Position numbers and translations under genes: made by a program. From positions 434,001 to 498,000 of the forward strand of contig NZ_SWJG01000003.1 in the NCBI RefSeq assembly GCF_005870035.1: 64,000 bases of DNA, read 5' to 3'. Shown piece by piece: positions 1-64,000 of this stretch. The notes under the pieces were generated by a model that made no database searches, had not been told where the DNA came from, and was given only the letters and a program-made list of their open reading frames with translations. Every line of letters begins with the position of its first letter. Positions within the stretch are counted from its first letter, which is position 1. The DNA comes from Spirosoma lacussanchae (GTDB taxonomy: Bacteria; Bacteroidota; Bacteroidia; Cytophagales; Spirosomataceae).

Positions 1-183
1 GGAGGCTGCGTTCGGCACGCGCTGGGCGGGTACCGTTGCGGGCGGAAGTCCACCCTTATCGGGCTGTACCGACGTTGACTGCGGTGAGGTTGTTGCCTGG
101 GCCAGTGCTACATAGCTGCCGAAGAGCAGGAGTAAACAAAGTGCGGCTCGAAGCCATGCCGGACGTGCTGGAAGGGGCCGCAA
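1..183 (-). CDS. Secreted protein, N-terminal fragment (possibly LptD-like)
   Basis: This open frame of 61 codons runs off the left edge. It begins with a probable TTG start and encodes a classic signal peptide: an Arg-containing n-region, a Leu-rich core (ALCLLLLFGSYVALAQA) and a likely cleavage after AQA, followed by a Thr/Ser/Pro/Gln-rich stretch. No ATG exists in this frame within the visible part, so the start is uncertain. It is divergent from the amidase gene. In many Bacteroidota the amidase/MlaD pair sits beside a putative LPS-assembly protein (LptD/OstA), so an outer-membrane LptD-like protein is a reasonable guess from context only. Nothing in the 61 visible residues identifies the family. 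Confidence 0.45.
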   Translation of the reverse strand, partial: MRPLPARPAWLRAALCLLLLFGSYVALAQATTSPQSTSVQPDKGGLPPATVPAQRVPNAAS

Positions 184-289
184 AATAAAGTATCCTTTTT
201 TCAGTTCTATCAAAAAAATTACATTTGCCAAAAGGCCGTTAAGCCTATGGCTTACAAAGGTATTCACGAACAATTATCCCACTATCGCT

Positions 290-1201
290 TTGAAACGTTT
301 TCAGCCGTTAAAAATTATTAAATCAACCGGTGTTCGGGCGTTGTTGCTGGCTCCCGGAAAAATGACAACCGGTTTGCTGATAACGCTGCCGCTTCTGGCC
401 ATGACCGTGGTGTCTCCGGAAGTTGTTCAGGCTGATCTGAATCAGGATACCATTCGCACCAGCCGGGAAAGCAGCGAGGAGTCTGCCGCCCCCAACCGGC
501 TCCGCACCATCGTGCTCGACGCCGGTCATGGTGGTAAAGACCCCGGTACGCACGGCCGATATGCCAAGGAGAAAACCATTAACCTGGAACTCATATTGCA
601 ATTAGGCCGGAAAATTAAAGCAAATCATCCAGACGTTCGCGTTATCTACACCCGGGTTTCGGACCACTTCGTCGATTTATACGAGCGGGGGGCTATTGCC
701 AACCGGAATCGGGCCGACCTGTTCATCTCCATTCACTGCAACGCCAGCCCATCCAGCAACCGGGTTTATGGCACCGAAACCTACACCCTGGGGCTGCACC
801 GAACCCAGAGTAACCTCGACGTAGCCCGGCGCGAAAACGCCGTAATTCTGCAGGAAAAAAATTACCAGCAGACCTATAAAGGGTTCAACCCCAACTCGCC
901 CCTGGCCACCATCATGCTGGCCAATTACCAGCATGCGTTCATGGAAAGCAGCATCAACTTTGCCGAAAAGGTAGAGCGCAGTTTTCGGCGTAATGCCGAC
1001 CGGAAAAGCAATGGCGTAAAACAGGCCGGGTTTATTGTACTCTGGAAAACCACCATGCCCAGCGTTCTGATCGAGAGTGGCTACCTGACCAACCCGGCCG
1101 AAGAGCTGTATCTGAAGTCGGACGAAGGCCAGAAAACCATGGTCAACGCGATCTACAAGGCGTTTGAGCAGTACAAAGAAGAAATTGAAGCGAACGGGTA
1201 A
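290..1201 (+). CDS. N-acetylmuramoyl-L-alanine amidase (Amidase_3)
   Basis: Zinc amidase that cleaves the amide bond between N-acetylmuramic acid and the peptide stem of peptidoglycan in the periplasm. The Amidase_3 domain spans roughly residues 72-297. Visible zinc and catalytic positions are H80 (LDAGHGGKDPG), E94 (AKEKTIN), H149 (SIHCNA) and catalytic E262 (VLIESGYLTN). Residues 25-48 form a hydrophobic export signal ending VVQA. The longest frame starts at a TTG (290). An ATG at 362 would give a shorter signal without basic n-region, so the TTG start is slightly preferred. It ends in a hairpin terminator and precedes an MlaD-like gene, so it probably belongs to envelope maintenance. AmiC/LytC-type function is certain at family level; its exact cell-division role is inference. 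Confidence 0.93.
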   Translation: MKRFQPLKIIKSTGVRALLLAPGKMTTGLLITLPLLAMTVVSPEVVQADLNQDTIRTSRESSEESAAPNRLRTIVLDAGHGGKDPGTHGRYAKEKTINLELILQLGRKIKANHPDVRVIYTRVSDHFVDLYERGAIANRNRADLFISIHCNASPSSNRVYGTETYTLGLHRTQSNLDVARRENAVILQEKNYQQTYKGFNPNSPLATIMLANYQHAFMESSINFAEKVERSFRRNADRKSNGVKQAGFIVLWKTTMPSVLIESGYLTNPAEELYLKSDEGQKTMVNAIYKAFEQYKEEIEANG

Positions 1202-1240
1202 ACCAACGGTTAGCCGGGCGGAAGCCTCCTGACAAGACAC

Positions 1241-1276
1241 AGGACGAATGGCGTAAAATTGCCGTTCGTCCTTTTT
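1241..1276 (+). terminator. Rho-independent terminator of the amidase gene
   Basis: An 11-bp stem (GGACGAATGGC paired with GCCGTTCGTCC, one G-T wobble) around an 8-nt loop is followed directly by a run of six T. It lies 40 nt after the amidase stop, so the downstream MlaD-like gene probably has its own promoter. Confidence 0.8.
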
Positions 1277-1374
1277 TCGGCGTTCAGGGGCACAAACAGG
1301 CGCCGAAGATGGTTATACGTTAAGTCTAATTGGCAGGTGTACCCCGAGCAAGGCGGCTCACCTTCTTCACACGC

Positions 1375-2370
1375 ATGAAACTATCGCAGGAAGTAAAAGT
1401 GGGTTTACTGGCTGTCGTCTCGCTGATGATGCTTTATTTCGGATTCGAGTTCTTGAAAGGGTCCGATTTCTTCTCCAATAACCGGACCTATCAGGTTATC
1501 TACGACAACGTAGACGGGCTGACATCCTCCAATCCCGTACGGATCAACGGGTTGTCGGTCGGGCAGGTCAAATCAATCGATATTCTTCAGGATCAGGGTA
1601 ATAAGCTACTGGTAACGGTGGAGCTGAAAAACGACATCCGGGTTACGCAGGGCTCGCAGGCTATTCTGGCCGACGATGGGCTGTTGGGCGGCAAATCGAT
1701 TCGGCTGGTCGTTAAACCCGGCACGCCCCAGCTGGAAGAGGGCGGTCAGCTGGTTGCTACCAAAGAAACCGGCCTTACAGCCCTTATTCGCGAAAAAACC
1801 CTACCGGTGCTCAATAATGTCGACTCGCTGACGTACCAGCTCAATCGGGTAGTGGCTCAGTTTGACCAGACGGGCGTTGTGCTGAACAAGACACTGGCCA
1901 GCGCCAATGCTGCCGTTGGTACGCTCGATCTGACCATTGCCGAAAACCGCGCTGGCCTCCGAACCACACTCGCCAATGTGAACAGGCTGTCGGCTTCGCT
2001 GATCGAGACGGAACGCCAGCTTAAGCCTATTCTGGCTAAAGCCGATACGTTTGCCGACTCGCTGCAGGGCCTGCAGCTAAAGCAGACGCTCGGCAGCGTG
2101 AACAAAACCGTCGACAACCTGCAGCGGATTCTGGGCGACATCAACAAAGGTCGAGGTTCGCTGGGTAAACTGGCGTCTGACGAGCAACTTTACCGGAATG
2201 TAAACGCTACGACCGCCAGCCTCGAAAAACTCCTGACCGACCTGCGCGAGAACCCCAAGCGCTACGTTCATTTCTCGCTCTTCGGCCGTAAAGACAAAAC
2301 CGGCGCGGCCACCGGGACGCAGCCCGCCAGCACAACAGACGTCACCAGCCAGGCCGATTCTACAAAGTAA
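1375..2370 (+). CDS. MlaD family (MCE-domain) lipid-transport protein
   Basis: 331-residue protein with an N-terminal membrane anchor (about residues 7-26, VGLLAVVSLMMLYFGFEFL) and one MCE domain (about 36-115, with GLTSSNPVRINGLSVGQV). A long helical region with spaced Leu/Asn/Thr follows (about 140-300), typical of MlaD/PqiB-like substrate-binding proteins that sit on the periplasmic face of the inner membrane and shuttle phospholipids to or from the outer membrane. The C-terminus is a disordered Ala/Thr/Ser tail. The ATG at 1375 is chosen because it begins MKLSQEVKVG just before the anchor; a frame extension to 1330 adds no sensible sequence. The partner ATPase and permease (MlaF/MlaE) are not in the window. 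Confidence 0.88.
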   Translation: MKLSQEVKVGLLAVVSLMMLYFGFEFLKGSDFFSNNRTYQVIYDNVDGLTSSNPVRINGLSVGQVKSIDILQDQGNKLLVTVELKNDIRVTQGSQAILADDGLLGGKSIRLVVKPGTPQLEEGGQLVATKETGLTALIREKTLPVLNNVDSLTYQLNRVVAQFDQTGVVLNKTLASANAAVGTLDLTIAENRAGLRTTLANVNRLSASLIETERQLKPILAKADTFADSLQGLQLKQTLGSVNKTVDNLQRILGDINKGRGSLGKLASDEQLYRNVNATTASLEKLLTDLRENPKRYVHFSLFGRKDKTGAATGTQPASTTDVTSQADSTK

Positions 2371-2457
2371 AGCAAAGGCCGTTCCATCATGCCGCCCATT
2401 CCTTGGCCCGTCAGGATCTCTACCATATAGCGTCGGTAGGGGTCGACGGTATGACAG

Positions 2458-2485
2458 CGTCCGCAAGACCATGGTCTTGCGGACG
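2458..2485. terminator. Bidirectional terminator, perfect 28-nt palindrome
   Basis: A perfect 28-nt palindrome centred on CCATGG lies between the convergent MlaD-like gene and the BNR-repeat gene, 12 nt before the latter's stop codon. The RNA would fold into the same hairpin from either strand. There is no long T-run, so termination strength is uncertain. Confidence 0.65.
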
Positions 2486-2497
2486 GTCGGAAATCCG

Positions 2498-5400
2498 TTA
2501 GTTGACCAGGACAACGCCCTTATCTTTTGCCATCTGGTTAATGCGCATGAGGTTGGTTTCTATGGTCATTTTGAGCTTCCCCAGCTGGGCGTCTACTTCC
2601 TGCGTAAGCTGACTACGAACCTCTTCGCCCTGTTTGGTTGGGCGGAAGTCGCCCTGGGCCTGCTCACTCATGAGGTGCGCCAGCCGGTTGTTGAGCTTGA
2701 TACCATAGTTGAGCGGGTCCTGCACACTCATGTTTTTGGTCTGGTGAATGTCGTTCTCAATGGTCTTGAGCTCGTCTTCAAACTTCTTAATGACGTCGTT
2801 TATGTCTTTGTTCTTCTCGTCGGAACCCATCTTGTTTTTGAGATAAGTCAGGTCTTCCTTGATCTTCCGGAGGTTGATGATGCCTTCGTTGGCTTCCGTT
2901 ACCTTGTTCCGCACTTTCATCAGGAAATCGAACTGGGCCTGGTAATCGGCTGGTGTCGTTTTTAGGCGCGGATCTTTGAGAATCTCGAACGGCTGGGTCT
3001 GCGATTGCCCGTTTACCGTTAACCTGACCTGATAATTGCCCGGAACGGCTTTGGGGCCGAGGTTAGGCGATCCGTAGAAGACCATGCCGGGAAAGGTTTT
3101 ATAGCCGGGGTAGCGCATGTCCCACACGAAACGGTCGCCCCCGGATTTGACCTTCAGCAGGTCGGCTTTTTCTTTCGCTTTCGTGCTGAACGAGCGGATC
3201 AGGGTACCGTTGCTTTCGAGAATGTCGAGCCTGACCTCCGCAGCCGGGTCAGTTTTTTTGATGAAGTAATGAATCAGGACGCCGTTGGGGTGATTTTCGC
3301 CTTCGAGCTGCGCGTCGCGTTTGCTGGTACCGGCCATGCGGTAGGTAGGCATCGGCTGGTAGAGAATGGCTTCTTTGGTGGCCAGGTCGCTCTTGAGCTG
3401 GTGCAGGGGCGTCAGGTCATCGATCAGCCAGAAGCTACGGCCGTGGGTGGCGGCAATGAGGTTATCGTTCTTGATGGCCAGGTCATGGATGGGTACCGGA
3501 GGCAGGTTGAGCTGAAGTTTAGACCAGCTCTCGCCATCGTCGAACGATACCCAGACGCCCCGCTCGGTGCCGGCATAGAGCAATCCTTTCCGCTTCGGAT
3601 CGGCCCGGACCACCCGAACAAACTCGTCTTTGGGAATTCCTTTGGTCATCACCGTCCAGGTTTTGCCGTAGTCCAGCGTTTTGTAGATGTAGGGCGTGTA
3701 ATCGCCGAACTTGTACGAGGTAGCGGCCACGTAAGCGCCCCCTTTCACGAACGGATTGACCTCCACCGAATTCATCATGTTGTACTTCGGCGACACGGAG
3801 GGGGTAACATTCTTCCAGGTTTTGCCGCCATCTGTGGTGACGTGGATCAGTCCGTCGTCGGACCCCGTCCAGATTTCGCCTTCGGTATAGGGCGACTCGG
3901 TAGCGGCAAACACGTTGGCGTAGTATTCGGCACCCGTGTTGTCCTGCGTAATCGGCCCGCCCGACGATTTGATGGTCTCGGGCTCTCCCCGCGACAGATC
4001 GGGACTGATCACCTCCCAGCTTTCACCACCCGTATAGCTGACGTGCAGATGGTTCGAGCCGGCGTACAGCTTCTTCGGGTTGTGCGGACTGAAAAAGACC
4101 GGGTAATTCCAGTTGAAGCGGTATTTCATGGCGTCGGCTCCCGAACCGGCAGGTAGGTCGGGGTGTACGTTGGTAGACCGCTCCTGCCCGGTAGCCAGAT
4201 CCTGCATGGTCATGTAGCCTTTGTAATCGCCCCCAAAAACGACCTCGCTGTTGAGCGGGTCGGGCGCCAGGTGGGCACTTTCGCCGATGGCCAGCGCTAC
4301 CCAGTCTTTTTCGGTCACGGAAGCGCTGCCCGTCCGGTGCGAAATCCGGACGCTGGAGTTGTCCTGCTGGGCGCCGTAGATGCGGTATGGGAAATGGTTG
4401 TCGGTCGAAACGCGGTAGAACTGCGCCGTTGGCTGGTTGTGGTAGGTTGTCCAGTGGTTGCCACCGTCGGTCGAGACCTGAGCACCCCCGTCGTCGGCAA
4501 TCGCCATGCGCTGGTTGTTGGTCGGGTCGATCCAGAGGTCGTGGTGGTCGCCGTGGGGCGCGTTTTTCAGCTCAAAGGTTTTACCGCCATCTTTCGATAC
4601 GCCGTAGCTGACGTTCATGACGTAGACAATATCCTCGTTCTGCGAGTCGGCATAGATACGGCAGTAGTACCAGGCCCGTTGTAGCAAAGCGCGGTCCTGA
4701 TTGATGCGGGCCCAGGTTTTGCCGGCATCGTCGGACCGATACACCCCGCCAGCGTCTTTGTTTTCGATGATGGCCCAAACCCGGCTGGAGTTTTTGGGAG
4801 ATACCGTTACGCCGATGATGCCGTTGATACCCGAGGGCATACCTGACTTGTCGGAGAGGTTTTCCCAGGTCTCGCCACCGTCGGTACTTTTCCAGAGTTT
4901 GGAGTCGGGCCCGCCACTGTCCATCCGGTAGCCGTTGCGTTTCATATTCCAGGTGCTGGCATACAGGATGCGTGGATTGTTGGGGTCGAGCACCAGATCG
5001 GCAGCGCCCGCCTGATCGTTGATGTACAGGACTTTTTTCCAGGTCTGCCCCCCGTCGGTGCTGCGGAAAATACCCCGCATCTCATTGGGTTTCCAGAGGT
5101 TCCCCATAGCCGCTACGTAGACCAGGTCGGGGTTTTTGGGGTGAATACGGATGCGGGCAATGTGTTTCGAGTCAGTCAGGCCGATGCGTTTCCAGCTGGT
5201 GCCGGCGTCGGTCGATCGCCACATGCCCGTACCCGAAGCCACGTTGTTGCGCAGGGTCTGCTCGCCTTCGCCCACGTAGATCACGTTGGGGTCGCTCTCG
5301 GCCACGGCCACCGCGCCAATGCTCCCGCCGAAGTAGGCATCGCTGATGTTTCCCCAGGTTTGGCCGCCGTCGGTTGTTCGCCAGACGCCCCCGCCAACGG

Positions 5401-5605
5401 TGCCCATGTAGTAGAGATTAGGGTTGCTGCTCACGCCCGTAACGGTACAGGAGCGCCCACCCCGAAACGGACCCAACTCCCGCCAGCGCAGCCCCTCGTA
5501 GGTGGCCGGGTCGAAGGAGACCGTTGCCGGTGTTTTTGGCGATTGACTGTAAACAAACTGGCTAACAAACAGCAATAAGAAAACGTAGAGGAAAGGTGGC
5601 TTCAT
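2498..5605 (-). CDS. Secreted BNR/VPS10-like beta-propeller protein
   Basis: 1035-residue exported protein with a signal peptide (MKPPFLYVFLLLFVSQFVYSQ). At least nine Asp-box/BNR motifs of the S/T-x-D-x-G-x-T-W type run through residues about 80-700 (RTTDGGQTW, RSTDAGTSW, KSTDGGETW, RSDDAGKTW, STDGGNHW, VTTDGGKTW, KTLDYGKTW, VSFDDGESW), so the core is one or two beta-propellers as in sortilin/VPS10 and sialidase-fold proteins. Such proteins are often auto-annotated as glycosyl hydrolases without proof. A beta-sandwich-like region (about 770-880) and a charged helical region (about 900-1035) follow. I place the start at ATG 5605 because it begins the signal peptide. No sialidase Arg triad is evident by eye. 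Substrate unknown; binding or peptidase-associated roles are possible. Confidence 0.85.
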   Translation of the reverse strand: MKPPFLYVFLLLFVSQFVYSQSPKTPATVSFDPATYEGLRWRELGPFRGGRSCTVTGVSSNPNLYYMGTVGGGVWRTTDGGQTWGNISDAYFGGSIGAVAVAESDPNVIYVGEGEQTLRNNVASGTGMWRSTDAGTSWKRIGLTDSKHIARIRIHPKNPDLVYVAAMGNLWKPNEMRGIFRSTDGGQTWKKVLYINDQAGAADLVLDPNNPRILYASTWNMKRNGYRMDSGGPDSKLWKSTDGGETWENLSDKSGMPSGINGIIGVTVSPKNSSRVWAIIENKDAGGVYRSDDAGKTWARINQDRALLQRAWYYCRIYADSQNEDIVYVMNVSYGVSKDGGKTFELKNAPHGDHHDLWIDPTNNQRMAIADDGGAQVSTDGGNHWTTYHNQPTAQFYRVSTDNHFPYRIYGAQQDNSSVRISHRTGSASVTEKDWVALAIGESAHLAPDPLNSEVVFGGDYKGYMTMQDLATGQERSTNVHPDLPAGSGADAMKYRFNWNYPVFFSPHNPKKLYAGSNHLHVSYTGGESWEVISPDLSRGEPETIKSSGGPITQDNTGAEYYANVFAATESPYTEGEIWTGSDDGLIHVTTDGGKTWKNVTPSVSPKYNMMNSVEVNPFVKGGAYVAATSYKFGDYTPYIYKTLDYGKTWTVMTKGIPKDEFVRVVRADPKRKGLLYAGTERGVWVSFDDGESWSKLQLNLPPVPIHDLAIKNDNLIAATHGRSFWLIDDLTPLHQLKSDLATKEAILYQPMPTYRMAGTSKRDAQLEGENHPNGVLIHYFIKKTDPAAEVRLDILESNGTLIRSFSTKAKEKADLLKVKSGGDRFVWDMRYPGYKTFPGMVFYGSPNLGPKAVPGNYQVRLTVNGQSQTQPFEILKDPRLKTTPADYQAQFDFLMKVRNKVTEANEGIINLRKIKEDLTYLKNKMGSDEKNKDINDVIKKFEDELKTIENDIHQTKNMSVQDPLNYGIKLNNRLAHLMSEQAQGDFRPTKQGEEVRSQLTQEVDAQLGKLKMTIETNLMRINQMAKDKGVVLVN

Positions 5606-5819
5606 AGGACGTATAGATTGAGGATAAAAAGTCATAAATGGCTCACAGAGAGGTGGCCTTTGTAATTTTCCTAAACTTACTGATTGTCGATAATTTAATC
5701 TGAAATTAATCTGTATTTCATTATTTTATATTGAAAAATCTACAAAAATCAAAATATGATGCTTGTCGGTCTGGCGGCTCGGCTTATTGTTGAACGTACA
5801 TCGTTACGGACCGCCGGTG

Positions 5820-5849
5820 TTGGAGACGGCAACAACTCGCTTACTTTAG
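5820..5849 (+). promoter_or_regulatory. Probable promoter of the carboxyltransferase gene
   Basis: TTG at 5820-5822, a 19-nt spacer and TACTTTAG at 5842-5849 match the Bacteroidota -33/-7 pattern (TTTG, about 19-21 nt, TAnnTTTG) with one -7 mismatch. It lies about 40 nt before the ATG. The rest of the intergenic stretch is AT-rich with no other recognisable element. Confidence 0.45.
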
Positions 5850-5885
5850 GGTTTTCTAACAGCCGATCTGGCCTACTCTTCATTC

Positions 5886-7511
5886 ATGCAAACCCTTCTC
5901 GACGAACTCACGCAGCGCACCACCAAAACCCAGCTGGGCGGTGGACAAAAGAAAATAGATGACCAGCACCGCAAGGGCAAACTGACCGCCCGCGAGCGCA
6001 TCGATTACCTGACCGATTCTGACCGTCCCTTCGTAGAGATCGGCTTGTTTGGGGGCGAGGGCATGTATGCCGAACATGGCGGCTGCCCGTCGGGAGGGGT
6101 GGTGGTGGGTATTGGCTACATCTCGGGGCGCCAGTGCGTCATTGTGGCCAACGATGCTACAGTGAAGGCGGGGGCCTGGTTTCCGATAACGGCCAAGAAA
6201 AACCTGCGCGCCCAGGAAATCGCGATGGAGAACCACCTACCCATCATCTACCTAGTCGACAGTGCGGGTGTTTATCTGCCGCTGCAGGACGAGGTGTTTG
6301 CCGACAAAGAACACTTTGGCCGAACGTTCCGGAACAATGCTCAGCTCTCGGCCATGGGGATACTACAGGTGGCAGCCATTATGGGAAGCTGCGTAGCGGG
6401 GGGCGCCTACCTGCCGATCATGTCCGACGAAGCGCTCATCGTGGAGGGTACTGGCTCTATTTTTCTGGCCGGACCCTATCTCGTAAAAGCCAGCATTGGT
6501 GAAGATGTGGATGCCGAAACCCTCGGTGGCGCCGTAACCCATACCGACATTTCGGGAGTCGTGGACAACCGCTATCCCGATGATCAGCGTTGCCTCGATG
6601 CCATCAAACGGATCCTGTCCCGGACAGGCCAGCGCGAAACAGCCGGCTTCGATCGCATCGAATCGGCTCCGCCCGCCAAAGAGCCGGCCGATATTTACCA
6701 GCTGCTGCCGTCGGACCGGGTTAAACCGTACGATATGCGCGAGATTGTGGATAGACTGGTGGATAAGTCGGAGTTCGATGCTTATAAACCAACCTACGGC
6801 CAGTCGCTGCTGTGTGGCTACGCGCGTATCGATGGCTGGGCGGTGGGAATTGTGGCTAATCAGCGCAAGGTGGTGAAGGCTAAAGTGCCGCGTCAGGGCG
6901 GGGCGCAGAGCCAGCCCGTAGAAATGCAGATGGGGGGCGTTATCTACGGCGACGCAGCCGATAAAGCGGCCCGGTTCATCATGAACTGCAATCAGAAACG
7001 GATTCCGCTGGTGTTTCTGCAGGATGTGTCGGGATTTATGGTCGGCAGCCGGGCCGAGCAGGGCGGAATTATCAAAGACGGGGCCAAGATGGTCAGCGCT
7101 ATGGCCAACTCGGTGGTACCGAAATTTACGGTAGTGATCGGCAACAGCTACGGCGCGGGTAACTACGCCATGTGCGGGCGCGCCTATGACCCACGCCTGA
7201 TGGTAGCCTGGCCCACCGCCCAGATGGCCGTTATGAGCGGGGCATCGGCTGCCAAAACCCTGCTGCAAATTCAGGTGGCTGCGCAGAAAGCCAAAGGACA
7301 GCCACTCACGCCGGAGCAGGAACAGGCCCAACTCGACAAAATCACCGACCAGTACAATGCCCAGCTATCACCCTACTACGCAGCCGCCCGGCTCTGGGTC
7401 GATGCCGTCATAGACCCGCTCCAGACCCGACAGGTTCTGTCGGAAGGCATCGCGGCTGCCAACCAGGCCCCCATCACCAAACCGTTTTCAGTGGGTATTA
7501 TTCAAACCTAG
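5886..7511 (+). CDS. Acyl-CoA carboxylase beta subunit, methylcrotonyl-CoA type
   Basis: 541-residue carboxyltransferase (usual length for the family, about 510-550). It moves CO2 from carboxybiotin to an acyl-CoA. N-terminal and C-terminal crotonase-fold halves are both present. Motifs close to MCC beta include DSAGVYLPLQ, the DKEHFGRTFRN segment, GSCVAGGAYLP, the GTGSIFLAGPYLVKA region, ETLGGAVTHT and, in the second half, QDVSGFMVG and GNSYGAGNYAMCGRAY. These favour 3-methylcrotonyl-CoA carboxylase (leucine breakdown) over propionyl-CoA carboxylase. The biotin-carboxylase alpha subunit is not adjacent, so its partner must be encoded elsewhere. Start ATG 5886 fits the family N-terminus. Confidence 0.9.
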   Translation: MQTLLDELTQRTTKTQLGGGQKKIDDQHRKGKLTARERIDYLTDSDRPFVEIGLFGGEGMYAEHGGCPSGGVVVGIGYISGRQCVIVANDATVKAGAWFPITAKKNLRAQEIAMENHLPIIYLVDSAGVYLPLQDEVFADKEHFGRTFRNNAQLSAMGILQVAAIMGSCVAGGAYLPIMSDEALIVEGTGSIFLAGPYLVKASIGEDVDAETLGGAVTHTDISGVVDNRYPDDQRCLDAIKRILSRTGQRETAGFDRIESAPPAKEPADIYQLLPSDRVKPYDMREIVDRLVDKSEFDAYKPTYGQSLLCGYARIDGWAVGIVANQRKVVKAKVPRQGGAQSQPVEMQMGGVIYGDAADKAARFIMNCNQKRIPLVFLQDVSGFMVGSRAEQGGIIKDGAKMVSAMANSVVPKFTVVIGNSYGAGNYAMCGRAYDPRLMVAWPTAQMAVMSGASAAKTLLQIQVAAQKAKGQPLTPEQEQAQLDKITDQYNAQLSPYYAAARLWVDAVIDPLQTRQVLSEGIAAANQAPITKPFSVGIIQT

Positions 7512-7552
7512 CTGGTTCAACCCTGGCTTTTGCCGGCTCATTACGACCCTGG

Positions 7553-7604
7553 GCCCGTCCTGCCAACAGCCCTGGCGCCCGTTCAGACCGTTGGCAGGAC
7601 GGGC
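7553..7604. terminator. Bidirectional terminator, 15-bp stem
   Basis: Perfect inverted repeat with arms 7553-7567 (GCCCGTCCTGCCAAC) and 7590-7604 around a 22-nt loop, between the convergent carboxyltransferase gene and a small membrane-protein gene. The right arm covers the last codons of the small gene, so that gene's 3' end is part of the terminator. Confidence 0.7.
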
Positions 7605-7780
7605 GTCTCAATTAGAAACCAGGCAAGCAGAATAGCGACGAACAGGTACAGGAAACCGGCAATGGCGCACTTCACCCGGCAAAAGGTGCCCTGGTCGGTA
7701 GTGAGCGCTTCCCGCGCGAAGCTAACGGTCATGATGAGCTGACCCAGAATAGAGAGGATGACGAAAACAGGCAGATTCAT
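7583..7780 (-). CDS. Small two-helix membrane protein, unknown function
   Basis: 65 residues with two predicted transmembrane helices, about 2-22 (VFVILSILGQLIMTV) and 38-58 (IAGFLYLFVAILLAWFLI), joined by a short basic loop with one Cys. No family recognised. It is convergent with the carboxyltransferase gene and its last codons overlap a perfect inverted repeat. Membrane-like composition on this strand and an ATG start support a real gene, but it could still be a chance frame. Confidence 0.5.
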   Translation of the reverse strand: MNLPVFVILSILGQLIMTVSFAREALTTDQGTFCRVKCAIAGFLYLFVAILLAWFLIETPVLPTV

Positions 7781-8106
7781 GGCTGTAAAAACCGTACGTG
7801 AGAGGAGATGACCCGTGTAAAGTGATATTGACTAGTTGACTATCAGTTAACTATGCGTCGTGGCTGGTTCGTAGCAACCGAAAACGCGTTCTGCTGGTGG
7901 CGTTGCCTAATCTTACCACATGGGTAGTTGCAGTCACTGCCTATCTAAGACGTCTATTTATGAGATATGTAACATGGATTTAGTAGAATATTTGTTAAAT
8001 TTTTTTCGGTGGGGTAAGCGACAGGTGAGTAAAGTGGGATATTTTGAAAGTAATACTATCATATTCCGGTTTGGTAGTACCTTTACCTCGTCAAACTGAA
8101 TTGGTT
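7781..8106. other. 326-nt gene-free region before the two-component genes
   Basis: AT-rich compared with its flanks. It holds a 21-nt near-palindrome at 7833-7853 (TAGTTGAC and GTTAACTA arms with one internal mismatch) that could be an operator. No clean TAnnTTTG box was found at promoter distance from the response-regulator start. In-frame codons from 8044 to 8106 are open but lack the family N-terminus, so I treat them as leader. Confidence 0.5.
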
Positions 8107-8799
8107 ATGAGCCTGTCGAAACCCAACATCCTCGTTGTCGAAGACGAAACGAAAGTGGCGCTTTTTCTCAAAAAAGGCCTGGAAACCCAGTCGTACAGCG
8201 TGACTGTGGCGGCCGATGGGCGTGAGGGGAAGCGACTGGTCGGGGCCGAACATTTTGATCTGGTTATCCTGGATGTCAATCTGCCGGTGCTGAGCGGGGT
8301 TGAACTGGCGCAGTATATCCGTACCCGAAATACACAGCTCCCCATTTTGATGCTGACGGCACTCGACTCCACGACCGACAAGCTGATGGGATTTGAAGCG
8401 GGGGCCGACGATTATTTGGTCAAACCGTTCGATTTTCTGGAGTTGCTGGCCCGCATCCGGGCTTTGCTGCGCCGGGCCACGCCCCCCGACGAAAGCGAGG
8501 CCGTACTGAAGATGGCCGATCTTGAGCTGGACCTGCGCGAGAAAGTAGCCCGTCGTATGGGACAAAGTATCGATCTGACCGCCCGTGAATTTTCTCTGCT
8601 CGAGTACCTGATGCGTAACCAGGGCCGGGTCGTGTCGCGGGTCGACATTGCCTCGCAGGTCTGGGATCTCAACTTCGACACGGGTACCAACGTGATCGAT
8701 GTCTATATCAACTACCTGCGCAACAAAATCGACAAAGACGCCCCCGTTAAACTGATTCATACCGTAATCGGCCTGGGCTACGTGCTGAAACAGAAATGA
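8107..8799 (+). CDS. OmpR-family response regulator
   Basis: 230-residue DNA-binding response regulator. Receiver domain about 7-120 with the acidic pocket E12/D13, phospho-acceptor D56 (DLVILDVNLP), T85 (LMLTALDS) and K107 (DDYLVKPFD). A winged-helix OmpR/PhoB output domain occupies about 135-228 (LTAREFSLLEYLMRN, NVIDVYINYLRNKID, TVIGLGYVL). ATG 8107 gives the normal start, eight residues before the first beta strand. It is followed after 10 nt by its histidine kinase, so the two form an operon. The organisation resembles CusRS/CopRS-like metal or envelope sensors, but no target can be named. Confidence 0.93.
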   Translation: MSLSKPNILVVEDETKVALFLKKGLETQSYSVTVAADGREGKRLVGAEHFDLVILDVNLPVLSGVELAQYIRTRNTQLPILMLTALDSTTDKLMGFEAGADDYLVKPFDFLELLARIRALLRRATPPDESEAVLKMADLELDLREKVARRMGQSIDLTAREFSLLEYLMRNQGRVVSRVDIASQVWDLNFDTGTNVIDVYINYLRNKIDKDAPVKLIHTVIGLGYVLKQK

Positions 8800-8809
8800 T
8801 CACTGCGCA

Positions 8810-10174
8810 ATGACCATCCGCAATCGACTGACGCTGCTTTTTACGGCCATCGTATCGGGCTTACTGCTGGTATTCTGCGCTACGATCTACCTGGTTGCCG
8901 AACGGCATCGGGAGAACGAATTCCGCGAGCGCCTGCATGCCGAAGCACGAACCTCTGCCGAACTGCTGTTTGGGCCGGATACGATGGGGCGGCAGCTGTA
9001 TAAGCTGCTGGACAAGAACCATATGACCGTTCTGAACGATGAAGAAATTATAATTTACAACCACCGGAACCAGATCGTTTTTGAAAGCGGAACCGACTAC
9101 CTGACAGTATCGAAAAAACAACTCGACGACGTGCGGCTGCACAACAGCCTTTACTGGCGGGTAGGCCCGCGCGAAGTGGTGGGTGTCCGGTATTACGACC
9201 GCTACCACCGGCTGGTGGTGCTGGCGTCGGGCGTAGACAAGTACGGAGTCAGTAAGCAGCGGAATCTGGCCGGTTTGCTGACGGTGGGCTGGCTGCTGGC
9301 CACGGCCGTCGTATTTGGGGCGGGCCGGGTCTATGCCGGTCGGGCGTTGCAGCCGATTCGCCGGATTATCGATCGCATCGATACCATCACGGCCTCGCAG
9401 CTGGACCAGCGGCTGAAAGAAGGCCCCAACCCCGATGAGCTTACCCAACTGGCCCATCGCTTCAACCGGATGCTCGACCGGCTCGAAGATGCCTTTCAGC
9501 AGCAGCGTACCTTTGTCTCGCACGCATCCCACGAGCTGCGAACGCCCCTGACGGCCATTACCGGACAGCTTGAGGTGTCGCTGCTGGCCGATGATGACCT
9601 GACCGAGTTGCGCACAACCGTGGCCTCGGTACTAGACGACGTGCGTGATCTGAACCAGCTGACCAACGGCCTGCTGGCACTGGCTAATGTCAGCCTGGAC
9701 GAAAAAGCGGTGGTGACGGGCCCGGTAGCACTCGACGAACTGACCGAACAGGTCAGGGAAGAGTTGCTTCGGCTTCGGCCTGGTTACAGCGTACAGGTCG
9801 TTACCGGGCCGGCCGCGTCGGGTACCGATGGGTTTTGGGTAACGGGTAACGAACCCCTGCTCCGAACGGCGCTGTTCAACCTGATGGAGAACGGCGGCAA
9901 GTTTTCGCCCAGCCACGAGGTGAACGTGCAGCTGACGGCCGACCGGCACATGATCCAGCTGACGGTCCAGAACCAGGGCACTCCCATCGACCCCAGCGAA
10001 CTGCCTGATATATTCAAACCCTTCCGGCGGGGTACCAATGGCCGCGCTGTACCTGGCCACGGCATTGGTCTGTCGCTGACTCAGCGCATTATCCAGCTGC
10101 ACCGGGGCCGCATCACGGTCGAGTCGACCGCAGCGCGCGGCACCACCTTTCAGCTGATGCTCCCACGCGCCTGA
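8810..10174 (+). CDS. Sensor histidine kinase
   Basis: 454-residue transmembrane kinase that phosphorylates the preceding response regulator. Helices at about 8-30 and 152-172 bracket a periplasmic sensor region of about 120 residues. A HAMP linker follows (about 174-226, with GRALQPIRRI), then the HisKA domain with phospho-acceptor H241 (SHELRTPLTAI) and the HATPase_c domain (N-box LMENGGKFSP, G-box GHGIGLSLT). Complete and of usual length. The periplasmic domain has no recognisable ligand motif. Expression is probably coupled to the regulator through the 10-nt intergenic gap. Confidence 0.94.
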   Translation: MTIRNRLTLLFTAIVSGLLLVFCATIYLVAERHRENEFRERLHAEARTSAELLFGPDTMGRQLYKLLDKNHMTVLNDEEIIIYNHRNQIVFESGTDYLTVSKKQLDDVRLHNSLYWRVGPREVVGVRYYDRYHRLVVLASGVDKYGVSKQRNLAGLLTVGWLLATAVVFGAGRVYAGRALQPIRRIIDRIDTITASQLDQRLKEGPNPDELTQLAHRFNRMLDRLEDAFQQQRTFVSHASHELRTPLTAITGQLEVSLLADDDLTELRTTVASVLDDVRDLNQLTNGLLALANVSLDEKAVVTGPVALDELTEQVREELLRLRPGYSVQVVTGPAASGTDGFWVTGNEPLLRTALFNLMENGGKFSPSHEVNVQLTADRHMIQLTVQNQGTPIDPSELPDIFKPFRRGTNGRAVPGHGIGLSLTQRIIQLHRGRITVESTAARGTTFQLMLPRA

Positions 10175-10274
10175 AGCGGGTGTTGCCTACTTTCTAATGG
10201 CTTTCTAACACGGGGTTAATGGGGCTCTAAAGCGGGTTGGAGACCTTTGTTTCCGCAACCGACCGCTAGTAGCC

Positions 10275-10604
10275 ATGAACCAATACATTCTCGATTACTC
10301 CAATCCAGGCAGAGCGAAGCGCCGTTCTGGCCGCAATTTCCGGGCGCGGTTGCGCATGTATCGGGTCTATCGTCGGATGCTTATGCTGCTGAGCGGCCTC
10401 GTCTGTGGCATCTCTTTGCTCAGCCTGGCCCATCAGCGTACCGAAACGCAGCTGATTCAGCAGCGATACGATGCGCAGCTGATTCAGTACGACTCGTTGC
10501 TGGCCGCCAAGCTGGAAGTAGATCAGCAGCTGGCCAAGGTGTACCGCCGGCTGTCGCTCGAGCCCCGAACCGACCGCGTGCGCTACGCACCCAGCCGAGA
10601 CTGA
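10275..10604 (+). CDS. Small membrane-anchored coiled-coil protein, unknown
   Basis: 109 residues. A very basic N-terminus (about 12-34, rich in Arg) precedes one transmembrane helix (about 35-52, MLMLLSGLVCGISLLSLA). A Gln/Leu-rich coiled coil follows (about 53-92, ending before LSLEPRTDRV). The layout (short cytoplasmic tail, one helix, periplasmic coil) resembles FtsL/DivIC-type small proteins, but no family is recognised. It lies downstream of the two-component genes and upstream of a prohibitin-like lipoprotein, all on the same strand. ATG 10275 is the only sensible start. Confidence 0.6.
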   Translation: MNQYILDYSNPGRAKRRSGRNFRARLRMYRVYRRMLMLLSGLVCGISLLSLAHQRTETQLIQQRYDAQLIQYDSLLAAKLEVDQQLAKVYRRLSLEPRTDRVRYAPSRD

Positions 10605-10681
10605 CCACCGGCTGTTTTCGGTCGTGTGTATCCGGCAGGCGCCGATTCATCTAATCAGACCATCAATTTATCACAACAGCC

Positions 10682-11467
10682 ATGAAACCGACCATCATTC
10701 TGCCTATTGGCTTGGCGGTACTAACCCTGAGCAGTTGCGCCATCGTCCGGCAGGGCGAAGTGGGCGTCAGACGAACGCTTGGGAAAATAAACCCGCAAAC
10801 CCTGCCCGAAGGCGTACAGCTTTTTAACCCGATTCTGACGCGGGTCATCAAAATTCCGACGCGAACCGTCAATCTCGAAGTGCGTGCTCCGCTGCCTTCC
10901 AGAGAAGGCCTGACGGTACAGTCGGAAGTGTCGATTCTGTACCGCGTCGAAGGGAGCTATGCGCCCCGGATCGTGGAGCAGATCGGGCCCGACTACGCCG
11001 AAGTGGTCATACTGCCCGTGTTTCGCTCGGCCGTAGCGGATGTATCGTCGCGGTACTTCGCCAAGGATATGCATACCGGACAACGGGCCGATATTGAACG
11101 GTCTATCCGGGAGGTGATGATGACCCAGCTCAAAGATCGGGGCTTTCTGATCGAGTCGGTGCTGCTCAAAAGCATTTCGTTACCCGCGGGCCTGACCAAA
11201 GCCATTGAAGACAAACTCGCGGCTGAGCAGGACGCGCAGCGCATGCAGTTTGTGCTGGACAAAGAACGGCAGGAGGCCCAGCGCCGAATCATCGAAGCCG
11301 AAGGCACCCGCGACGCTCAGCGGATTATCAACGAAGGGCTAACGCCCATGCTGATTCAGTTCAAGGCCATCGAAGCCTTCAACAAGCTGTCGACCTCGCC
11401 TAATAGTAAAGTGATTATCACCAACGGTAACTCCCCCCTGATGCTGTCGGCAGGCAGCGTTCAGTAA
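10682..11467 (+). CDS. Prohibitin-family (SPFH/Band 7) lipoprotein
   Basis: 261 residues. Begins with a lipoprotein signal (lipobox LSSC, Cys19), then an SPFH/Band 7 domain (about 20-190, with QGEVGVRRTLG, EGLTVQSEVSILYRV and the RDI-like segment LKDRGFLIESVLLKSI). A charged Ala/Glu/Gln-rich helix (about 178-215) typical of prohibitins drives ring formation. SPFH proteins scaffold membrane microdomains and modulate membrane proteases. Unlike FtsH-associated HflK/HflC it has a lipobox rather than a transmembrane anchor, so it would sit on the periplasmic face of a membrane. It is followed after 23 nt by a TerB-like gene, suggesting co-transcription. Confidence 0.9.
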   Translation: MKPTIILPIGLAVLTLSSCAIVRQGEVGVRRTLGKINPQTLPEGVQLFNPILTRVIKIPTRTVNLEVRAPLPSREGLTVQSEVSILYRVEGSYAPRIVEQIGPDYAEVVILPVFRSAVADVSSRYFAKDMHTGQRADIERSIREVMMTQLKDRGFLIESVLLKSISLPAGLTKAIEDKLAAEQDAQRMQFVLDKERQEAQRRIIEAEGTRDAQRIINEGLTPMLIQFKAIEAFNKLSTSPNSKVIITNGNSPLMLSAGSVQ

Positions 11468-11490
11468 ACAACACATAAACCTTTAATCAT

Positions 11491-11886
11491 ATGGAAGCTA
11501 ACAAAGTAGGTAGTAAAGCAGCGCCCCTGACCGCTGCGCCCGCCGATCTGTACCTGGGCCTGGGTAACGTTGTTTACGCGCTGGCCAAAGTAGACGGGCG
11601 TATTGATCCCGAAGAAACCAGGCTGGCCCGTCAGCTGCTGGGCGAACAACCTTACGGCGAGCTAGCGCTCCACACGTTTTTTTTGCTGGAGAACTGCGCC
11701 GTTCCGGTAGAGGAAGCCTATGATTTTGCGCTACGGCGGTTTGTCAACCACCGAAAATTTCTGACTGCGCCAATGGAAAAACGCTTTGTAAAGATCCTGC
11801 TGCAAATTGCCGAAGCGCACAATAACACATCTGCGCGGGAGCTGGAACTCATCCAGCGGTTCCGGCACGACCTCGGTCGTCTGTAA
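11491..11886 (+). CDS. TerB-like helical protein
   Basis: 131 residues, all helical. The central pattern (GNVVYALAKVDGRIDPEETRLARQLL, here about residues 25-50, paired acidic positions D35 and D39/E41) matches the metal-binding helical bundle of TerB/DjlA-N type proteins. A second related half follows (about 80-125). TerB-like proteins occur in stress-response or membrane-associated complexes; tellurite resistance itself is not implied. It lies immediately downstream of the prohibitin gene and ends at a strong terminator. Confidence 0.7.
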   Translation: MEANKVGSKAAPLTAAPADLYLGLGNVVYALAKVDGRIDPEETRLARQLLGEQPYGELALHTFFLLENCAVPVEEAYDFALRRFVNHRKFLTAPMEKRFVKILLQIAEAHNNTSARELELIQRFRHDLGRL

Positions 11887-11920
11887 AAACCGCCTGGTAC
11901 CGATGTGAAGTTACGTTCAC

Positions 11921-11957
11921 AACACAGCCGCCTGATTGATAACCAGGCGGCTGTGTT
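11921..11957. terminator. Hairpin terminator after the TerB-like gene
   Basis: Perfect 14-bp inverted repeat (AACACAGCCGCCTG, loop of 9 nt, matching right arm), 35 nt after the stop codon and between convergent genes. Confidence 0.75.
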
Positions 11958-11989
11958 ATGAAGGAAAGCCGTTGATAGGCCAAGGCTGG

Positions 11990-12202
11990 CTAGTGCGTTT
12001 GAGTCGGCCAGGTTTCCAGACCGGCCGCAATGCGCAGGGCTCGCTGGGTATCCTCCCAGTAGAACCCGCTTTCGTAGCCGGTGCTCATACGGTCGCAGGT
12101 TTCGAGAAAGTCATTGGCTGCATCGAACCGCTCTTGCGGCAGCGATGACCGATCGGGTTGTTCAGTTGGAGCTTCCATGTCAGCTTGCTGGTAAATAGAC
12201 AT
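11990..12202 (-). CDS. Small hypothetical protein
   Basis: 70 residues, acidic, with no signal peptide or membrane helix. Contains a probable helical segment (ERFDAANDFLETCDRMS) followed by an aromatic patch (GFYWEDTQRALRIAAGLE). No family recognised. It is convergent with the TerB-like gene and shares the terminator between them. Sensible codon use and an ATG start support it, but it remains unproven. Confidence 0.45.
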   Translation of the reverse strand: MSIYQQADMEAPTEQPDRSSLPQERFDAANDFLETCDRMSTGYESGFYWEDTQRALRIAAGLETWPTQTH

Positions 12203-12294
12203 CCCAAACTCAGACCTGTCAACGATACAAGACGGTTATGCCGCTGTGTCTGGCTGATGGGTTGGCCGGCAAGCTAGGCTATTCTCAGGAGAAT

Positions 12295-12909
12295 TTAGTA
12301 TTTCTTACCGATGAGATAGTTGATCCCCAGTTGCGGCTGAATCAGCGGCTGATCCAGCCATTGCTGGTAGCTGAGGGCCAGATCGATCCGGAGTGTGGCG
12401 CTTATACCGGCACTCACCCCTGCTCCGCCCGAAAAAACACCTACTGATCTGGATACCCCTGTTCCGCGTATACGGGCCGTACCATTTATGGTTACAGGAC
12501 CATTTGGGGTGTTGACTATACTCGTTGTGGTCTGGCTCTCGCCCCCGGATAACGATCGGCTCCCAAACTGGTAGGAGGCCGTCAGAAATGGCGAAAAACG
12601 GGTGCGGCTGATCTGGTAGCGAGCTATCGGCCCTACCGTATAGGTTTGGCTGCGAACCGACCTGAACCATTCCTGACTGCCCGACGCACCCAGTCCCAGC
12701 AGAAGCCGGTTGGCAATGAAATAGCCGGCATACAACTGGGCTGTACTGTTATTCTCCAGAATGAGACCTTTTGAATACCCCGCGTGTATACCCACTGACC
12801 AGCTCCCTTTCGCGTAAGCGGACGTAAACGCGTTGCCGGTTTTTGATGGCTGTTGAGCCTGCAAAGAACCACACAGGCATAGAAAACAAAGGAGCAGGGC
12901 TTTTTTCAT
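12295..12909 (-). CDS. Outer-membrane beta-barrel protein
   Basis: 204 residues with a signal peptide (MKKALLLCFLCLCGSLQAQ). The mature part shows alternating aromatic and hydrophobic strands with Gly-rich turns (SVGIHAGYSKGL, AQLYAGYFIANRLLLGLG, ISRTRFSPFLTASYQFGSR, RIDLALSYQQWL) and ends in a short aromatic/hydrophobic strand (LGINYLIGKKY). This is the pattern of a small 8-stranded OmpW/OMP_b-brl-like barrel of the outer membrane. Function unknown. The region upstream (12910-13075) contains an AT-rich patch but no clear promoter box. Confidence 0.8.
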   Translation of the reverse strand: MKKALLLCFLCLCGSLQAQQPSKTGNAFTSAYAKGSWSVGIHAGYSKGLILENNSTAQLYAGYFIANRLLLGLGASGSQEWFRSVRSQTYTVGPIARYQISRTRFSPFLTASYQFGSRSLSGGESQTTTSIVNTPNGPVTINGTARIRGTGVSRSVGVFSGGAGVSAGISATLRIDLALSYQQWLDQPLIQPQLGINYLIGKKY

Positions 12910-13075
12910 GATGTGCGTTTAGCCCTCTAACGCAACACCGCCACGATTTTATTATACTATATTTATTACAAGGTAACTTTTCGTTATCTGTCGGCTGCAA
13001 CCTGAAACAGCCGGGTGCCCTGATCGAACTATGCCAGCACCCGGCCGTTCAGCGTACCTGTTTTGGCTGGGCAGG

Positions 13076-13708
13076 CTATACCAGTTCCGTGAATAACTCC
13101 TCGTGTGGTTTACGTACTTTCGGTGCTTTAGCCAGAAAATCTTTGGCTTCGTCGCGGTAGCCGAGTGCCATCACCAACACGCTGGTGAGGTTCTTTCCGG
13201 GCAGGCCCAGCAATTCGTCGAGGGCGGTGGCGTTGAAACCTTCTATGGGGCAGGAGTCCACTTCTTCAACGGCGGCCGCTACCAGTCCGAAGCCCAGCGC
13301 AATATAGGCCTGGCGAGCGGTCCAGTTCCTGAGTTCATCGGCACTTCGGGTCAGCAGAGATCCTTTTATGGACGTGGAAAAGCCGTTCAGCGACTCGACG
13401 GGTATAGCGCGGGTTTGCGCAATGCGCTGCATGTAGGTGTCGATATGGTCGGCGCTTACCGTCAGCTGCGAGGCAAAAATCAGGATGTGCGATCCGTCGA
13501 CGATCTGCGGCTGCGGACACGCCAGTTCGTGTATTTTGGCTTTCAGGACCGGGTCTGACACCACCAGGATTTCGTAAGGCTGGAGGCCAACCGAAGAGGC
13601 CGATAGCCGGATTGCTTCCAGAATGGCGTTTACTTTCTCCGGAGCTACTACCTGCCCGTTCATATTCTTGACGGCATAGCGCCAGTGGAGTGCATCGGCA
13701 AAATTCAT
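13076..13708 (-). CDS. Nitroreductase-family NAD(P)H oxidoreductase
   Basis: 210-residue FMN enzyme of the NfsB/YfkO-like nitroreductase family. The N-terminal flavin-binding motif RYAVK (residues 10-14) is present, as are the SASSVGLQPYEILVV segment and a late GYRDEAKDF loop. Such enzymes reduce quinones, nitro compounds or reactive electrophiles in the cytoplasm using NAD(P)H. It is divergent from an HxlR-type regulator with a 38-nt palindrome between the two starts, so it is very probably that regulator's target. Start ATG 13708 gives the standard family N-terminus (MNFADALHWRYA). Confidence 0.9.
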   Translation of the reverse strand: MNFADALHWRYAVKNMNGQVVAPEKVNAILEAIRLSASSVGLQPYEILVVSDPVLKAKIHELACPQPQIVDGSHILIFASQLTVSADHIDTYMQRIAQTRAIPVESLNGFSTSIKGSLLTRSADELRNWTARQAYIALGFGLVAAAVEEVDSCPIEGFNATALDELLGLPGKNLTSVLVMALGYRDEAKDFLAKAPKVRKPHEELFTELV

Positions 13709-13743
13709 ATCTATATATTTAAAAGTTTGAAACTATTTGCCTG

Positions 13744-13751
13744 CAAAATTA
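13744..13751 (-). promoter_or_regulatory. -7 promoter box of the nitroreductase gene
   Basis: TAATTTTG on the minus strand fits TAnnTTTG exactly, 35 nt upstream of the ATG. A TTTTG lies 15 nt further upstream (13767-13771), shorter than the usual 19-21 nt spacing. Such a suboptimal promoter next to the palindromic operator would suit activation by the adjacent regulator. Confidence 0.5.
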
Positions 13752-13776
13752 TGTATGCCCGATATGCAAAAGATAG

Positions 13777-13814
13777 CACTATCCCAAAGGATACCGGTAT
13801 CCTTTGGGATAGTG
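13777..13814. promoter_or_regulatory. 38-nt perfect palindrome, probable HxlR operator
   Basis: Two perfect 19-nt arms (CACTATCCCAAAGGATACC and its reverse complement) with no spacer lie between the divergent nitroreductase and HxlR genes. Length and dyad symmetry fit binding of one or two HxlR dimers. The absence of a T-run and the location between two divergent starts argue against a terminator. Confidence 0.7.
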
Positions 13815-13837
13815 ATCATGCCTTAAAAACCAGGATT

Positions 13838-14197
13838 ATGGTAGCCGAACACGGACAAACGATTAGCCAGGCCGAATGCAAGCATAAGCTGGGTGGTGTT
13901 CATGACGCGCTGTATGTGCTCAGCGGAAAATGGAAGCTACCCATCGTTATTGCGCTGCACGCGGGACCCAAACGATTTGGTGAACTGCAGCGAGTTATCG
14001 GCGACATTACGCCTAAGCTGCTGTCGAAAGAGTTGAAAGAGCTGGAAATGAACGAGTTTGTGAAACGTCAGGTATACGCCAGCACACCCGTCCTGATCGA
14101 GTACGAGCTGACCCAGTACGGCCGCTCGCTCGACGGTATCATTCAGGAACTTTGTATTTGGGGGATACAGCACCGCGCCCGGATTCAGTCCCGGTAA
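13838..14197 (+). CDS. HxlR-family redox-type transcriptional regulator
   Basis: 119-residue winged-helix DNA-binding protein of the HxlR/DUF24 family, acting as a dimer. The core motif is VLSGKWKLPIVIALHAGPKRFGEL (about 28-50), then the recognition-helix region GDITPKLLSKELKELE. A Cys at position 14 is where DUF24 redox sensors (for example HypR of Bacillus) carry their reactive thiol; a second Cys is at 106. ATG 13838 is chosen because earlier in-frame starts would place the perfect palindrome inside the coding region. It probably regulates the divergent nitroreductase and itself. Confidence 0.88.
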   Translation: MVAEHGQTISQAECKHKLGGVHDALYVLSGKWKLPIVIALHAGPKRFGELQRVIGDITPKLLSKELKELEMNEFVKRQVYASTPVLIEYELTQYGRSLDGIIQELCIWGIQHRARIQSR

Positions 14198-14239
14198 GCG
14201 ACCCCGGTGGAGCAGGTGCCCTCAACCGGAAAAAGCCGC

Positions 14240-14653
14240 CTATTTTTTAGCCCGGACGGTTTTTACCTGGTCGGCAGTTACGGCCTCGGCCTTGTTGCCG
14301 AAACTGCTGCGGATGTAAGTCAGCACATCGGCAATTTGCTGGTCGCTCAGAAAATCGTGGGCGGGCATCGCGTTGTCGTAGACCTCGCCTTCGATCTCCT
14401 GGCCCTGTAAGCCGTTCAGCAATACGTTGATGAGCCGGGTTTTATCGCCCGTGACCCAGGCGGTATTGCGCAGGGGCGGATTCAGGTTCGGTACGCCTGA
14501 GCCGTTGGCCTGGTGGCAGGTAAGGCAATGTTGCTCGTATAGCAGTTGGCCGGGCGTTTTGGTAGCCACCCTGGCCGTTGAAGCTGGTTTGGTAGTCTGG
14601 GCCATAACCCCGGATACGAGGAGGCAGAAAAGAAAAGCAAGCCGTTGTTTCAT
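14240..14653 (-). CDS. Periplasmic c-type cytochrome
   Basis: 137 residues with a signal peptide (MKQRLAFLFCLLVSGVMAQ) and one class I cytochrome c domain. Heme attachment CLTCH (C43, C46, H47), sixth ligand probably M96 (NAMPAHD), and a C-terminal helix (QIADVLTYIRSSFG). This is a mono-heme electron carrier of the periplasm, resembling domains fused to or working with dehydrogenases and oxidases. It lies 33 nt downstream of gldD on the same strand, so the two may be co-transcribed. Confidence 0.92.
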   Translation of the reverse strand: MKQRLAFLFCLLVSGVMAQTTKPASTARVATKTPGQLLYEQHCLTCHQANGSGVPNLNPPLRNTAWVTGDKTRLINVLLNGLQGQEIEGEVYDNAMPAHDFLSDQQIADVLTYIRSSFGNKAEAVTADQVKTVRAKK

Positions 14654-14686
14654 AGTTGTGTCGATTACCGCAGCTGGTTAGCCCGG

Positions 14687-15277
14687 TCAGCGCCATTTCA
14701 GGGTATTCAGCAGGTGCAGAACGTCCTTGCGAATATACTGGATGACGGGCTGTAACGAGTCGTTTTGGGTAGCGGTGTTGAAGTATAACGCGCCCCGCAG
14801 GAAATGGGTTGTTGAATCGGTAACGACAAACTGTACCTGGCTCGGCACCTCGCCCGACAGATCGATCAGGCTGGCTTCCATGCCGGATTTGAGCCGGATC
14901 TTGCGCTGCTCAATGGCGTAGGCTTTGATGTTATGCCGCGCGGCCAGCTTGTACGAATCTTCGAGCATGGCCCGCAGGCGGTTTACGTCATGGCCAACCG
15001 GTTTGTAGGTCAGCTGCACACTGGCCTGAAAAGCCGGGTAATGAATAAATATCCAGTGTGGTTCTGATCGGGCAAACGTATCGGGCAGAATCCGGGCTAT
15101 TTTATTGTAGTCAAACTGGTACGGGTGGGCTGGCGGCAGCGGCTGATAACGCGCAACGGGCAGATCGATGCGGGGATACCCTTTGGGTTTGGGTACGTAG
15201 GAATCAGACCTATCGGTACCACAGGCTGCCAGTACGAGCAGAAACCCAAACAATAAGCAGGAGCGAAGGTGTTTCAT
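14687..15277 (-). CDS. gldD: Gliding motility lipoprotein GldD
   Basis: 196-residue lipoprotein with lipobox LAAC (Cys about 16). It contains the hallmark GldD segment YVPKPKGYPRIDLP just after the lipid anchor. GldD is required for gliding in Flavobacterium and is among the proteins linked to type IX secretion and surface adhesin movement. ATG 15277 is used because it starts the lipoprotein signal (MKHLRSCLLFGFLLVLAAC). Other gld genes are not nearby, but porU and porV in this window belong to the same machinery. The minus-strand promoter box at 15334-15341 probably serves it. Confidence 0.88.
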   Translation of the reverse strand: MKHLRSCLLFGFLLVLAACGTDRSDSYVPKPKGYPRIDLPVARYQPLPPAHPYQFDYNKIARILPDTFARSEPHWIFIHYPAFQASVQLTYKPVGHDVNRLRAMLEDSYKLAARHNIKAYAIEQRKIRLKSGMEASLIDLSGEVPSQVQFVVTDSTTHFLRGALYFNTATQNDSLQPVIQYIRKDVLHLLNTLKWR

Positions 15278-15333
15278 AAGAAGTGCAATGCTAAACAAAC
15301 GTTTACGGTTCCTGTCTTATTTCTCCTGATTCC

Positions 15334-15341
15334 CAAACCTA
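15334..15341 (-). promoter_or_regulatory. -7 promoter box of gldD
   Basis: TAGGTTTG on the minus strand matches TAnnTTTG, 56 nt upstream of the gldD ATG. A TTTA lies about 19 nt further upstream as a weak -33 box. Confidence 0.5.
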
Positions 15342-15386
15342 AATAAGCGTTCGGGTCTTTTAAAGATGAACAATGCTGACTAACCA

Positions 15387-16256
15387 ATGAAAAAACGCCC
15401 CGCCTGGTTTGCACCCGTGAAAAATTTTATCCTGATTGTAGCCGGTATTTTGAGTGCCGGTATGGGTCTCAAGGGCTTTCTGCTGTCGAGCCGCTTCATT
15501 GACGGGGGCGTTACGGGCGTCTCCATGTTACTGGCCGATATACTCAGCCTGCCGCTGGCGGTGCTGATTCCAGCCATCAATTTACCCTTTATCGTGCTCG
15601 GTTACCGACAGATCGGTGGTCCCTTTGCCATCAAAAGCGCCGTAGCTATTGCCGGATTGGCGGTGTGCGTGGCCGTGGTACCCTACCCCGACGTTACCCC
15701 CGACCTGCTGCTGACATCTGTCTTTGGCGGCTTCTTTATCGGGCTGGGTATTGGTCTGGCCATGCGGGGCGGGGCCGTGCTGGACGGTACCGAAATAGCG
15801 GCTTTACTGATCAGTAGAACCAGTAATTTGTTGAAGATCAGTGATGTTATCTTGCTGATGAACGTGGTAATCTTCGGCCTGGCCGCTTTCTTTCTGACCA
15901 TTGAGCAGGCGCTCTACTCCATTATCACCTACTTTGCCGCTTCCAAGATGATCGATTTCCTGGTGCACGGTCTCGAGGAGTATACGGCTGTGATGATCGT
16001 TTCGCCCCAGCACCTGCTTATTCATGATCAGCTGGCCGAGATGGGCTGGGGGGTTACTGTGCTGGCTGGCCATCAGGGTTATGGCAAACATGGCGTACGG
16101 GAACAGGCGCAGGACGTGCTGTATACGGTAATTACCCGGCTGGAAATAGGACGGCTCAAAGCCATCATCAACGAACTTGACCCCAACGCTTTTGTGATCC
16201 AGTACGGCATCAACGACGTGTCGAACGGAAAGGTGAAAAGTATGCCGCTGCATTAA
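15387..16256 (+). CDS. YitT family membrane protein
   Basis: 289 residues. The N-terminal half has five or six transmembrane helices (YitT_membrane/DUF161; GLKGFLLSSRFIDGGVTGVSMLLADI, here about 28-53, and the MRGGAVLDGTEIAALLIS segment). The last 80-90 residues form the soluble DUF2179 domain (HGLEEYTAVMIVS, GVTVLAGHQGYGK, LDPNAFVIQYGINDV). Widespread in bacteria; transport is suspected but no substrate is established. Ends just before a near loop-free hairpin shared with convergent glpK. Confidence 0.92.
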   Translation: MKKRPAWFAPVKNFILIVAGILSAGMGLKGFLLSSRFIDGGVTGVSMLLADILSLPLAVLIPAINLPFIVLGYRQIGGPFAIKSAVAIAGLAVCVAVVPYPDVTPDLLLTSVFGGFFIGLGIGLAMRGGAVLDGTEIAALLISRTSNLLKISDVILLMNVVIFGLAAFFLTIEQALYSIITYFAASKMIDFLVHGLEEYTAVMIVSPQHLLIHDQLAEMGWGVTVLAGHQGYGKHGVREQAQDVLYTVITRLEIGRLKAIINELDPNAFVIQYGINDVSNGKVKSMPLH

Positions 16257-16261
16257 TTTTT

Positions 16262-16302
16262 CGCATCGGGTGCAGATACCCTGGGTATCTGCACCCGATG
16301 CG
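16262..16302. terminator. Bidirectional terminator, 20-bp stem with 1-nt centre
   Basis: Perfect 20-bp inverted repeat (arms 16262-16281 and 16283-16302) separated by a single T, between convergent yitT-like and glpK genes, just beyond both stops. Confidence 0.8.
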
Positions 16303-16308
16303 AGCTGG

Positions 16309-17820
16309 TCAGGCGGGGTCTTCCCAGCCGAACGACCGCTCGATGGCTTTCTGCCAGCCGCGCATGAGTTTCCGACGCTGGTCGTCGGCCATGGTCGCTT
16401 CGTAGGTGTGCGCAATGCCCCAGTTCTGCCGTAAATCATCGAGTCCGTTCCAATACCCAACGGCCAGTCCAGCGGCATAGGCGGCTCCGAGGGCTGTGGT
16501 TTCGGTCATGCGTGGGCAGATGACGGGGCCGTTCAGGACATCGGCCTGGAACTGCATCAGCAGGGAGTTGACAACCATTCCGCCATCCACGCGCAGGGAT
16601 TTGAGCGACACGCCCGCATCCTGTTCCATAGCCCGCACTACGTCGACGGTCTGATAGGCCGTCGCTTCCAGCACGGCCCGGGCCAGGTGGCCTTTGGTCA
16701 CGAAGCGCGTCAGGCCGGCAATGACGCCACGTGCATCGGCTTTCCAGTGGGGAGCGTACAGGCCCGAGAACGCCGGTACGAAATAAGCCCCGCCATTGTC
16801 ATCGACCGAGCGGGCCAGGGCTTCGATATCTGTACTTTTCTTGATGATACCGAGGTTGTCGCGCAGCCACTGCACCAGGGCGCCGGTGATGGCAACCGAA
16901 CCTTCGAGCGCGTACTGGGTTGGCTGGTTCTCAAACTGATAGGCTACCGTAGTCAGCAGGCCGCAGGTAGAGGGGCGTAGCTCGGTGCCGGTGTTCATGA
17001 GCAGGAAGCAGCCGGTGCCGTAGGTGTTTTTGGCCTGCCCTGGTTCATAGCACGTTTGCCCAACCAGAGCCGCCTGCTGATCGCCCAGGATACCCGCAAT
17101 CGGAACCCCCGGCAGGACCTCCGAAGCCACCGTGCCATACACGGCGCTGCTGGGCCGGATGTCGGGTAACATGGCGCGGGGTACCGTGAAGGCGTCGAGC
17201 AGGGCGTCGTCCCAGTTCAGGGTATGCAGGCTCATCAGCTGGGTCCGGCTGGCGTTGGTAACGTCGGTGAGGTGTAGCCCGCCCTGCGGCCCGCCCGTCA
17301 GATTCCAGACTACAAACGAGTCCATGTTGCCGAAAAGGGCGTCGCCCCGCTCGGCATCGTCCCGCAGACCAGGCACATGATCGAGCAGCCACTTCAGCTT
17401 CAGGCCACTGAAGTAGGTAGCCAGTGGCAGGCCTGTTTGTTCACGAAACCGGTCCTGACCGAGTTCGCTGGCAGCCGCATACTGATTGACCAGATCGCCG
17501 GTGCGCGTATCCTGCCAGACAATGGCGTTATGATAGGGTTTGCCGGTTCGGCGGTTCCAGACAACGGTGGTTTCGCGCTGGTTCGTGATGCCCACGGCCA
17601 CGATGTCCTGCGTCGACAGTTTAGCTTTGATCCGCGCCAGCGCCACCACTTCGAGCGTGTTTCGCCAGATTTCTTCCGGGTTGTGTTCGACCCAGCCAGG
17701 CTGCGGGTAAATCTGTTTATGTTCTTTCTGGGCCAGCGAAACGATCTGACCCTGCCGGTCGAAAACAATGCAGCGGGTGCTGGTGGTACCCTGATCGATA
17801 GCGGCTACGTAGGTAGGCAT
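16309..17820 (-). CDS. glpK: Glycerol kinase
   Basis: 503 residues, the usual length for GlpK (about 495-505). Phosphorylates glycerol to sn-glycerol 3-phosphate using ATP. FGGY-family motifs seen are [13 protein letters not shown] at the N-terminus, NQRETTVVW and IVWQDTRT in the substrate region, the [13 protein letters not shown] loop and [16 protein letters not shown] in the C-terminal domain. It lies downstream of a glycerol facilitator gene in a two-gene operon. Neither glpD nor a glpR/glpP regulator is present here. Confidence 0.97.
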
Positions 17821-17874
17821 GAGAAGGCTGAGATTACAACGATAAAAAAAAGACAGGTAGGGTAGATGCGGGTG

Positions 17875-18600
17875 CTACAGGGCGTACCACCGGATCAGCA
17901 AGCCACCGAGAAGAGCGCCCGCCAGCGGTCCGGCCACCGGAATCCAGGCATAGGCCCAGTCTGACGAGCCTTTTCCCGACACGGGTAGTACGGTATGCGC
18001 CAGGCGCGGCCCAAAATCGCGGGCGGGGTTGATGGCGTATCCCGTTGTACCCCCCAGCGACAGACCAAGGCTCCAGACCAGTACACCTACCAGATAAGGG
18101 CCGACACCAATAGCTAGCTCGCCCAGATTTTTGGACGAAATACCGGCCAGGCCGAGGATCAGTACCAGCGTACCGAGCGCTTCGCTGAAGAAGTTGGCAC
18201 CCAGGCTCCGGATGGCCGGCCCCGTACCGAAACACGCCAGCTTGTCGAACGGGTCGGGCGTGGTGGCCCAGTGGGGCAGGTACTGTAGCCAGACCAGCGT
18301 AGCGCCCAGAAAGGCACCAATCAGCTGGGCCGAGATGTAGGGCAATACGTGGCTGTAATCACTGGTGGCTACGGCAAAGGCAACGGTTACGGCCGGGTTC
18401 AGGTGCGCATCGACGCTGCCGAAGGCTTTGGCCACAAAGACGCCGATAGTTACGGCAAATGCCCAGCCTGCGGTAATCACGATCCAGCCCGAGGAATTTC
18501 CTTTTGTTTGTTTTAAAACCACATTGGCCACGACCCCGTTGCCCAGCAGCAGAAGCACCATCGTGCCAATTAATTCACCCAGAAAAGGAGAGGTTGTCAT
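17875..18600 (-). CDS. glpF: Glycerol uptake facilitator (aquaglyceroporin)
   Basis: 241-residue MIP channel in the inner membrane with six helices and two NPA half-helices: NPAVT at 68-72 and NPARDFGPR near 205. The Asp after NPAR is characteristic of glycerol-conducting GlpF rather than water-specific aquaporins. First gene of the glpFK operon, 54 nt before glpK. Divergent from an MDR reductase gene across 110 nt. Confidence 0.94.
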   Translation of the reverse strand: MTTSPFLGELIGTMVLLLLGNGVVANVVLKQTKGNSSGWIVITAGWAFAVTIGVFVAKAFGSVDAHLNPAVTVAFAVATSDYSHVLPYISAQLIGAFLGATLVWLQYLPHWATTPDPFDKLACFGTGPAIRSLGANFFSEALGTLVLILGLAGISSKNLGELAIGVGPYLVGVLVWSLGLSLGGTTGYAINPARDFGPRLAHTVLPVSGKGSSDWAYAWIPVAGPLAGALLGGLLIRWYAL

Positions 18601-18698
18601 TCAGACGGTAGTTGGGAGCCGACAGCAGGAGACTCATGAACAAGGAGCTGGTACCGACTGGCGACTGAGTTTAGGAATAGTTTGTGCGAATTAAGTGA

Positions 18699-18706
18699 TA
18701 TTTTTG
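18699..18706 (+). promoter_or_regulatory. -7 promoter box of the MDR reductase gene
   Basis: TATTTTTG matches TAnnTTTG and ends only four nt before the ATG at 18711. If used, transcription would begin at about the start codon, giving a leaderless mRNA. A TTTG lies 14 nt upstream (18681-18684), closer than usual. Confidence 0.45.
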
Positions 18707-18710
18707 GCGT

Positions 18711-19682
18711 ATGAAAAGCATCCTATTCGAACAAACGGGTAAGCCCGCCGATATTCTCAACGTTACAGACGTCGCCATACCTGAGCCTGGACCCAACGAA
18801 GTACGCATCCGGGTCGTTGCCAGCCCCATTAATCCGTCCGATATCATGTTCGTACAGAACCTGTACGGCATTCGGCCACAGCTGCCGTCGGGGGCGGGTT
18901 TTGAAGGGATGGGCGTCGTGGATGCCGTCGGCGAAGGGGTACAGATGCGCACCGGCGTCCGGGTTAGCTTTACCGGCGTCGGAACCTGGGCCGAGTATGC
19001 CATTGCACACCAGCGCAGCCTGATTCCGGTGCCCGATGCCATGACCGACGAGGTGGCGGCTCAGCTGTTCGTCAATCCCTTTACGGCCTATGCTATGGTA
19101 AAAGACTCGGGTGTAGCCGAGGGTGGCTGGCTGATGCTGACGGCGGCCGGTTCGGCGTTCGGTAAAATGGTAATTCAGCTCTGCGCCATGCGGGGTATAA
19201 AGACCATTGGTACGGTTCGGCGTAACGACCTCAACGACGAGCTGAAAACCCTGGGACTGACCGAAGTAATCAATACTGAAACGGATGATCTGACCGCCCG
19301 GGTAAAACAGATTACCGGGGGCGCCGGTGTGAGCTGCGTGCTCGACGCGGTCGGTGGTCATACGGCCTCGCAGGCCCTGACCTGCCTGGGTAAAGGCGGA
19401 ACTATGCTGGTTTACGGCCTGCTCAGCGGGCAAGACCCGACTATCAGCGTAGGGTTAATGATCTTCCGCGAGCTGACCATCAAAGGATTTTGGCTGACGG
19501 ACTGGATGCGCCGTGTAGACAGCGCGACCCGGCAGGAGGTGGCGCAGAACGTGATCTCGCTGCTATCATCGGGTGCAATTCAGCTACCCGTCGAAGCGAC
19601 CTATTCACTCGATCAGATTACGGAAGCTGTTGCCCACGCCGACCGGCCCGGGCGATGGGGTAAGATACTCATCAAGCCGTAA
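18711..19682 (+). CDS. MDR-family oxidoreductase, 2-enoyl thioester reductase-like
   Basis: 323-residue medium-chain dehydrogenase/reductase. N-terminal GroES-like domain (about 1-115) includes SPINPSDIM, the signature of MECR/ETR-type 2-enoyl thioester reductases, with LFVNPFTAYAM further on. The Rossmann cofactor domain (about 120-280) has AAGSAFGKMVIQLC and DAVGG. The Cys cluster that binds structural zinc in alcohol dehydrogenases is absent, so this is a zinc-free NADPH reductase despite frequent alcohol-dehydrogenase labelling. Substrate not determinable; an enoyl-CoA/ACP or quinone is likely. Confidence 0.85.
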   Translation: MKSILFEQTGKPADILNVTDVAIPEPGPNEVRIRVVASPINPSDIMFVQNLYGIRPQLPSGAGFEGMGVVDAVGEGVQMRTGVRVSFTGVGTWAEYAIAHQRSLIPVPDAMTDEVAAQLFVNPFTAYAMVKDSGVAEGGWLMLTAAGSAFGKMVIQLCAMRGIKTIGTVRRNDLNDELKTLGLTEVINTETDDLTARVKQITGGAGVSCVLDAVGGHTASQALTCLGKGGTMLVYGLLSGQDPTISVGLMIFRELTIKGFWLTDWMRRVDSATRQEVAQNVISLLSSGAIQLPVEATYSLDQITEAVAHADRPGRWGKILIKP

Positions 19683-19692
19683 TGACTCATGC

Positions 19693-19729
19693 ACACCCTG
19701 GCCGTGGTCAACAACCCGGCCAGGGGTGT
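19693..19729 (+). terminator. Terminator hairpin after the MDR reductase gene
   Basis: Inverted repeat ACACCCTGGCCG / CGGCCAGGGGTGT with one bulged base and a 12-nt loop, starting 10 nt after the stop codon. No long T-run follows. Confidence 0.55.
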
Positions 19730-19842
19730 TCTGGTCAGCGCAGCACCGTAAAACCGGTGGCTATTCGACCCGGTTTCTGGTCCGTATAGATGAAAAACGG
19801 ACAAAGTCTATTGTAGGCTGAACCACTTTCTACAGCCTTCGT

Positions 19843-19850
19843 TATCTTTG
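19843..19850 (+). promoter_or_regulatory. -7 promoter box of the exbB-exbD operon
   Basis: TATCTTTG fits TAnnTTTG exactly, about 80 nt before the chosen exbB start. It shows that the in-frame TTG at 19848 is part of the promoter and not a start codon. Confidence 0.6.
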
Positions 19851-19931
19851 ACAACAATATTGGACGAAACCGGGGCGTTTGTTCCTGAAACGACTGCCGG
19901 TCAGTCTGATCCACTTACTCACAAAGACCGT

Positions 19932-20645
19932 ATGCTCCTGCTTCAGGTTCCGGCTGTTGACACCACGGCCGCATCGCTCTCGGCCACCTCGGCGGCTGCT
20001 CAACCCCAAAGTCTGCAATTATTCGATCTCGTTGCCAAAGGCGGCTGGGTCATGATTCCTATTGCGTTCCTGTTCTTCTCTGCGTTGTACCTGATCTTCG
20101 AACGGCTTTTCGTTATTCGGTCGCAGACCCGCTCCGATTCCAATTTCATCGACAACATCCGCGACATGGTAGCGCAGGGGAATGTGAAGTCGGCCGAGTC
20201 GTTTGCCCGTAACCAGCGGACTGCCATGGGGCGTGTGTTCGAGAAAGCTATTGGCCGGATCGGCTCGCCGATCAAAGAGATCGAAAGCACCGTTGAAACC
20301 GTTGGGCAGATCGAACTGGCCCGGCTGGAACGGAACATGGGCTACCTGGGTATCATTGCCGGTATTGCGCCCATGCTCGGGTTTATCGGAACAATTTCGG
20401 GGATCATCCGGATTTTTTACGACATCTCCCTTTCCGACAACATCAGCGTCGGTATCATTGCCGGCGGTCTGTACGAGAAAATGATTACCTCGGGGGCCGG
20501 TCTTATCGTAGGGGTAATTGCCTACACTGGCTATCACCTGCTGAACATGATGATCGAACGGTTTACGCTCACCCTCGAAATGAACGCCTTCGAGTTCATC
20601 GAGGTTCTGCAGAAACCTACGGCCGAAACCGCCCGGATGCGCTAA
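19932..20645 (+). CDS. exbB: ExbB/TolQ-type proton-channel protein
   Basis: 238 residues from the ATG at 19932. MotA/TolQ/ExbB family: helix 1 about 35-55 (WVMIPIAFLFFSALYLIF), a cytoplasmic domain with ERLFVIRSQ and SPIKEIESTVETVGQIE, helices 2 and 3 at about 140-165 and 180-215 (GFIGTISGIIRIF, SAGLIVGVIAYTGY-like segment). With ExbD it forms the proton-driven motor energising TonB-dependent outer-membrane transport. The earlier TTG overlaps the promoter, so the shorter form is used. Followed by exbD after 100 nt; TonB itself is not here. Confidence 0.92.
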   Translation: MLLLQVPAVDTTAASLSATSAAAQPQSLQLFDLVAKGGWVMIPIAFLFFSALYLIFERLFVIRSQTRSDSNFIDNIRDMVAQGNVKSAESFARNQRTAMGRVFEKAIGRIGSPIKEIESTVETVGQIELARLERNMGYLGIIAGIAPMLGFIGTISGIIRIFYDISLSDNISVGIIAGGLYEKMITSGAGLIVGVIAYTGYHLLNMMIERFTLTLEMNAFEFIEVLQKPTAETARMR

Positions 20646-20745
20646 TCCGTAGCACCGGCTGGCACATCGAATCGTCAGATTCGGTACGGACCAGCGGCTA
20701 CCTAACTTCTTTCACCGCCAGTTCTTCCGATCGGGCATTACGTGT

Positions 20746-21138
20746 ATGAAACTCCGACGAAAAAATAAGTTTGCGGCCGAAGTGGCAACCTCGTCGCTGA
20801 ACGACATCATGTTCTTTCTGCTGTTGTTCTTCCTGATCATTTCAACGGTTGCCAATCCAAACGTGATCAAGCTGATGCTGCCCAAGGCGGCTTCGTCTCA
20901 GCAGCTCAGCAAGAAACAGGTAACCCTCTCGGTCGATGACAAGAAACAGTATTACATCGATAAAAAACCAGTTGATCCGGCCAACCTCGAAAATGAGTTG
21001 AAGACGATCATGGCCGGTATTGCCGAACCAACCGTGGTGGTGCGGTTCGATAAGTCGCTAACGGTTCAGGATCTGGTCGATGTGCTGCAAACGGGCGCTA
21101 AACTGAATATACGGATGGTCATGGCCACCTCAAAATAA
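20746..21138 (+). CDS. exbD: ExbD/TolR-type biopolymer transport protein
   Basis: 130 residues. One N-terminal helix (about 18-37) contains the conserved proton-binding Asp (LNDIMFFLLLFFLI), followed by a periplasmic TolR-like domain (about 55-128, VTLSVDDKKQYYID, VVVRFDKSLTVQDLVDVL). Partner of ExbB in the TonB motor complex. Ends 20 nt before a strong terminator, so the operon is exbBD only. Confidence 0.94.
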   Translation: MKLRRKNKFAAEVATSSLNDIMFFLLLFFLIISTVANPNVIKLMLPKAASSQQLSKKQVTLSVDDKKQYYIDKKPVDPANLENELKTIMAGIAEPTVVVRFDKSLTVQDLVDVLQTGAKLNIRMVMATSK

Positions 21139-21159
21139 TCACACAAATCGATAGTTTGA

Positions 21160-21194
21160 AGTCGGTGCCGCTTATAGCGGCACCGACTTTTTTT
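21160..21194 (+). terminator. Rho-independent terminator of exbBD
   Basis: Perfect 12-bp GC-rich stem (AGTCGGTGCCGC, 5-nt loop, matching arm) followed by a seven-T run. A textbook intrinsic terminator. Confidence 0.92.
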
Positions 21195-21241
21195 TAACCA
21201 TTCGGCACTAACAGCTAGTTATTAGGGCAAACGTTCAGGAT

Positions 21242-22822
21242 ATGACAACCAACTACGCCGAAGCTGCAGTATGCCGGGTCGATGATCTGGCCGATGGTGA
21301 CATGAGAGAAGTTCAGGTGGGCGACAAAGCCGTTTTACTCGCCCGTGTGAATGGAGAGTATCACGCGCTGCATCCGCAATGTACTCATTACCAGGCTCCG
21401 CTGGCGAAAGGGTTGCTGCATGGTAACCGGCTGGTCTGCCCCTGGCATAACGCCTGCTTCGACGTTCGTACGGGTCACCGGCTCGAAGCCCCCGCCCTGA
21501 ACGGACTGCCCAAACATGCGGTGCGTATCGAGAACGGTCAGGTCATCGTTCAGCTCACGACCGACAGCGAGAGCGTAGAAAACCCCATGGCTGAGCCCGA
21601 TCCGGCATCGACAGACACCTGCGTCATTGTGGGTAGTGGCGGAGCGGGTGCGTTTGCGGCCGAGGGGCTTCGCGAAGGCGGCTTCACCGGCCGGATCGTG
21701 ATGCTGACGGCCAGCGAGGAAGCCCCTTACGACCGTCCCAACTGCTCAAAAGATTACCTCCAGGGCGAAGCACCCGACGAGTGGATGCCGCTTCGGACTG
21801 ACGAATTTTACCAGACGCATCATATCGAGATCCGTACCGGCCAGCGGGTCGTTTCGCTCGACCCATCTACCAAGACCATAGAGCTGGCATCTGGCGAAAC
21901 GCTAACTTACCAGCAGGCAGTGCTCGCCCCGGGCGGCTCTCCCAATCCCTTGCCGGTACCCGGCGCCGGGCTGGCGGGCGTTTATACCCTCCGGAGCCTG
22001 CACGACAGCCAGCTGTTGCGGGATGCGGGGCAGCCCGGCAAACGGGTGGTCGTGATTGGCAGTTCGTTTATAGGGCTGGAAGCGGCCATGAGCCTGCGCA
22101 AACTTGGCTGCGAAGTCGATGTGGTTGGCCGGGATACCATTCCTTTTCAGAAAATTCTCGGGCCAGCGATCGGCCGGGTTATCCAGGGATGGCACGAAGA
22201 GGCAGGCATCCGGTTTCACCTCGGTACTGAAGTGGAGCAGTTGACCGGCGACACTACGGTTCGGGAGGTTGTGCTGAAATCGGGCGAGTCGCTGGCAGCC
22301 GACATAGTGTTGGTAGGGCTGGGCGTTAAGCCGCAGACCGCGTTTGTGCGGGGCGTAGACCGGCAGGACGATGGAGGAATACGGACCGACGAGTATCTCC
22401 GCATTGCGCCCGACCTGTATGCCGCCGGCGACGTGGCCGTGTACCCGATCGGCGACGGGGCACAGCGCATCGAGCATTGGAAAGTGGCGGGCCAGCAGGG
22501 GTATGTGGCCGGTCTGAACATGGCCGGTCAACAGCAGGCCTACCAGCAAGTCCCGTTTTTTTGGACTAACCAACACGGAAAGCGAATTAACTATATTGGT
22601 CATGCCGACTCGTTTGACGACATCATCTACGACGGCGATCCCGAAAAAGACGACGCGTTTCTGGCGTTCTACGTCGCCGGTGATCAGATTCTGGCCGTGG
22701 CCGGGCTGAAACGCGACGTCGATATAGCTATTATCCGGGAACTGATGCAACTGGGGCGGTTGCCGTCGGTCGCGTCGGTCCGGGCCGGGGTAAACTGGAC
22801 CAGTGAGTTGAAAAAAGCCTGA
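21242..22822 (+). CDS. Rieske-FAD pyridine-nucleotide oxidoreductase (AIFM3-like)
   Basis: 526 residues in two parts. The N-terminal Rieske [2Fe-2S] domain (about 5-105) has ligands C47/H49 (QCTH) and C66/H69 (CPWH). A FAD/NAD-linked reductase follows (about 125-525) with FAD motif VIVGSGGAGAFAAEGLREGG, NAD motif VVVIGSSFIGLEAAMSLRK and the DVAVYP segment near FAD. The order matches AIF-like (AIFM3-type) proteins and rubredoxin/ferredoxin reductases that pass electrons from NAD(P)H through FAD to an iron-sulphur centre. Electron acceptor unknown. Stands alone between exbBD and an exonuclease gene. Confidence 0.9.
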   Translation: MTTNYAEAAVCRVDDLADGDMREVQVGDKAVLLARVNGEYHALHPQCTHYQAPLAKGLLHGNRLVCPWHNACFDVRTGHRLEAPALNGLPKHAVRIENGQVIVQLTTDSESVENPMAEPDPASTDTCVIVGSGGAGAFAAEGLREGGFTGRIVMLTASEEAPYDRPNCSKDYLQGEAPDEWMPLRTDEFYQTHHIEIRTGQRVVSLDPSTKTIELASGETLTYQQAVLAPGGSPNPLPVPGAGLAGVYTLRSLHDSQLLRDAGQPGKRVVVIGSSFIGLEAAMSLRKLGCEVDVVGRDTIPFQKILGPAIGRVIQGWHEEAGIRFHLGTEVEQLTGDTTVREVVLKSGESLAADIVLVGLGVKPQTAFVRGVDRQDDGGIRTDEYLRIAPDLYAAGDVAVYPIGDGAQRIEHWKVAGQQGYVAGLNMAGQQQAYQQVPFFWTNQHGKRINYIGHADSFDDIIYDGDPEKDDAFLAFYVAGDQILAVAGLKRDVDIAIIRELMQLGRLPSVASVRAGVNWTSELKKA

Positions 22823-22839
22823 CAATCGGCTTACCTTTG
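22808..22839 (+). promoter_or_regulatory. Promoter of the exonuclease gene
   Basis: TTG (22808-22810), 21-nt spacer, TACCTTTG (22832-22839): both Bacteroidota promoter elements at near-normal spacing. The -33 element lies inside the end of the preceding gene. Start codon 26 nt downstream. Confidence 0.65.
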
Positions 22840-22865
22840 TAGCCTTACCGTGAATCGGTTTGGTT

Positions 22866-23687
22866 ATGACGCATCAACTTGTACTTCGTAAGCCGCTTGC
22901 TTTCTTCGATCTGGAAACAACCGGTATCAATACCGCCAAAGACCGCATCATCGACATATGCATCATTAAAGCATTACCCGGTGGCGAGGTTGTCAGCAAA
23001 ACGCAGCGTGTTAACCCCGGTATACCGATCCCGCTCGAAACCAGTATGATTCATGGCATCTACGACGATGACGTCAAAGATGCCCCTCCTTTCAAAGCCG
23101 TTGCGCGCACGCTGGCCCAGTTTCTGGAAGGCTGCGACCTGGCTGGCTTCAACTCCAACCGGTTCGATGTGCCGCTGCTGGTCGAAGAATTTTTGCGGGC
23201 TGGTGTAGACTTCGATGTCAAAAACCGCCGGCTGGTCGATGCGCAGCGGATTTTTCATCTCATGGAGCCTCGTAATCTTACGGCTGCCTACAAATTCTAT
23301 TGCGACAAGGACCTGATCGGCGCGCATGGTGCCGAAGCAGACACCATCGCCACGCTCGAGGTGCTCAACGCGCAGGTACAGCGGTACTCGGGACGGGTGG
23401 CCCGGACCGATAGCGGGCAGGATGTCGTGTTCGACAATGACATGGATATGCTTCACAGCCTGACCGCCAACCGAAACGTAGACCTGGCCGGACGGATTGT
23501 CCTCAACAGCGAAGGCATTGAAGTATTCAACTTCGGCAAGCACAAAGATCGGCCCGTTCTGGACGTTTTGCAGAAAGAACCAGCTTTCTACGACTGGATG
23601 CTGAAGGGCGAATTTCCGCTTGATACCAAACGACGCCTGACCGAAATAAAACTCAGGATGTTCAGCAATGTGAACGGGAAACGGTAG
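22866..23687 (+). CDS. DnaQ-like 3'-5' exonuclease with ExoX-like C-terminus
   Basis: 273 residues. DEDDh exonuclease fold: Exo I FFDLETTG (D15, E17), Exo II in LAGFNSNRFDVPLL, Exo III in HGAEADTIATLEVL. A C-terminal module (about 225-265, FNFGKHKDRPV and FYDWMLKGEFP) resembles the short domain that follows the nuclease in ExoX-type proteins. It would degrade single-stranded or RNA/DNA 3' ends in repair or processing; it is separate from the replicative polymerase proofreading subunit. ATG 22866 is preferred over the TTG two codons upstream. Confidence 0.9.
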   Translation: MTHQLVLRKPLAFFDLETTGINTAKDRIIDICIIKALPGGEVVSKTQRVNPGIPIPLETSMIHGIYDDDVKDAPPFKAVARTLAQFLEGCDLAGFNSNRFDVPLLVEEFLRAGVDFDVKNRRLVDAQRIFHLMEPRNLTAAYKFYCDKDLIGAHGAEADTIATLEVLNAQVQRYSGRVARTDSGQDVVFDNDMDMLHSLTANRNVDLAGRIVLNSEGIEVFNFGKHKDRPVLDVLQKEPAFYDWMLKGEFPLDTKRRLTEIKLRMFSNVNGKR

Positions 23688-23794
23688 CTGATCACAGACC
23701 GGCAGAGGCCCCCCGGCCCGTCAGGTTCGACGAATAGCGTATAAACTTCTGTTTCACTGCTTCATTGGGAGTTCCACCAATATCGAATAATCTT

Positions 23795-23802
23795 TACCTT
23801 TG
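23795..23802 (+). promoter_or_regulatory. -7 promoter box of the nuoKLMN operon
   Basis: TACCTTTG matches TAnnTTTG exactly, 27 nt before the nuoK ATG. No well-placed TTTG is seen 19-21 nt upstream. Its presence supports an independent transcript beginning at nuoK. Confidence 0.6.
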
Positions 23803-23828
23803 CGGCACTTTCTACTAACCGGCATCCC

Positions 23829-24173
23829 ATGCAACCCACGCAGGACGTACTTATTCCGGACGTAATTCAGCAAATACCGCTTACCTATTATCTGATTCTC
23901 AGCACGGCCCTGTTCGTGATCGGTATCATCGGTGTGCTGACCCGGCGCAATGCCATTATCATTTTCATGTCGATCGAGCTTATGCTGAATGCAGTGAACC
24001 TGCTGCTGATCGCCTTCTCCTCGTACCGCTCCGACTCGGCCGGGCAGGTATTCGTCTTTTTTATCATGGCTGTTGCGGCCGCCGAGGTCTCGGTGGGGCT
24101 CGCTATTATTGTCATGATTTACCGCAACACCCGCTCTATCGACGTGGGGCTGCTGAACAAGTTAAAGTGGTGA
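23829..24173 (+). CDS. nuoK: NADH-quinone oxidoreductase subunit K
   Basis: 114 residues with three transmembrane helices (about 20-37, 45-68, 78-103). The conserved Glu of the second helix is present ([19 protein letters not shown]) along with [11 protein letters not shown] in the third. It is a membrane-arm subunit of complex I, part of the proton-transfer path next to NuoL/M/N. First gene of a nuoKLMN cluster with its own promoter box; nuoJ and earlier genes are absent upstream. Confidence 0.96.
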
Positions 24174-24256
24174 AAAAGGCTGGCGTCGCCGGTGATCCTT
24201 CGTGGCTACCCGGTTCACTACCCGACGCCTGACCCCTGTTGACTATTGACTACATT

Positions 24257-26182
24257 ATGAAGCCTGAACTACTCTGTGCGTTAATACCTCTCTTTCCGCT
24301 GATTGGTTTTCTGATCAACGGTATCGGTTTTCGGCATATTCCGAAAGGGGCTGCCGGGGCCATTGCGGTTGGAGCCGCGCTGGCCTCGTTCCTGACCGCC
24401 GGTTATCTGTTCGGTGCCTTTATAGGGCAGGCGGCCTTCCGCGATGACGCCGGACCGCTCGTTGCTACGCTCTTCAACTGGATCAGCGTGGGCGATCTTC
24501 AGATCAACTTCTCGTTCCAGATCGATCAGCTCAGCCTGCTGATGCTGCTGGTCGTAACGGGAGTTGGTACGCTGATTCACCTCTACAGCATCGGCTACAT
24601 GAAGCACGACGAAGGATTCGGTAAGTTCATGGCTTTCCTGAACCTGTTCGTATTTTTCATGCTGTTGCTGGTGATGGGTTCCAACTACGTCATCATGTTC
24701 ATTGGCTGGGAAGGGGTTGGGTTGTGCTCGTACCTGCTCATCGGCTTCTGGAACACCAACACGAGCTACAATAACGCAGCCCGCAAAGCCTTCGTAATGA
24801 ACCGAATTGGTGATCTGGGCTTTTTGCTGGGCATTTTCATGCTCATCAACACCTTCGGTACGGTTGAGTATATCGATATTTTCAAACAGGCTACGAGCCT
24901 ACCCGTGGGCGACAGCACGATTCTGATCATCACGCTCCTGCTGTTCGTGGGGGCCATGGGTAAGTCGGCACAGATTCCGCTCTACACCTGGCTGCCCGAT
25001 GCTATGGCTGGTCCAACGCCGGTGTCGGCTCTGATCCACGCAGCAACCATGGTAACGGCGGGTATCTACATGGTCGTTCGCTCGAACGTGCTCTACACGC
25101 TGGCCCCCCTGACGCTCGAGATCATCGGCGGTATCGCCATCGCTACGGCTCTGCTGGCCGCTTCGATTGGTCTGTTGCAGAACGACATCAAAAAGGTGCT
25201 GGCCTACTCAACGGTATCGCAGCTGGGCTATATGTTCCTGGGCCTGAGTGCTACGGCCTATACGGCGGGCATGTTCCACGTTGTAACCCATGCTTTCTTC
25301 AAAGCGCTGCTGTTCCTGGGTGCAGGGAGTGTTATCCACGCCATGTCTGATGAGCAGGATATCCGGAAAATGGGTGGCCTGCGGAAAGCGCTGCCCATAA
25401 CGTTCATCACCTTCCTGATCGGGACTATTGCTATTTCGGGTTTACCGCCGTTTGCCGGCTTCTTCTCGAAAGATGAAATCCTAGCGCACGTGTTCGTACA
25501 CAACAAGGTGCTGTGGGCGCTGGGCGTGCTGGGTTCGGGACTGACGTCGTTCTACATGTTCCGCCTGCTGTTCCTGACCTTCTTCGGAGAATTCCGCGGT
25601 ACCGAAGAGCAACGGCATCATCTGCACGAATCACCGGCAACAATGACGGCTCCGCTTGTTTTTCTGGCTATACTATCGGCAGCGGGCGGGTTGCTTAACC
25701 TGCCGGGCGGGGGCTGGCTGAGCCGTTTCCTCGATCCTGTATTCATGTTCTCGCGGGAGGTAAACCCAACGGCGCTGACGCTGGAACTCGATCACTCGAC
25801 CGAGTATACGCTCATGGCGGTATCGGCGGGGGTGGCGTTGCTGGCGCTGGTTGTGGCGTATGTGATGTACGTCAGCCGGCGGGCCGTTCCGGCTCCCGAA
25901 ACGGCCGAGCGCTCATTGCCCGAGCAGGTGGTCTACAACAAATACTACATCGATGAGCTGTACGATACCATCATCGTTCGGCCCATTCGTGGCCTGGGCG
26001 ATGCGCTCTACAGCTTCGGCGAAGGCCTGGTCGATGGTGTTGTCAACGGAGTGGCCTGGCTGGTCCGGCAGAGTTCGGCCCAGTTGCGGCTGATGCAAAG
26101 TGGTTCGATCGGGTTTTATGTGCTGGCGATGGTTGTCAGTATCGTTGCCATCTTCGCGCTGCGTTTTTTCGTTCGATTCTAA
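24257..26182 (+). CDS. nuoL: NADH-quinone oxidoreductase subunit L
   Basis: 641 residues. Multi-pass antiporter-like subunit at the far end of the complex I membrane arm. Motifs: NYVIMFIGWEGVGLCSYLLIGFW, here about 136-158, IPLYTWLPDAMAGPTPVSAL region with functional Lys/His positions, the LLAASIGLLQNDIKKVLAYS segment, LPPFAGFFSKDEI, and the long lateral helix plus final anchor at the C-terminus. ATG 24257 is preferred over the TTG 18 nt upstream. Separated from nuoK by 83 nt and from nuoM by 8 nt. Confidence 0.97.
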   Translation: MKPELLCALIPLFPLIGFLINGIGFRHIPKGAAGAIAVGAALASFLTAGYLFGAFIGQAAFRDDAGPLVATLFNWISVGDLQINFSFQIDQLSLLMLLVVTGVGTLIHLYSIGYMKHDEGFGKFMAFLNLFVFFMLLLVMGSNYVIMFIGWEGVGLCSYLLIGFWNTNTSYNNAARKAFVMNRIGDLGFLLGIFMLINTFGTVEYIDIFKQATSLPVGDSTILIITLLLFVGAMGKSAQIPLYTWLPDAMAGPTPVSALIHAATMVTAGIYMVVRSNVLYTLAPLTLEIIGGIAIATALLAASIGLLQNDIKKVLAYSTVSQLGYMFLGLSATAYTAGMFHVVTHAFFKALLFLGAGSVIHAMSDEQDIRKMGGLRKALPITFITFLIGTIAISGLPPFAGFFSKDEILAHVFVHNKVLWALGVLGSGLTSFYMFRLLFLTFFGEFRGTEEQRHHLHESPATMTAPLVFLAILSAAGGLLNLPGGGWLSRFLDPVFMFSREVNPTALTLELDHSTEYTLMAVSAGVALLALVVAYVMYVSRRAVPAPETAERSLPEQVVYNKYYIDELYDTIIVRPIRGLGDALYSFGEGLVDGVVNGVAWLVRQSSAQLRLMQSGSIGFYVLAMVVSIVAIFALRFFVRF

Positions 26183-26190
26183 TCTGAGAT

Positions 26191-27666
26191 ATGCTCACAT
26201 TATTCCTGATTCTCTACCCTGCCGTTGCTGCTGCGTTACTTCTGATCGTGAAAGGCGAACGGGTGAAACAGGTCGCGCTGGTAGCCGCGCTGGTTGAACT
26301 GGTTGGCGCCGTTGCCGCTTTTGCGCAGTTTCAGCCCGATGCCAGTTCGCAGTTTGGTTTTGACTATGCCTGGATCAACTCACTCGGTATCCGTTTCAGC
26401 GCCGGTATCGACGGCATCAGCGTTTTGCTGGTGTTGCTGACCGGGTTGCTGGTTCCGTTTATTATACTGTCGACCTTTAATCGGCAGTACGACCGTCCAG
26501 CGCTGTTCTACGCGTTGATGCTGTTTATGCAGGCTGCGCTGATGGGCGTATTTACGGCCCGCGATGGCTTCCTGTTCTACTTCTTCTTTGAAGTGGCCCT
26601 GATTCCAATTTACTTCCTGGCCGCTATGTGGGGTGGGGAGAACCGCGTGCCGGTCACCTTCAAGTTCTTCGTCTATACAATCTTTGGCAGTCTGTTCATG
26701 CTTGTTGCGCTGGTGTACCTGTATTATCAGACACCCGTAACCGATGGGCACCACAGCTCGGCCATTGCTGATTTCTACCAGCTTAAATTAACCCCCGCAG
26801 CCCAGGGCTGGGTATTCTGGGCGTTCTTTATTGCGTTCGCTATCAAGATGCCGGTTTTCCCGTTTCATACCTGGCAGCCCGATACGTACGTGGAGTCGCC
26901 AACGCCAGCTACGATGCTGCTGGCCGGGATCATGCTGAAAATGGGCGTTTATGGCCTGATTCGGTTCATTCTGCCCATCGTGCCGCTTGGCGTCGAAACC
27001 TGGGGGAAAACGGCCATCATTCTGTCTGTGATCGGTATCGTTTACGGATCGATTATCGCCATCCGCCAGCGCGACATGAAACGGCTCATTGCTTACTCGT
27101 CGTTCTCGCACGTTGGTCTGATGGCAGCTGGTGTTTTCTCGCAGACCGAAACCGGGATGCAGGGTGCCCTGATTCAGATGCTGGCTCACGGCGTCAACGT
27201 AGTGGGCATGTTCTTCGTGGCCGATGTCATTTTCTCGCGGACCAATACCCGCCAGCTCGATCAGCTGGGCGGCATTACCCGCACAACGCCGAAACTGACC
27301 GTTTACTTCATGATCATGCTGCTGGGAAGCGTAGCGTTGCCGCTGACCAACGGATTCATTGGCGAGTTTCTGCTGCTGCATGGCGTATTTACATACAACC
27401 ACTATCTGGGTCTGGCGGCTGGCTTCACGATCATTTTCGGGGCGGTGTACATGCTGCGGATGTTTCAGAAGAGCATGTTCGGCCCAACATCGGTACGTAC
27501 CGGTACGTTTGCCGACCTGACCAGTTCGGAGAGCCTGGTGTTTGTGCCACTGGTGATTATGGTCTTCTGGATGGGAATTTACCCCCAAACGTTCCTCAAA
27601 GTAACTGAACCTGCCGTAGTCAACCTGATGAAATACATCGGTACCTCGGCTGTATCTCTGAAATAA
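26191..27666 (+). CDS. nuoM: NADH-quinone oxidoreductase subunit M
   Basis: 491 residues, antiporter-like membrane subunit. Motifs: FFFEVALIPIYFLAAMWGG, the KMPVFPFHTWQPDTYVESP region, LLAGIMLKMGVYGLIRF, and RDMKRLIAYSSFSHVG, all with the key Lys and Glu residues of proton-pumping subunits. Eight nt after nuoL, so translationally close. Confidence 0.97.
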   Translation: MLTLFLILYPAVAAALLLIVKGERVKQVALVAALVELVGAVAAFAQFQPDASSQFGFDYAWINSLGIRFSAGIDGISVLLVLLTGLLVPFIILSTFNRQYDRPALFYALMLFMQAALMGVFTARDGFLFYFFFEVALIPIYFLAAMWGGENRVPVTFKFFVYTIFGSLFMLVALVYLYYQTPVTDGHHSSAIADFYQLKLTPAAQGWVFWAFFIAFAIKMPVFPFHTWQPDTYVESPTPATMLLAGIMLKMGVYGLIRFILPIVPLGVETWGKTAIILSVIGIVYGSIIAIRQRDMKRLIAYSSFSHVGLMAAGVFSQTETGMQGALIQMLAHGVNVVGMFFVADVIFSRTNTRQLDQLGGITRTTPKLTVYFMIMLLGSVALPLTNGFIGEFLLLHGVFTYNHYLGLAAGFTIIFGAVYMLRMFQKSMFGPTSVRTGTFADLTSSESLVFVPLVIMVFWMGIYPQTFLKVTEPAVVNLMKYIGTSAVSLK

Positions 27667-27762
27667 AGCTTACAAACGGTTTCGGCTGGCTGGCCCGAAC
27701 GGTTGCTACTGATCAGGCAACGTTCTGGACACCGAACGCCGAACACTGAAAACCAAACTAAT

Positions 27763-29169
27763 ATGCTTCCCATCGTTCTGTTATCGGTTTCTGGTATTGG
27801 GCTGCTCTTCCTGGGCTTCCAAAAGTCGCGGACATTGCTGTTACCCGCAGCGCTGCTGTTTCTGCTGGTGGCGCTGGCCGCTAACTTTTACGACTGGAAC
27901 AAGACGTACCTGTATTTCAACGATATGCTGCGTACCGATAACCTGTCGATGGTATTTACTGCCATCGTGCTGGGATCGGCTTTTCTGGTCATCGCCCTGT
28001 CGACCCGGTTTATCGAAGATGAGGAAGCGCAACCGGCAGAGTATTACGGTATCATTATGTTCTCCCTGGTGGGGGCTATCATGATGATTTCGTTCGAGAA
28101 TCTGATCATGCTGTTTGTGGGTGTCGAAACGCTGTCTATTGCCATGTACATCCTGACGGGTAGCGACAAACGCAATCTGCGGTCAAACGAGGCCGCGCTG
28201 AAGTACTTTCTGATGGGTGCGTTCACGACCGGAATCATGCTGTTCGGGATGGCGCTGCTCTACGGGTCAACGGGATCGTTTACCCTGGCCGGTATTGCAG
28301 CAAATGCCGTGAATCCGCAACAGGGGCTTTCCTTGCTGCTGTATGTCGGTCTGCTGATGCTGCTGATCGGACTACTGTTCAAGGTATCGGCCGCGCCGTT
28401 TCACTTCTGGACACCCGACGTATACGACGGAGCCCCCACCATTTTCACCGCCTTCATGTCGACGGTGGTAAAAACGGCTGGTTTTGCCGCTCTATTTAAA
28501 CTGTTATCGATTTCGTTCGGCGGAGTTTATACCTTCTGGTGGACCATACTGGCTATTATCACGGCTATTACGCTGGTTGTGGGCAACGTAACGGCGGTGT
28601 ACCAGAACAGCTTCAAACGTATGATGTCGTACTCCAGCATTTCCCACGCGGGTTACCTGCTGATTGGTCTGGCGGCTCTGGGCGCGCAGACCAAACAGGC
28701 CATTGTGTTTTACTCGCTGGCCTATTCAGTAGCCACTATTTCGGCATTCGGTGTGCTCTTGCTGGTCGCGCAGCAGCGCAGTACGCAAACCCTGTCGAGC
28801 ACGGGCGTAGCGAACGAAGGCTTCGATGACTTCAATGGACTGGCGCGTCAGAACCCGTTGCTGGGCTTCGCCATGGCCGTATCAATGCTGTCACTGGCCG
28901 GTATTCCGCTGACGGCCGGGTTCTGGGGTAAGTTCTATATATTCTCCACTGCGGTAGAGCGGGGCCAGATCTGGCTGCTGGTAGTGGCGGTGCTGATGTC
29001 GGCTGTAGGTATCTACTATTATTTCCGGGTAATCATCGCGATGTACTTCCGCGACGGCGCCACGGAGCCAATTCGGGTATCGCCGGTCTATCGGTACGTG
29101 CTGCTGGCGGCTACCATACTGACGCTCGTGCTGGGAATTGCGCCTGGCTTACTGCAGGGTTTGTTTTGA
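27763..29169 (+). CDS. nuoN: NADH-quinone oxidoreductase subunit N
   Basis: 468 residues, third antiporter-like subunit. Motifs: ENLIMLFVGVETLSIAMYIL, SAAPFHFWTPDVYDGAPT, NSFKRMMSYSSISHAGYLL, AGIPLTAGFWGKFYIF. ATG 27763 begins a hydrophobic helix directly (MLPIVLLSVSGIGLLFLG); the frame is open upstream but that part is not membrane-like. Last gene of the cluster; no clear terminator seen after it. Confidence 0.95.
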   Translation: MLPIVLLSVSGIGLLFLGFQKSRTLLLPAALLFLLVALAANFYDWNKTYLYFNDMLRTDNLSMVFTAIVLGSAFLVIALSTRFIEDEEAQPAEYYGIIMFSLVGAIMMISFENLIMLFVGVETLSIAMYILTGSDKRNLRSNEAALKYFLMGAFTTGIMLFGMALLYGSTGSFTLAGIAANAVNPQQGLSLLLYVGLLMLLIGLLFKVSAAPFHFWTPDVYDGAPTIFTAFMSTVVKTAGFAALFKLLSISFGGVYTFWWTILAIITAITLVVGNVTAVYQNSFKRMMSYSSISHAGYLLIGLAALGAQTKQAIVFYSLAYSVATISAFGVLLLVAQQRSTQTLSSTGVANEGFDDFNGLARQNPLLGFAMAVSMLSLAGIPLTAGFWGKFYIFSTAVERGQIWLLVVAVLMSAVGIYYYFRVIIAMYFRDGATEPIRVSPVYRYVLLAATILTLVLGIAPGLLQGLF

Positions 29170-29235
29170 TTGACGATTTGGAGCCGCTCACTCAGTTAAT
29201 CGGGTGACCGGTAAGCGACTACATCCTTATTTGTC

Positions 29236-29243
29236 TATTTTTG
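29236..29243 (+). promoter_or_regulatory. -7 promoter box of the gtrA-like gene
   Basis: TATTTTTG fits TAnnTTTG. The in-frame TTG at 29241 falls inside the box and so is not the start codon. Confidence 0.5.
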
Positions 29244-29285
29244 CCGCAGAAGCTAAAACTAACGCTGGCTTCTACTGGCAAGCCC

Positions 29286-29762
29286 GTGAACGTGAGTAGT
29301 ATACAACAGCCCAAATACAAGGTCTCCCGAAGTTTCTTCTCGTTCTTTCTAACGGCTCTGCTGGGTGCGTCCGTTAACTTTCTGTCCCAGATATTCTATC
29401 GGAATTACTTCGAGTTCGGTACCAGTGTGTTTCTGGGCTATCTGACGGCTACAGTTGTCAGTTTCATCCCCACCAAGCGGTTCGCTTTTTCGGCTGGTAA
29501 AACAGGGAACACGGGTCGCGAGGCCATCAAGTTCTTTATCATTGCCCTGGTGGCGCTGGCTGTGCAGGTGGGGGTTTCCAAGTTTACCCTAGCCTACATC
29601 GCCAACCCCTTCTTCCCTAATCTGTCTCCTTTTGCCCGTGAGAAGGCCTCGCACGTGGTGGGCATGGGACTTAGCTTCATGGCCAATTACTTTGGTCACA
29701 AACTGCTTACCTTTAGGAGCACTGGCATGTACGATCGGATTCGGTCGAGACCGGCGAAATAG
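29286..29762 (+). CDS. GtrA-like membrane protein
   Basis: About 158 residues with four transmembrane helices (around 18-36, 44-62, 75-95 and 125-140). Carries GtrA-type features: FFLTALLGASVNFLSQIFYR at the start, YLTATVVSFIPTKRFAF and FMANYFGHKLLTFR. GtrA proteins are thought to flip or help move undecaprenyl-linked sugars during cell-surface polysaccharide modification. Start uncertain: GTG 29286 (or 29292) is chosen because the only upstream start, TTG 29241, lies in the promoter box. Confidence 0.78.
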   Translation: MNVSSIQQPKYKVSRSFFSFFLTALLGASVNFLSQIFYRNYFEFGTSVFLGYLTATVVSFIPTKRFAFSAGKTGNTGREAIKFFIIALVALAVQVGVSKFTLAYIANPFFPNLSPFAREKASHVVGMGLSFMANYFGHKLLTFRSTGMYDRIRSRPAK

Positions 29763-29876
29763 GAAAAGTTGTATTTAAAGTCTATATAATCTGTATTCTA
29801 TTTCTTCCTTTTGTTTTATCCAGCACAGGATTTTTCAAAGGTCAGTGGCTCATCATATTAAAAGGGTGGACATTTA

Positions 29877-29906
29877 TTTGCATCTTACTAAAAAAAAGTA
29901 TATTTG
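29877..29906 (+). promoter_or_regulatory. Complete Bacteroidota promoter of the small lipoprotein gene
   Basis: TTTG (29877-29880), 18-nt A-rich spacer, TATATTTG (29899-29906). This is one of the best matches to the Bacteroidota consensus in the window. Transcription would start near 29911, about 30 nt before the ATG, suggesting high expression. Confidence 0.8.
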
Positions 29907-29939
29907 CGGCTGAAACCATTAAAGACCACCAAAGTACAA

Positions 29940-30137
29940 ATGAAAAAAGTATTCGCACTCCTGTTTGTCGGCAGCATGCTGACCTTCGCTGCCTGCCAGA
30001 GCAAACCTAAGACGGAAGAAGCTGCTGTTGATTCAACGGCTACCATGTCTACCGACACCACCACGATGGCTACGGATTCGGCTGCTACCGCCGTTACCGA
30101 TACCGCTGCTGCCGTTGCTGCTGACAGCGCGAAATAA
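29940..30137 (+). CDS. Small low-complexity lipoprotein
   Basis: 65 residues. Lipoprotein signal with lipobox FAAC (Cys19), then a short Lys/Glu segment and about 40 residues made almost only of Ala, Thr, Ser, Asp, Val and Met with repeated TDT/TDS/ADS units. No Lys or Arg occurs between residue 25 and the last residue. It is probably a disordered, acidic envelope lipoprotein. It has a strong promoter in front and a 22-bp hairpin terminator behind, so it is a single-gene unit that may be abundantly expressed. Function unknown. Confidence 0.82.
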   Translation: MKKVFALLFVGSMLTFAACQSKPKTEEAAVDSTATMSTDTTTMATDSAATAVTDTAAAVAADSAK

Positions 30138-30152
30138 GCCTGTCGCTTTCGA

Positions 30153-30200
30153 GTATAGAGTAAAAAAGCCCTATTTTTATAGGGCTTTTTTACTCTATAC
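30153..30200. terminator. Terminator with 22-bp stem after the lipoprotein gene
   Basis: Perfect 22-bp inverted repeat (arms 30153-30174 and 30179-30200) with a TTTT loop; the core GCCCTA/TAGGGC is followed by six T inside the right arm. It abuts the GTG start of the SprT-like gene at 30201, which would therefore begin immediately after the hairpin. Confidence 0.9.
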
Positions 30201-30812
30201 GTGTCTGATCTGCTCACCCATCATGTACCACCTATAGCCGCTTTGCCCTGTCGGCAGTTGCAGCTGCAATACGGCTTTGCGTTTCGGGTGACCAAACCCC
30301 GCCGGACTAAACTGGGCGATTTTCGACGCTGGCCGGATGGCCGTATGCAGATTACGGTCAACGCTAACCTCAACCCCTATGCTTTCCTGATCACGTACGT
30401 GCATGAAGTGGCTCATGCGGTAGTCAGCCAGACGCACAAACGGCGGGTGGCACCCCACGGAACGGCCTGGCAACAAGCCTTTCAGCGGCTCATGCAGCCT
30501 TTTCTGCACCAAACGGTTTTTCCGGCCGATGTGCTCGTTCCCCTACGGCAGTATATGAGCCGACCCGCTGCTACCACCTACGCCAGCCCCGTACTGATGG
30601 CGGCCCTCCGTCGGTACGATCAGCCAGCACAGTCTGCAAGTACCCCGAACACCCGACTGCTGCGCGACGTACCCGAGGGAAGCCTGTTTCTGTTTGCAAA
30701 AAAGACCTATCAGCGTGGCACGATGCGCCGGACCCGCGTCGTTTGTAAAGAACTATCCTCCGGTCGATCCTATGCCATTCTGGCTCATGCCGTTGTTGAA
30801 ATGGATATATAG
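30201..30812 (+). CDS. SprT-like zinc metalloprotein
   Basis: 203 residues. The SprT-like domain (about 15-150) has zinc motif HEVAH (H68, E69, H72) and a further His at 86 (APHGTAW). This is the gluzincin arrangement of SprT/Spartan-related proteins, which act on DNA-bound proteins in eukaryotes; bacterial roles are unclear. A basic C-terminal strand region (about 165-203) may be the small zinc-ribbon-like end but lacks a full Cys4 set. The apparent start is GTG 30201, directly after the terminator stem. Its 3' end probably overlaps the start of porU. Confidence 0.82.
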   Translation: MSDLLTHHVPPIAALPCRQLQLQYGFAFRVTKPRRTKLGDFRRWPDGRMQITVNANLNPYAFLITYVHEVAHAVVSQTHKRRVAPHGTAWQQAFQRLMQPFLHQTVFPADVLVPLRQYMSRPAATTYASPVLMAALRRYDQPAQSASTPNTRLLRDVPEGSLFLFAKKTYQRGTMRRTRVVCKELSSGRSYAILAHAVVEMDI

Positions 30813-33800
30813 TAGCAGCACTGTGTATCGCCCTGCCCCCCTGAACGAGCTAATCGGGCCGGGGCGGGCCTGGCTATTGGCTGGACTGGTGCTGATCGGT
30901 ACGGTGCCTGACCTGCGGGCGCAATCGGTATTACAGCAGGGAAACTGGCTCAAAATTGGCGTAACCCAATCGGGCGTATACCGTCTGAATCAGGAAACCC
31001 TGGTACGGCTGAATCCGGCCTTCGCTACGGCGAATCCGCGTAACCTCCGATTGTACGGAAATGGAGGAGCACCCCTGCCGCAGGCTAACTCAACTCCCCG
31101 GGCGGTTGATCTGGTTGAAAATGCCGTGCTCGTAACGGGCGAGGCCGATGGCCGGTTCGATGCCGGTGACGCGCTTCTGTTTTTTGGCCAAAGCCCGCAT
31201 ACCATACAGTACGATACGACTGCAAGGCGGTTCGTACATCAAATCAACCCCTACAGCGATACAACGTTTTATTTCCTGAACATCGGCTTGGGGCCGGGTC
31301 GGCGCATCAGCGAACGTCTGGCCGGGTCACTAGCCGCCCCAACCGTTACCACCTTCACCGACTACCAGTTCTACGAACCCGAACTGCGCAAGGTTCAGTC
31401 GGTGCGCTCCGGACGGGCGTGGCTGGGCGATTTTCTGAGTACCGATACGACCCGAACCGTAGCGTTTACCATGCCTGGTCTGCTTGCGTCATCGGCCATT
31501 CGGGTGCGGGCATCGGCCATGGCGCGCGATACATCGACGAGGCTGTTTCGGATTCATGTGAACAGCCAGTTGGTGGGTACGATCCCGATTCCCGATGTGT
31601 CGGGCTTCGAATACGACTACCAGGGTATTGTTCGTGCCGATACGTTTCTGACCCGACTGGCGAGTACAGACAACACCGTCAGGGTAAGCATGACTTTTCG
31701 CAACAACCGTAACAACTCGGGCCAGGGGTATCTGGATTTTCTGGCGGTTGAAGCCCAACGCGAACTCCGGCAGTACGAACAGTCTCTGTGGGTACGGCGG
31801 CTTCCGGCTGGCTCGGTGGCGGTGCAGCAGGCCAGCACAGGGCTCCGGATCTGGGATGTGTCGCAGCCGCTGGCCCCCGCCAATCAGCTGTATACCCTGT
31901 CTGCTACCCAGGCAGCTACGTGGCGGGCTGCGCAGCCCGCCGACTATTTCTTGTTCACGGATGCGCAGCTACTGGCGCCTGTTTCAGTAGTGCCTGTAGC
32001 CAATCAGAACCTGCGTGGGCAGACATCTCCGGACCTTCTCATTATTACCCCGGCGGCCTGGCGCGATCAGGCCAACCGACTGGCCGAATTCCGACGGCAG
32101 AACGACCGATTATCGGTCCTGGTTGCCACAACGCAGCAGGTTTATAACGAATTTGGCTCCGGCCAACCCGATCCGACGGCCATTCGCGATGCCGTTCGAT
32201 ATTTTTACCGGCAACAGCCGGGGCAGCTGAAATACCTCCTGCTGTTCGGCGACGCTACCTTCGACTATCGGAACATAAACAAAGCAGCCAGTCCGGCCGC
32301 GCAGGCCAACATGGTTCCGGTCTACGAAAGCCGCGAGTCGTTGCATCCGGTACTGAGTTACTCGTCCGATGATTACTACGGGTTCATGGACGACGCGGAG
32401 GGTGAATGGAAAGAACCCCGGCAGGGAGAGCTCGACCCGGCAGACCATTTGCTCGACGTAGGCATTGGCCGGCTACCGGTCAAGTCGGTGCAGGAAGCCC
32501 AGACGGTTGTTGATAAGTTGATTCGGTACGCAACGGACCAATCGCTGGTTGGCGACTGGCAAACACGGGTTATGCTCATTGCCGATGATGGTGATTACAA
32601 CCTGCACCAGAACGACGGCGAACTACTGGCCACTCAGATTGAACGGGTAGCCCCCGCGTTCAGGCCCGAACGTATTTATCTGGATAATTATCAACAAATC
32701 GTCACCCCCGACGGACAGCGGGCCCCCGTCGTAAACCAGCACATAAGCCGGGCCATGGCAGACGGTCGGCTCATCATCAACTACAGCGGTCACGGCGATA
32801 TACTGACCCTGGCCGATGAAAAGGTCGTTACGCTCTCCGATATTCTGGGCTGGCGCAACCGGCGACTGCCCTTGTGGGTAACCGCTACGTGTCAGTTTGG
32901 CCGGTACGATGACCCCAGTGTGAATTCGGGTGCCGAACTGTCGTTGCTTAGTCGGGTGGGTGGGGCCATCGGACTGCTGACCACGACCCGGCCCGTCTAT
33001 TCAAATACGAACCTGCTGCTGAATCAGGCGTTTTACAATACCGTTTTTACCCCCATAAATGGGCAGATGCCCCGGTTAGGCGACGTTATGCGGCTTACCA
33101 AGAACGCCAGTCTGGCGGGGGCAATCAACCGCAACTTTGCTTTACTGGGCGATCCATCGATGCGACTAGCCTACCCGCGGGCTCAGGCAACGCTAACCGC
33201 TGTAAACGGCAGACCACTGACCACCGCCCGCTTCGACACCTTACGGGCACTGGAAACGGTTGAGCTAACCGGCGAAATTCGACAGAACGGTCAGCGGCTG
33301 GCCGATTTTACCGGTACAACCCGGCTAACCCTGTTCGATAAGGCGGCCTTGCTGACTACCCTGGGGCAGGAAGCCGGTAGTCCTAAAATGAGTTACCGCG
33401 CGTATACGAATCCGGTATTTTCGGGGCAGGTGGCTGTGCAGCAGGGGCGATTCACGGTCCGCTTCACCGTGCCCAAAGATATCGACTATACGGTTGGCCA
33501 AGCCAAACTGTATATGTATGCCGTTCGCGCTGACAGCGCATTTGATGCGACCGGGAGTTACGAAAATCTGCGCATAGGTGGCAGCATTATTGCTGATGGT
33601 GTTGATAATCAGCCGCCCAGTCTTACCTTGGCAGTTGTGGGCGGGCTGCGGCAGGGCGAGAGCTGGCAGGCGACGGGGCCGGATATACAGGTGCGTATCA
33701 GTCTACAGGACAACAAGGGCATAAATATTGCACGATCAGGTCTGGGGCACGATCTGACGGCGGTACTGGGCGATAACAGTCCGGTTGTACTGAACAGTGA

Positions 33801-34269
33801 ATACGTGGCTACAGGCACCGACGGGCTGCAGGGAGAGGTTGTTCATACGTTCAGGGGTGTATTACCCGGAACCTACGGGCTGCGGGTCAAAGCCTGGGAT
33901 ATCAACAATAATTCAACCGAGGGCACGTTGACCTTAGTAGTTTCTGAACGACCGGGTCTGACCCTCCGTGAAATCCGGATCAGTCCGAACCCGGTAACAA
34001 CACAAGCGCTGCTAACGGCAGATCACGACCGCGCCGGCGAGCCGCTGGACTGGACACTGAGTATCTATGATCTGAACGGACACCTGTTAACCCAGCAGAC
34101 GGGCCAGTGCACCGACTGCCCCGGGCGGGTAGAGGCCGGTACCTGGAACGGTCAGTCGAATAGCGGTGCGTCGCTACCCAACGGAATCTATGTGGTTCGG
34201 ATTCAGGTACGAGCCGCCACAGATGGCACAACAGCAACCGGTACCGGGCGAGTGGTATTAACCAAGTAA
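30787..34269 (+). CDS. porU: Type IX secretion system sortase PorU
   Basis: About 1160-residue gingipain-like (C25) cysteine peptidase on the outer membrane that removes C-terminal secretion signals and attaches type IX cargo to the cell surface. Signal peptide core WLLAGLVLIGTV ends LRAQ; the N-terminal KIGVTQSGVYRL segment is typical of PorU. Catalytic His in INYSGHGD (codon 32791) and Cys in TATCQFG (codon 32890). The C-terminus (about 1070-1160, PNPVTTQALL, NGIYVVRI) is itself a type IX-style domain. Start is uncertain: ATG 30772, ATG 30787 or GTG 30823 all precede the signal core; the first two overlap the SprT-like gene. porV follows. Confidence 0.93.
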   Translation: MPLLKWIYSSSTVYRPAPLNELIGPGRAWLLAGLVLIGTVPDLRAQSVLQQGNWLKIGVTQSGVYRLNQETLVRLNPAFATANPRNLRLYGNGGAPLPQANSTPRAVDLVENAVLVTGEADGRFDAGDALLFFGQSPHTIQYDTTARRFVHQINPYSDTTFYFLNIGLGPGRRISERLAGSLAAPTVTTFTDYQFYEPELRKVQSVRSGRAWLGDFLSTDTTRTVAFTMPGLLASSAIRVRASAMARDTSTRLFRIHVNSQLVGTIPIPDVSGFEYDYQGIVRADTFLTRLASTDNTVRVSMTFRNNRNNSGQGYLDFLAVEAQRELRQYEQSLWVRRLPAGSVAVQQASTGLRIWDVSQPLAPANQLYTLSATQAATWRAAQPADYFLFTDAQLLAPVSVVPVANQNLRGQTSPDLLIITPAAWRDQANRLAEFRRQNDRLSVLVATTQQVYNEFGSGQPDPTAIRDAVRYFYRQQPGQLKYLLLFGDATFDYRNINKAASPAAQANMVPVYESRESLHPVLSYSSDDYYGFMDDAEGEWKEPRQGELDPADHLLDVGIGRLPVKSVQEAQTVVDKLIRYATDQSLVGDWQTRVMLIADDGDYNLHQNDGELLATQIERVAPAFRPERIYLDNYQQIVTPDGQRAPVVNQHISRAMADGRLIINYSGHGDILTLADEKVVTLSDILGWRNRRLPLWVTATCQFGRYDDPSVNSGAELSLLSRVGGAIGLLTTTRPVYSNTNLLLNQAFYNTVFTPINGQMPRLGDVMRLTKNASLAGAINRNFALLGDPSMRLAYPRAQATLTAVNGRPLTTARFDTLRALETVELTGEIRQNGQRLADFTGTTRLTLFDKAALLTTLGQEAGSPKMSYRAYTNPVFSGQVAVQQGRFTVRFTVPKDIDYTVGQAKLYMYAVRADSAFDATGSYENLRIGGSIIADGVDNQPPSLTLAVVGGLRQGESWQATGPDIQVRISLQDNKGINIARSGLGHDLTAVLGDNSPVVLNSEYVATGTDGLQGEVVHTFRGVLPGTYGLRVKAWDINNNSTEGTLTLVVSERPGLTLREIRISPNPVTTQALLTADHDRAGEPLDWTLSIYDLNGHLLTQQTGQCTDCPGRVEAGTWNGQSNSGASLPNGIYVVRIQVRAATDGTTATGTGRVVLTK

Positions 34270-34318
34270 TTTACCAGAGAGGGGATTATCTGTTTTTTTC
34301 TTATCCAACGATTCATCG

Positions 34319-34326
34319 TAATTTTG
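34319..34326 (+). promoter_or_regulatory. -7 promoter box of porV
   Basis: TAATTTTG fits TAnnTTTG and lies 61 nt before the porV ATG, with a T-rich run about 19 nt upstream as a weak -33 element. porV could thus be transcribed separately from porU. Confidence 0.5.
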
Positions 34327-34387
34327 ACCGCACAGGACTGCCACACTTCCCCCAATCAGTTGCTGTCGTTGACCAACAACTTGTAGT

Positions 34388-35596
34388 ATGAAACTCAATT
34401 TTTCCCGTGTTTTTCTCGGCGTTTGCAGCTTTCTTCCCTTCGTTAGTTCAGCGCAGAATACCATTCCAATACTAAACGGCCAGCAACTTCAAGTTCCCAC
34501 CTCGTCTGTCCCTTTTCTGAATTTCACGCCCGATGCCCGATCGGGTGCGCTCGGTGAAGCCGGGGTAGCGCTCAGCGATCCCGATGCCAACTCCATCTTC
34601 TGGAATCCTGCCAAACTCGTTTTTGCCAAACAGGATAAAGGCGCTACCATTTCGTATACGCCCTGGCTGCGCGATCTGATTGGCGATATGTACTATACTA
34701 ACCTGAGCGGCTACTCTAAAGTGGGTAAAAACTCGGTGATTGGCGGTTCTCTGCTTTATTTCGACCTCGGTACGGTCGACTTTACCACCGCAACGGGTGT
34801 GGCTGCCGGTACCTTCAATTCGCGTGAGTATGCGGTAACGGCTTCGTTCGGACAGCGGCTTTCGCAGAATTTTTCGCTGGCCGTAAACCTCAAATACCTG
34901 AACTCGAACCTGGCGGCCGGAAGCTCGTTGCAGGGCCTGAAACCGGGTGCTACAGCGGCTGCCGATATCGGTGCCTATTACCAGAACGAAGTGCGGGACG
35001 ACGCAACCGGCAAAGGCATCGGCTGGGCGTTTGGAGCCATGATCTCCAACCTGGGGGGCCGGATTAATTACGGCGGCAACGAGCGCTACTTTATCCCGAC
35101 CAACCTGCGCCTGGGAACGAACCTAACATTCCACGTCGACCAGTACAACAAGTTTAATTTTGTAGTCGACGTCAATAAATTGATGGTGCCTACGCCGGAT
35201 ATACAGCTGGTAGGCGGGCGTCCGGTAAACCTGAATGCAAACAAAGGCTACTTCCAGTCGGTATTCGGTTCGTTTGCTGACGCGCCGGGTGGGTTCAGTG
35301 AAGAATTGAAGGAATTTACTGTTTCGACCGGAGTCGAGTACTGGTATAACGAACAGTTTGCGGTACGGGGTGGCTTTTTCAACGAATCGAACGTGAAAGG
35401 CGGCCGTAAATACATTACAACGGGCTTAGGCCTGAAATTGCAGCAGCGCTTCGGTGTCGACTTCTCATACCTGCTTCCCGTAAGCCAGAGCAGCCCAAGC
35501 CCATTGACCAACACCTTCCGGATCTCATTACTGTTCAACTTCAACAGTGCCAACCGCCTGTTCAGCGACGACGAAACCACCAGCGAAGATTATTAA
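34388..35596 (+). CDS. porV: Type IX secretion system outer-membrane protein PorV
   Basis: 402 residues with a signal peptide ending VSSA. The mature N-terminus has the PorV hallmark FLNFTPDARSGALGEAGVALSDP (about 38-60) followed by NSIFWNPAKLVF, then repeated amphipathic strands of a FadL-like 14-stranded barrel (IGGSLLYFDLG, SLAVNLKYLNSNLA, GAMISNLGGRINY) and a final LLFNFNS strand. PorV ferries cargo from the translocon to PorU for signal removal. Its position right behind porU is the conserved porUV arrangement. Confidence 0.93.
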   Translation: MKLNFSRVFLGVCSFLPFVSSAQNTIPILNGQQLQVPTSSVPFLNFTPDARSGALGEAGVALSDPDANSIFWNPAKLVFAKQDKGATISYTPWLRDLIGDMYYTNLSGYSKVGKNSVIGGSLLYFDLGTVDFTTATGVAAGTFNSREYAVTASFGQRLSQNFSLAVNLKYLNSNLAAGSSLQGLKPGATAAADIGAYYQNEVRDDATGKGIGWAFGAMISNLGGRINYGGNERYFIPTNLRLGTNLTFHVDQYNKFNFVVDVNKLMVPTPDIQLVGGRPVNLNANKGYFQSVFGSFADAPGGFSEELKEFTVSTGVEYWYNEQFAVRGGFFNESNVKGGRKYITTGLGLKLQQRFGVDFSYLLPVSQSSPSPLTNTFRISLLFNFNSANRLFSDDETTSEDY

Positions 35597-35605
35597 CGAA
35601 TAACT

Positions 35606-35668
35606 GCAAAAGAGTGAATGAGCAACGGAGCCAGCCTGGCAACCCGTTTTGCTCATTCACTCTTTTGC
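35606..35668 (+). terminator. Terminator hairpin after porV
   Basis: Perfect 20-bp inverted repeat (arms 35606-35625 and 35649-35668) whose 23-nt loop holds a second small hairpin (GCCAG/CTGGC). Starts 10 nt after the porV stop and ends 12 nt before the next ATG. Confidence 0.8.
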
Positions 35669-35680
35669 TATTCTGACACC

Positions 35681-36958
35681 ATGGTAGACAGAACGCAGTC
35701 ACCGGCTTTTCAGGCCATTCATGAAGTACGGCTCCCGGCCGTCAAAACCCATACGCTGGATAATACCGTACCGCTGCATCGGATTGATGTAGATCATCAG
35801 CCCGTTTTGCGGCTGGAGTGCATTTTCGATGCGGGAACGTGGTACGAACAGGTGCCGGCTACGGCCTTCTTCGCCGTCAAAATGCTGTCAGAAGGAACGC
35901 GCACCCGCTCGTCGGCCCAGATTAGCGAGTACTTCGACCGGTACGGGGCTTTTCTGGAGCTTAGCAGTGGTCCCGACCGGTCCAGCATAGTCGTTTACTG
36001 CCTGACCAAATTCCTGCCGGACGTACTGCCCTTACTACGTGAACTGCTGACGGAGCCGACGTTTCCGGAAAAAGAATTTGACGATCTGCGGAATATAACC
36101 CTGCAGAACCTGCGGGTCAACTACGAGAAAAATGCGTATCTGGCCAGCGTGTTGTTCCGGCAGAAGCTGTTTGGCCTCGATCACCCCTACGGCCGCAGTC
36201 AGCAGCCCGACCAGATCGAAGCGCTGACCCGGCAACAGGTTGTCGAATTTTACCAGCGTGCCCTGCATAACCGCCCATTCCAGATCCTGGTAGCGGGCCA
36301 GGTATCCGAGCTCGATGTAGCGCTCATCAATCGGGAGCTGGGGCAGGTACCTATCCAGACGGGCGCTGCGCCCATAGTCCCCGTTGAAAACGTTGAAGCC
36401 AACGGGCTGGCGACGCTGGCCGAGAAACCTGACAGCATACAGTCGTCTATCCGGGTTGGTCGGCGGCTGTTCACACGGTCGCATCCGGATTTTTTCCGGA
36501 TGCTGGTCACCAACGAAATCCTGGGTGGCTATTTCGGCTCGCGGCTGATGAAAAACATCCGCGAAGAAAAGGGCTTTACCTACGGCATCTCGTCGAACAT
36601 GCCCTCGTTCCGGCGGGATGGGTATTTCCTGATCGGAACCGACGTCAACAAAGAAAATACGCAGCAAACCCTGGATGAAATCCGGAAGGAGATTCGGATC
36701 TTACAAACCGAGCCGGTACAGGCCGACGAACTCGAGACCGTCAAGAACTTTATGGCGGGCGAGTTTGTAGGATCGCTTAATACGCCGTTCGAGATTGCGG
36801 ATCGGTATAAAGTAATTCTGCTCGACGATCTGCCAGCCGACTTCCTGACCACCTACATTCAGAACCTACGGGCCGTTTCGGCGGAGGATGTTGTACAGAT
36901 GGCAAACCTTTATCTAACGGATACGCATCTGAGTGAGGTAGTTGTAGGCGGGAAATAG
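35681..36958 (+). CDS. M16-family peptidase homologue, zinc motif lost
   Basis: 425 residues with the two-lobed M16 (pitrilysin/processing-peptidase) fold: N-lobe about 15-195, C-lobe about 200-420 with the substrate-binding R/Y motif in NIREEKGFTYGISS. Where active members have HxxEH, this protein reads PATAFFAVKML, so the zinc ligands and the catalytic Glu are absent. It should be a non-catalytic partner, like the alpha subunits of two-chain M16 enzymes. No signal peptide. An active partner is not adjacent. ATG 35681 is used because upstream frame codons lie in the terminator. Confidence 0.85.
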   Translation: MVDRTQSPAFQAIHEVRLPAVKTHTLDNTVPLHRIDVDHQPVLRLECIFDAGTWYEQVPATAFFAVKMLSEGTRTRSSAQISEYFDRYGAFLELSSGPDRSSIVVYCLTKFLPDVLPLLRELLTEPTFPEKEFDDLRNITLQNLRVNYEKNAYLASVLFRQKLFGLDHPYGRSQQPDQIEALTRQQVVEFYQRALHNRPFQILVAGQVSELDVALINRELGQVPIQTGAAPIVPVENVEANGLATLAEKPDSIQSSIRVGRRLFTRSHPDFFRMLVTNEILGGYFGSRLMKNIREEKGFTYGISSNMPSFRRDGYFLIGTDVNKENTQQTLDEIRKEIRILQTEPVQADELETVKNFMAGEFVGSLNTPFEIADRYKVILLDDLPADFLTTYIQNLRAVSAEDVVQMANLYLTDTHLSEVVVGGK

Positions 36959-37008
36959 GATGATTTGGAAATTTATTCATTAGTCAAGTTGTTCAATAGG
37001 GTAGTCAA

Positions 37009-37040
37009 TTTGACTGATTAGTTATTTACGTGTAGTTTTG
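37009..37040 (+). promoter_or_regulatory. Promoter of plsY
   Basis: TTTG (37009-37012), 20-nt spacer, TAGTTTTG (37033-37040): full Bacteroidota promoter. Predicted 5' leader of about 70 nt before plsY. Confidence 0.75.
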
Positions 37041-37112
37041 GGGTTCCTGCTGTTGGTTACAACCTCCTTACGTAGCTAACGATATCGATAACGTCTCACT
37101 TACATCCTTTCA

Positions 37113-37772
37113 ATGAACGTTTTTCTTATCTGCTTGACAGTGCTTCTGGCTTATCTGCTCGGTTCGATCCCAACGGCCGTCTGGTATGGTCAGGGTTTTT
37201 TCGGTATCGATATCCGCACCAAAGGAAGTGGTAATGCCGGGGCTACCAATACGTTTCGGGTACTTGGCAAACGGGCCGGAACCATTGTCATGCTGGTCGA
37301 CGTTCTGAAAGGCTATACGGCGGCTATGCTGTCTATGCTGCTCTGGTACCTGGACGTGATCACGTACCGCGAAATTCTAACGTTTGAACTGGTTTTTGGT
37401 CTGGTAGCCGTAATCGGCCACCTTTATCCGGTGTTTGCCGGGTTTAAGGGGGGCAAAGGCGTAGCTACCCTGCTGGGTATGATTCTGGCCATCCATCCCG
37501 AAATGGCGGCTGTCTGCATCGGTATTTTTCTGCTGGTGGTCATTGCGTCGCAGTACGTATCGCTGGGGTCGATCCTGGCCGCGCTGGCGTTTCCGGTGCT
37601 GCTGCTGCTCCGCATTTTTGGTCAGAAAGAAAGCCCGCTGCTTATCGTATTCGGGTTTATTATCTTTCTGATGGTCGTTTTGACGCATCAGAAGAATATT
37701 GCCCGGCTGCTGCGTGGTCAGGAAAACCGGACGGTTCTGATTCGTCTGCGTAAAAAACGTGATCCGCAATAA
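37113..37772 (+). CDS. plsY: Acyl-phosphate:glycerol-3-phosphate acyltransferase
   Basis: 219-residue inner-membrane enzyme making lysophosphatidic acid from acyl-phosphate and glycerol 3-phosphate, the first step of phospholipid synthesis. Five helices and the PlsY loops are visible: loop 1 GSIPTAVWYG with the following KGSGNAGATNTFRVLG, and GHLYPVFAGFKGGKGVAT. Slightly long because of a basic C-terminal tail (RGQENRTVLIRLRKKRDPQ). Confidence 0.96.
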   Translation: MNVFLICLTVLLAYLLGSIPTAVWYGQGFFGIDIRTKGSGNAGATNTFRVLGKRAGTIVMLVDVLKGYTAAMLSMLLWYLDVITYREILTFELVFGLVAVIGHLYPVFAGFKGGKGVATLLGMILAIHPEMAAVCIGIFLLVVIASQYVSLGSILAALAFPVLLLLRIFGQKESPLLIVFGFIIFLMVVLTHQKNIARLLRGQENRTVLIRLRKKRDPQ

Positions 37773-37946
37773 AGCTATTTACTGCATTCATCGACGCCCC
37801 GTCGTTGCGCGAAAACTGCGTAACTTCGGGGCGATTTTATAGCTAACCGAATCCGCTGGCGCATCGCATCAAACCCGGCCGGGCAGGCGTACCCCGATAC
37901 CCGATGAACCGCCGATGCCGTATCGTCCCAGACCCAGACAAGACCT

Positions 37947-39311
37947 ATGCTAACAGACTTCCTTGCCGAAAATAAGCAGCGATTCCTGGATGAACTGCTC
38001 GAGTTACTGCGTATTCCGTCGGTGTCGGCCGACTCTTCCTTCAAAAATGACGTTCGCCGGGCGGCCGAATTCGTTCGCGACAAGCTGACCGCAGCCGGAC
38101 TGGACGATGCCCAACTGCACGAAACTGCGGGCCACCCGATTGTTTTTGCGCAGAAATTAGTCGATCCGGCCCGCCCTACGGTGCTGGTGTATGGCCATTA
38201 CGACGTGCAGCCGGCCGATCCGTACGAACTCTGGAAAACGCCCCCATTCGAGCCGACTATTCGTAACGAACGGATTTATGCCCGGGGTGCCTGCGACGAC
38301 AAAGGACAGTTTTACATGCACATCAAGGCGCTGGAAGCCATGCTGGCTACCGATGGGCTGCCCTGCAACGTAAAGGTGATGATCGAGGGCGAAGAGGAAG
38401 TCGGCTCCGACCACCTCGGCACTTTTGTGGCTGAGAACCGGGAATTGCTCAAAGCCGACGTAATCCTGATCTCCGATACGAGTATTATCTCCAACGAAAC
38501 GCCGTCGCTCGAAACCGGACTCCGCGGTTTATCGTACGTAGAGGTCGAGGTGACTGGCGCTAACCGCGATCTGCACTCGGGTGTGTACGGAGGAGGGGTG
38601 GCTAATCCGATCAACGTACTGGCTAAAATGATTGCGAGTCTGCACGACGATCAGGGCCGCATTACCATACCTGGTTTTTACGACAAGGTAGTTGATCTGA
38701 GCGAAGCCGAACGGGCCGAGCTGGCTAAAGCACCGTTCAGCCTGGACGAGTACAAGCAGGATCTGGGAATCAACGACGTGATGGGCGAAACCGGCTACTC
38801 GACCAACGAGCGGACCAGCATACGGCCTACGCTCGATGCCAACGGCATCTGGGGCGGCTATACGGGCGAAGGTGCCAAAACGGTACTACCTTCCAAAGCC
38901 TCGGCCAAGATCAGCATGCGGCTGGTTCCGAACCAGACACCCGAGGAGATTACAGATTTGTTTACCCGGCATTTTACGGCCATTGCACCGGCGGGCGTGA
39001 CGGTAAAGGTAACGCCCCATCATGGCGGGCTGCCCTACGTAACCCCCGTCGACTCGGTCGAATTCGAAGCCGCGAGCCGGGCGTTCGAAGATGCCTGGGG
39101 TAAGAAACCAATTCCAACGCGGGGGGGCGGCAGTATTCCGATCGTAGCCCTGTTTGAGCGGGAACTGGGTATCAAATCTATTCTGATGGGGTTTGGTCTG
39201 GATACCGATGCGCTCCATTCACCCAACGAAAGCTACGGCCTGTTCAATTTTTATAAAGGCATCGAAACCATTCCGTACTTCTACAAAAACTACGCGGAGT
39301 TGAAGCAGTAA
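37947..39311 (+). CDS. M20-family dipeptidase (CNDP-like)
   Basis: 454-residue dizinc peptidase of the M20/M25/M40 group. Metal ligands: H84 and D86 region (VYGHYDVQP), bridging Asp in RGACDDKGQ (about 117), catalytic Glu in MIEGEEEVGS (about 150), late His in the DALHSPNE segment. The inserted dimerisation domain with RDLHSGVYGG is the pattern of carnosinase-like dipeptidases. Cytoplasmic, no signal. It is followed two nt later by a secreted-protein gene, so the two are co-transcribed. Confidence 0.93.
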   Translation: MLTDFLAENKQRFLDELLELLRIPSVSADSSFKNDVRRAAEFVRDKLTAAGLDDAQLHETAGHPIVFAQKLVDPARPTVLVYGHYDVQPADPYELWKTPPFEPTIRNERIYARGACDDKGQFYMHIKALEAMLATDGLPCNVKVMIEGEEEVGSDHLGTFVAENRELLKADVILISDTSIISNETPSLETGLRGLSYVEVEVTGANRDLHSGVYGGGVANPINVLAKMIASLHDDQGRITIPGFYDKVVDLSEAERAELAKAPFSLDEYKQDLGINDVMGETGYSTNERTSIRPTLDANGIWGGYTGEGAKTVLPSKASAKISMRLVPNQTPEEITDLFTRHFTAIAPAGVTVKVTPHHGGLPYVTPVDSVEFEAASRAFEDAWGKKPIPTRGGGSIPIVALFERELGIKSILMGFGLDTDALHSPNESYGLFNFYKGIETIPYFYKNYAELKQ

Positions 39312-39312
39312 C

Positions 39313-40686
39313 ATGAAACACGCTTTATTGCCTCTTTTATTAACCTTCCTGACCGGATCGCTGGTATTGGCGCAGCAGCCAGCCCCCCGAACGTTGACGC
39401 CAGCCGAGCAACGACAAAAAGAAAAAATTGAACGGGAAATTCAGCGCGAACGTCAGGTCCGGGCCGAGTGGCTGCAGAAACAACGCGAATACGAAGCCCG
39501 ACAGGCCGAAAAAGAACGGCAGCGACAGGCAAAAAAAGCGGAAAAAGACCGTCCGGCACCGCCCGTCGAAAAGCCCAAACCGGCCGACCCTGTCAAACCG
39601 GAGGCTGATGCGCAACCCATAGCTCCGGCCTCAGCGCCCAAACCCGCTGAACCCAGCCGGCGCGAACGGCGGGAACAACGCCGGAAAGAGGCTGCACCAG
39701 CCGTAACGCCCGCCCCCGAGCCTGCTCCGGCAGTGGTAACGCCACCGCCAGCCTCGGTTGTAGTTACGCCTGCTGAACCAGCGCCACCCGCAGTCCGGCC
39801 TGCCCGGCCCAAACGGGAACGCCGAAAAGCCACTGCGCCAGTAATAGACAGCGTGTCGGCAACCCCGGCGTCAGCAAATGCCGAGCAACCCCGCCTGAGC
39901 CGGCCCAAACATGAGTTTTTGCCCAAAGGGCATCTGTTCGACCCCATCCTGCTCGACCCGCTCGAAGCACAAACCTACGGCTCCGTATTGCCTGCTTACT
40001 ATACGGAGGGGAGTCGATACAAAGGCAGCATTGTTCCGTTTGCGTTCGGGTTTGCGAAACCGTTTTACCGGCGCACTACCGAGCCGGGCCGATCAGAGGA
40101 GATTGTGCTGGATCTGGCTTCGTTTACCCAGTTTGAAGTATACTGGGATGCCGACAAAGGCCGTCAGCGCCGGCAGATCATGAACAATGATTACAAGATC
40201 AGCATCATCTACAACGTACGGCGGGGTGCAAATAACTACCGATTTCGGTTCTATCACCTCTCGTCGCACCTGGGTGACGATTACATCTACCGCAATCGGA
40301 TCACGGCACCATCGCCCAACTCGGTGAATTATGAGGTTGTCGATGCGACCTACAGCCGGATGGTACAGAACTGGCGGCTCTACGGCGGTCTGGGCATCGG
40401 TCTGCGTAAGACCAGCGAGCGGGAGCGGCTCAGTGCGCAGCTGGGTGCGTACTACAAGAAACCGTCTGAGCGACTGGCCCGGCTGGTCGGGGGCGTCGAT
40501 GTCAAGTTCTGGCAACAGACCGATTTCAGGCCGGGTATACACGGCGGGGTGGGCGTAGAAGTGGGTCGTACGCAGAATAACCTCACGTTTTTGCTCGAAG
40601 GCTACTCGGGTTTCCGGCCCTACAGCCAGTTCGAACAGCAGCAGACCTCATGGATCGGCATTGGGGTTTACCTGAATCCATTCTAA
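39313..40686 (+). CDS. Secreted coiled-coil/Pro-rich protein with beta-strand domain
   Basis: 457 residues in three zones. A signal peptide ends VLAQ. Residues about 25-85 are a very highly charged Glu/Lys/Arg/Gln helix; about 85-200 are Pro/Ala/Val/Glu-rich and presumably extended. Residues about 205-457 form a beta-rich domain (SSHLGDDYIYRNRI, LYGGLGIGLRK, VGVEVGRTQNNLTFLLEG, final WIGIGVYLNPF). The last part recalls DUF1207 proteins and ends like an outer-membrane barrel; this family call is from memory. The layout suggests an outer-membrane or envelope-spanning protein. Its N-terminus starts two nt after the dipeptidase stop. Confidence 0.75.
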   Translation: MKHALLPLLLTFLTGSLVLAQQPAPRTLTPAEQRQKEKIEREIQRERQVRAEWLQKQREYEARQAEKERQRQAKKAEKDRPAPPVEKPKPADPVKPEADAQPIAPASAPKPAEPSRRERREQRRKEAAPAVTPAPEPAPAVVTPPPASVVVTPAEPAPPAVRPARPKRERRKATAPVIDSVSATPASANAEQPRLSRPKHEFLPKGHLFDPILLDPLEAQTYGSVLPAYYTEGSRYKGSIVPFAFGFAKPFYRRTTEPGRSEEIVLDLASFTQFEVYWDADKGRQRRQIMNNDYKISIIYNVRRGANNYRFRFYHLSSHLGDDYIYRNRITAPSPNSVNYEVVDATYSRMVQNWRLYGGLGIGLRKTSERERLSAQLGAYYKKPSERLARLVGGVDVKFWQQTDFRPGIHGGVGVEVGRTQNNLTFLLEGYSGFRPYSQFEQQQTSWIGIGVYLNPF

Positions 40687-40694
40687 AAAATAAG

Positions 40695-40752
40695 ACGGGC
40701 GGGTCAGCCAGCGGCAAAGTCTACCGGGCATGCCGCTGGTTGACCCGCCCGT
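40695..40752. terminator. Terminator hairpin, 22-bp stem
   Basis: Arms 40695-40716 and 40731-40752 pair over 22 positions with one G-T wobble around a 14-nt loop, just after the preceding stop. The right arm ends three nt before the purB -7 box. Confidence 0.85.
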
Positions 40753-40755
40753 TTG

Positions 40756-40763
40756 TACCTTTG
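40756..40763 (+). promoter_or_regulatory. -7 promoter box of purB
   Basis: TACCTTTG fits TAnnTTTG exactly, 16 nt before the purB ATG, giving a very short leader. No well-spaced -33 box; that position is occupied by the terminator stem of the previous gene. Confidence 0.6.
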
Positions 40764-40779
40764 CGTTTTACCTAACTGT

Positions 40780-42120
40780 ATGGATTTATCTGCACTTACG
40801 GCCATATCGCCCGTTGATGGCCGCTATCGGCGTCAGGTCGAATCACTGGCCCCCTATTTCTCGGAGTTTGGCCTGATTCGCTATCGGATTCGCATTGAAG
40901 TCGAGTACTTTATTGCCCTCTGCGAATGGCCTGTTCCGCAACTGTCGGCGGTCAACGCGACCCATTTTCAGGCTTTGCGGGCTTTGTACGAGCAGTTCAC
41001 GGAGGCCGATGCGCAGCGGATCAAAGACATCGAGAAAACCACCAACCACGACGTCAAGGCCGTTGAATACTTCATCAAGGAGAAACTAAAAGGGTCGCCC
41101 GTTGAGCCGTATCTGGAGTTTATTCACTTTGGCCTGACCTCCCAGGACGTGAATAATACGGCCATTCCGCTGTCGCTGTCTGAGGCCATGGATGCCGAGA
41201 TAACGCCCCTGTATCGGCAGGTATACATGCGGCTGCAACAACTGGCCGACCAGTGGGCCCATATTCCCATGCTGGCCCGGACACACGGGCAGCCAGCTTC
41301 CCCAACGCGCCTGGGCAAAGAACTGAGCGTGTTTGTCGAGCGAATCGAAAAGCAGCTGCTCCTGCTGGCGGCTATCCCGACGGCGGCCAAGTTCGGCGGA
41401 GCTACCGGTAATTTCAACGCCCATGCTGTAGCGTATCCAAACGAGAACTGGAAAGAGTTTGGCGACTCCTTCGTCAAGAGTCTGGGGATGGTGCGTAGTC
41501 AGTTTACGACCCAGATTGAGCATTACGATATGCTGGCTGCTACGCTGGATGCGTACAAGCGGCTCAATACGATCCTGATCGACCTAGACCGCGACATCTG
41601 GACGTACGTATCGATGAATTACTTCAAACAAAAGCTGAAAGAGGGAGAAGTTGGCTCGTCGGCCATGCCCCACAAGGTGAACCCCATTGATTTCGAGAAC
41701 TCGGAAGGTAACCTGGGTATTGCCAATGCCCTGCTGGAGCACCTGTCGGCCAAGCTACCCATTTCGCGGCTTCAGCGCGATCTGACCGACTCGACCGTTT
41801 TGCGGAGCCTGGGTGTTCCGTTTGCGCATTCGGTCATTGCGCTGAAATCGCTGCTGAAAGGACTGGATAAGCTGGAGCTGAATGAAGCCGCGCTGCAGGC
41901 CGACCTCGATGATAACTGGGCGGTTGTGGCCGAAGGCATCCAAACCGTGCTACGTCGCGAAGGCTACCCGCAACCCTACGAAGCGCTGAAAGCCCTGACC
42001 CGCACGAACGAGAAAATTACCAAGCAAACGATCTGGCAGTTCATTGACGAACTGGACGTATCTGAATCGGTCAAAAACGAACTACGGGCCATTACCCCCT
42101 TCCAGTACACGGGCCTGTAA
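40780..42120 (+). CDS. purB: Adenylosuccinate lyase
   Basis: 446 residues. Splits SAICAR and adenylosuccinate with release of fumarate in purine synthesis. Fumarase/aspartase-superfamily signature GSSAMPHKVNPIDFENSEGN, here about 288-307, plus ARTHGQPASPTRLGKE and HFGLTSQDVNNTA. The N-terminus MDLSALTAISPVDGRYR is typical of the E. coli-like class. Monocistronic between two strong hairpins. Confidence 0.97.
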   Translation: MDLSALTAISPVDGRYRRQVESLAPYFSEFGLIRYRIRIEVEYFIALCEWPVPQLSAVNATHFQALRALYEQFTEADAQRIKDIEKTTNHDVKAVEYFIKEKLKGSPVEPYLEFIHFGLTSQDVNNTAIPLSLSEAMDAEITPLYRQVYMRLQQLADQWAHIPMLARTHGQPASPTRLGKELSVFVERIEKQLLLLAAIPTAAKFGGATGNFNAHAVAYPNENWKEFGDSFVKSLGMVRSQFTTQIEHYDMLAATLDAYKRLNTILIDLDRDIWTYVSMNYFKQKLKEGEVGSSAMPHKVNPIDFENSEGNLGIANALLEHLSAKLPISRLQRDLTDSTVLRSLGVPFAHSVIALKSLLKGLDKLELNEAALQADLDDNWAVVAEGIQTVLRREGYPQPYEALKALTRTNEKITKQTIWQFIDELDVSESVKNELRAITPFQYTGL

Positions 42121-42128
42121 GCTATACC

Positions 42129-42185
42129 AACCGATGGGGGCCGTCCGGTAGAACATCGTTGTCTACCGGACGGCCCCCATCGGTT
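42129..42185. terminator. Bidirectional terminator, 24-bp stem
   Basis: Perfect 24-bp inverted repeat (arms 42129-42152 and 42162-42185) with a 9-nt loop, between convergent purB and proC. The longest perfect stem in the window. Confidence 0.88.
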
Positions 42186-42195
42186 ATAGTGAAAA

Positions 42196-42999
42196 CTACC
42201 CTTTAGATAACTCCGTAGCCCGGACCTGGGCGGCTTTGATGCCGGCAACCAGTGTATCCGATAGAGCGCCCTGCTCAAACTGCCGAAGAGCGGCCTCGGT
42301 TGTGCCCCCTTTAGATGCTACCGCTTTGATTAGTTCATCGAGCGATTTGTCGGCGGTGTTTATCAGGTGGTAGGAGCCCAGCATGGTCTGTTTAACCAGC
42401 AGAGCCGCTACCGCATCATCGAAGCCCATTTGTTTGCCCGCTTCAATCATCGCCTTGACCACGTAATAGAAATAGGCCGGACCCGAGCCGCTGAGTGCTG
42501 TTACGGCATCGAGCATGGCTTCATCGTCCAGAAAGATAGAGCGACCGGTGGCGTTGATGAGGTTTTCGACCCGGCGCAGGTTGGTTAGGTCCACTTCTTT
42601 GGCGGCCGTGAAGCCGGTAATACCCATACCGAGCATGGCTGGCGTGTTGGGCATGGCCCGAACGACCAGCGAGTGGTTTAACTTTTCCTGAATCTGCGCA
42701 ATCGGAATACCAGCCATGATAGACAACACTACCTGGCCTGGTTGCATAACGGCCCGCAGCGATTCGTGTACGCCGTTAAAATCCTGTGGTTTAACCGACA
42801 GTATAATAAGGTCGGCTTCGCCAACGCGGTGGCTGATCGTGTCAACAACCACTCCTGCTTTCTCGGCGCGAAGGGCCTCCGAGCGGTCGGCGCTTTTTTC
42901 GATCAGCAGTAGATCGTCCTGCCTGACCAGATTATACTGGACAAACGATTTGGCAAAAGCCATACCCATGTTGCCGCAGCCAACAATCGCAATTTTCAT
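42196..42999 (-). CDS. proC: Pyrroline-5-carboxylate reductase
   Basis: 267 residues, usual length. Reduces 1-pyrroline-5-carboxylate to L-proline with NAD(P)H. The Rossmann motif is VGCGNMGMAFAKSF (residues about 5-18). The C-terminal dimerisation domain carries the ProC signature TALSGSGPAYFYYVVKAM. It follows the terminator of the TlpA-like gene on the same strand and so has its own promoter, which I could not place. Confidence 0.96.
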   Translation of the reverse strand: MKIAIVGCGNMGMAFAKSFVQYNLVRQDDLLLIEKSADRSEALRAEKAGVVVDTISHRVGEADLIILSVKPQDFNGVHESLRAVMQPGQVVLSIMAGIPIAQIQEKLNHSLVVRAMPNTPAMLGMGITGFTAAKEVDLTNLRRVENLINATGRSIFLDDEAMLDAVTALSGSGPAYFYYVVKAMIEAGKQMGFDDAVAALLVKQTMLGSYHLINTADKSLDELIKAVASKGGTTEAALRQFEQGALSDTLVAGIKAAQVRATELSKG

Positions 43000-43018
43000 A
43001 AGAAGGGAGGGTGGGTAA

Positions 43019-43064
43019 AAACACGATATAGCCGGAAGAGGTATCTTCCGGCTATATCGTGTTT
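43019..43064 (-). terminator. Terminator of the gatB-tlpA unit
   Basis: Perfect 21-bp inverted repeat (arms 43019-43039 and 43044-43064) with a 4-nt loop; on the minus strand it ends in a run of T. Lies 3 nt after the TlpA-like stop codon. Confidence 0.88.
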
Positions 43065-43067
43065 CGC

Positions 43068-44192
43068 TTATTTTAAAATTTCTTCGAGCTTCTGCTCCAG
43101 CGCCGGGCCGCGCAGGTTCTTGGCAATAATTTTCCCGTCTTTATCGAGCAGGAACGTGGCCGGTATGGCCTGTACGCCATATTGCTGAGCGGCTGCCGAC
43201 TGCCAGAACTTCAGGTCCGACACGTGGGTCCAGGTGAGGTTATCGTTCCGAATGGCGCGGGTCCAGTTGGCTTTGGCCTGATCGAGCGAAACACTGTAGA
43301 TTGTGAAGCCTTTGTCTTTGAACTTGTTGTACATCCGAACTACATTGGGGTTTTCGTTACGGCACGGCCCGCACCACGATGCCCAGAAATCGATCAGGAC
43401 GTACTTACCCCGTAGTGACGACAGCGGAACAACGGTACCGGCCGTGTCACTGAGGGCAATTTCGGGCGCTGGCGAACCAACCATCAGGCCTTTGATCCGG
43501 GCCACGCGACCAATGAGCGATTTGGCATGGGGGCTGTTGGGATTCTCTTTTTCGAACCGCTGGGCCAGCTCATCGTAGGTGGCAAAGTCGGTGTCAATAT
43601 TGATAAAGTTCAGCGCAAACAGCGACACGAGCGACGTGCCCATTTCGGGCAGCATGGCTTTCACTTTATTAACAACCTCAGCCTCGGCGGCTGTATAGTC
43701 CTGCTCGATCTGAGCGATGCGTTTGTTGTCTTTTTTCTCCGTGGCTGCGGCTACCTGCTTGTTCCAGTTAGCTACTTTGGCTTCCATGTCGGTACGAAGC
43801 GCCATCAGCTTATCGTAATACGCCATGTTTTTGGAGCCGGTAACGGTTGCTTTACCCTTCTGTCCCGTTTTAGCATCCATCATGTACCCATCGGCAATCA
43901 CGTTGAGGGTTTCGCCACCCTCGGCAAGCAGGGCCATTTTCTGACCTCCGCCCGTGTTCAGCACGAACACTTCGCCCCCGTCGGCAACGGGATGAGTGAT
44001 GGTAAACGTGTTCCCAGCCTCTACTTTGGCCGAGTCGAGCTTGCGGGTAGGCTGGCTGTTGGCTTCCAGATACACGTAGCTACCGGGGGCGGCTTTGTTC
44101 ACCTTGCCCGTAACGGTGAACGACTTTTGTTGCGCGAAAGCAACCGTACTCAGGGCCAATAGGCTTGCAACGCCAAAAAGCAGTTTTTTCAT
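43068..44192 (-). CDS. DUF4369-thioredoxin (TlpA/ResA-like) protein
   Basis: 374-residue exported thiol-disulphide protein. A signal peptide ends VAFAQ. Residues about 24-120 form a DUF4369-type beta domain (FTVTGKVNKAAPGSYVYLEA, here about 25-44), a helical linker spans about 125-230, and the AhpC/TSA-thioredoxin domain occupies about 240-374 with active site WCGPC (C274, C277) and the cis-Pro segment IPATFLL. It would reduce disulphides or support cytochrome maturation in the periplasm. Start ATG overlaps the gatB stop by 4 nt (ATGA), showing translational coupling. Confidence 0.92.
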   Translation of the reverse strand: MKKLLFGVASLLALSTVAFAQQKSFTVTGKVNKAAPGSYVYLEANSQPTRKLDSAKVEAGNTFTITHPVADGGEVFVLNTGGGQKMALLAEGGETLNVIADGYMMDAKTGQKGKATVTGSKNMAYYDKLMALRTDMEAKVANWNKQVAAATEKKDNKRIAQIEQDYTAAEAEVVNKVKAMLPEMGTSLVSLFALNFINIDTDFATYDELAQRFEKENPNSPHAKSLIGRVARIKGLMVGSPAPEIALSDTAGTVVPLSSLRGKYVLIDFWASWCGPCRNENPNVVRMYNKFKDKGFTIYSVSLDQAKANWTRAIRNDNLTWTHVSDLKFWQSAAAQQYGVQAIPATFLLDKDGKIIAKNLRGPALEQKLEEILK

Positions 44193-45679
44193 GTTGTTTG
44201 TAATGTCTTCACTACTAACTCGTTCACTAGCTTCGGATCGGCCGAGCCTTTTGATTTTTTCATGACTTCGCCAACGAACATACCCAGCAGGTTTTTCTTA
44301 CCTTTTTGGTATTGCTCTACTTTGTCGGGCCAGGCTGCCAGTACCTCTTCTACCAACGTTTTCAAGGCGTCGGTATTGCGATTCTGTACCAGTCCATGCT
44401 GTTGAGCCAGTTCGGCGGGTGGTACGCCGGGTTGCTCCTGCATCAGCCCAAACACCTGCTGCGCTGCGGTCTGGCTAACGGTGCCGTTGTCGATGAGGGT
44501 GATCAGGGCTGCCAGCTGCACCGCCGACACCGGAAACTGCCGATCGCGCAGCGTCTTTTCAGTGAGCTGGCCCTTGACCGGCCCCATGATCCAGTTCGAT
44601 GCGGCTTTATAATTGCTGGTATGCTGACAAACGGCTTCGTAATATTCGGCCAGTTCTTTGGCGTCGGTCAGCAGGGCCGCGTCATAGTCCGGTAAGTTGT
44701 ACTGGGTAGTCAATTTATGGTACCACTCGGCGGGTAACATCGGCATGTTAGCCTGAATGTCGGCCAGCCACGCATCCTGAATCACGACCGGGGTGAGATC
44801 GGGGTCCGGGAAGTAGCGGTAGTCGTTCATCGTTTCTTTTTCGCGCATGGCGTAGCTGCGGCCCGTTGCGGCATCGAACGTGCGCGTTTCCTGCCCAATA
44901 TACCCGCCTGCTTCGATGACCTCGACCTGCCGCCGAAATTCGGCATCAACAGCCCGCATCACGTTTCGGATTGAGTTCAGGTTTTTTACTTCAACCTTCG
45001 TGCCTAAGTGCGTAGCGCCCCGGGGCCTGATCGAAACATTCACGTCGCAGCGCAGCGAGCCTTCTTCCATGTTGCCATCGCAAATGTCGAGGTAGCGCAC
45101 TAACCGGCGAACTTCGGTCAGAAACTGGCCAGCTTCGTCGGCCGTGCGGATACAGGGCTCGGTCACCATCTCGATCAGGGGCGTGCCGGCGCGATTATAA
45201 TCCAGGCAGGTAGCCGTTGGGTCGGCGTCGTGAATACTTTTTCCGGCGTCTTCCTCGAGGTGAATATGGTGGAGCTGAATCGTGGTGTCGTATGGCTGTC
45301 CGGTAGCCGGGTCTTTGGCTTTTACCGGAATGCCCCCGCCTACGCAGATGGGCCCTTTATCCTGAGAGAGCTGATAGCCTTTCGGAAGATCCGGATAGAA
45401 ATAGTTTTTCCGGGCAAAAATATTGTGGCGGGTGATGGTACTCCCGCAGGCCAATCCCATTCGCACGGCATATTCGACTGCCTTTCGGTTCAGGCGGGGT
45501 AGCGTGCCGGGGTGAGCCAGCGTAATGACACTGATATGGGTGTTGGGGTCAGCTCCGAAGGCGTTGGCGTCGGCTGCGAAGATTTTGCTGTTGGTCAGCA
45601 ATTGGCAATGTACTTCCAGCCCGACAACGGCTTCGTACTGAGCAAGAATTTCCGGCGAAAGAGACGCATCGGCTACCAT
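44189..45679 (-). CDS. gatB: Asp/Glu-tRNA amidotransferase subunit B
   Basis: 496 residues. GatB kinase subunit of GatCAB, which converts Glu-tRNA(Gln) and Asp-tRNA(Asn) to the amide forms. Motifs: VVGLEVHCQL at about 19-28, the KNYFYPDLPKGYQLSQ segment, TPLIEMVTEP and the DVNVSIRP segment, with the YqeY-like tail domain (about 345-494) at the C-terminus. The presence of GatB indicates that at least one amide tRNA is made indirectly. Coupled by an ATGA overlap to a thioredoxin-like gene, an unusual functional pairing. Confidence 0.97.
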   Translation of the reverse strand: MVADASLSPEILAQYEAVVGLEVHCQLLTNSKIFAADANAFGADPNTHISVITLAHPGTLPRLNRKAVEYAVRMGLACGSTITRHNIFARKNYFYPDLPKGYQLSQDKGPICVGGGIPVKAKDPATGQPYDTTIQLHHIHLEEDAGKSIHDADPTATCLDYNRAGTPLIEMVTEPCIRTADEAGQFLTEVRRLVRYLDICDGNMEEGSLRCDVNVSIRPRGATHLGTKVEVKNLNSIRNVMRAVDAEFRRQVEVIEAGGYIGQETRTFDAATGRSYAMREKETMNDYRYFPDPDLTPVVIQDAWLADIQANMPMLPAEWYHKLTTQYNLPDYDAALLTDAKELAEYYEAVCQHTSNYKAASNWIMGPVKGQLTEKTLRDRQFPVSAVQLAALITLIDNGTVSQTAAQQVFGLMQEQPGVPPAELAQQHGLVQNRNTDALKTLVEEVLAAWPDKVEQYQKGKKNLLGMFVGEVMKKSKGSADPKLVNELVVKTLQTT

Positions 45680-45702
45680 AATTACAGAGAAGCAGTTCCC
45701 GG

Positions 45703-45710
45703 CAAAGATA
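45703..45710 (-). promoter_or_regulatory. -7 promoter box of gatB
   Basis: TATCTTTG on the minus strand fits TAnnTTTG, 24 nt before the gatB ATG, inside the short gap after crtB. It indicates gatB is transcribed separately from the carotenoid genes. Confidence 0.55.
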
Positions 45711-45729
45711 GCGAAAACAGACGAAGCCC

Positions 45730-46566
45730 TTAGATTACATTCAGTCGGTACTTCAGGTAAGTCTGGGCCAGCAGCGCCAATTTTTGCGGGTTGGGCACCC
45801 GAATCCGCTCATTCTGGATGGTCGAAGCGGGCAACTGCTTAATTTTATTGAACAGCGTCTGGTAATACGTGTAGGCCAGATGAACCCCCATGCGCGCACC
45901 ACGTGGCAAATTCAGGATACCCACGTAAGCTTCGTCAAAATCGCGCTGGATGTCGTTCTCAATAAGCGCTTTGGCGTCGCGACCGAACTGCGTGAAGTCG
46001 ATACCTGGAAAATAAGTCCGGCCCCTGTCTACATAATCACTCTTAAGATCGCGCAGGAAGTTTACTTTCTGAAAGGCGGCTCCCAGCTTGCGGGCGGGCT
46101 CGCGCAGGCGGTCAAAATCGTCGCAGTTGCCTTCGCAGAAGACACGCAGGCACATAAGCCCTACTACTTCGGCCGAGCCGTAAATGTATTCGTTGTACCC
46201 TTCAGCGTCGTATTCCTGCTGATACAGATCCATTTCCATACTGCGTAGAAACGCATCGATCAGCTCGTGTTCAATTTTATACTGGCGCACCACCAGCTGG
46301 AAGGACTGCAGCACAGGGTTCAGGCTTATTTTTTCCTGAATGGCCTGGTACGTGTCGTGTTTGAACCGGTCAAGGAGGGTCTTCTTGTCGTAGTCATGGA
46401 ACGTATCCACGATCTCGTCGGCATAGCGTACAAACCCATAGATGGCGTAGATGGGCATGTGGAACTTGCGGTCAAGCGTCTTGATCCCCAAGGTAAACGA
46501 CGTACTGTAATGCTCAGTGATCAGCTTGCTGCATTCCAGTGCGGTCTTATTGAACAATGCCATCAT
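45730..46566 (-). CDS. crtB: Phytoene synthase
   Basis: 278 residues. Condenses two geranylgeranyl diphosphate molecules head-to-head to phytoene. The two Asp-rich motifs that bind Mg-diphosphate are DEIVD (50-54) and DLKSD (173-177); the YGSAEVVG and LGAAFQKVNFLRD segments match the squalene/phytoene synthase family. Directly downstream of crtI (32-nt gap), forming crtI-crtB. Hydroxylase, cyclase and ketolase genes of the usual carotenoid cluster are not adjacent. Confidence 0.93.
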   Translation of the reverse strand: MMALFNKTALECSKLITEHYSTSFTLGIKTLDRKFHMPIYAIYGFVRYADEIVDTFHDYDKKTLLDRFKHDTYQAIQEKISLNPVLQSFQLVVRQYKIEHELIDAFLRSMEMDLYQQEYDAEGYNEYIYGSAEVVGLMCLRVFCEGNCDDFDRLREPARKLGAAFQKVNFLRDLKSDYVDRGRTYFPGIDFTQFGRDAKALIENDIQRDFDEAYVGILNLPRGARMGVHLAYTYYQTLFNKIKQLPASTIQNERIRVPNPQKLALLAQTYLKYRLNVI

Positions 46567-46598
46567 ACGGGTTCAGAGCGGAAGGTTAGGTTGACAAG

Positions 46599-48071
46599 TT
46601 ATGAAAATTCTTTAGCAACCTCATTGGCGACGACCAGGCCGGAAATGAGCGACGGCGGAACTCCAGGGCCCGGTACCGTCAGTTGACCCGTGTAGAACAA
46701 ATTGTTCACCCGTTTGTTCTTGAGCGATGGCTTTAAAAGTGCGGTTTGCTTCAGTGTGTTGGCCAGTCCGTAAGCATTACCCCGGAATGCGTTGTAGTCG
46801 CTTTTGAAGTCGCTGTGGGCATAACTGCGCTTATAAACGATGTAATTCCGAATATCTTCGCCCACATATGCTTCGAGCCGATCCATGATCATCTCGAAAT
46901 AGTGGGCCCGGGTTGCTTCGTCGTCGGTGAGGTCGGGGGCTACCGGTATAAGCAGAAAAAGATTCTCGCAGCCAGCCGGTGCTACGCTGGGATCGGTTTT
47001 CGACGGGGCCGACGCGTAGAAGAGGGGTTTACTGGGCCATTGCGGGTTCTCGTAAATTTCGTGGGCGTGTTGCTTGAAGTCCTCGTCGAAGAACAGGTTG
47101 TGGTGTTCAAGCTTGGGTATGCGTTTGCTGACTCCCAGGTAGAAAAGCAATGAAGACGGAGCCATGACCCGTTTTTGCCAGTAGGCATCGTCATAGTTGC
47201 GATAGGCCGGATCAACCAGGGTTGTTTCTACGTGGTTGTAATCCGTACCGGCCACGACCACATCGGTTTCAAATATACCCTGATCGGTTACCACTCGTTT
47301 GGCCAGACCGTTGATTATGTCAATTTTTCGGACAGTTTGATTGAGCAGGATTTTCACTCCTTTTTCTTCCGCCAGGCTAACCATGGCCTTTACGATCTCG
47401 TGCATGCCACCCATCGGATACCAGGTGCCCAGCGCCATTTCGGCATAGTTCATTAAACTGTACATGGCGGGCGTGTTCTCCGGCGTAGCCCCCAAAAAGA
47501 GCACCGGAAACTCGACGATCTCAAGCAAACGGGGGTGCGAGAAAAACTTACGGGCGTGTACGGCGAAGGACTGAAATACGTCGAGCCGGGTAACGTCGTA
47601 GAGGAGTTTGAGGCTGAGGAATTCGGTAACTGACCGGCTGGGTTTCCAGACGAAGTTCTGCATACCAACCTTGTATTTATAGGAAGCCTGGCTCAGAAAC
47701 TCGCGGAGCCGGGGCCCGCTACCGGGTTCGAACTGCTCAAACAGGGCTTCCAGGTTAGGCAGACCGGCTGGCAGATCAACCGCTTCGTCGGGCCCGAAGA
47801 CGACTTTGTAAGATGGGTCGAGCCGGACGAGTTTGTAGTAATCGGCTGTTCGTTTGCCGAAGCGGGCAAAATAGGTATCGAATACATCGGGCATCCAGTA
47901 CCAGCTGGGACCCATATCGAAGGTGTAGCCTTCTGCCTGGAATAGCCGCGCCCGGCCACCTGGCATACTGTTCTTTTCGAGGATAGTAACGTCGTAACCC
48001 TGATCGGCGAGGCTAGTGGCGGCAGAGAGTCCGGCAAAACCGGCTCCCAGCACAAGAACGCGTTGGGACAT
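46599..48071 (-). CDS. crtI: Phytoene desaturase
   Basis: 490-residue FAD enzyme that introduces double bonds into phytoene (towards lycopene or neurosporene). N-terminal FAD motif VLVLGAGFAGLSAATSLADQ, then LEKNSMPGGRARLF. The C-terminal CrtI signature region NLFYTGQLTVPGPGVPPSLISG, here about 460-481, closes the FAD site. ATG 48071 is used because it starts two residues before the FAD strand; the upstream in-frame extension runs through a terminator hairpin. Followed by crtB, preceded by an ECF sigma factor gene. Confidence 0.95.
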   Translation of the reverse strand: MSQRVLVLGAGFAGLSAATSLADQGYDVTILEKNSMPGGRARLFQAEGYTFDMGPSWYWMPDVFDTYFARFGKRTADYYKLVRLDPSYKVVFGPDEAVDLPAGLPNLEALFEQFEPGSGPRLREFLSQASYKYKVGMQNFVWKPSRSVTEFLSLKLLYDVTRLDVFQSFAVHARKFFSHPRLLEIVEFPVLFLGATPENTPAMYSLMNYAEMALGTWYPMGGMHEIVKAMVSLAEEKGVKILLNQTVRKIDIINGLAKRVVTDQGIFETDVVVAGTDYNHVETTLVDPAYRNYDDAYWQKRVMAPSSLLFYLGVSKRIPKLEHHNLFFDEDFKQHAHEIYENPQWPSKPLFYASAPSKTDPSVAPAGCENLFLLIPVAPDLTDDEATRAHYFEMIMDRLEAYVGEDIRNYIVYKRSYAHSDFKSDYNAFRGNAYGLANTLKQTALLKPSLKNKRVNNLFYTGQLTVPGPGVPPSLISGLVVANEVAKEFS

Positions 48072-48164
48072 TGGTAAGTAATGCGAGTAAGTAAGCGATC
48101 CAGCGAACGGGTGCCAAGTTGCACATTTCCACGCTGAGTACCTATCCGCAACTCCTTGTAGCAA

Positions 48165-48198
48165 AAAAAAGTTGGACGGAAACCCATCCAACTTTTTT
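48165..48198 (-). terminator. Terminator of the sigma-factor gene
   Basis: Perfect 12-bp stem (AAAAAAGTTGGA with its complement) around a 10-nt loop; on the minus strand the stem runs into eight T. It lies between the sigma-factor stop and crtI, so crtI needs its own promoter or readthrough. Confidence 0.85.
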
Positions 48199-48274
48199 GA
48201 ACCTTCCTCTTTTTTAACCAAAAACTACTCAATCAATGTCTCTAAGACGAGACAAAGTCTGAAAAGTATCGCGA

Positions 48275-48790
48275 TTAGGCGTTAAAATGCGCGTATACTT
48301 TGAGCTGGTCTTTCAACTCCTTACGGGCAATGTGAATCCGGTTTTTCACGGTACCGATGGGAATGTCCAGTTTTGCAGCGATCTCGTGGTACTTGAAACC
48401 ACGGAAGTGCATCATAAATGGGGTCCGGTATGTATCGTCGAGACTGTTGACGGCCCGGTTGATATCGTCCTGCGCAAATGACGAATAAGCCAGGTTGTCG
48501 GTGCTGCTCTCCATCGAGTTGATGTAGTGCAGATTGTCAGTTGTATCAATGAAAGTATTCTTACGCACCATCCGCTGGTAGTTAGTGATGAACGTATTTT
48601 TCATGATAGTATAAAGCCATGCTTTGAGGTTGGTTCCGTCGGTATACTTGTCACGGTTGGTAAAAGCTTTCAGCAGCGTATCCTGGAGCAGGTCGTTAGC
48701 ATCTTCTACGTCTTTAGTGAGCCGGAGTGCGAACGGGCGCAACGACTTGGACACTTTTCCAATATGATGAGTGAATTCGAGCGCAGTCAT
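48275..48790 (-). CDS. ECF-type RNA polymerase sigma factor
   Basis: 171 residues. Sigma-70 region 2 (about 15-85, with DVEDANDLLQDTLLKAF and KAWLYTIMKNTFITNYQR) and region 4 (about 108-165, FRGFKYHEIAAKLDIPIGTV plus RIHIARKELK) are present; regions 1 and 3 are missing, as in ECF factors. No anti-sigma gene is visible next to it. It lies just upstream of crtI-crtB on the same strand, an arrangement also seen for carotenoid-linked ECF factors, so it may control pigment synthesis; this is inference. Confidence 0.92.
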   Translation of the reverse strand: MTALEFTHHIGKVSKSLRPFALRLTKDVEDANDLLQDTLLKAFTNRDKYTDGTNLKAWLYTIMKNTFITNYQRMVRKNTFIDTTDNLHYINSMESSTDNLAYSSFAQDDINRAVNSLDDTYRTPFMMHFRGFKYHEIAAKLDIPIGTVKNRIHIARKELKDQLKVYAHFNA

Positions 48791-48818
48791 AGCTGTTTAA
48801 GTTTTATCTCTGTTGAAT

Positions 48819-48850
48819 CAAATTTACACAGCTATTAAACAAAAAAGCAA
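48819..48850 (-). promoter_or_regulatory. Promoter of the sigma-factor gene
   Basis: On the minus strand: TTG (48850-48848), 21-nt spacer, TAAATTTG (48826-48819), a full match to the Bacteroidota pattern. About 29 nt before the ATG. The sigma factor is therefore probably expressed by the housekeeping sigma. Confidence 0.65.
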
Positions 48851-48919
48851 CCAGCTTTGCTAAAATACTTCAACTACTTTGCTTTAATGATAAATACTTC
48901 TGAAAATCAAACAGTTAGG

Positions 48920-49020
48920 CAAAATTAATTTTGATGCCAATTGTATATACGTTGATATGTGAACCTGTAAAGTGTGGATTTTTTCCCACATTTTGTGGAA
49001 CACACACTGTGGATATTGTT
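48920..49020. other. AT-rich intergenic region with three DnaA-box-like motifs
   Basis: Three same-orientation motifs TGTGGATTT (48973-48981), TGTGGAACA (48994-49002) and TGTGGATAT (49008-49016) match the DnaA box complement TGTGnATAA at 7, 7 and 8 of 9 positions. A 14-nt palindrome CAAAATTAATTTTG (48920-48933) and a 13-nt palindrome around TTGTTTAACAA (49016-49028) flank them. This could be a DnaA-regulated region or an origin-like element; it could also be chance in AT-rich DNA. Confidence 0.35.
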
Positions 49021-49063
49021 TAACAATAGCAAATTTTGATTAAACAGAATAGGCATTGTATGG

Positions 49064-50035
49064 CTAGACAATACCCTCCTTCAGCAGATCATGGAGGTGA
49101 ACAAAGCCCATAACCCGCTCGTTATGGGTCACTACCAACTGAGAAATGTTATATTCCTGCATCCTTTGCAGCGCGTCAACGGCATAAGCGTCGGGATCAA
49201 TGCATTTTGGCGACCGGGTCATGATGTCGGCCGCCGTAAGTTGCCAGAACGCGTCGTGAGCTGAAGCCGTCCGGCGAATGTCGCCATCGGTCACAATCCC
49301 CGCTAGTTGCCCGTTTTCGTCCACTACGGCCGTAGCACCCAGTCGTTTAGCGGATATTTCAAAAATAATATCCCGCACTGTGGTGGTGGCGTTCACCTGT
49401 GGACAGCCATTTTGGGGAAAAATATCCGCAACTTTTAAAAACAATCGCTTCCCCAGCGAACCGCCTGGATGATAGCGGGCAAAATCCTGCCGGGTAAAAC
49501 CACGGGCCTCCAGCAGACTGACGGCCAGCGCGTCGCCCAGGGCCAGCGCCACCGTAGTACTGGTAGTTGGTGCCAGGTTGAGTGAATCGGCTTCGACGGG
49601 AGCATGGGCGTGAAGAACGTAGTCGGCCTGACGGGCCAGCGTAGAATTCTGCTCACTGACCATCGCTATAATACGTACTCCCTTATCGCGCAGCATAGGA
49701 AGCAGCCCTTTAATTTCGGCCGTATTGCCACTTTTCGAAATCAGCAATACCAGGTCGTTCGTCTGGATCATACCCAGATCACCGTGAATGGCATCGGCAG
49801 CGTGCATGAACAGGGCAGGGGTTCCCGTCGAGTTCATAGTGGCCACAATCTTCTGGCCGATCAGCGCACTTTTCCCCACGCCCGACACGACAACGCGGCC
49901 TGTCAGGGCCAAAATAGCCTCAACAGCCGCGTCAAACTGGTCATCGAGCCGGTCGATAGCTTCACGAATTGCGTCGGCCTCTGCCTGCAGTACAGTACGG
50001 GCTATGCTTTTATGATTTTTTATTACTTTCAGCAT
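49064..50035 (-). CDS. kdsD: KpsF/GutQ-family arabinose-5-phosphate isomerase
   Basis: 323 residues. A SIS sugar-isomerase domain (about 30-180, VVVSGVGKSALIGQKIVATM and TSTTVALALGDALAV) is followed by two CBS domains (about 200-320, GQLAGIVTDGDIRR, MGFVHLHDLL). Converts ribulose 5-phosphate to arabinose 5-phosphate, precursor of the LPS sugar Kdo. ATG 50035 is preferred over a TTG four codons upstream. Divergent from recQ; a TATCTTTG box at 50089-50096 probably drives it. Confidence 0.92.
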   Translation of the reverse strand: MLKVIKNHKSIARTVLQAEADAIREAIDRLDDQFDAAVEAILALTGRVVVSGVGKSALIGQKIVATMNSTGTPALFMHAADAIHGDLGMIQTNDLVLLISKSGNTAEIKGLLPMLRDKGVRIIAMVSEQNSTLARQADYVLHAHAPVEADSLNLAPTTSTTVALALGDALAVSLLEARGFTRQDFARYHPGGSLGKRLFLKVADIFPQNGCPQVNATTTVRDIIFEISAKRLGATAVVDENGQLAGIVTDGDIRRTASAHDAFWQLTAADIMTRSPKCIDPDAYAVDALQRMQEYNISQLVVTHNERVMGFVHLHDLLKEGIV

Positions 50036-50088
50036 GGGTTTTGGCAATCAGGAATGGTTTGCCGCGTATATTCGCTAACTTTATAAAG

Positions 50089-50096
50089 CAAAGATA
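50089..50096 (-). promoter_or_regulatory. -7 promoter box of kdsD
   Basis: TATCTTTG on the minus strand fits TAnnTTTG, 54 nt upstream of the kdsD ATG, in the 104-nt gap shared with divergent recQ. Confidence 0.5.
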
Positions 50097-50139
50097 CGGC
50101 AAGCACCTAAAGTGAAGTAACTTTTGTACGATTTGTAGA

Positions 50140-52347
50140 ATGATGCAGGTTGATCAGACGGTTTACACGACCCTCAAAGAACGGCTTAAAGAGATTTTCG
50201 GTTACAGCCAGTTCCGGGGCGACCAGGAAGCTATAATCCATAGTATTCTGGCGGGTCGCAATACGTTCGTTATTATGCCTACCGGCGCGGGCAAGTCGCT
50301 GTGTTATCAATTGCCCGCTATTGTCAGTGAGGGTACTGCTGTCGTTATTTCGCCCCTTATTGCCCTGATGAAGAATCAGGTTGACCAGCTGAATGCCTTT
50401 GGTGTAAATGCCCAGTTTCTGAATTCGACGCTCTCGAAAGCAGAAATGAACAAGGTAAAGAAAGATACGCTCAATGGTACACTGAAGCTCCTGTATATAG
50501 CGCCGGAGTCGTTAACGAAAGAAGAGAATTTGGATTTTTTGAAGAAAGCCAATATCTCGTTTGTCGCCATTGATGAGGCTCACTGTATATCAGAATGGGG
50601 TCATGACTTCCGGCCGGAGTACCGCAAGATTCGGGGTATTGTCGATAACATTGGCAACCTGCCCGTCATCGCGTTAACGGCTACGGCAACGCCCAAAGTG
50701 CAGCTGGATATCCAGAAAAACCTGCAGATGGAAGACGCCAATCTGTACAAGACGTCGTTCAACCGCAAGAACCTGTATTACGAGATTCGGCCCAAGGCCG
50801 ATGCCAAGCGGCAACTGATCAAATACATCAAGCAGCACAAAGGAAAATCGGGAATCGTCTATTGCCTTAGCCGTAAAACGGTTGAAGAAATTGCCGAGCT
50901 GCTCAATGTCAATGACGTAAAAGCGCTTCCGTATCATGCCGGTCTTGATCCGCAGACGCGGATGAACAACCAGGATGCCTTCCTGAACGAAGATGTAGAC
51001 GTCATCTGCGCTACTATTGCCTTCGGGATGGGTATCGATAAGCCCGACGTCCGCTTCGTTATTCACTACGACGCGCCCAAATCGCTGGAGGGTTACTACC
51101 AGGAAACAGGCCGGGCCGGCCGCGACGGACTGGAAGGTAACTGCCTGATGTTCTACAGCTACGACGATATCGTTAAGCTGGAGAAGTTTAACAAAGACAA
51201 GCCCGTTACCGAGCGCGATAACGCCCGCCACCTGTTAACCGAAATGGTGTCGTACGCCAATCTGGGTGTATGCCGCCGTCGGCAGTTGCTGGGTTATTTT
51301 GGTGAGTTCCTGGATAAGGACTGCGGTTTCTGCGATAACTGCATGAAACCCACCGAGAAATTCAAGGTACAGAACGAGGTAATTCTGGCGCTGCAGGCTG
51401 TATTGCAAACCGATCAGCGATTCGACGTGGCGCACCTGGCCGATGTGCTGACCGCCACGGGCAATCAGTACGTAACGAGTTACGAACATGATCGGCTCGA
51501 AGTTTATGGCAAAGGCCGTGAGTTCAACGAGAACCCAGACTTCTGGTGTTCACTGCTGAAACAGATCACGATCTACGGCTATATTGAAAAAGACGTTGAC
51601 AACTACGGGATTCTGAAATTGACCCAGCGCGGGCTCAACTACATCGAGGATCCGTATCCGGTTTCGCTTTCCAAAGACCACGATTACGATCAGCAGGAAC
51701 CCGAAAAGGAAGATCACGAGGCCGAAACCACACCCACCTCGGGCGGGGCCGCCTACGATGAAGAGCTGCTCGGTCTGCTGAAGGCGCTGCGGAAAAAAGT
51801 AGCCAAAGAGAAGAACCTGCCTCCGTACGTCATTTTCCAGGACCCGTCTATGGAAGAGATGGCTACGACCTACCCCACTACCCGCGAGGAGATGGCGCAG
51901 ATTAACGGCGTCGGGATGGGGAAGGTGCAGAAATTTGGCCGACCTTTTATTGAACTGATTACCAAGTACGTTGAGGACAACGAAATCGAGACGGCTAAAG
52001 ATGTCGTTATCAAGTCGACCGTCAACAAATCGAAAGTAAAAATCTTTATCATTCAGCAGATCGACCGCAAAGTCGACCTTGATGAAATTGCGGAAGCCAA
52101 ATCGCTTTCGATGGAAGACCTGATGGAAGAAATTGAGCACATCTGCTACTCCGGTACGCGGCTTAACCTCGATTATTACATCAACCAGGTCATGGATGAA
52201 GACCGGCAGGACGAAATATACGAGTACTTCATGCGGGCCGAAACCGATAACATTGCCGTTGCCATGCGCGAGTTCGGTGGTGACGATTTTACCGAGCAGG
52301 ACCTGCGTTTGATGCGCATCAAGTTCCTCTCGGAAGTTGCCAATTAA
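50140..52347 (+). CDS. recQ: ATP-dependent DNA helicase RecQ
   Basis: 735-residue 3'-5' helicase for recombination and repair. Walker A MPTGAGKSLCYQLPA (about 46-60), DEAH box AIDEAHCISEWGHDFRPEYR, motif VI QETGRAGRDG, and a zinc-binding Cys set (CRRRQLLGYF, CGFCDNC). The RQC winged helix follows, then an HRDC domain (about 540-615, with LPPYVIFQD), and an extra C-terminal helical domain of about 115 residues not found in E. coli RecQ but common in Bacteroidota. Two adjacent ATGs; the first is used. Confidence 0.96.
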   Translation: MMQVDQTVYTTLKERLKEIFGYSQFRGDQEAIIHSILAGRNTFVIMPTGAGKSLCYQLPAIVSEGTAVVISPLIALMKNQVDQLNAFGVNAQFLNSTLSKAEMNKVKKDTLNGTLKLLYIAPESLTKEENLDFLKKANISFVAIDEAHCISEWGHDFRPEYRKIRGIVDNIGNLPVIALTATATPKVQLDIQKNLQMEDANLYKTSFNRKNLYYEIRPKADAKRQLIKYIKQHKGKSGIVYCLSRKTVEEIAELLNVNDVKALPYHAGLDPQTRMNNQDAFLNEDVDVICATIAFGMGIDKPDVRFVIHYDAPKSLEGYYQETGRAGRDGLEGNCLMFYSYDDIVKLEKFNKDKPVTERDNARHLLTEMVSYANLGVCRRRQLLGYFGEFLDKDCGFCDNCMKPTEKFKVQNEVILALQAVLQTDQRFDVAHLADVLTATGNQYVTSYEHDRLEVYGKGREFNENPDFWCSLLKQITIYGYIEKDVDNYGILKLTQRGLNYIEDPYPVSLSKDHDYDQQEPEKEDHEAETTPTSGGAAYDEELLGLLKALRKKVAKEKNLPPYVIFQDPSMEEMATTYPTTREEMAQINGVGMGKVQKFGRPFIELITKYVEDNEIETAKDVVIKSTVNKSKVKIFIIQQIDRKVDLDEIAEAKSLSMEDLMEEIEHICYSGTRLNLDYYINQVMDEDRQDEIYEYFMRAETDNIAVAMREFGGDDFTEQDLRLMRIKFLSEVAN

Positions 52348-52427
52348 TGTATAATGAAAAATGAATAATGTATAATGAGCCCTGCTTGTTTCTTTTATTC
52401 ATCATTATACGTTATTCATTATACATT
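52345..52427. repeat. AT-rich direct and inverted repeats between recQ and purD
   Basis: The 13-nt unit TAATGTATAATGA occurs twice directly (52345-52357, 52366-52378) and twice in inverted, slightly diverged form (52402-52414, 52416-52427). The whole 83-nt stretch can fold into one long hairpin and fills most of the gap. It starts inside the recQ stop codon region. It may act as a terminator, but its repeated, AT-only make-up differs from the GC-rich terminators elsewhere and resembles a small dispersed repeat. Confidence 0.65.
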
Positions 52428-52434
52428 TCAATAA

Positions 52435-53718
52435 ATGAATATTCTGATTCTTGGGTCGGGCGGGCGTGAACATGCATTTGCATGGAAGCTGGCCCAAAGC
52501 CCTTTGTGTGATACGCTTTTTGTGGCGCCGGGAAATGCTGGTACGGCGCTGGTAGCCACCAACCTGGCCATCGGTTACAGCGATTTTGAAGCCGTTGCAG
52601 CCGCCATTCGTGACCATCAGATCGACCTGCTCATCGTTGGGCCGGAAGAGCCGCTGGTGAAAGGCATCGTCGATTTTCTGCGGCAACAGCCTGATCTGGC
52701 CGGATTACGGATTGTAGGGCCCGATGCCGAAGGCGCTCAGCTGGAAGGCAGTAAGGACTTCTCGAAGTCGTTCATGGCCCGGCATGGTATTCCAACCGCG
52801 GCCTCCCAAACCTTCACGACCGAAACCCTCGACGCTGGCCTGACGTATCTGGAAACCCATACATTACCGATCGTGCTGAAAGCCGACGGGCTGGCAGCCG
52901 GCAAAGGAGTCATCATTACCGATACGGTAGCCGAAGCCCAGGCTACCCTGCGCGATATGCTCGGCGGCAAATTCGGGGCGGCTGGTAACAAGGTTGTTGT
53001 TGAGCAGTTTCTGCGCGGTATCGAGCTGTCGCTGTTCGTACTGACAGACGGAACGAACTACAAAATTCTGCCCGAAGCCAAAGATTACAAACGCATCGGT
53101 GAAGGTGATACGGGCCCTAACACGGGGGGTATGGGAGCTGTTTCGCCGGTCGTATTTGCCAACGAGTCATTCCTGCGGAAAGTTGAAGAGAAGGTCGTGA
53201 AACCAACGCTGGCTGGTTTGCAGCGCGAAGGTATTCGCTATCAGGGCTTCATTTTTGTCGGGCTGATCAAAGTCAACGGCGAACCCTATGTGATTGAATA
53301 CAACGCCCGGATGGGTGATCCGGAGACGGAGGTCGTGCTGCCCCGCATCCAGACGGATCTGGTGGAGTTGATGGTCGCTACGGCCGATGGCGATCTCGAC
53401 AAGATTACCCTGCAGGTCTCGCCCCAGACGGCGGTAACAACGGTGGTGGTATCGGGAGGGTATCCGGACGAGTACCAGAAAGGTAAAATCATTTCGGACT
53501 TAGATCGTTTAGATGATGTAACCGCGTTCCATGCGGGGACGCTGGCGCAAAACGGTCATGTACTGACCAACGGAGGGCGGGTACTGGCGCTGACAGCCCA
53601 GGCCAACTCGCTCGAAAACGCCGTCAGGAAGTCGCAGGAAGCGGCCCGGACGGTGCAGTTTGAGGGAAAACAGTACCGGAAAGATATCGGGCTCGACCTG
53701 ATCCGGTACGCTGACTAG
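52435..53718 (+). CDS. purD: Phosphoribosylamine-glycine ligase
   Basis: 427 residues, usual length. ATP-grasp enzyme making glycinamide ribonucleotide in purine synthesis. N-terminal domain MNILILGSGGREHAFAWKLA; ATP-grasp region about 105-300 with LPIVLKADGLAAGKGVII and the PurD signature YNARMGDPETEVVLPRI, here about 289-305. Second purine gene of the window, not linked to purB. Confidence 0.97.
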   Translation: MNILILGSGGREHAFAWKLAQSPLCDTLFVAPGNAGTALVATNLAIGYSDFEAVAAAIRDHQIDLLIVGPEEPLVKGIVDFLRQQPDLAGLRIVGPDAEGAQLEGSKDFSKSFMARHGIPTAASQTFTTETLDAGLTYLETHTLPIVLKADGLAAGKGVIITDTVAEAQATLRDMLGGKFGAAGNKVVVEQFLRGIELSLFVLTDGTNYKILPEAKDYKRIGEGDTGPNTGGMGAVSPVVFANESFLRKVEEKVVKPTLAGLQREGIRYQGFIFVGLIKVNGEPYVIEYNARMGDPETEVVLPRIQTDLVELMVATADGDLDKITLQVSPQTAVTTVVVSGGYPDEYQKGKIISDLDRLDDVTAFHAGTLAQNGHVLTNGGRVLALTAQANSLENAVRKSQEAARTVQFEGKQYRKDIGLDLIRYAD

Positions 53719-53799
53719 CGACGAATGCGGAGCCGGAGCGGGTTGGTGTAAGCATGCCATCCGGTGGCTCTGTACTCATCGCTGCAAACTATATATATT

Positions 53800-55011
53800 A
53801 TGTCTTGTAAATCCTGTGCGACCGGTGGGTGCGGAACCCAGCGTGGTGCGTCTGAGGGGCCGGGCGGGGAACCGCAGAAAACGGCTACCAAAGGCTGCGG
53901 CAGCGGTGGGTGCAGCACTGGAGGGTGCAACAAACTGAATTCATTCGACTGGCTGAGCGATGTAGCCATGCCAGGCACAAAAAAATACGATGTTGTTGAA
54001 GTAAAGTTTAAAGGGGGCCGTAAAGACTACTACCGCAACGTTCACCAGCTCGATCTGACAACCGGCGATTACGTGGTGGTGGAGATGCAGTCGGGCTACC
54101 ACATCGGCGCCGTATCGATGCAGGGCGAACTGGTACGCCTGCAGGTAAAAAAGCGGAACGTCAAAATTAACGACGACACGCGCGTTATTCACCGGATCGC
54201 TACACCGAAGGATATGGATCGCCACGAGCAGGCGGTACTGCGCGACCTGCCCGCCCTGTATCGCTCGCGCGAGATCGTGCGTGAACTGAAGCTCAACATG
54301 AAACTGTCGGATGTTGAGTTTCAGTCCGACAATACGAAAGCTACGTTCTACTATTCGTCAGAAGAGCGGGTCGACTTTCGGGAGCTGATCAAAATGCTGG
54401 CCAGCGAGTTCAAAGCCCGGATCGAGATGCGGCAGATCAGCCTGCGTCAGGAAGCCGGTCGGCTGGGGGGCATCGGCTCCTGCGGTCGTGAACTGTGCTG
54501 CTCAACCTGGCTGACCGATTTCAAGAACATTGCTACATCGGCGGCCCGGTACCAGAACCTGTCGCTGAATCCGGCTAAACTGTCGGGGCAGTGTGGCCGG
54601 CTGAAGTGTTGCCTGAACTACGAGCTGGATACCTACATGGATGCGCTGCGCGATATTCCGACTATCGATAAACCGCTGGAGACGCAGAAAGGCCGGGCCT
54701 GGTTGCAGAAAACCGACATTTTTCGGAAGCTGATGTGGTTTGGGTATGGCGCCGAAAGTACCTGGCACCCCCTGCCGATTGCGCGGGTGCTGGAAATCGT
54801 CGAGCTGAACAAAAAGGGTGTTATCCCGGAGTCATTCGATGTCCTGACGCCGGTTGGCGAGAAAGAGGCTGTGCCGCTGGCTGCGCTTAACAGTGATTTA
54901 CAGAAACTGGACGCCAAATACGCTACCCGAACCAGTAAAAAGAAAAAGAAAAAACCGAAAGGCGGTAACGGCAGCGCGCCGAAGCCAGCTCCCAACGGTA
55001 AAGCGCAATAA
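53800..55011 (+). CDS. ricT: PSP1-domain protein, RicT-like
   Basis: 403 residues. The PSP1 domain (about 55-290) carries the conserved GIGSCGRELCCSTW and SGQCGRLKCCLNYE motifs, cysteines that ligand an iron-sulphur cluster in the RicAFT (YaaT) complex. The N-terminus adds six Cys in Gly-rich CxxC-like spacing (C3, C6, C11, C33, C38, C43). The C-terminus is a Lys-rich basic tail (SKKKKKKPKGG). RicT supports mRNA maturation, sporulation or biofilm phosphorelays in Firmicutes; the role in Bacteroidota is not settled. ATG 53800 begins MSCKSC; the upstream extension is not conserved-looking. Confidence 0.88.
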   Translation: MSCKSCATGGCGTQRGASEGPGGEPQKTATKGCGSGGCSTGGCNKLNSFDWLSDVAMPGTKKYDVVEVKFKGGRKDYYRNVHQLDLTTGDYVVVEMQSGYHIGAVSMQGELVRLQVKKRNVKINDDTRVIHRIATPKDMDRHEQAVLRDLPALYRSREIVRELKLNMKLSDVEFQSDNTKATFYYSSEERVDFRELIKMLASEFKARIEMRQISLRQEAGRLGGIGSCGRELCCSTWLTDFKNIATSAARYQNLSLNPAKLSGQCGRLKCCLNYELDTYMDALRDIPTIDKPLETQKGRAWLQKTDIFRKLMWFGYGAESTWHPLPIARVLEIVELNKKGVIPESFDVLTPVGEKEAVPLAALNSDLQKLDAKYATRTSKKKKKKPKGGNGSAPKPAPNGKAQ

Positions 55012-55051
55012 CGACGAACCCCGGCTGTAGTACAGCCGGGGTTCGTCGTTA
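55009..55051. terminator. Bidirectional terminator, 21-bp stem without real loop
   Basis: Perfect 21-bp inverted repeat around a single G (arms 55009-55029 and 55031-55051) between convergent ricT and xylA. The left arm includes the ricT stop codon. Confidence 0.82.
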
Positions 55052-55069
55052 GTAAGAGGATATGAGTGC

Positions 55070-56401
55070 TTAAATGTACTGGTTCACGATGCTCTCCAGC
55101 CACTCCTGTTTGCCGCTGCGCAGTTGGGGTTCGCCGTTCTCCAGCGTATAGCTCCGCAGGTCTTCGAGGGTCAGCTTGCCCTGCTCGAACTCCTGACCCT
55201 TGCCCTGATCGAACGATGCATACCGTTCTTTCCGGAATGCCAGATAATCAGAGTCTTTCAGAATTTTGTCGGCCACGATAAACGCCCGCGCAAACGCATC
55301 CATACCGCTGATGTGAGCGATGAACAGATCGTCGAAGTCGGTCGAGTTCCGGCGAACTTTAGCGTCGAAGTTGATACCGCCCGGCTTGATACCACCAGCC
55401 TGCTGAATAACCAGCATGGCTTCGGTCAGTTCGTACAGGTTGATCGGGAACTGGTCGGTATCCCAGCCGTTCTGGTAATCGCCCCGGTTCGCGTCGATGC
55501 TGCCCAGCATGTCGGCGTCGGCGGCTACCTGCAGTTCGTGGTCAAATGTATGACCGGCCAGGGTAGCGTGGTTGACTTCGATGTTCAGTTTGAAATCGTT
55601 TTCCAGCCCGTACTGACGCAGGAAACCAATGACGGTAGCCGCGTCGTAGTCGTATTGGTGCTTGGTAGGCTCCATCGGCTTCGGCTCAATGAAGAACGTT
55701 CCCGTAAAGCCCTGCTTGCGGGCGTAATCGCGGGAAATGGTCAGGAACTGGGCCAGGTGCTCGACCTCGCGCTTCATGTTGGTGTTCAGCAGCGACATGT
55801 AGCCTTCGCGACCTCCCCAGAATACGTAGTTTTCGCCACCCAGAGCAATGGTAGCGTCGAGCGCGTTTTTAACCTGCGTACCGGCATAAGCCACCACCGC
55901 AAAATCGGGGTTGGTTGATGCGCCGTTCATGTAGCGGGGGTTCGAGAAAGCGTTGGCCGTTCCCCACAGCAATTTTACGCCACTGGCCTGTTGTTTCTGT
56001 TTGGCGTACTCGACAATTGTCTGCAGCCGTTTTTCGTACTCGCTGGCCGAGTCGCCTTCATCAACCAGGTCGATGTCGTGGAAGCAGTAGTAGGGCGCTC
56101 CGATTTTGGTGATGAACTCAAACGCAGCATCCATCTTGAGCCGCGCCCGAACGTTGGCGTCGCTATCCTGATCCCACGGGAAAATGCGGGTTCCCGGACC
56201 GAACGGATCGCCACCGGTTCCGGTGAAGGTATGCCAGTAGCTGATAGCGAACCGCAGGTGATCGCGCAGCGACTTGCCACCAACAATCAGCTCGGGGTTG
56301 TACCATTTGAAAGCCAGCGGATTTTTCGACTGAACGCCTTCGTACGGAATGACGTCGATGCCTTTAAAGTATTCCTGATCACCCAGTGTGACGTTTGCCA
56401 T
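55070..56401 (-). CDS. xylA: Xylose isomerase
   Basis: 443 residues (class II length). Converts D-xylose to D-xylulose with two divalent metals. Motifs: [13 protein letters not shown] (catalytic His), [26 protein letters not shown] with metal-binding Glu/His, and GNIDANRGD-like [19 protein letters not shown] region. Xylulokinase and a xylose transporter are not in the window. Downstream of a Nudix-type regulator gene on the same strand; a 17-nt near-palindrome 85 nt upstream of the start is a likely operator. Confidence 0.97.
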
Positions 56402-56485
56402 GGTTCTGGAGTTGGTTACTGGTTAGTTGAAATTATTATTGATAATCAGCTCGTTTGCAGGGACTCGTCTTCCTGCCGATTATTG

Positions 56486-56502
56486 AGTGTAAAATTGACA
56501 CT
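56486..56502. promoter_or_regulatory. Candidate operator upstream of xylA
   Basis: AGTGTAAAATTGACACT is a 17-nt dyad (AGTGT-AA-n-TT-ACACT) with one unmatched inner pair, 85 nt upstream of xylA. A related half-site (TGTAAATGTCA) lies just beside it at 56508-56518. The neighbouring Nudix-type regulator is the obvious candidate ligand. The region upstream of the dyad is AT-rich. Confidence 0.5.
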
Positions 56503-56573
56503 TAAAATGTAAATGTCAAAACGACGGGTATTAATTTTTAGGGAAATTATCCTGAAAACCTGGCGCCATAGCG

Positions 56574-57278
56574 TTACCAGCTGATAGCGTCGGGGCTGGG
56601 GATAACGTTCAGCAGGGAGTGGGTCAGCTGCTGGTAGCGAGGCATGTCGACCTGGTAGAAAAACGCCCCCCGTTTGGAGAATCCTTTCTGCTTTTCGTCG
56701 AGTTTGATCAGCAGGTTGGTCGACAGGATTTTGCGGCTGAAGTTACGCTTGTCGAACTCGGTGTTGTAGATCGCGTCGTAGAGCTTTTTGAGCTGGGGAA
56801 TGGTAAATTTCTCGGGCAGCAATTCGAAACCGATGGGGTGCAGGGCGGCTTTGTACCGCAATCGGCGAATGGCCAGGTCGACCATGTCGCCATGATCGAA
56901 GAGGAGGGGCGGCAGGTCGTAGATCGAAAACCAGCGCGCCTGAAACGCTTCGGTCAGCTTCGACGCATAGTCGGCTACTTTGACCAGCGAGAAATAAGCA
57001 ACTGAAACGGTCCGGACAATCGGGTCGCGCTGCGGATCGCCGAAAGCGTTGAGCTGTTCGAGGTAGACGTTGGTGAGGCCGGTCAGTTCGAACAGAATAC
57101 GGGTGGCTGCCTGCTCCAGACTTTCGTCGGGTTGCAGCCAGCCACCCATGAGCGACCAGGTTTGTTCTTCCAGGCCCCGTTTTACCAGCAGCACCTTCAG
57201 GCTTTCGCCGTCGAAGCCAAAAATGATGGAGTCGAGGGCTACCAGATACGGATGCTGTTGTTTATACTGTTCTACCAT
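56574..57278 (-). CDS. Nudix-fold transcriptional regulator of sugar genes
   Basis: 234 residues. An N-terminal Nudix domain (about 12-145) is followed by a winged-helix region (about 150-225, FTIPQLKKLYDAIYNTEFDK) as in NrtR/AraR-type regulators. The Nudix box starts GGWLQPDESLEQAA but continues RILFELTG instead of the hydrolase pattern REuxEE, so catalytic activity is probably lost and the domain would sense a sugar-phosphate or nucleotide. Upstream of xylA, downstream of GH10: a pentose-utilisation regulator is likely. The effector is unknown. Confidence 0.85.
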   Translation of the reverse strand: MVEQYKQQHPYLVALDSIIFGFDGESLKVLLVKRGLEEQTWSLMGGWLQPDESLEQAATRILFELTGLTNVYLEQLNAFGDPQRDPIVRTVSVAYFSLVKVADYASKLTEAFQARWFSIYDLPPLLFDHGDMVDLAIRRLRYKAALHPIGFELLPEKFTIPQLKKLYDAIYNTEFDKRNFSRKILSTNLLIKLDEKQKGFSKRGAFFYQVDMPRYQQLTHSLLNVIPSPDAISW

Positions 57279-57380
57279 TGATCCGGGACCGACGCGGGAT
57301 AAACCGCTGCGTTCGGCTGCAAACTACATAATTCTGGCGCTTACTGCTGTTTTTATCCCACCCCGCCAGGTTTTGAACGT

Positions 57381-58466
57381 TTAAAACGTTACGACGCTCT
57401 GATAGGCTTTTTTGGGCTGGTAATTTTCATCAAACAGCAGCGGGTGGTCTTTACGGCCTGGTACCGGAAAGTTGTCGAGCCAGGAGTACTTGTCCGACAG
57501 GTTCCAGAAGGTGACGCCGGTCAGCGTCTTTTTGTGCTTGCGGAACACGTCGAACAGCATCTTATACTGCGCCACCTGTTTCTGCTCCATCTCGGGCGTG
57601 AACTCGCTGACGTCGGTCGGTTTCCGCGCCCGGCGTTCGTGCTCTTTCGGGTAAACTGACATATCAAGTTCGGTAACCTGTACCTTCAGGCCGAGGCTGG
57701 CAAACCGATTGATCGACTCTTCCAGCTCCTGGGGGGTAGGCTCGTAGATAGACCAGTGACCCTGCAGACCAACCCCATCGATAGGCACCTTTTTGTCTTT
57801 TAGCTTCTTCAGAATCTGGTAAATGCGATCCCGTTTCGATGCGTTTTCGGTGTTGTAGTCGTTGTAAAACAGCTGGGCACCGGGGTCGGCTTCGTGGGCA
57901 TATTCAAAGGCTTTGGCGATATAATCTTCCCCAATAATCTCGTAGAACTTCGATTTCCGGTAGAGGCTGGCACCCGTGTCGGGCACGGCTTCATTAACGA
58001 CGTCCCAGGCGTAAATTTTACCTTTGTAGCGGCCCATAACGTCGTTGATGTGCTGTTTCAGGCGAGCCAGCAACACCTCACGGCTTACCTGCTTCCCATC
58101 GGCGTCGGTAAAGAACCAGCGGGGCGTTTGGTTATGCCAGCACAGCGTGTGCCCCCGCACTTTGATCTTGTTCTGGACGGCGAAGTCGACAATGGCGTCG
58201 GCATCTTTCCAGAAGTACCGGTTTTCTTCGGGGTGGATAGGCCCCATCTTCATGGCATTCTCGGGGGTAACGCTGTTGAACTGCTGCCGGATCAGGTCGG
58301 CTTCGGGGCCGGTCAGGGTGCGGGGAGCTACGGCTACGCCAATCGGGAAATACTTTTTGTAGGCCTCCTTAAGAGTTGGCTCGGGCGCCTGAACGTGTGA
58401 TGACAGGCCCGCGCCCAGCAGGGTCATACCGCCCAGCAGTACCGACAAACGAATTGAGTTTTTCAT
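57381..58466 (-). CDS. Endo-1,4-beta-xylanase, GH10
   Basis: 361-residue secreted retaining xylanase. A signal peptide ends SHVQA. GH10 barrel: RGHTLCWHNQTP, acid/base E159 in WDVVNEAVPD, nucleophile E266 in VQVTELDMSVYP, and GVTFWNLSDKYSWL near the end. Single catalytic domain without carbohydrate-binding module. It would cut the xylan backbone outside the inner membrane; products would feed GH67 and XylA encoded in the same block. A 15-nt palindrome (57376-57390) covers its stop codon. Confidence 0.96.
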   Translation of the reverse strand: MKNSIRLSVLLGGMTLLGAGLSSHVQAPEPTLKEAYKKYFPIGVAVAPRTLTGPEADLIRQQFNSVTPENAMKMGPIHPEENRYFWKDADAIVDFAVQNKIKVRGHTLCWHNQTPRWFFTDADGKQVSREVLLARLKQHINDVMGRYKGKIYAWDVVNEAVPDTGASLYRKSKFYEIIGEDYIAKAFEYAHEADPGAQLFYNDYNTENASKRDRIYQILKKLKDKKVPIDGVGLQGHWSIYEPTPQELEESINRFASLGLKVQVTELDMSVYPKEHERRARKPTDVSEFTPEMEQKQVAQYKMLFDVFRKHKKTLTGVTFWNLSDKYSWLDNFPVPGRKDHPLLFDENYQPKKAYQSVVTF

Positions 58467-58515
58467 GGTAATGCGCTAAAAGAGAATAACGAATCGGGTT
58501 GGTCAGGATAAGGCA

Positions 58516-59355
58516 TCAGAAGCCGATTGAGTTACCACCATCGACGGGGAGCGAGGCTCCGGTAACATATCGGGCTGCGTCGGATGCCAGAAAAACGGCA
58601 GCCCAACCAATATCTTCGGGTTTACCGAATTTACCCATCGGGGTCCGGCGCATGGCGCGGGCGAAGCGGTCGGGGTCGCCCCCCATAGCGGTTTTACTCA
58701 TGGCCGTCTCGATAAAGCCCGGCGCAATGGCATTGACACGAACGCCTTTACCCGAAAACTCCGACGCCAGCACTTTAACCATGCCCTCTACCGCCGACTT
58801 GGAAGCCGCGTAAGCCACAACCCGGTCAATGCCGTAGTAGGCCGCCATGGACGAAATCATGATGATGGAGCCGGTGCCGCGCTCGATCATCCGGCCGGCG
58901 CACGCGCGGGTCAGTGAGAATACCGAGTTGAGGTTAGTATGAACAATCCGGTCAAAGTCAGCGTCCGTAACCTCCAACGCTGGTTTTTTCATGTTGATAC
59001 CGGCGTTGTTGACCAGGACATCGATGGGCCCGTAGGTCGTTTCGATGTCCGCAACCAGTCCGTCGAGCCGCTCGCGCTCGGTCACGTCGTTGACTACATA
59101 ATAGGCTGCGGGGGTAGGGCGGTCGGCGGTGAGGGTGGCCACGGCGTCGCGGAGGGGTTGCTCCCGGCGGCCGGTGATGATCACGGTGGCACCGGCGTCG
59201 ACCATGCAGCGGGCAATATCGAAACCAATGCCACTGCCTCCGCCCGTAATCAGGGCCAGCTTACCGGCCAGGGAGAACGCGTGGTCAAAGCGAATATACG
59301 TATCGGCGGCCGGCTCGGCAACCTGTTGATTGGGTGTCTCTACGAGGGAATCCAT
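58516..59355 (-). CDS. SDR oxidoreductase, possibly fructuronate reductase
   Basis: 279 residues. Classical short-chain dehydrogenase: cofactor motif TGGGSGIG (37-44), NNAG (117-120), catalytic S168/S169, Y182 and K186 (YAASK). About 25 extra residues precede the Rossmann fold. Its length and its place between a GH10 xylanase and GH67-linked genes fit the SDR-type mannonate/fructuronate reductase (UxuB of Bacillus), which acts on the uronic acid released by alpha-glucuronidase; gluconate or glucose dehydrogenases have similar sequences, so the substrate is inferred. Cytoplasmic. Confidence 0.85.
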   Translation of the reverse strand: MDSLVETPNQQVAEPAADTYIRFDHAFSLAGKLALITGGGSGIGFDIARCMVDAGATVIITGRREQPLRDAVATLTADRPTPAAYYVVNDVTERERLDGLVADIETTYGPIDVLVNNAGINMKKPALEVTDADFDRIVHTNLNSVFSLTRACAGRMIERGTGSIIMISSMAAYYGIDRVVAYAASKSAVEGMVKVLASEFSGKGVRVNAIAPGFIETAMSKTAMGGDPDRFARAMRRTPMGKFGKPEDIGWAAVFLASDAARYVTGASLPVDGGNSIGF

Positions 59356-59413
59356 TTTACTACCAGCTAATTAATTGATGGTTCTGGGGCATTGAGGCAG
59401 CACAGTGCTGCGT

Positions 59414-60589
59414 TTATTTTTTCAGGGTAAGCGGCCGGGCCTGCTTCTGGGCGTTGAGCGCCAGTTCGGTGGCCAGGAAACAATGTTCCTGCGACATAGC
59501 GGTTTCGGTCCGGTTCAGAATATCGTTTACGAGCTGCTCGCCGTAGGGCAGTGGTTCTTTGCTGCAATCGAGGTAGCGAGTTTCTTTCTTATCGGTTATA
59601 AACAGGTGGTTGCCTCCCTCGCGACCAGCCGGGTCGATGTTTTTCCGGATCTCGATGAAGCCTTCCGTGCCGAGAATAGTCAGGCGGCCATCGCCCCAGG
59701 ATTTGAGTCCGTCGGGGGTGAACCAGTCGACCCGGATGTAGCCCGTTCCGCCATCGCCACGCAGCATGACGTCGCCAAAATCTTCAAATTTCGGATACTG
59801 CGGATGGTGTACGTTGCCCACCTGCGACGCAACGATGTCGGCTTTGGTCGAGTTGGTGAAGAACAGAAACTGATCAAACTGGTGCGAGCCGATGTCGCAG
59901 ATAATTCCGCCGAACTTCTTTTTGTCGAAGAACCAGTCGGGCCGCGACTTGGGGGTCATCCGGTGCGGGCCGAGGCCAATGGTCTGCACCACATTACCGA
60001 TCGCACCGGCTTTGACCAGCTCGCCAGCTTTAACGGTAGCGCGGTTCTCGAACCGTTCGCTGTACATGATCGAGTAGATGCGTTTGGTTTCTTTCTGCAC
60101 CTTACGCGCTTCGGCCAGTTGCGCGAGGGTGGTGATACCGGGTTTGTCGGCCATGTAATCTTTCCCGTGCCGCATCACCTGAATACCCAGCGGAGCGCGT
60201 TCTTCCGGAATTGCCGAGCTAAGAATCAGCTGAATCGAGTTGTCTTCCAGAATGGCTCTTTCGTCGCTGGCCTGTTTGGCATTCGGATAGCGTTTGGCAA
60301 AGGCGGCTGCCAGGTCCGGCTCCGGCGCATAGAACGAAACCAGCTCACCCCCGCCCCGGATAACGGCTTCGACCTGGCCGTAAATATGGCCGTGGTTCAT
60401 TTTGATGACCGAAAACCGGATTCGTGGTGCTTTCGGCGTTGTGATGATAGCGGGCGCCGACAGGGTGATCAGCTGGGTCGAGGCTGTCAGCGTCTGCGCA
60501 GACAGGGAAGTGCCGGTAACGAGACCAGCTGCGGTCGTCAGCGACTCCTTCAGGAAAGAACGTCGGTTGGTATCCTGGATCTGATTCAT
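59414..60589 (-). CDS. Gfo/Idh/MocA-family oxidoreductase with Tat-like signal
   Basis: 391 residues. An N-terminal twin-Arg motif (TNRRSFLKES) and hydrophobic segment (LTTAAGLVTG) suggest Tat export with bound cofactor. The Rossmann part (about 50-170) includes YMADKPGITTLAQL, the position of the catalytic Lys motif (EKP in typical members). The C-terminal beta-sheet domain follows (GGIICDIGSHQFDQFLFF). Substrate unknown; probably a sugar or sugar acid. ATG 60589 starts the Tat signal. One of three related genes in tandem on the same strand. Confidence 0.9.
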   Translation of the reverse strand: MNQIQDTNRRSFLKESLTTAAGLVTGTSLSAQTLTASTQLITLSAPAIITTPKAPRIRFSVIKMNHGHIYGQVEAVIRGGGELVSFYAPEPDLAAAFAKRYPNAKQASDERAILEDNSIQLILSSAIPEERAPLGIQVMRHGKDYMADKPGITTLAQLAEARKVQKETKRIYSIMYSERFENRATVKAGELVKAGAIGNVVQTIGLGPHRMTPKSRPDWFFDKKKFGGIICDIGSHQFDQFLFFTNSTKADIVASQVGNVHHPQYPKFEDFGDVMLRGDGGTGYIRVDWFTPDGLKSWGDGRLTILGTEGFIEIRKNIDPAGREGGNHLFITDKKETRYLDCSKEPLPYGEQLVNDILNRTETAMSQEHCFLATELALNAQKQARPLTLKK

Positions 60590-60639
60590 TGGGTCTGAGT
60601 GGGGTTTCTGGGCTTGCCAGGTTCGGCAGGCCAATCCGC

Positions 60640-62049
60640 TTACTGCGCTTTTTTGGCCAGTTCGAGCGCCTGGGTGGTGGTATAGTATTTAGCGATCATG
60701 TTGGGGACTTCCCAGGCGGGCATCGATCCTGCTTTCAGGTAGGTCAGGTATTTTTCCATGACCCGGCCAAAGTGGGCTTCGTGACCTTCCTTGTATTTCT
60801 CCGGAATAATGACCTCCCAGCCCGCGCCCGTCTTTTTTACGTCGACGCCAGGGTATTCTTTCTGGATGGCTGGCAATACGCTGTTGAGGGAGGCCTCCAG
60901 GGTGCTGTTGCCGACCACGGGCTCAATGTAGAGGGTGGGCTTGTACTGCTGTTCGGCGCCCTGCCGGATAATCAGGTTGGCCTTGCTGCCGCGCATGATC
61001 GAATAGTGGGTATCGCCGGCGCCTTCGGGGGCTTTGTAGGCCCAGGTGACCGATACTTTGGCATGAACGCCCCGGAGCTGGTAGTTGATCTCGCCATTGC
61101 TGTAGACCCGCAATACACTGTCTTTGACCACATCCTTCCGCAGGTAGTCGGGGAAGCTGGCCTGTTTGGTGATGGTCCTGAACTGGCTCAGCGTCATGTC
61201 GGTTGTCCAGCGCCGGGCCGAGGTAAGCCGGATGTCTTTCTGGTAATCGAGCGACTGTTCCGGGAAACAGGCCCACTGAACCAGGTCGACCAGGTGGGTG
61301 GTCACATCAACGATGCCTTCGCCCTGCTGCGCCACGTCCATGAACCAGGCCGGCCGGGTAAGAATACTGCCCGACACGTTCTTGTAGAAGTGATGGACGC
61401 TTTCTTTGGTGACGGCCGGGTTAGCGGGCGTTCCTTTCTCCAGCGTACCGAACAGAGCCGCCTGCTGCGAAAACGCCCGCTGGAGCATGGTCGTGATCTC
61501 GTACCGCTCCGTCATGATGTCGTACAGCAGCACGTTTTTCTGCCCGGCCGTGGCGAAGGCGTCTTTCAGCTTGTCGAAGTTCGACGCGCTGATGACCATA
61601 GGCTTGTCGGCCAGCACGTTGAACCCCGCCCCAACGGTCTGCGCGATATAATCGGTCTTTAGCCGGTTGTTGCCTGCCATCACGACTACGTCGCCGGGGG
61701 TGGCCTGAGTAGCGAGCATGTTGGCCAGAAAGTCAGAACCGCGGTACACGTCTTCTTTCCAGCGGGTCGGGTTGTCGGCGCGGCTGTTGTACCCCTGAAT
61801 TTTGTCGAGGTGCAGCTGCAGGTCCGACGGGCCGTTTCCCTGGCTGTCGGGGGCGTAGACGCGAACGGTCGAGTCTACGCCTTCGTACATGGTTTTCTGA
61901 ACCAGGGCTGCGTGAAAATGGCCGGGGTCGAGGGTAATCAGTCGTATGGTGTTCGTATCGCTGCGGGTTTTATCCGTTGACTGTGATGACTGACAGGCGG
62001 CAAATAGGGCAGCCGCGCACAGGCTGCCCAGCACTAAGGTTCGGTTCAT
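60640..62049 (-). CDS. Gfo/Idh/MocA-like lipoprotein oxidoreductase
   Basis: 469 residues. Lipobox FAAC (Cys19), then a Rossmann-like domain beginning IRLITLDPGHFHAALVQKTM with the catalytic-lysine region VLADKPMVIS (about 147), and a putative-oxidoreductase C-terminal domain with GEGIVDVTTHLVDLVQW. It is longer and more divergent than its two neighbours; its glycine-rich dinucleotide motif is replaced by the DPGHFH segment, so its cofactor use is uncertain. Located 50 nt upstream of the next Gfo gene and 10 nt downstream of the preceding one: a tight operon. Confidence 0.88.
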   Translation of the reverse strand: MNRTLVLGSLCAAALFAACQSSQSTDKTRSDTNTIRLITLDPGHFHAALVQKTMYEGVDSTVRVYAPDSQGNGPSDLQLHLDKIQGYNSRADNPTRWKEDVYRGSDFLANMLATQATPGDVVVMAGNNRLKTDYIAQTVGAGFNVLADKPMVISASNFDKLKDAFATAGQKNVLLYDIMTERYEITTMLQRAFSQQAALFGTLEKGTPANPAVTKESVHHFYKNVSGSILTRPAWFMDVAQQGEGIVDVTTHLVDLVQWACFPEQSLDYQKDIRLTSARRWTTDMTLSQFRTITKQASFPDYLRKDVVKDSVLRVYSNGEINYQLRGVHAKVSVTWAYKAPEGAGDTHYSIMRGSKANLIIRQGAEQQYKPTLYIEPVVGNSTLEASLNSVLPAIQKEYPGVDVKKTGAGWEVIIPEKYKEGHEAHFGRVMEKYLTYLKAGSMPAWEVPNMIAKYYTTTQALELAKKAQ

Positions 62050-62059
62050 GGGCGGGGCG

Positions 62060-63478
62060 TTAACGGACTTTGTTACTGGCCAATGCTTTGATGGCGTACG
62101 GGGCCCGCTGCGTGCGAGAGAGCATTTTGTTGGCTTCGGGGTCGTTTTTGAACTGTTCTTTTTTCGGGTCCCAGTACAGTTTGCGGTTTAATTTCATGGC
62201 AGCCTGATGGAGCAGGCAGGCGCTACACGAGCGGTGCCCGATTTCGGCCGGCGCGATGGGTTCTTTTCGGCTGATAACGCTCTCCAGCCAATTGCCGTGG
62301 TGCTCCTTGCTGACGGTCAGATGGGTTTCGTTGGGGCCAATGACCGACGTCAGCAGTTTAGGATCGCTGGCGTCCAGTTTTTTGGCCGCATTCTGTTTCG
62401 CCACCGGGTCGCTGGCCGTAACCGACCCGTCGCCCCGTGATACGAACACCCAGCCTTCAGTGCCTTCAAACCGGATACCGTTGGGAATTTCGTTGCTCAC
62501 GATCATGCGAACGCCATTTTCGTACAGGGCCTCCGTGCGGAAGATACCATGAACATCCCAGAGGCCGCTCTTCGGGAAATCGGCTTTGCCCCAGATCTCG
62601 ACCGGGCCGGTATGTTCGGTATTCATGGCCCAGTGCGCACAGTCGATGTGGTGGGAGCCCCAGCCGGTAATCATGCCCGCGCCGAACTGTTCGCAGCGGA
62701 GCCAGCCTGGTCGGTCGTATCCCGACTGAGGATGAACCCGTTTTTCGGTGTAATAGACTTCTGGCGTGGTACCCAGCCACATGTCGTAGTTCAGGTTTTT
62801 AGGAACGGGCATCTGCGGTTCCTCATCGCCCGCGGGGTCGCCGGGGAGGCCGACGTACACCGTTTTTAGCTGCCCGATGCGGCCGTTGCGAACCAGCTCG
62901 GCCGCATACCGGAACTGCTCCGACGAGCGCTGCTGGCTGCCTACCTGAACAATACGCCCCGACTGTTTAACGGCATCGGCCATCATACGACCCTCGGCTA
63001 TCGTTAGCGACGCGGGTTTCTGCATGTATACATCCTTGCCCGCCCGTACGGCATCGATCACGATAGGCGCGTGCCAATGGTCCGGGGTGCTGACCAAGAC
63101 GGCGTCGATGTCTTTGTTATTCAGCAGTTCACGGTAGTCGGTATAGACCCGAACGCCGTCGTAATCTTTGCCGGTTTTTTTGGTGTAAAAGCCATTAACG
63201 AGCGTTTTGGCTTCGTTAGCGCGTTTGCTGTCCAGGTCGCAGACGGCCATGATCAGCGCGTTGTCATACTGCCAGACGCCGGGCATATCGTGGCCGCGCG
63301 AAATGCGACCCGTACCAATGGCGCCGATGTTAATCCGATTGCTTGGCGCGTTTTTTCCCAGTACCGAAGCCGGTACAATAGTTGGAAAGCCACCGATGAT
63401 GGCCGTCGACAGGGTCGCCTGGGCGCTGGCCTTCAAAAATGTTCGTCTCGATAACGAGTTTTCAACGGGCTGAGTCAT
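62060..63478 (-). CDS. Gfo/Idh/MocA-family oxidoreductase with Tat signal
   Basis: 472 residues. Tat signal with twin Arg (LSRRTFLKASAQA). Rossmann motif INIGAIGTGRISRGHDMPG (here about 50-68), DHWHAPIVIDAVRAGKDVYMQKPASL with the catalytic Lys of the QKP motif, and WGSHHIDCAHWAM with the conserved His in the second domain. Probably a periplasmic NAD(P)-linked or cofactor-retaining glycoside/sugar oxidoreductase. First of the three tandem genes; ATG 63478 is preferred over an upstream TTG. Confidence 0.93.
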   Translation of the reverse strand: MTQPVENSLSRRTFLKASAQATLSTAIIGGFPTIVPASVLGKNAPSNRINIGAIGTGRISRGHDMPGVWQYDNALIMAVCDLDSKRANEAKTLVNGFYTKKTGKDYDGVRVYTDYRELLNNKDIDAVLVSTPDHWHAPIVIDAVRAGKDVYMQKPASLTIAEGRMMADAVKQSGRIVQVGSQQRSSEQFRYAAELVRNGRIGQLKTVYVGLPGDPAGDEEPQMPVPKNLNYDMWLGTTPEVYYTEKRVHPQSGYDRPGWLRCEQFGAGMITGWGSHHIDCAHWAMNTEHTGPVEIWGKADFPKSGLWDVHGIFRTEALYENGVRMIVSNEIPNGIRFEGTEGWVFVSRGDGSVTASDPVAKQNAAKKLDASDPKLLTSVIGPNETHLTVSKEHHGNWLESVISRKEPIAPAEIGHRSCSACLLHQAAMKLNRKLYWDPKKEQFKNDPEANKMLSRTQRAPYAIKALASNKVR

Positions 63479-63546
63479 AATCAAAAGGGTTTAGGATTGA
63501 GTAAGCCGGTCACGGGGCCGCCCTACTGGTATAAACTCGTGCTGTA

Positions 63547-64000
63547 TTACCGGAGCAGATACGTTTCGACCGATTGTTTAACTTCGTCGAGGGTCCGTTC
63601 GGGCTGTTTGAAGGGAGCCGGAATAGGCTGTTTGGCGAAGGTTTGCAGGTAAAGCACCCACGCATCGCGCCACCAGATGGCTTCGCGGTGCTGCGTAACC
63701 AACCGGGCTGCCACGTCGGCATGCAGAGCCGGGTTGAGGGCGGGCTTTACCGCGGCCCATTCCTGCTGCATCCAGCGTACCGAGTCGGCACCGGTGTAGA
63801 ACCGGGTGCAAAGTTCATCCCACAGCGTACGACCGGTCGACAGTTTTTTGGTCCAGGGAACGTGGTGGAACCAGAGCAGATACGGCAGCGGGCAAGTGTT
63901 GGGGTTGTTCCATTGCTGTTGCACCTCGGGTCGGTACTGCGCCAGGGCGTTGCTGCCGGTGGCCGTCCGATCGAAACCGACTCCCACTGAGTCGGCCCGG
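63547..64000 (-). CDS. Alpha-glucuronidase GH67, C-terminal part
   Basis: The last about 151 residues of a gene whose 5' end lies beyond the right edge (frame open to the edge, RADSVGVGFDRT). Motifs of the GH67 C-terminal domain are clear: GVGFDRTATGSNALAQY, CPLPYLLWFHHVPW and SGRTLWDELCTRFY. GH67 releases 4-O-methyl-glucuronic acid from the non-reducing end of xylo-oligosaccharides. Together with GH10 and XylA it defines a glucuronoxylan locus. The catalytic acid residues are in the missing part. Confidence 0.93.
   Translation of the reverse strand, partial: RADSVGVGFDRTATGSNALAQYRPEVQQQWNNPNTCPLPYLLWFHHVPWTKKLSTGRTLWDELCTRFYTGADSVRWMQQEWAAVKPALNPALHADVAARLVTQHREAIWWRDAWVLYLQTFAKQPIPAPFKQPERTLDEVKQSVETYLLR

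Follow-up and report, generated by a model that had tools for sequence, protein, structure and literature searches.

That HxlR-family (DUF24) regulators control redox genes is already known. Among the described members, HypR of Bacillus subtilis is reported to be an activator (PMC10458429) and its target, HypO, to be a flavin disulfide reductase, while HxlR of the same species, which is activated by formaldehyde, is likewise described as an activator, with a DNA-bound structure (7bzg) and a reactive N-terminal Cys11 that forms a crosslink with Lys13 (PMC7835342). YodB and CatR of B. subtilis and QsrR of Staphylococcus aureus are MarR/DUF24 quinone sensors with a conserved N-terminal Cys and are described as repressors; azoreductase and nitroreductase are named among the members of the YodB/QsrR quinone and electrophile regulons, and single-Cys mutants of YodB and QsrR are reported still to sense quinones via S-alkylation. 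The YodB box is given as TACT-N7-AGTA, and a position at the N-terminus of a helix is said to activate the YodB thiol (PMC8063818). Two further DUF24 proteins of B. subtilis, YtcD and YdzF, are uncharacterised, and no work on YdzF as a bacterial regulator was found among the literature matches listed.

We compared with these systems a locus in a 64,000-nucleotide stretch of DNA from Spirosoma lacussanchae (the window), in which a regulator of this family stands divergently from a nitroreductase. The features of the locus are as follows.

13076 to 13708, minus strand: nitroreductase (NfsB-like, FMN/NAD(P)H family), the presumed regulated partner (PF00881, E 4e-19)
13744 to 13751, minus strand: -7 box of the nitroreductase promoter, TAATTTTG, 28 nt past the 32-mer operator
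13763 to 13776, no strand: third, degenerate dyad (TATGC-AAAA-GATAG) at the usual place of a -33 box; 3 nt separate it from its neighbour
13767 to 13770, minus strand: TTTG inside the third dyad, 15 nt before the nitroreductase -7 box, an unusual spacing
13777 to 13814, no strand: perfect 38-nt palindrome, the predicted operator (from comparison of its arms and from conserved architecture)
13780 to 13793, no strand: dyad on the nitroreductase-promoter side, TATCC-N4-GGATA, predicted site for one regulator dimer
13798 to 13811, no strand: dyad on the hxlR side, TATCC-N4-GGATA, predicted site for a second dimer, its centre 18 bp from that of the first
13838 to 14197, plus strand: HxlR/DUF24 winged-helix regulator, 119 aa (PF01638, E 5.8e-28)

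The regulator scores 97 bits against the PF01638 profile (cut-off 20.8); for the nitroreductase, the top NCBIfam match is PRK11053.1, under its cut-off, and the closest PDB match is 3of4. An earlier note on this DNA had described a divergent HxlR and nitroreductase pair with starts about 130 nt apart, and the family matches on opposite strands and the two start codons (ATG 13708, minus strand; ATG 13838, plus strand; 129 nt between them) agree with it. It was also right about a spacerless perfect palindrome, whose 19-nt arms (13777-13795 and 13796-13814) are 100% complementary with a 0-nt spacer, about a Cys at position 14 of the regulator when translation starts at 13838, and about a nitroreductase promoter with a normal -7 box and short spacing (TAATTTTG read from 13751 to 13744, with the TTTG upstream). 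By arithmetic, about 2e-7 such palindromes would be expected by chance per 64 kb. A feature absent from that note is that the palindrome is composed of two tandem TATCC-N4-GGATA dyads, each 14 bp and of the general form TATnC-N4-GnATA. Within the window, only these two dyads match TATCC-N4-GGATA at one mismatch or fewer; the exact 14-mer has four copies in the 6.3-Mb genome, two of which are the palindrome dyads. The third dyad departs from the form by 3 mismatches in the (4,3) arrangement, meaning 4 nt inside each dyad and 3 nt between dyads, and a comparable position is occupied in the tails of other loci.

The regulator's closest relative is in Spirosoma sordidisoli TY50. Between the window and S. 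sordidisoli (L006), the nitroreductase is 98% identical and the regulator just 91%.

A palindrome of this kind can also be read through its centre, as GGATA-CCGG-TATCC, and the choice between dyads was addressed by a spacing survey of 56 non-redundant HxlR found by protein alone, covering inner and outer spacings of 1 to 8 nt at two mismatches or fewer. The (4,4) arrangement was present in 26 of the 56 and absent in 30, while shuffles averaged 0.0; this set excludes genes represented by a locus that the pattern had found, so its operator count is an underestimate. No arrangement with 1, 3 or 5-8 nt inside the dyad gave any match among the 56. The (4,3) arrangement occurred in 5. Four of these reflect a weaker third dyad that overlaps a strong (4,4) site, and the fifth (L127) is a true variant with 17-bp dyad spacing, 1 bp shorter. 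Single cases of (2,4), (2,8) and (4,8) each fell at loci that also have (4,4). Since the inner spacing of 4 nt is nearly rigid and the outer spacer is 3 or 4 nt, dimers on TATnC-N4-GnATA are favoured and the centre dyad is disfavoured as a dimer site. Three loci (L154, L160, and L161) have a (2,5) array with 2 mismatches and no (4,4) site, perhaps another type of operator.

To search genomes, the 32-bp core was compared with sequences ahead of other HxlR genes and generalised to TATNCN4GNATA-N4-TATNCN4GNATA, which has 20 fixed letters, and this pattern was searched blind to gene positions in one genome per species, with the same pattern backwards as the control. Across 222 genomes of the family, the pattern matched exactly at 59 distinct sites, spread over 45 genomes, and the control at 0; 46 of the 59 lie directly upstream of an HxlR ORF (41 by distance and 5 with an ORF extension running through the site). 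The other 13 are without HxlR and stand upstream of DoxX (6), YceI (4), a luciferase-like monooxygenase (2), or nothing recognised (1). DoxX and YceI also occur as HxlR-adjacent partners, and a relative of the luciferase-like gene follows the DoxX partner in L186. A phylum sample of 392 genomes, 4 of them shared with the family set, gave 10 exact sites in 9 genomes, again with 0 for the backwards control; at the 8 loci newly fetched from it, HxlR adjoins the site in 7, and the remaining site (L172) lies inside a reading frame without HxlR. A scan of named genomes with the window regulator returned 31 loci, 17 in Bacteroidota (Spirosoma, Fibrella, Fibrivirga, Arsenicibacter, Flavobacterium, Mucilaginibacter, Siphonobacter, Pararcticibacter, Pedobacter, Desertivirga, and one more) and 14 outside. 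The operator was present at two mismatches or fewer in 15 of these 17, being absent in L187 and L188, and in 0 of the 14 outside the phylum; a minimum of 7 of the 17 come from genomes already sampled (6 Spirosoma and Arsenicibacter).

Together, the sites cover 9 genera of the family, other families, and seven partner classes, although the loci are related by descent and the counts are not of independent events. In a loose scan at two mismatches or fewer, 36 genomes of the genus yielded 135 places for the pattern and 72 for its backwards control, and this noise limits sharp specificity to exact matches or to looser ones directly upstream of HxlR. The window's own 32-mer has one exact copy in its genome. 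By the earlier note's own criterion for refutation, a palindrome not conserved beside orthologous pairs, its proposal survives: the operator is kept beside most orthologous regulators (the 22nd locus of the ortholog group in the genus, L026, has none), though the partner there is usually not a nitroreductase. The comparisons support the palindrome as the predicted operator of the regulator, and this recurrence beside many redox-stress genes across Bacteroidota looks like a widespread switch rather than a one-off copy from Bacillus.

The distance between the operator and the partner's promoter is nearly constant. TAnnTTTG, the -7 box, is described as the primary promoter element of Bacteroidota (PMC7366714), and it is placed at -12 to -5 in Flavobacterium psychrophilum (PMC9723704). 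On the partner strand it lies 27 or 28 nt beyond the operator at 42 of the 46 HxlR-adjacent sites, at exactly 28 nt in 27 of them and at 27 nt in 15, all 15 of which are pirin genes; on the HxlR side TAnnTTTG follows the operator in 1 of 46, at a different distance. The box is at 28 nt in all 21 genus ortholog-group loci examined (L026 left out), with nitroreductase (2) and DoxX-like (19) partners alike, and on one side of the site in 7 of the 13 HxlR-less cases. Thirteen of the 17 named Bacteroidota loci have it at 28 nt, and L186 has it at 29 nt. The rule weakens farther out in the phylum, since only 4 of the 8 newly fetched loci (L167, L169, L170, and L171) have the box at 28 nt. Relative to the partner promoter, this fixed distance sets the operator at about -72 to -41, a position that suggests activation. 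Between the operator and the box, a third dyad-like element covers about -36 to -23, and the 42 loci with a -7 box at 27 or 28 nt all lack a TTG ahead of it at spacers of 16-23 nt; TTTG at a spacer of 15 nt, found in 5 of the 42, is part of the third dyad. A missing -33 box argues only weakly for activation, because that box is described as not identified in Flavobacterium johnsoniae and as variable in spacing in B. thetaiotaomicron (PMC7366714).

For hxlR itself, 27 of 46 loci have TAnnTTTG on the hxlR strand ahead of the operator, 26 nt before it in 16 and 15 nt before it in 11, so that the operator would fall downstream of the expected hxlR start. In the 26-nt cases it would fall just downstream, and the hxlR box and the partner box stand back to back, 1-2 nt apart. 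The window locus has no recognisable hxlR -7 box, with TATGCCCG alone at 13754-13761.

Six g22 genomes (L097-L101, L112, and L124) have a 32-mer identical to that of the window upstream of DoxX with no adjacent HxlR, and a KefB-like antiporter, named by eye, is next door in some. At the six g22 DoxX sites, TAnnTTTA, read by eye, stands in place of the -7 box.

Partners of the regulator are varied. Labelled by tblastn, with Pfam for ten representatives, the partners at the 46 HxlR-adjacent sites are pirin (16), DoxX-like (15), NmrA-like or similar NAD(P)-binding reductase (8), YceI (5), and nitroreductase (2). Azoreductase-like (Flavodoxin_2) partners occur in other families, at L170 (by Pfam), at L185, L187, L188, and L191 (by tblastn), and at L169 and L171 (by eye); L187 and L188 are among them without the operator. 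In the genus, 2 of the 22 ortholog-group loci (the window and S. sordidisoli) have a divergent nitroreductase and nearly all the others a DoxX-like gene, and among the genomes searched only these two combine a nitroreductase with the tandem-dyad operator. In G009 and G017, HxlR of other types stand divergently from nitroreductases that are less closely related, and the tandem-dyad operator is missing; in G009 (L050:1370-1500) the nitroreductase is 48% identical and a different inverted motif, GTTACCTTTTTGTCACTA / TAGTGACAAAAGTAAAC, intervenes. We ruled out orthologs of the window's nitroreductase as carriers of the operator, because 12 of them in the genus (60-63% identity) had no HxlR in the fetched loci and no upstream palindrome of more than 12 nt. 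Of these orthologs (L037-L048), 11 of 12 neighbour a DsbA-like gene, named by eye, and 5 a YceI-like gene, which hints that they have a redox pathway in common.

The window regulator contains Cys14 and Cys106 and no other Cys. Cys14 is invariant in a 40-sequence alignment and, in the predicted structure (pLDDT 92.7), lies near the N-terminus of a helix spanning residues 11-28. The earlier note had equated it with the reactive thiol of HypR, which the alignments contradict: Cys14 of the window lies 18 residues before a conserved Trp, whereas Cys14 of HypR lies 13 before it; an ungapped alignment sets HypR position 14 opposite Gly19, and HMMER needs a 5-residue gap to pair the two Cys, which are thus five residues out of register. 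HypR Cys49, which we take to be the intersubunit disulfide partner of HypR Cys14 (Cys14-Cys49'), aligns with Ile54, and 50 of 58 operator-bearing relatives have no Cys after the Trp. YodB has C-terminal Cys101 and Cys108; the window regulator has Cys106 as its sole Cys after the Trp, and its alignment with YodB stops at YodB residue 97. The HxlR crosslink also finds no counterpart in the window's Cys14-Lys15-His16, which has no Lys two residues on. YdzF, like the window regulator, has its Cys 18 residues before the Trp.

Across 96 HxlR proteins, a Cys at Trp-18 or -19 is present in 58 of 58 with the operator and in 24 of 38 without it; this Cys therefore marks a clade in which the operator is frequent and is not by itself a predictor of it. 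The same association was seen within two genomes, those of the window and S. sordidisoli, where our own profile recognised 18 of 20 PF01638 loci: 5 of the 18 (two orthologous pairs and one more) have the operator and are exactly those with a Cys at Trp-18, and of the other 13, 9 lack this Cys and 4 are not measurable because the Trp motif was not found. We define a tandem-dyad HxlR clade by an operator at two mismatches or fewer, a -7 box 27 or 28 nt beyond it, and a Cys at Trp-18; the window regulator belongs to it, with 0 mismatches, a box at 28 nt, and the Cys at Trp-18. A column of the recognition helix tied to TATCC versus TATAC half-sites was sought, none stood out, and a recognition-helix code was dropped since the associations track subfamily. 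The predicted model has the winged-helix fold of the family (Foldseek; HypR best by E-value, 1.6e-9; HxlR K13A, TM 0.83), and YtcD is the top PDB sequence match (45% in Foldseek). HypR, HxlR, YtcD, and YodB rank together, so fold cannot choose between an activator and a repressor.

We consider it just probable that this is an electrophile or redox response module in which the regulator activates its partner from -72 to -41 and represses its own gene. Two regulator homodimers would bind the two TATnC-N4-GnATA dyads, with a third perhaps contacting the degenerate dyad that overlies the -33 place. From this position the regulator would recruit RNA polymerase to the nitroreductase promoter, which has a good -7 box and no -33 box at the usual spacing, and the same complex, lying just upstream of hxlR, would limit hxlR synthesis. 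Modification of Cys14 by an electrophile or oxidant would alter the action of the complex, raising nitroreductase output; sensing at Cys14 is suggested by what is known of the family and by partner classes across Bacteroidota (azoreductase and nitroreductase) that overlap the YodB/QsrR regulons. Activation is favoured because the strongest dyads are upstream of the core promoter at a near-invariant distance and the usual -33 box is missing. The main rival, given the precedent of YodB, CatR, and QsrR and the overlap of the third dyad with the -33 place, is a repressor whose dimers cover -72 to about -24, with the weak third dyad blocking -33 and modification of Cys14 releasing the DNA and derepressing both genes. 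This is distinctly possible, if on balance improbable: the dyad-like element near -33, the match of partner classes to the reported YodB/QsrR targets, and the quinone sensing reported for the single-Cys mutants speak for it, but the best-conserved dyads lie upstream of -41, the site overlapping the promoter is the weakest, and none of the 42 promoters has a TTG at spacers of 16-23 nt. The window's tandem dyads also depart from the YodB box, and, while YodB, CatR, and QsrR repress, the position of the window operator suggests activation.

The earlier note had proposed a counterpart of HypR-HypO; in a true one, activation through a Cys14-Cys49' intersubunit disulfide would switch on one nitroreductase. 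The two systems share family and fold, and HypR is described as an activator tied to a flavin reductase gene; even so, we reject orthology on the Cys register, the missing Cys49, and the identity of the usual partners, and regard a true counterpart as very unlikely. Long perfect palindromes can also be transcription terminators, cruciforms, or mobile repeats with no operator function, a reading made scarcely credible by the location of this one between divergent starts, by exact copies that accompany HxlR genes and keep a fixed distance from a promoter box, and by the single exact 32-mer in the window's genome.

Returning to activation from -72 to -41, we offer tentatively, as a little short of an even call, a broader reading in which these proteins form a phylum-wide class of HxlR that measures off a set distance, like a molecular ruler. 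Tandem dyads would hold two dimers, and a dyad in place of the -33 box perhaps a third, one invariant step from the sigma-ABfr -7 box; in the many loci where the boxes of regulator and partner are back to back, polymerases would compete, and bound regulator would tip the balance toward the detoxifying gene. Partners would be swapped freely and the geometry kept. We read the operator-promoter architecture as new, and no account of the tandem-dyad operator, its fixed promoter distance, or its spread in Bacteroidota was found among the openly licensed PubMed Central matches listed. In practice, an exact 32-mer with a -7 box at 27 or 28 nt is a sequence rule that points to HxlR targets in Bacteroidota genomes, including targets lacking a nearby regulator, and it connects a regulator whose Cys is conserved with redox genes of unclear control (DoxX, YceI, pirin, and luciferase-like monooxygenases). 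The architecture also suggests a way for an activator to operate on a promoter type in which a clear -33 box is often missing.

Elsewhere in the window, a quinone-oxidoreductase-like gene (18711-19682; top NCBIfam match PIG3, under the cut-off) lies 4.5 kb from the pair. A search rule of a single dyad plus a -7 box at 1 mismatch was set aside as too noisy, with control counts similar in many genomes, and that scan served solely to point to a second site in the window's genome. This second copy of the module (L207:740-1508; G000:C22:41491) consists of a 112-aa HxlR and a DoxX-like partner; its operator has 2 mismatches and its -7 box lies at 28 nt.
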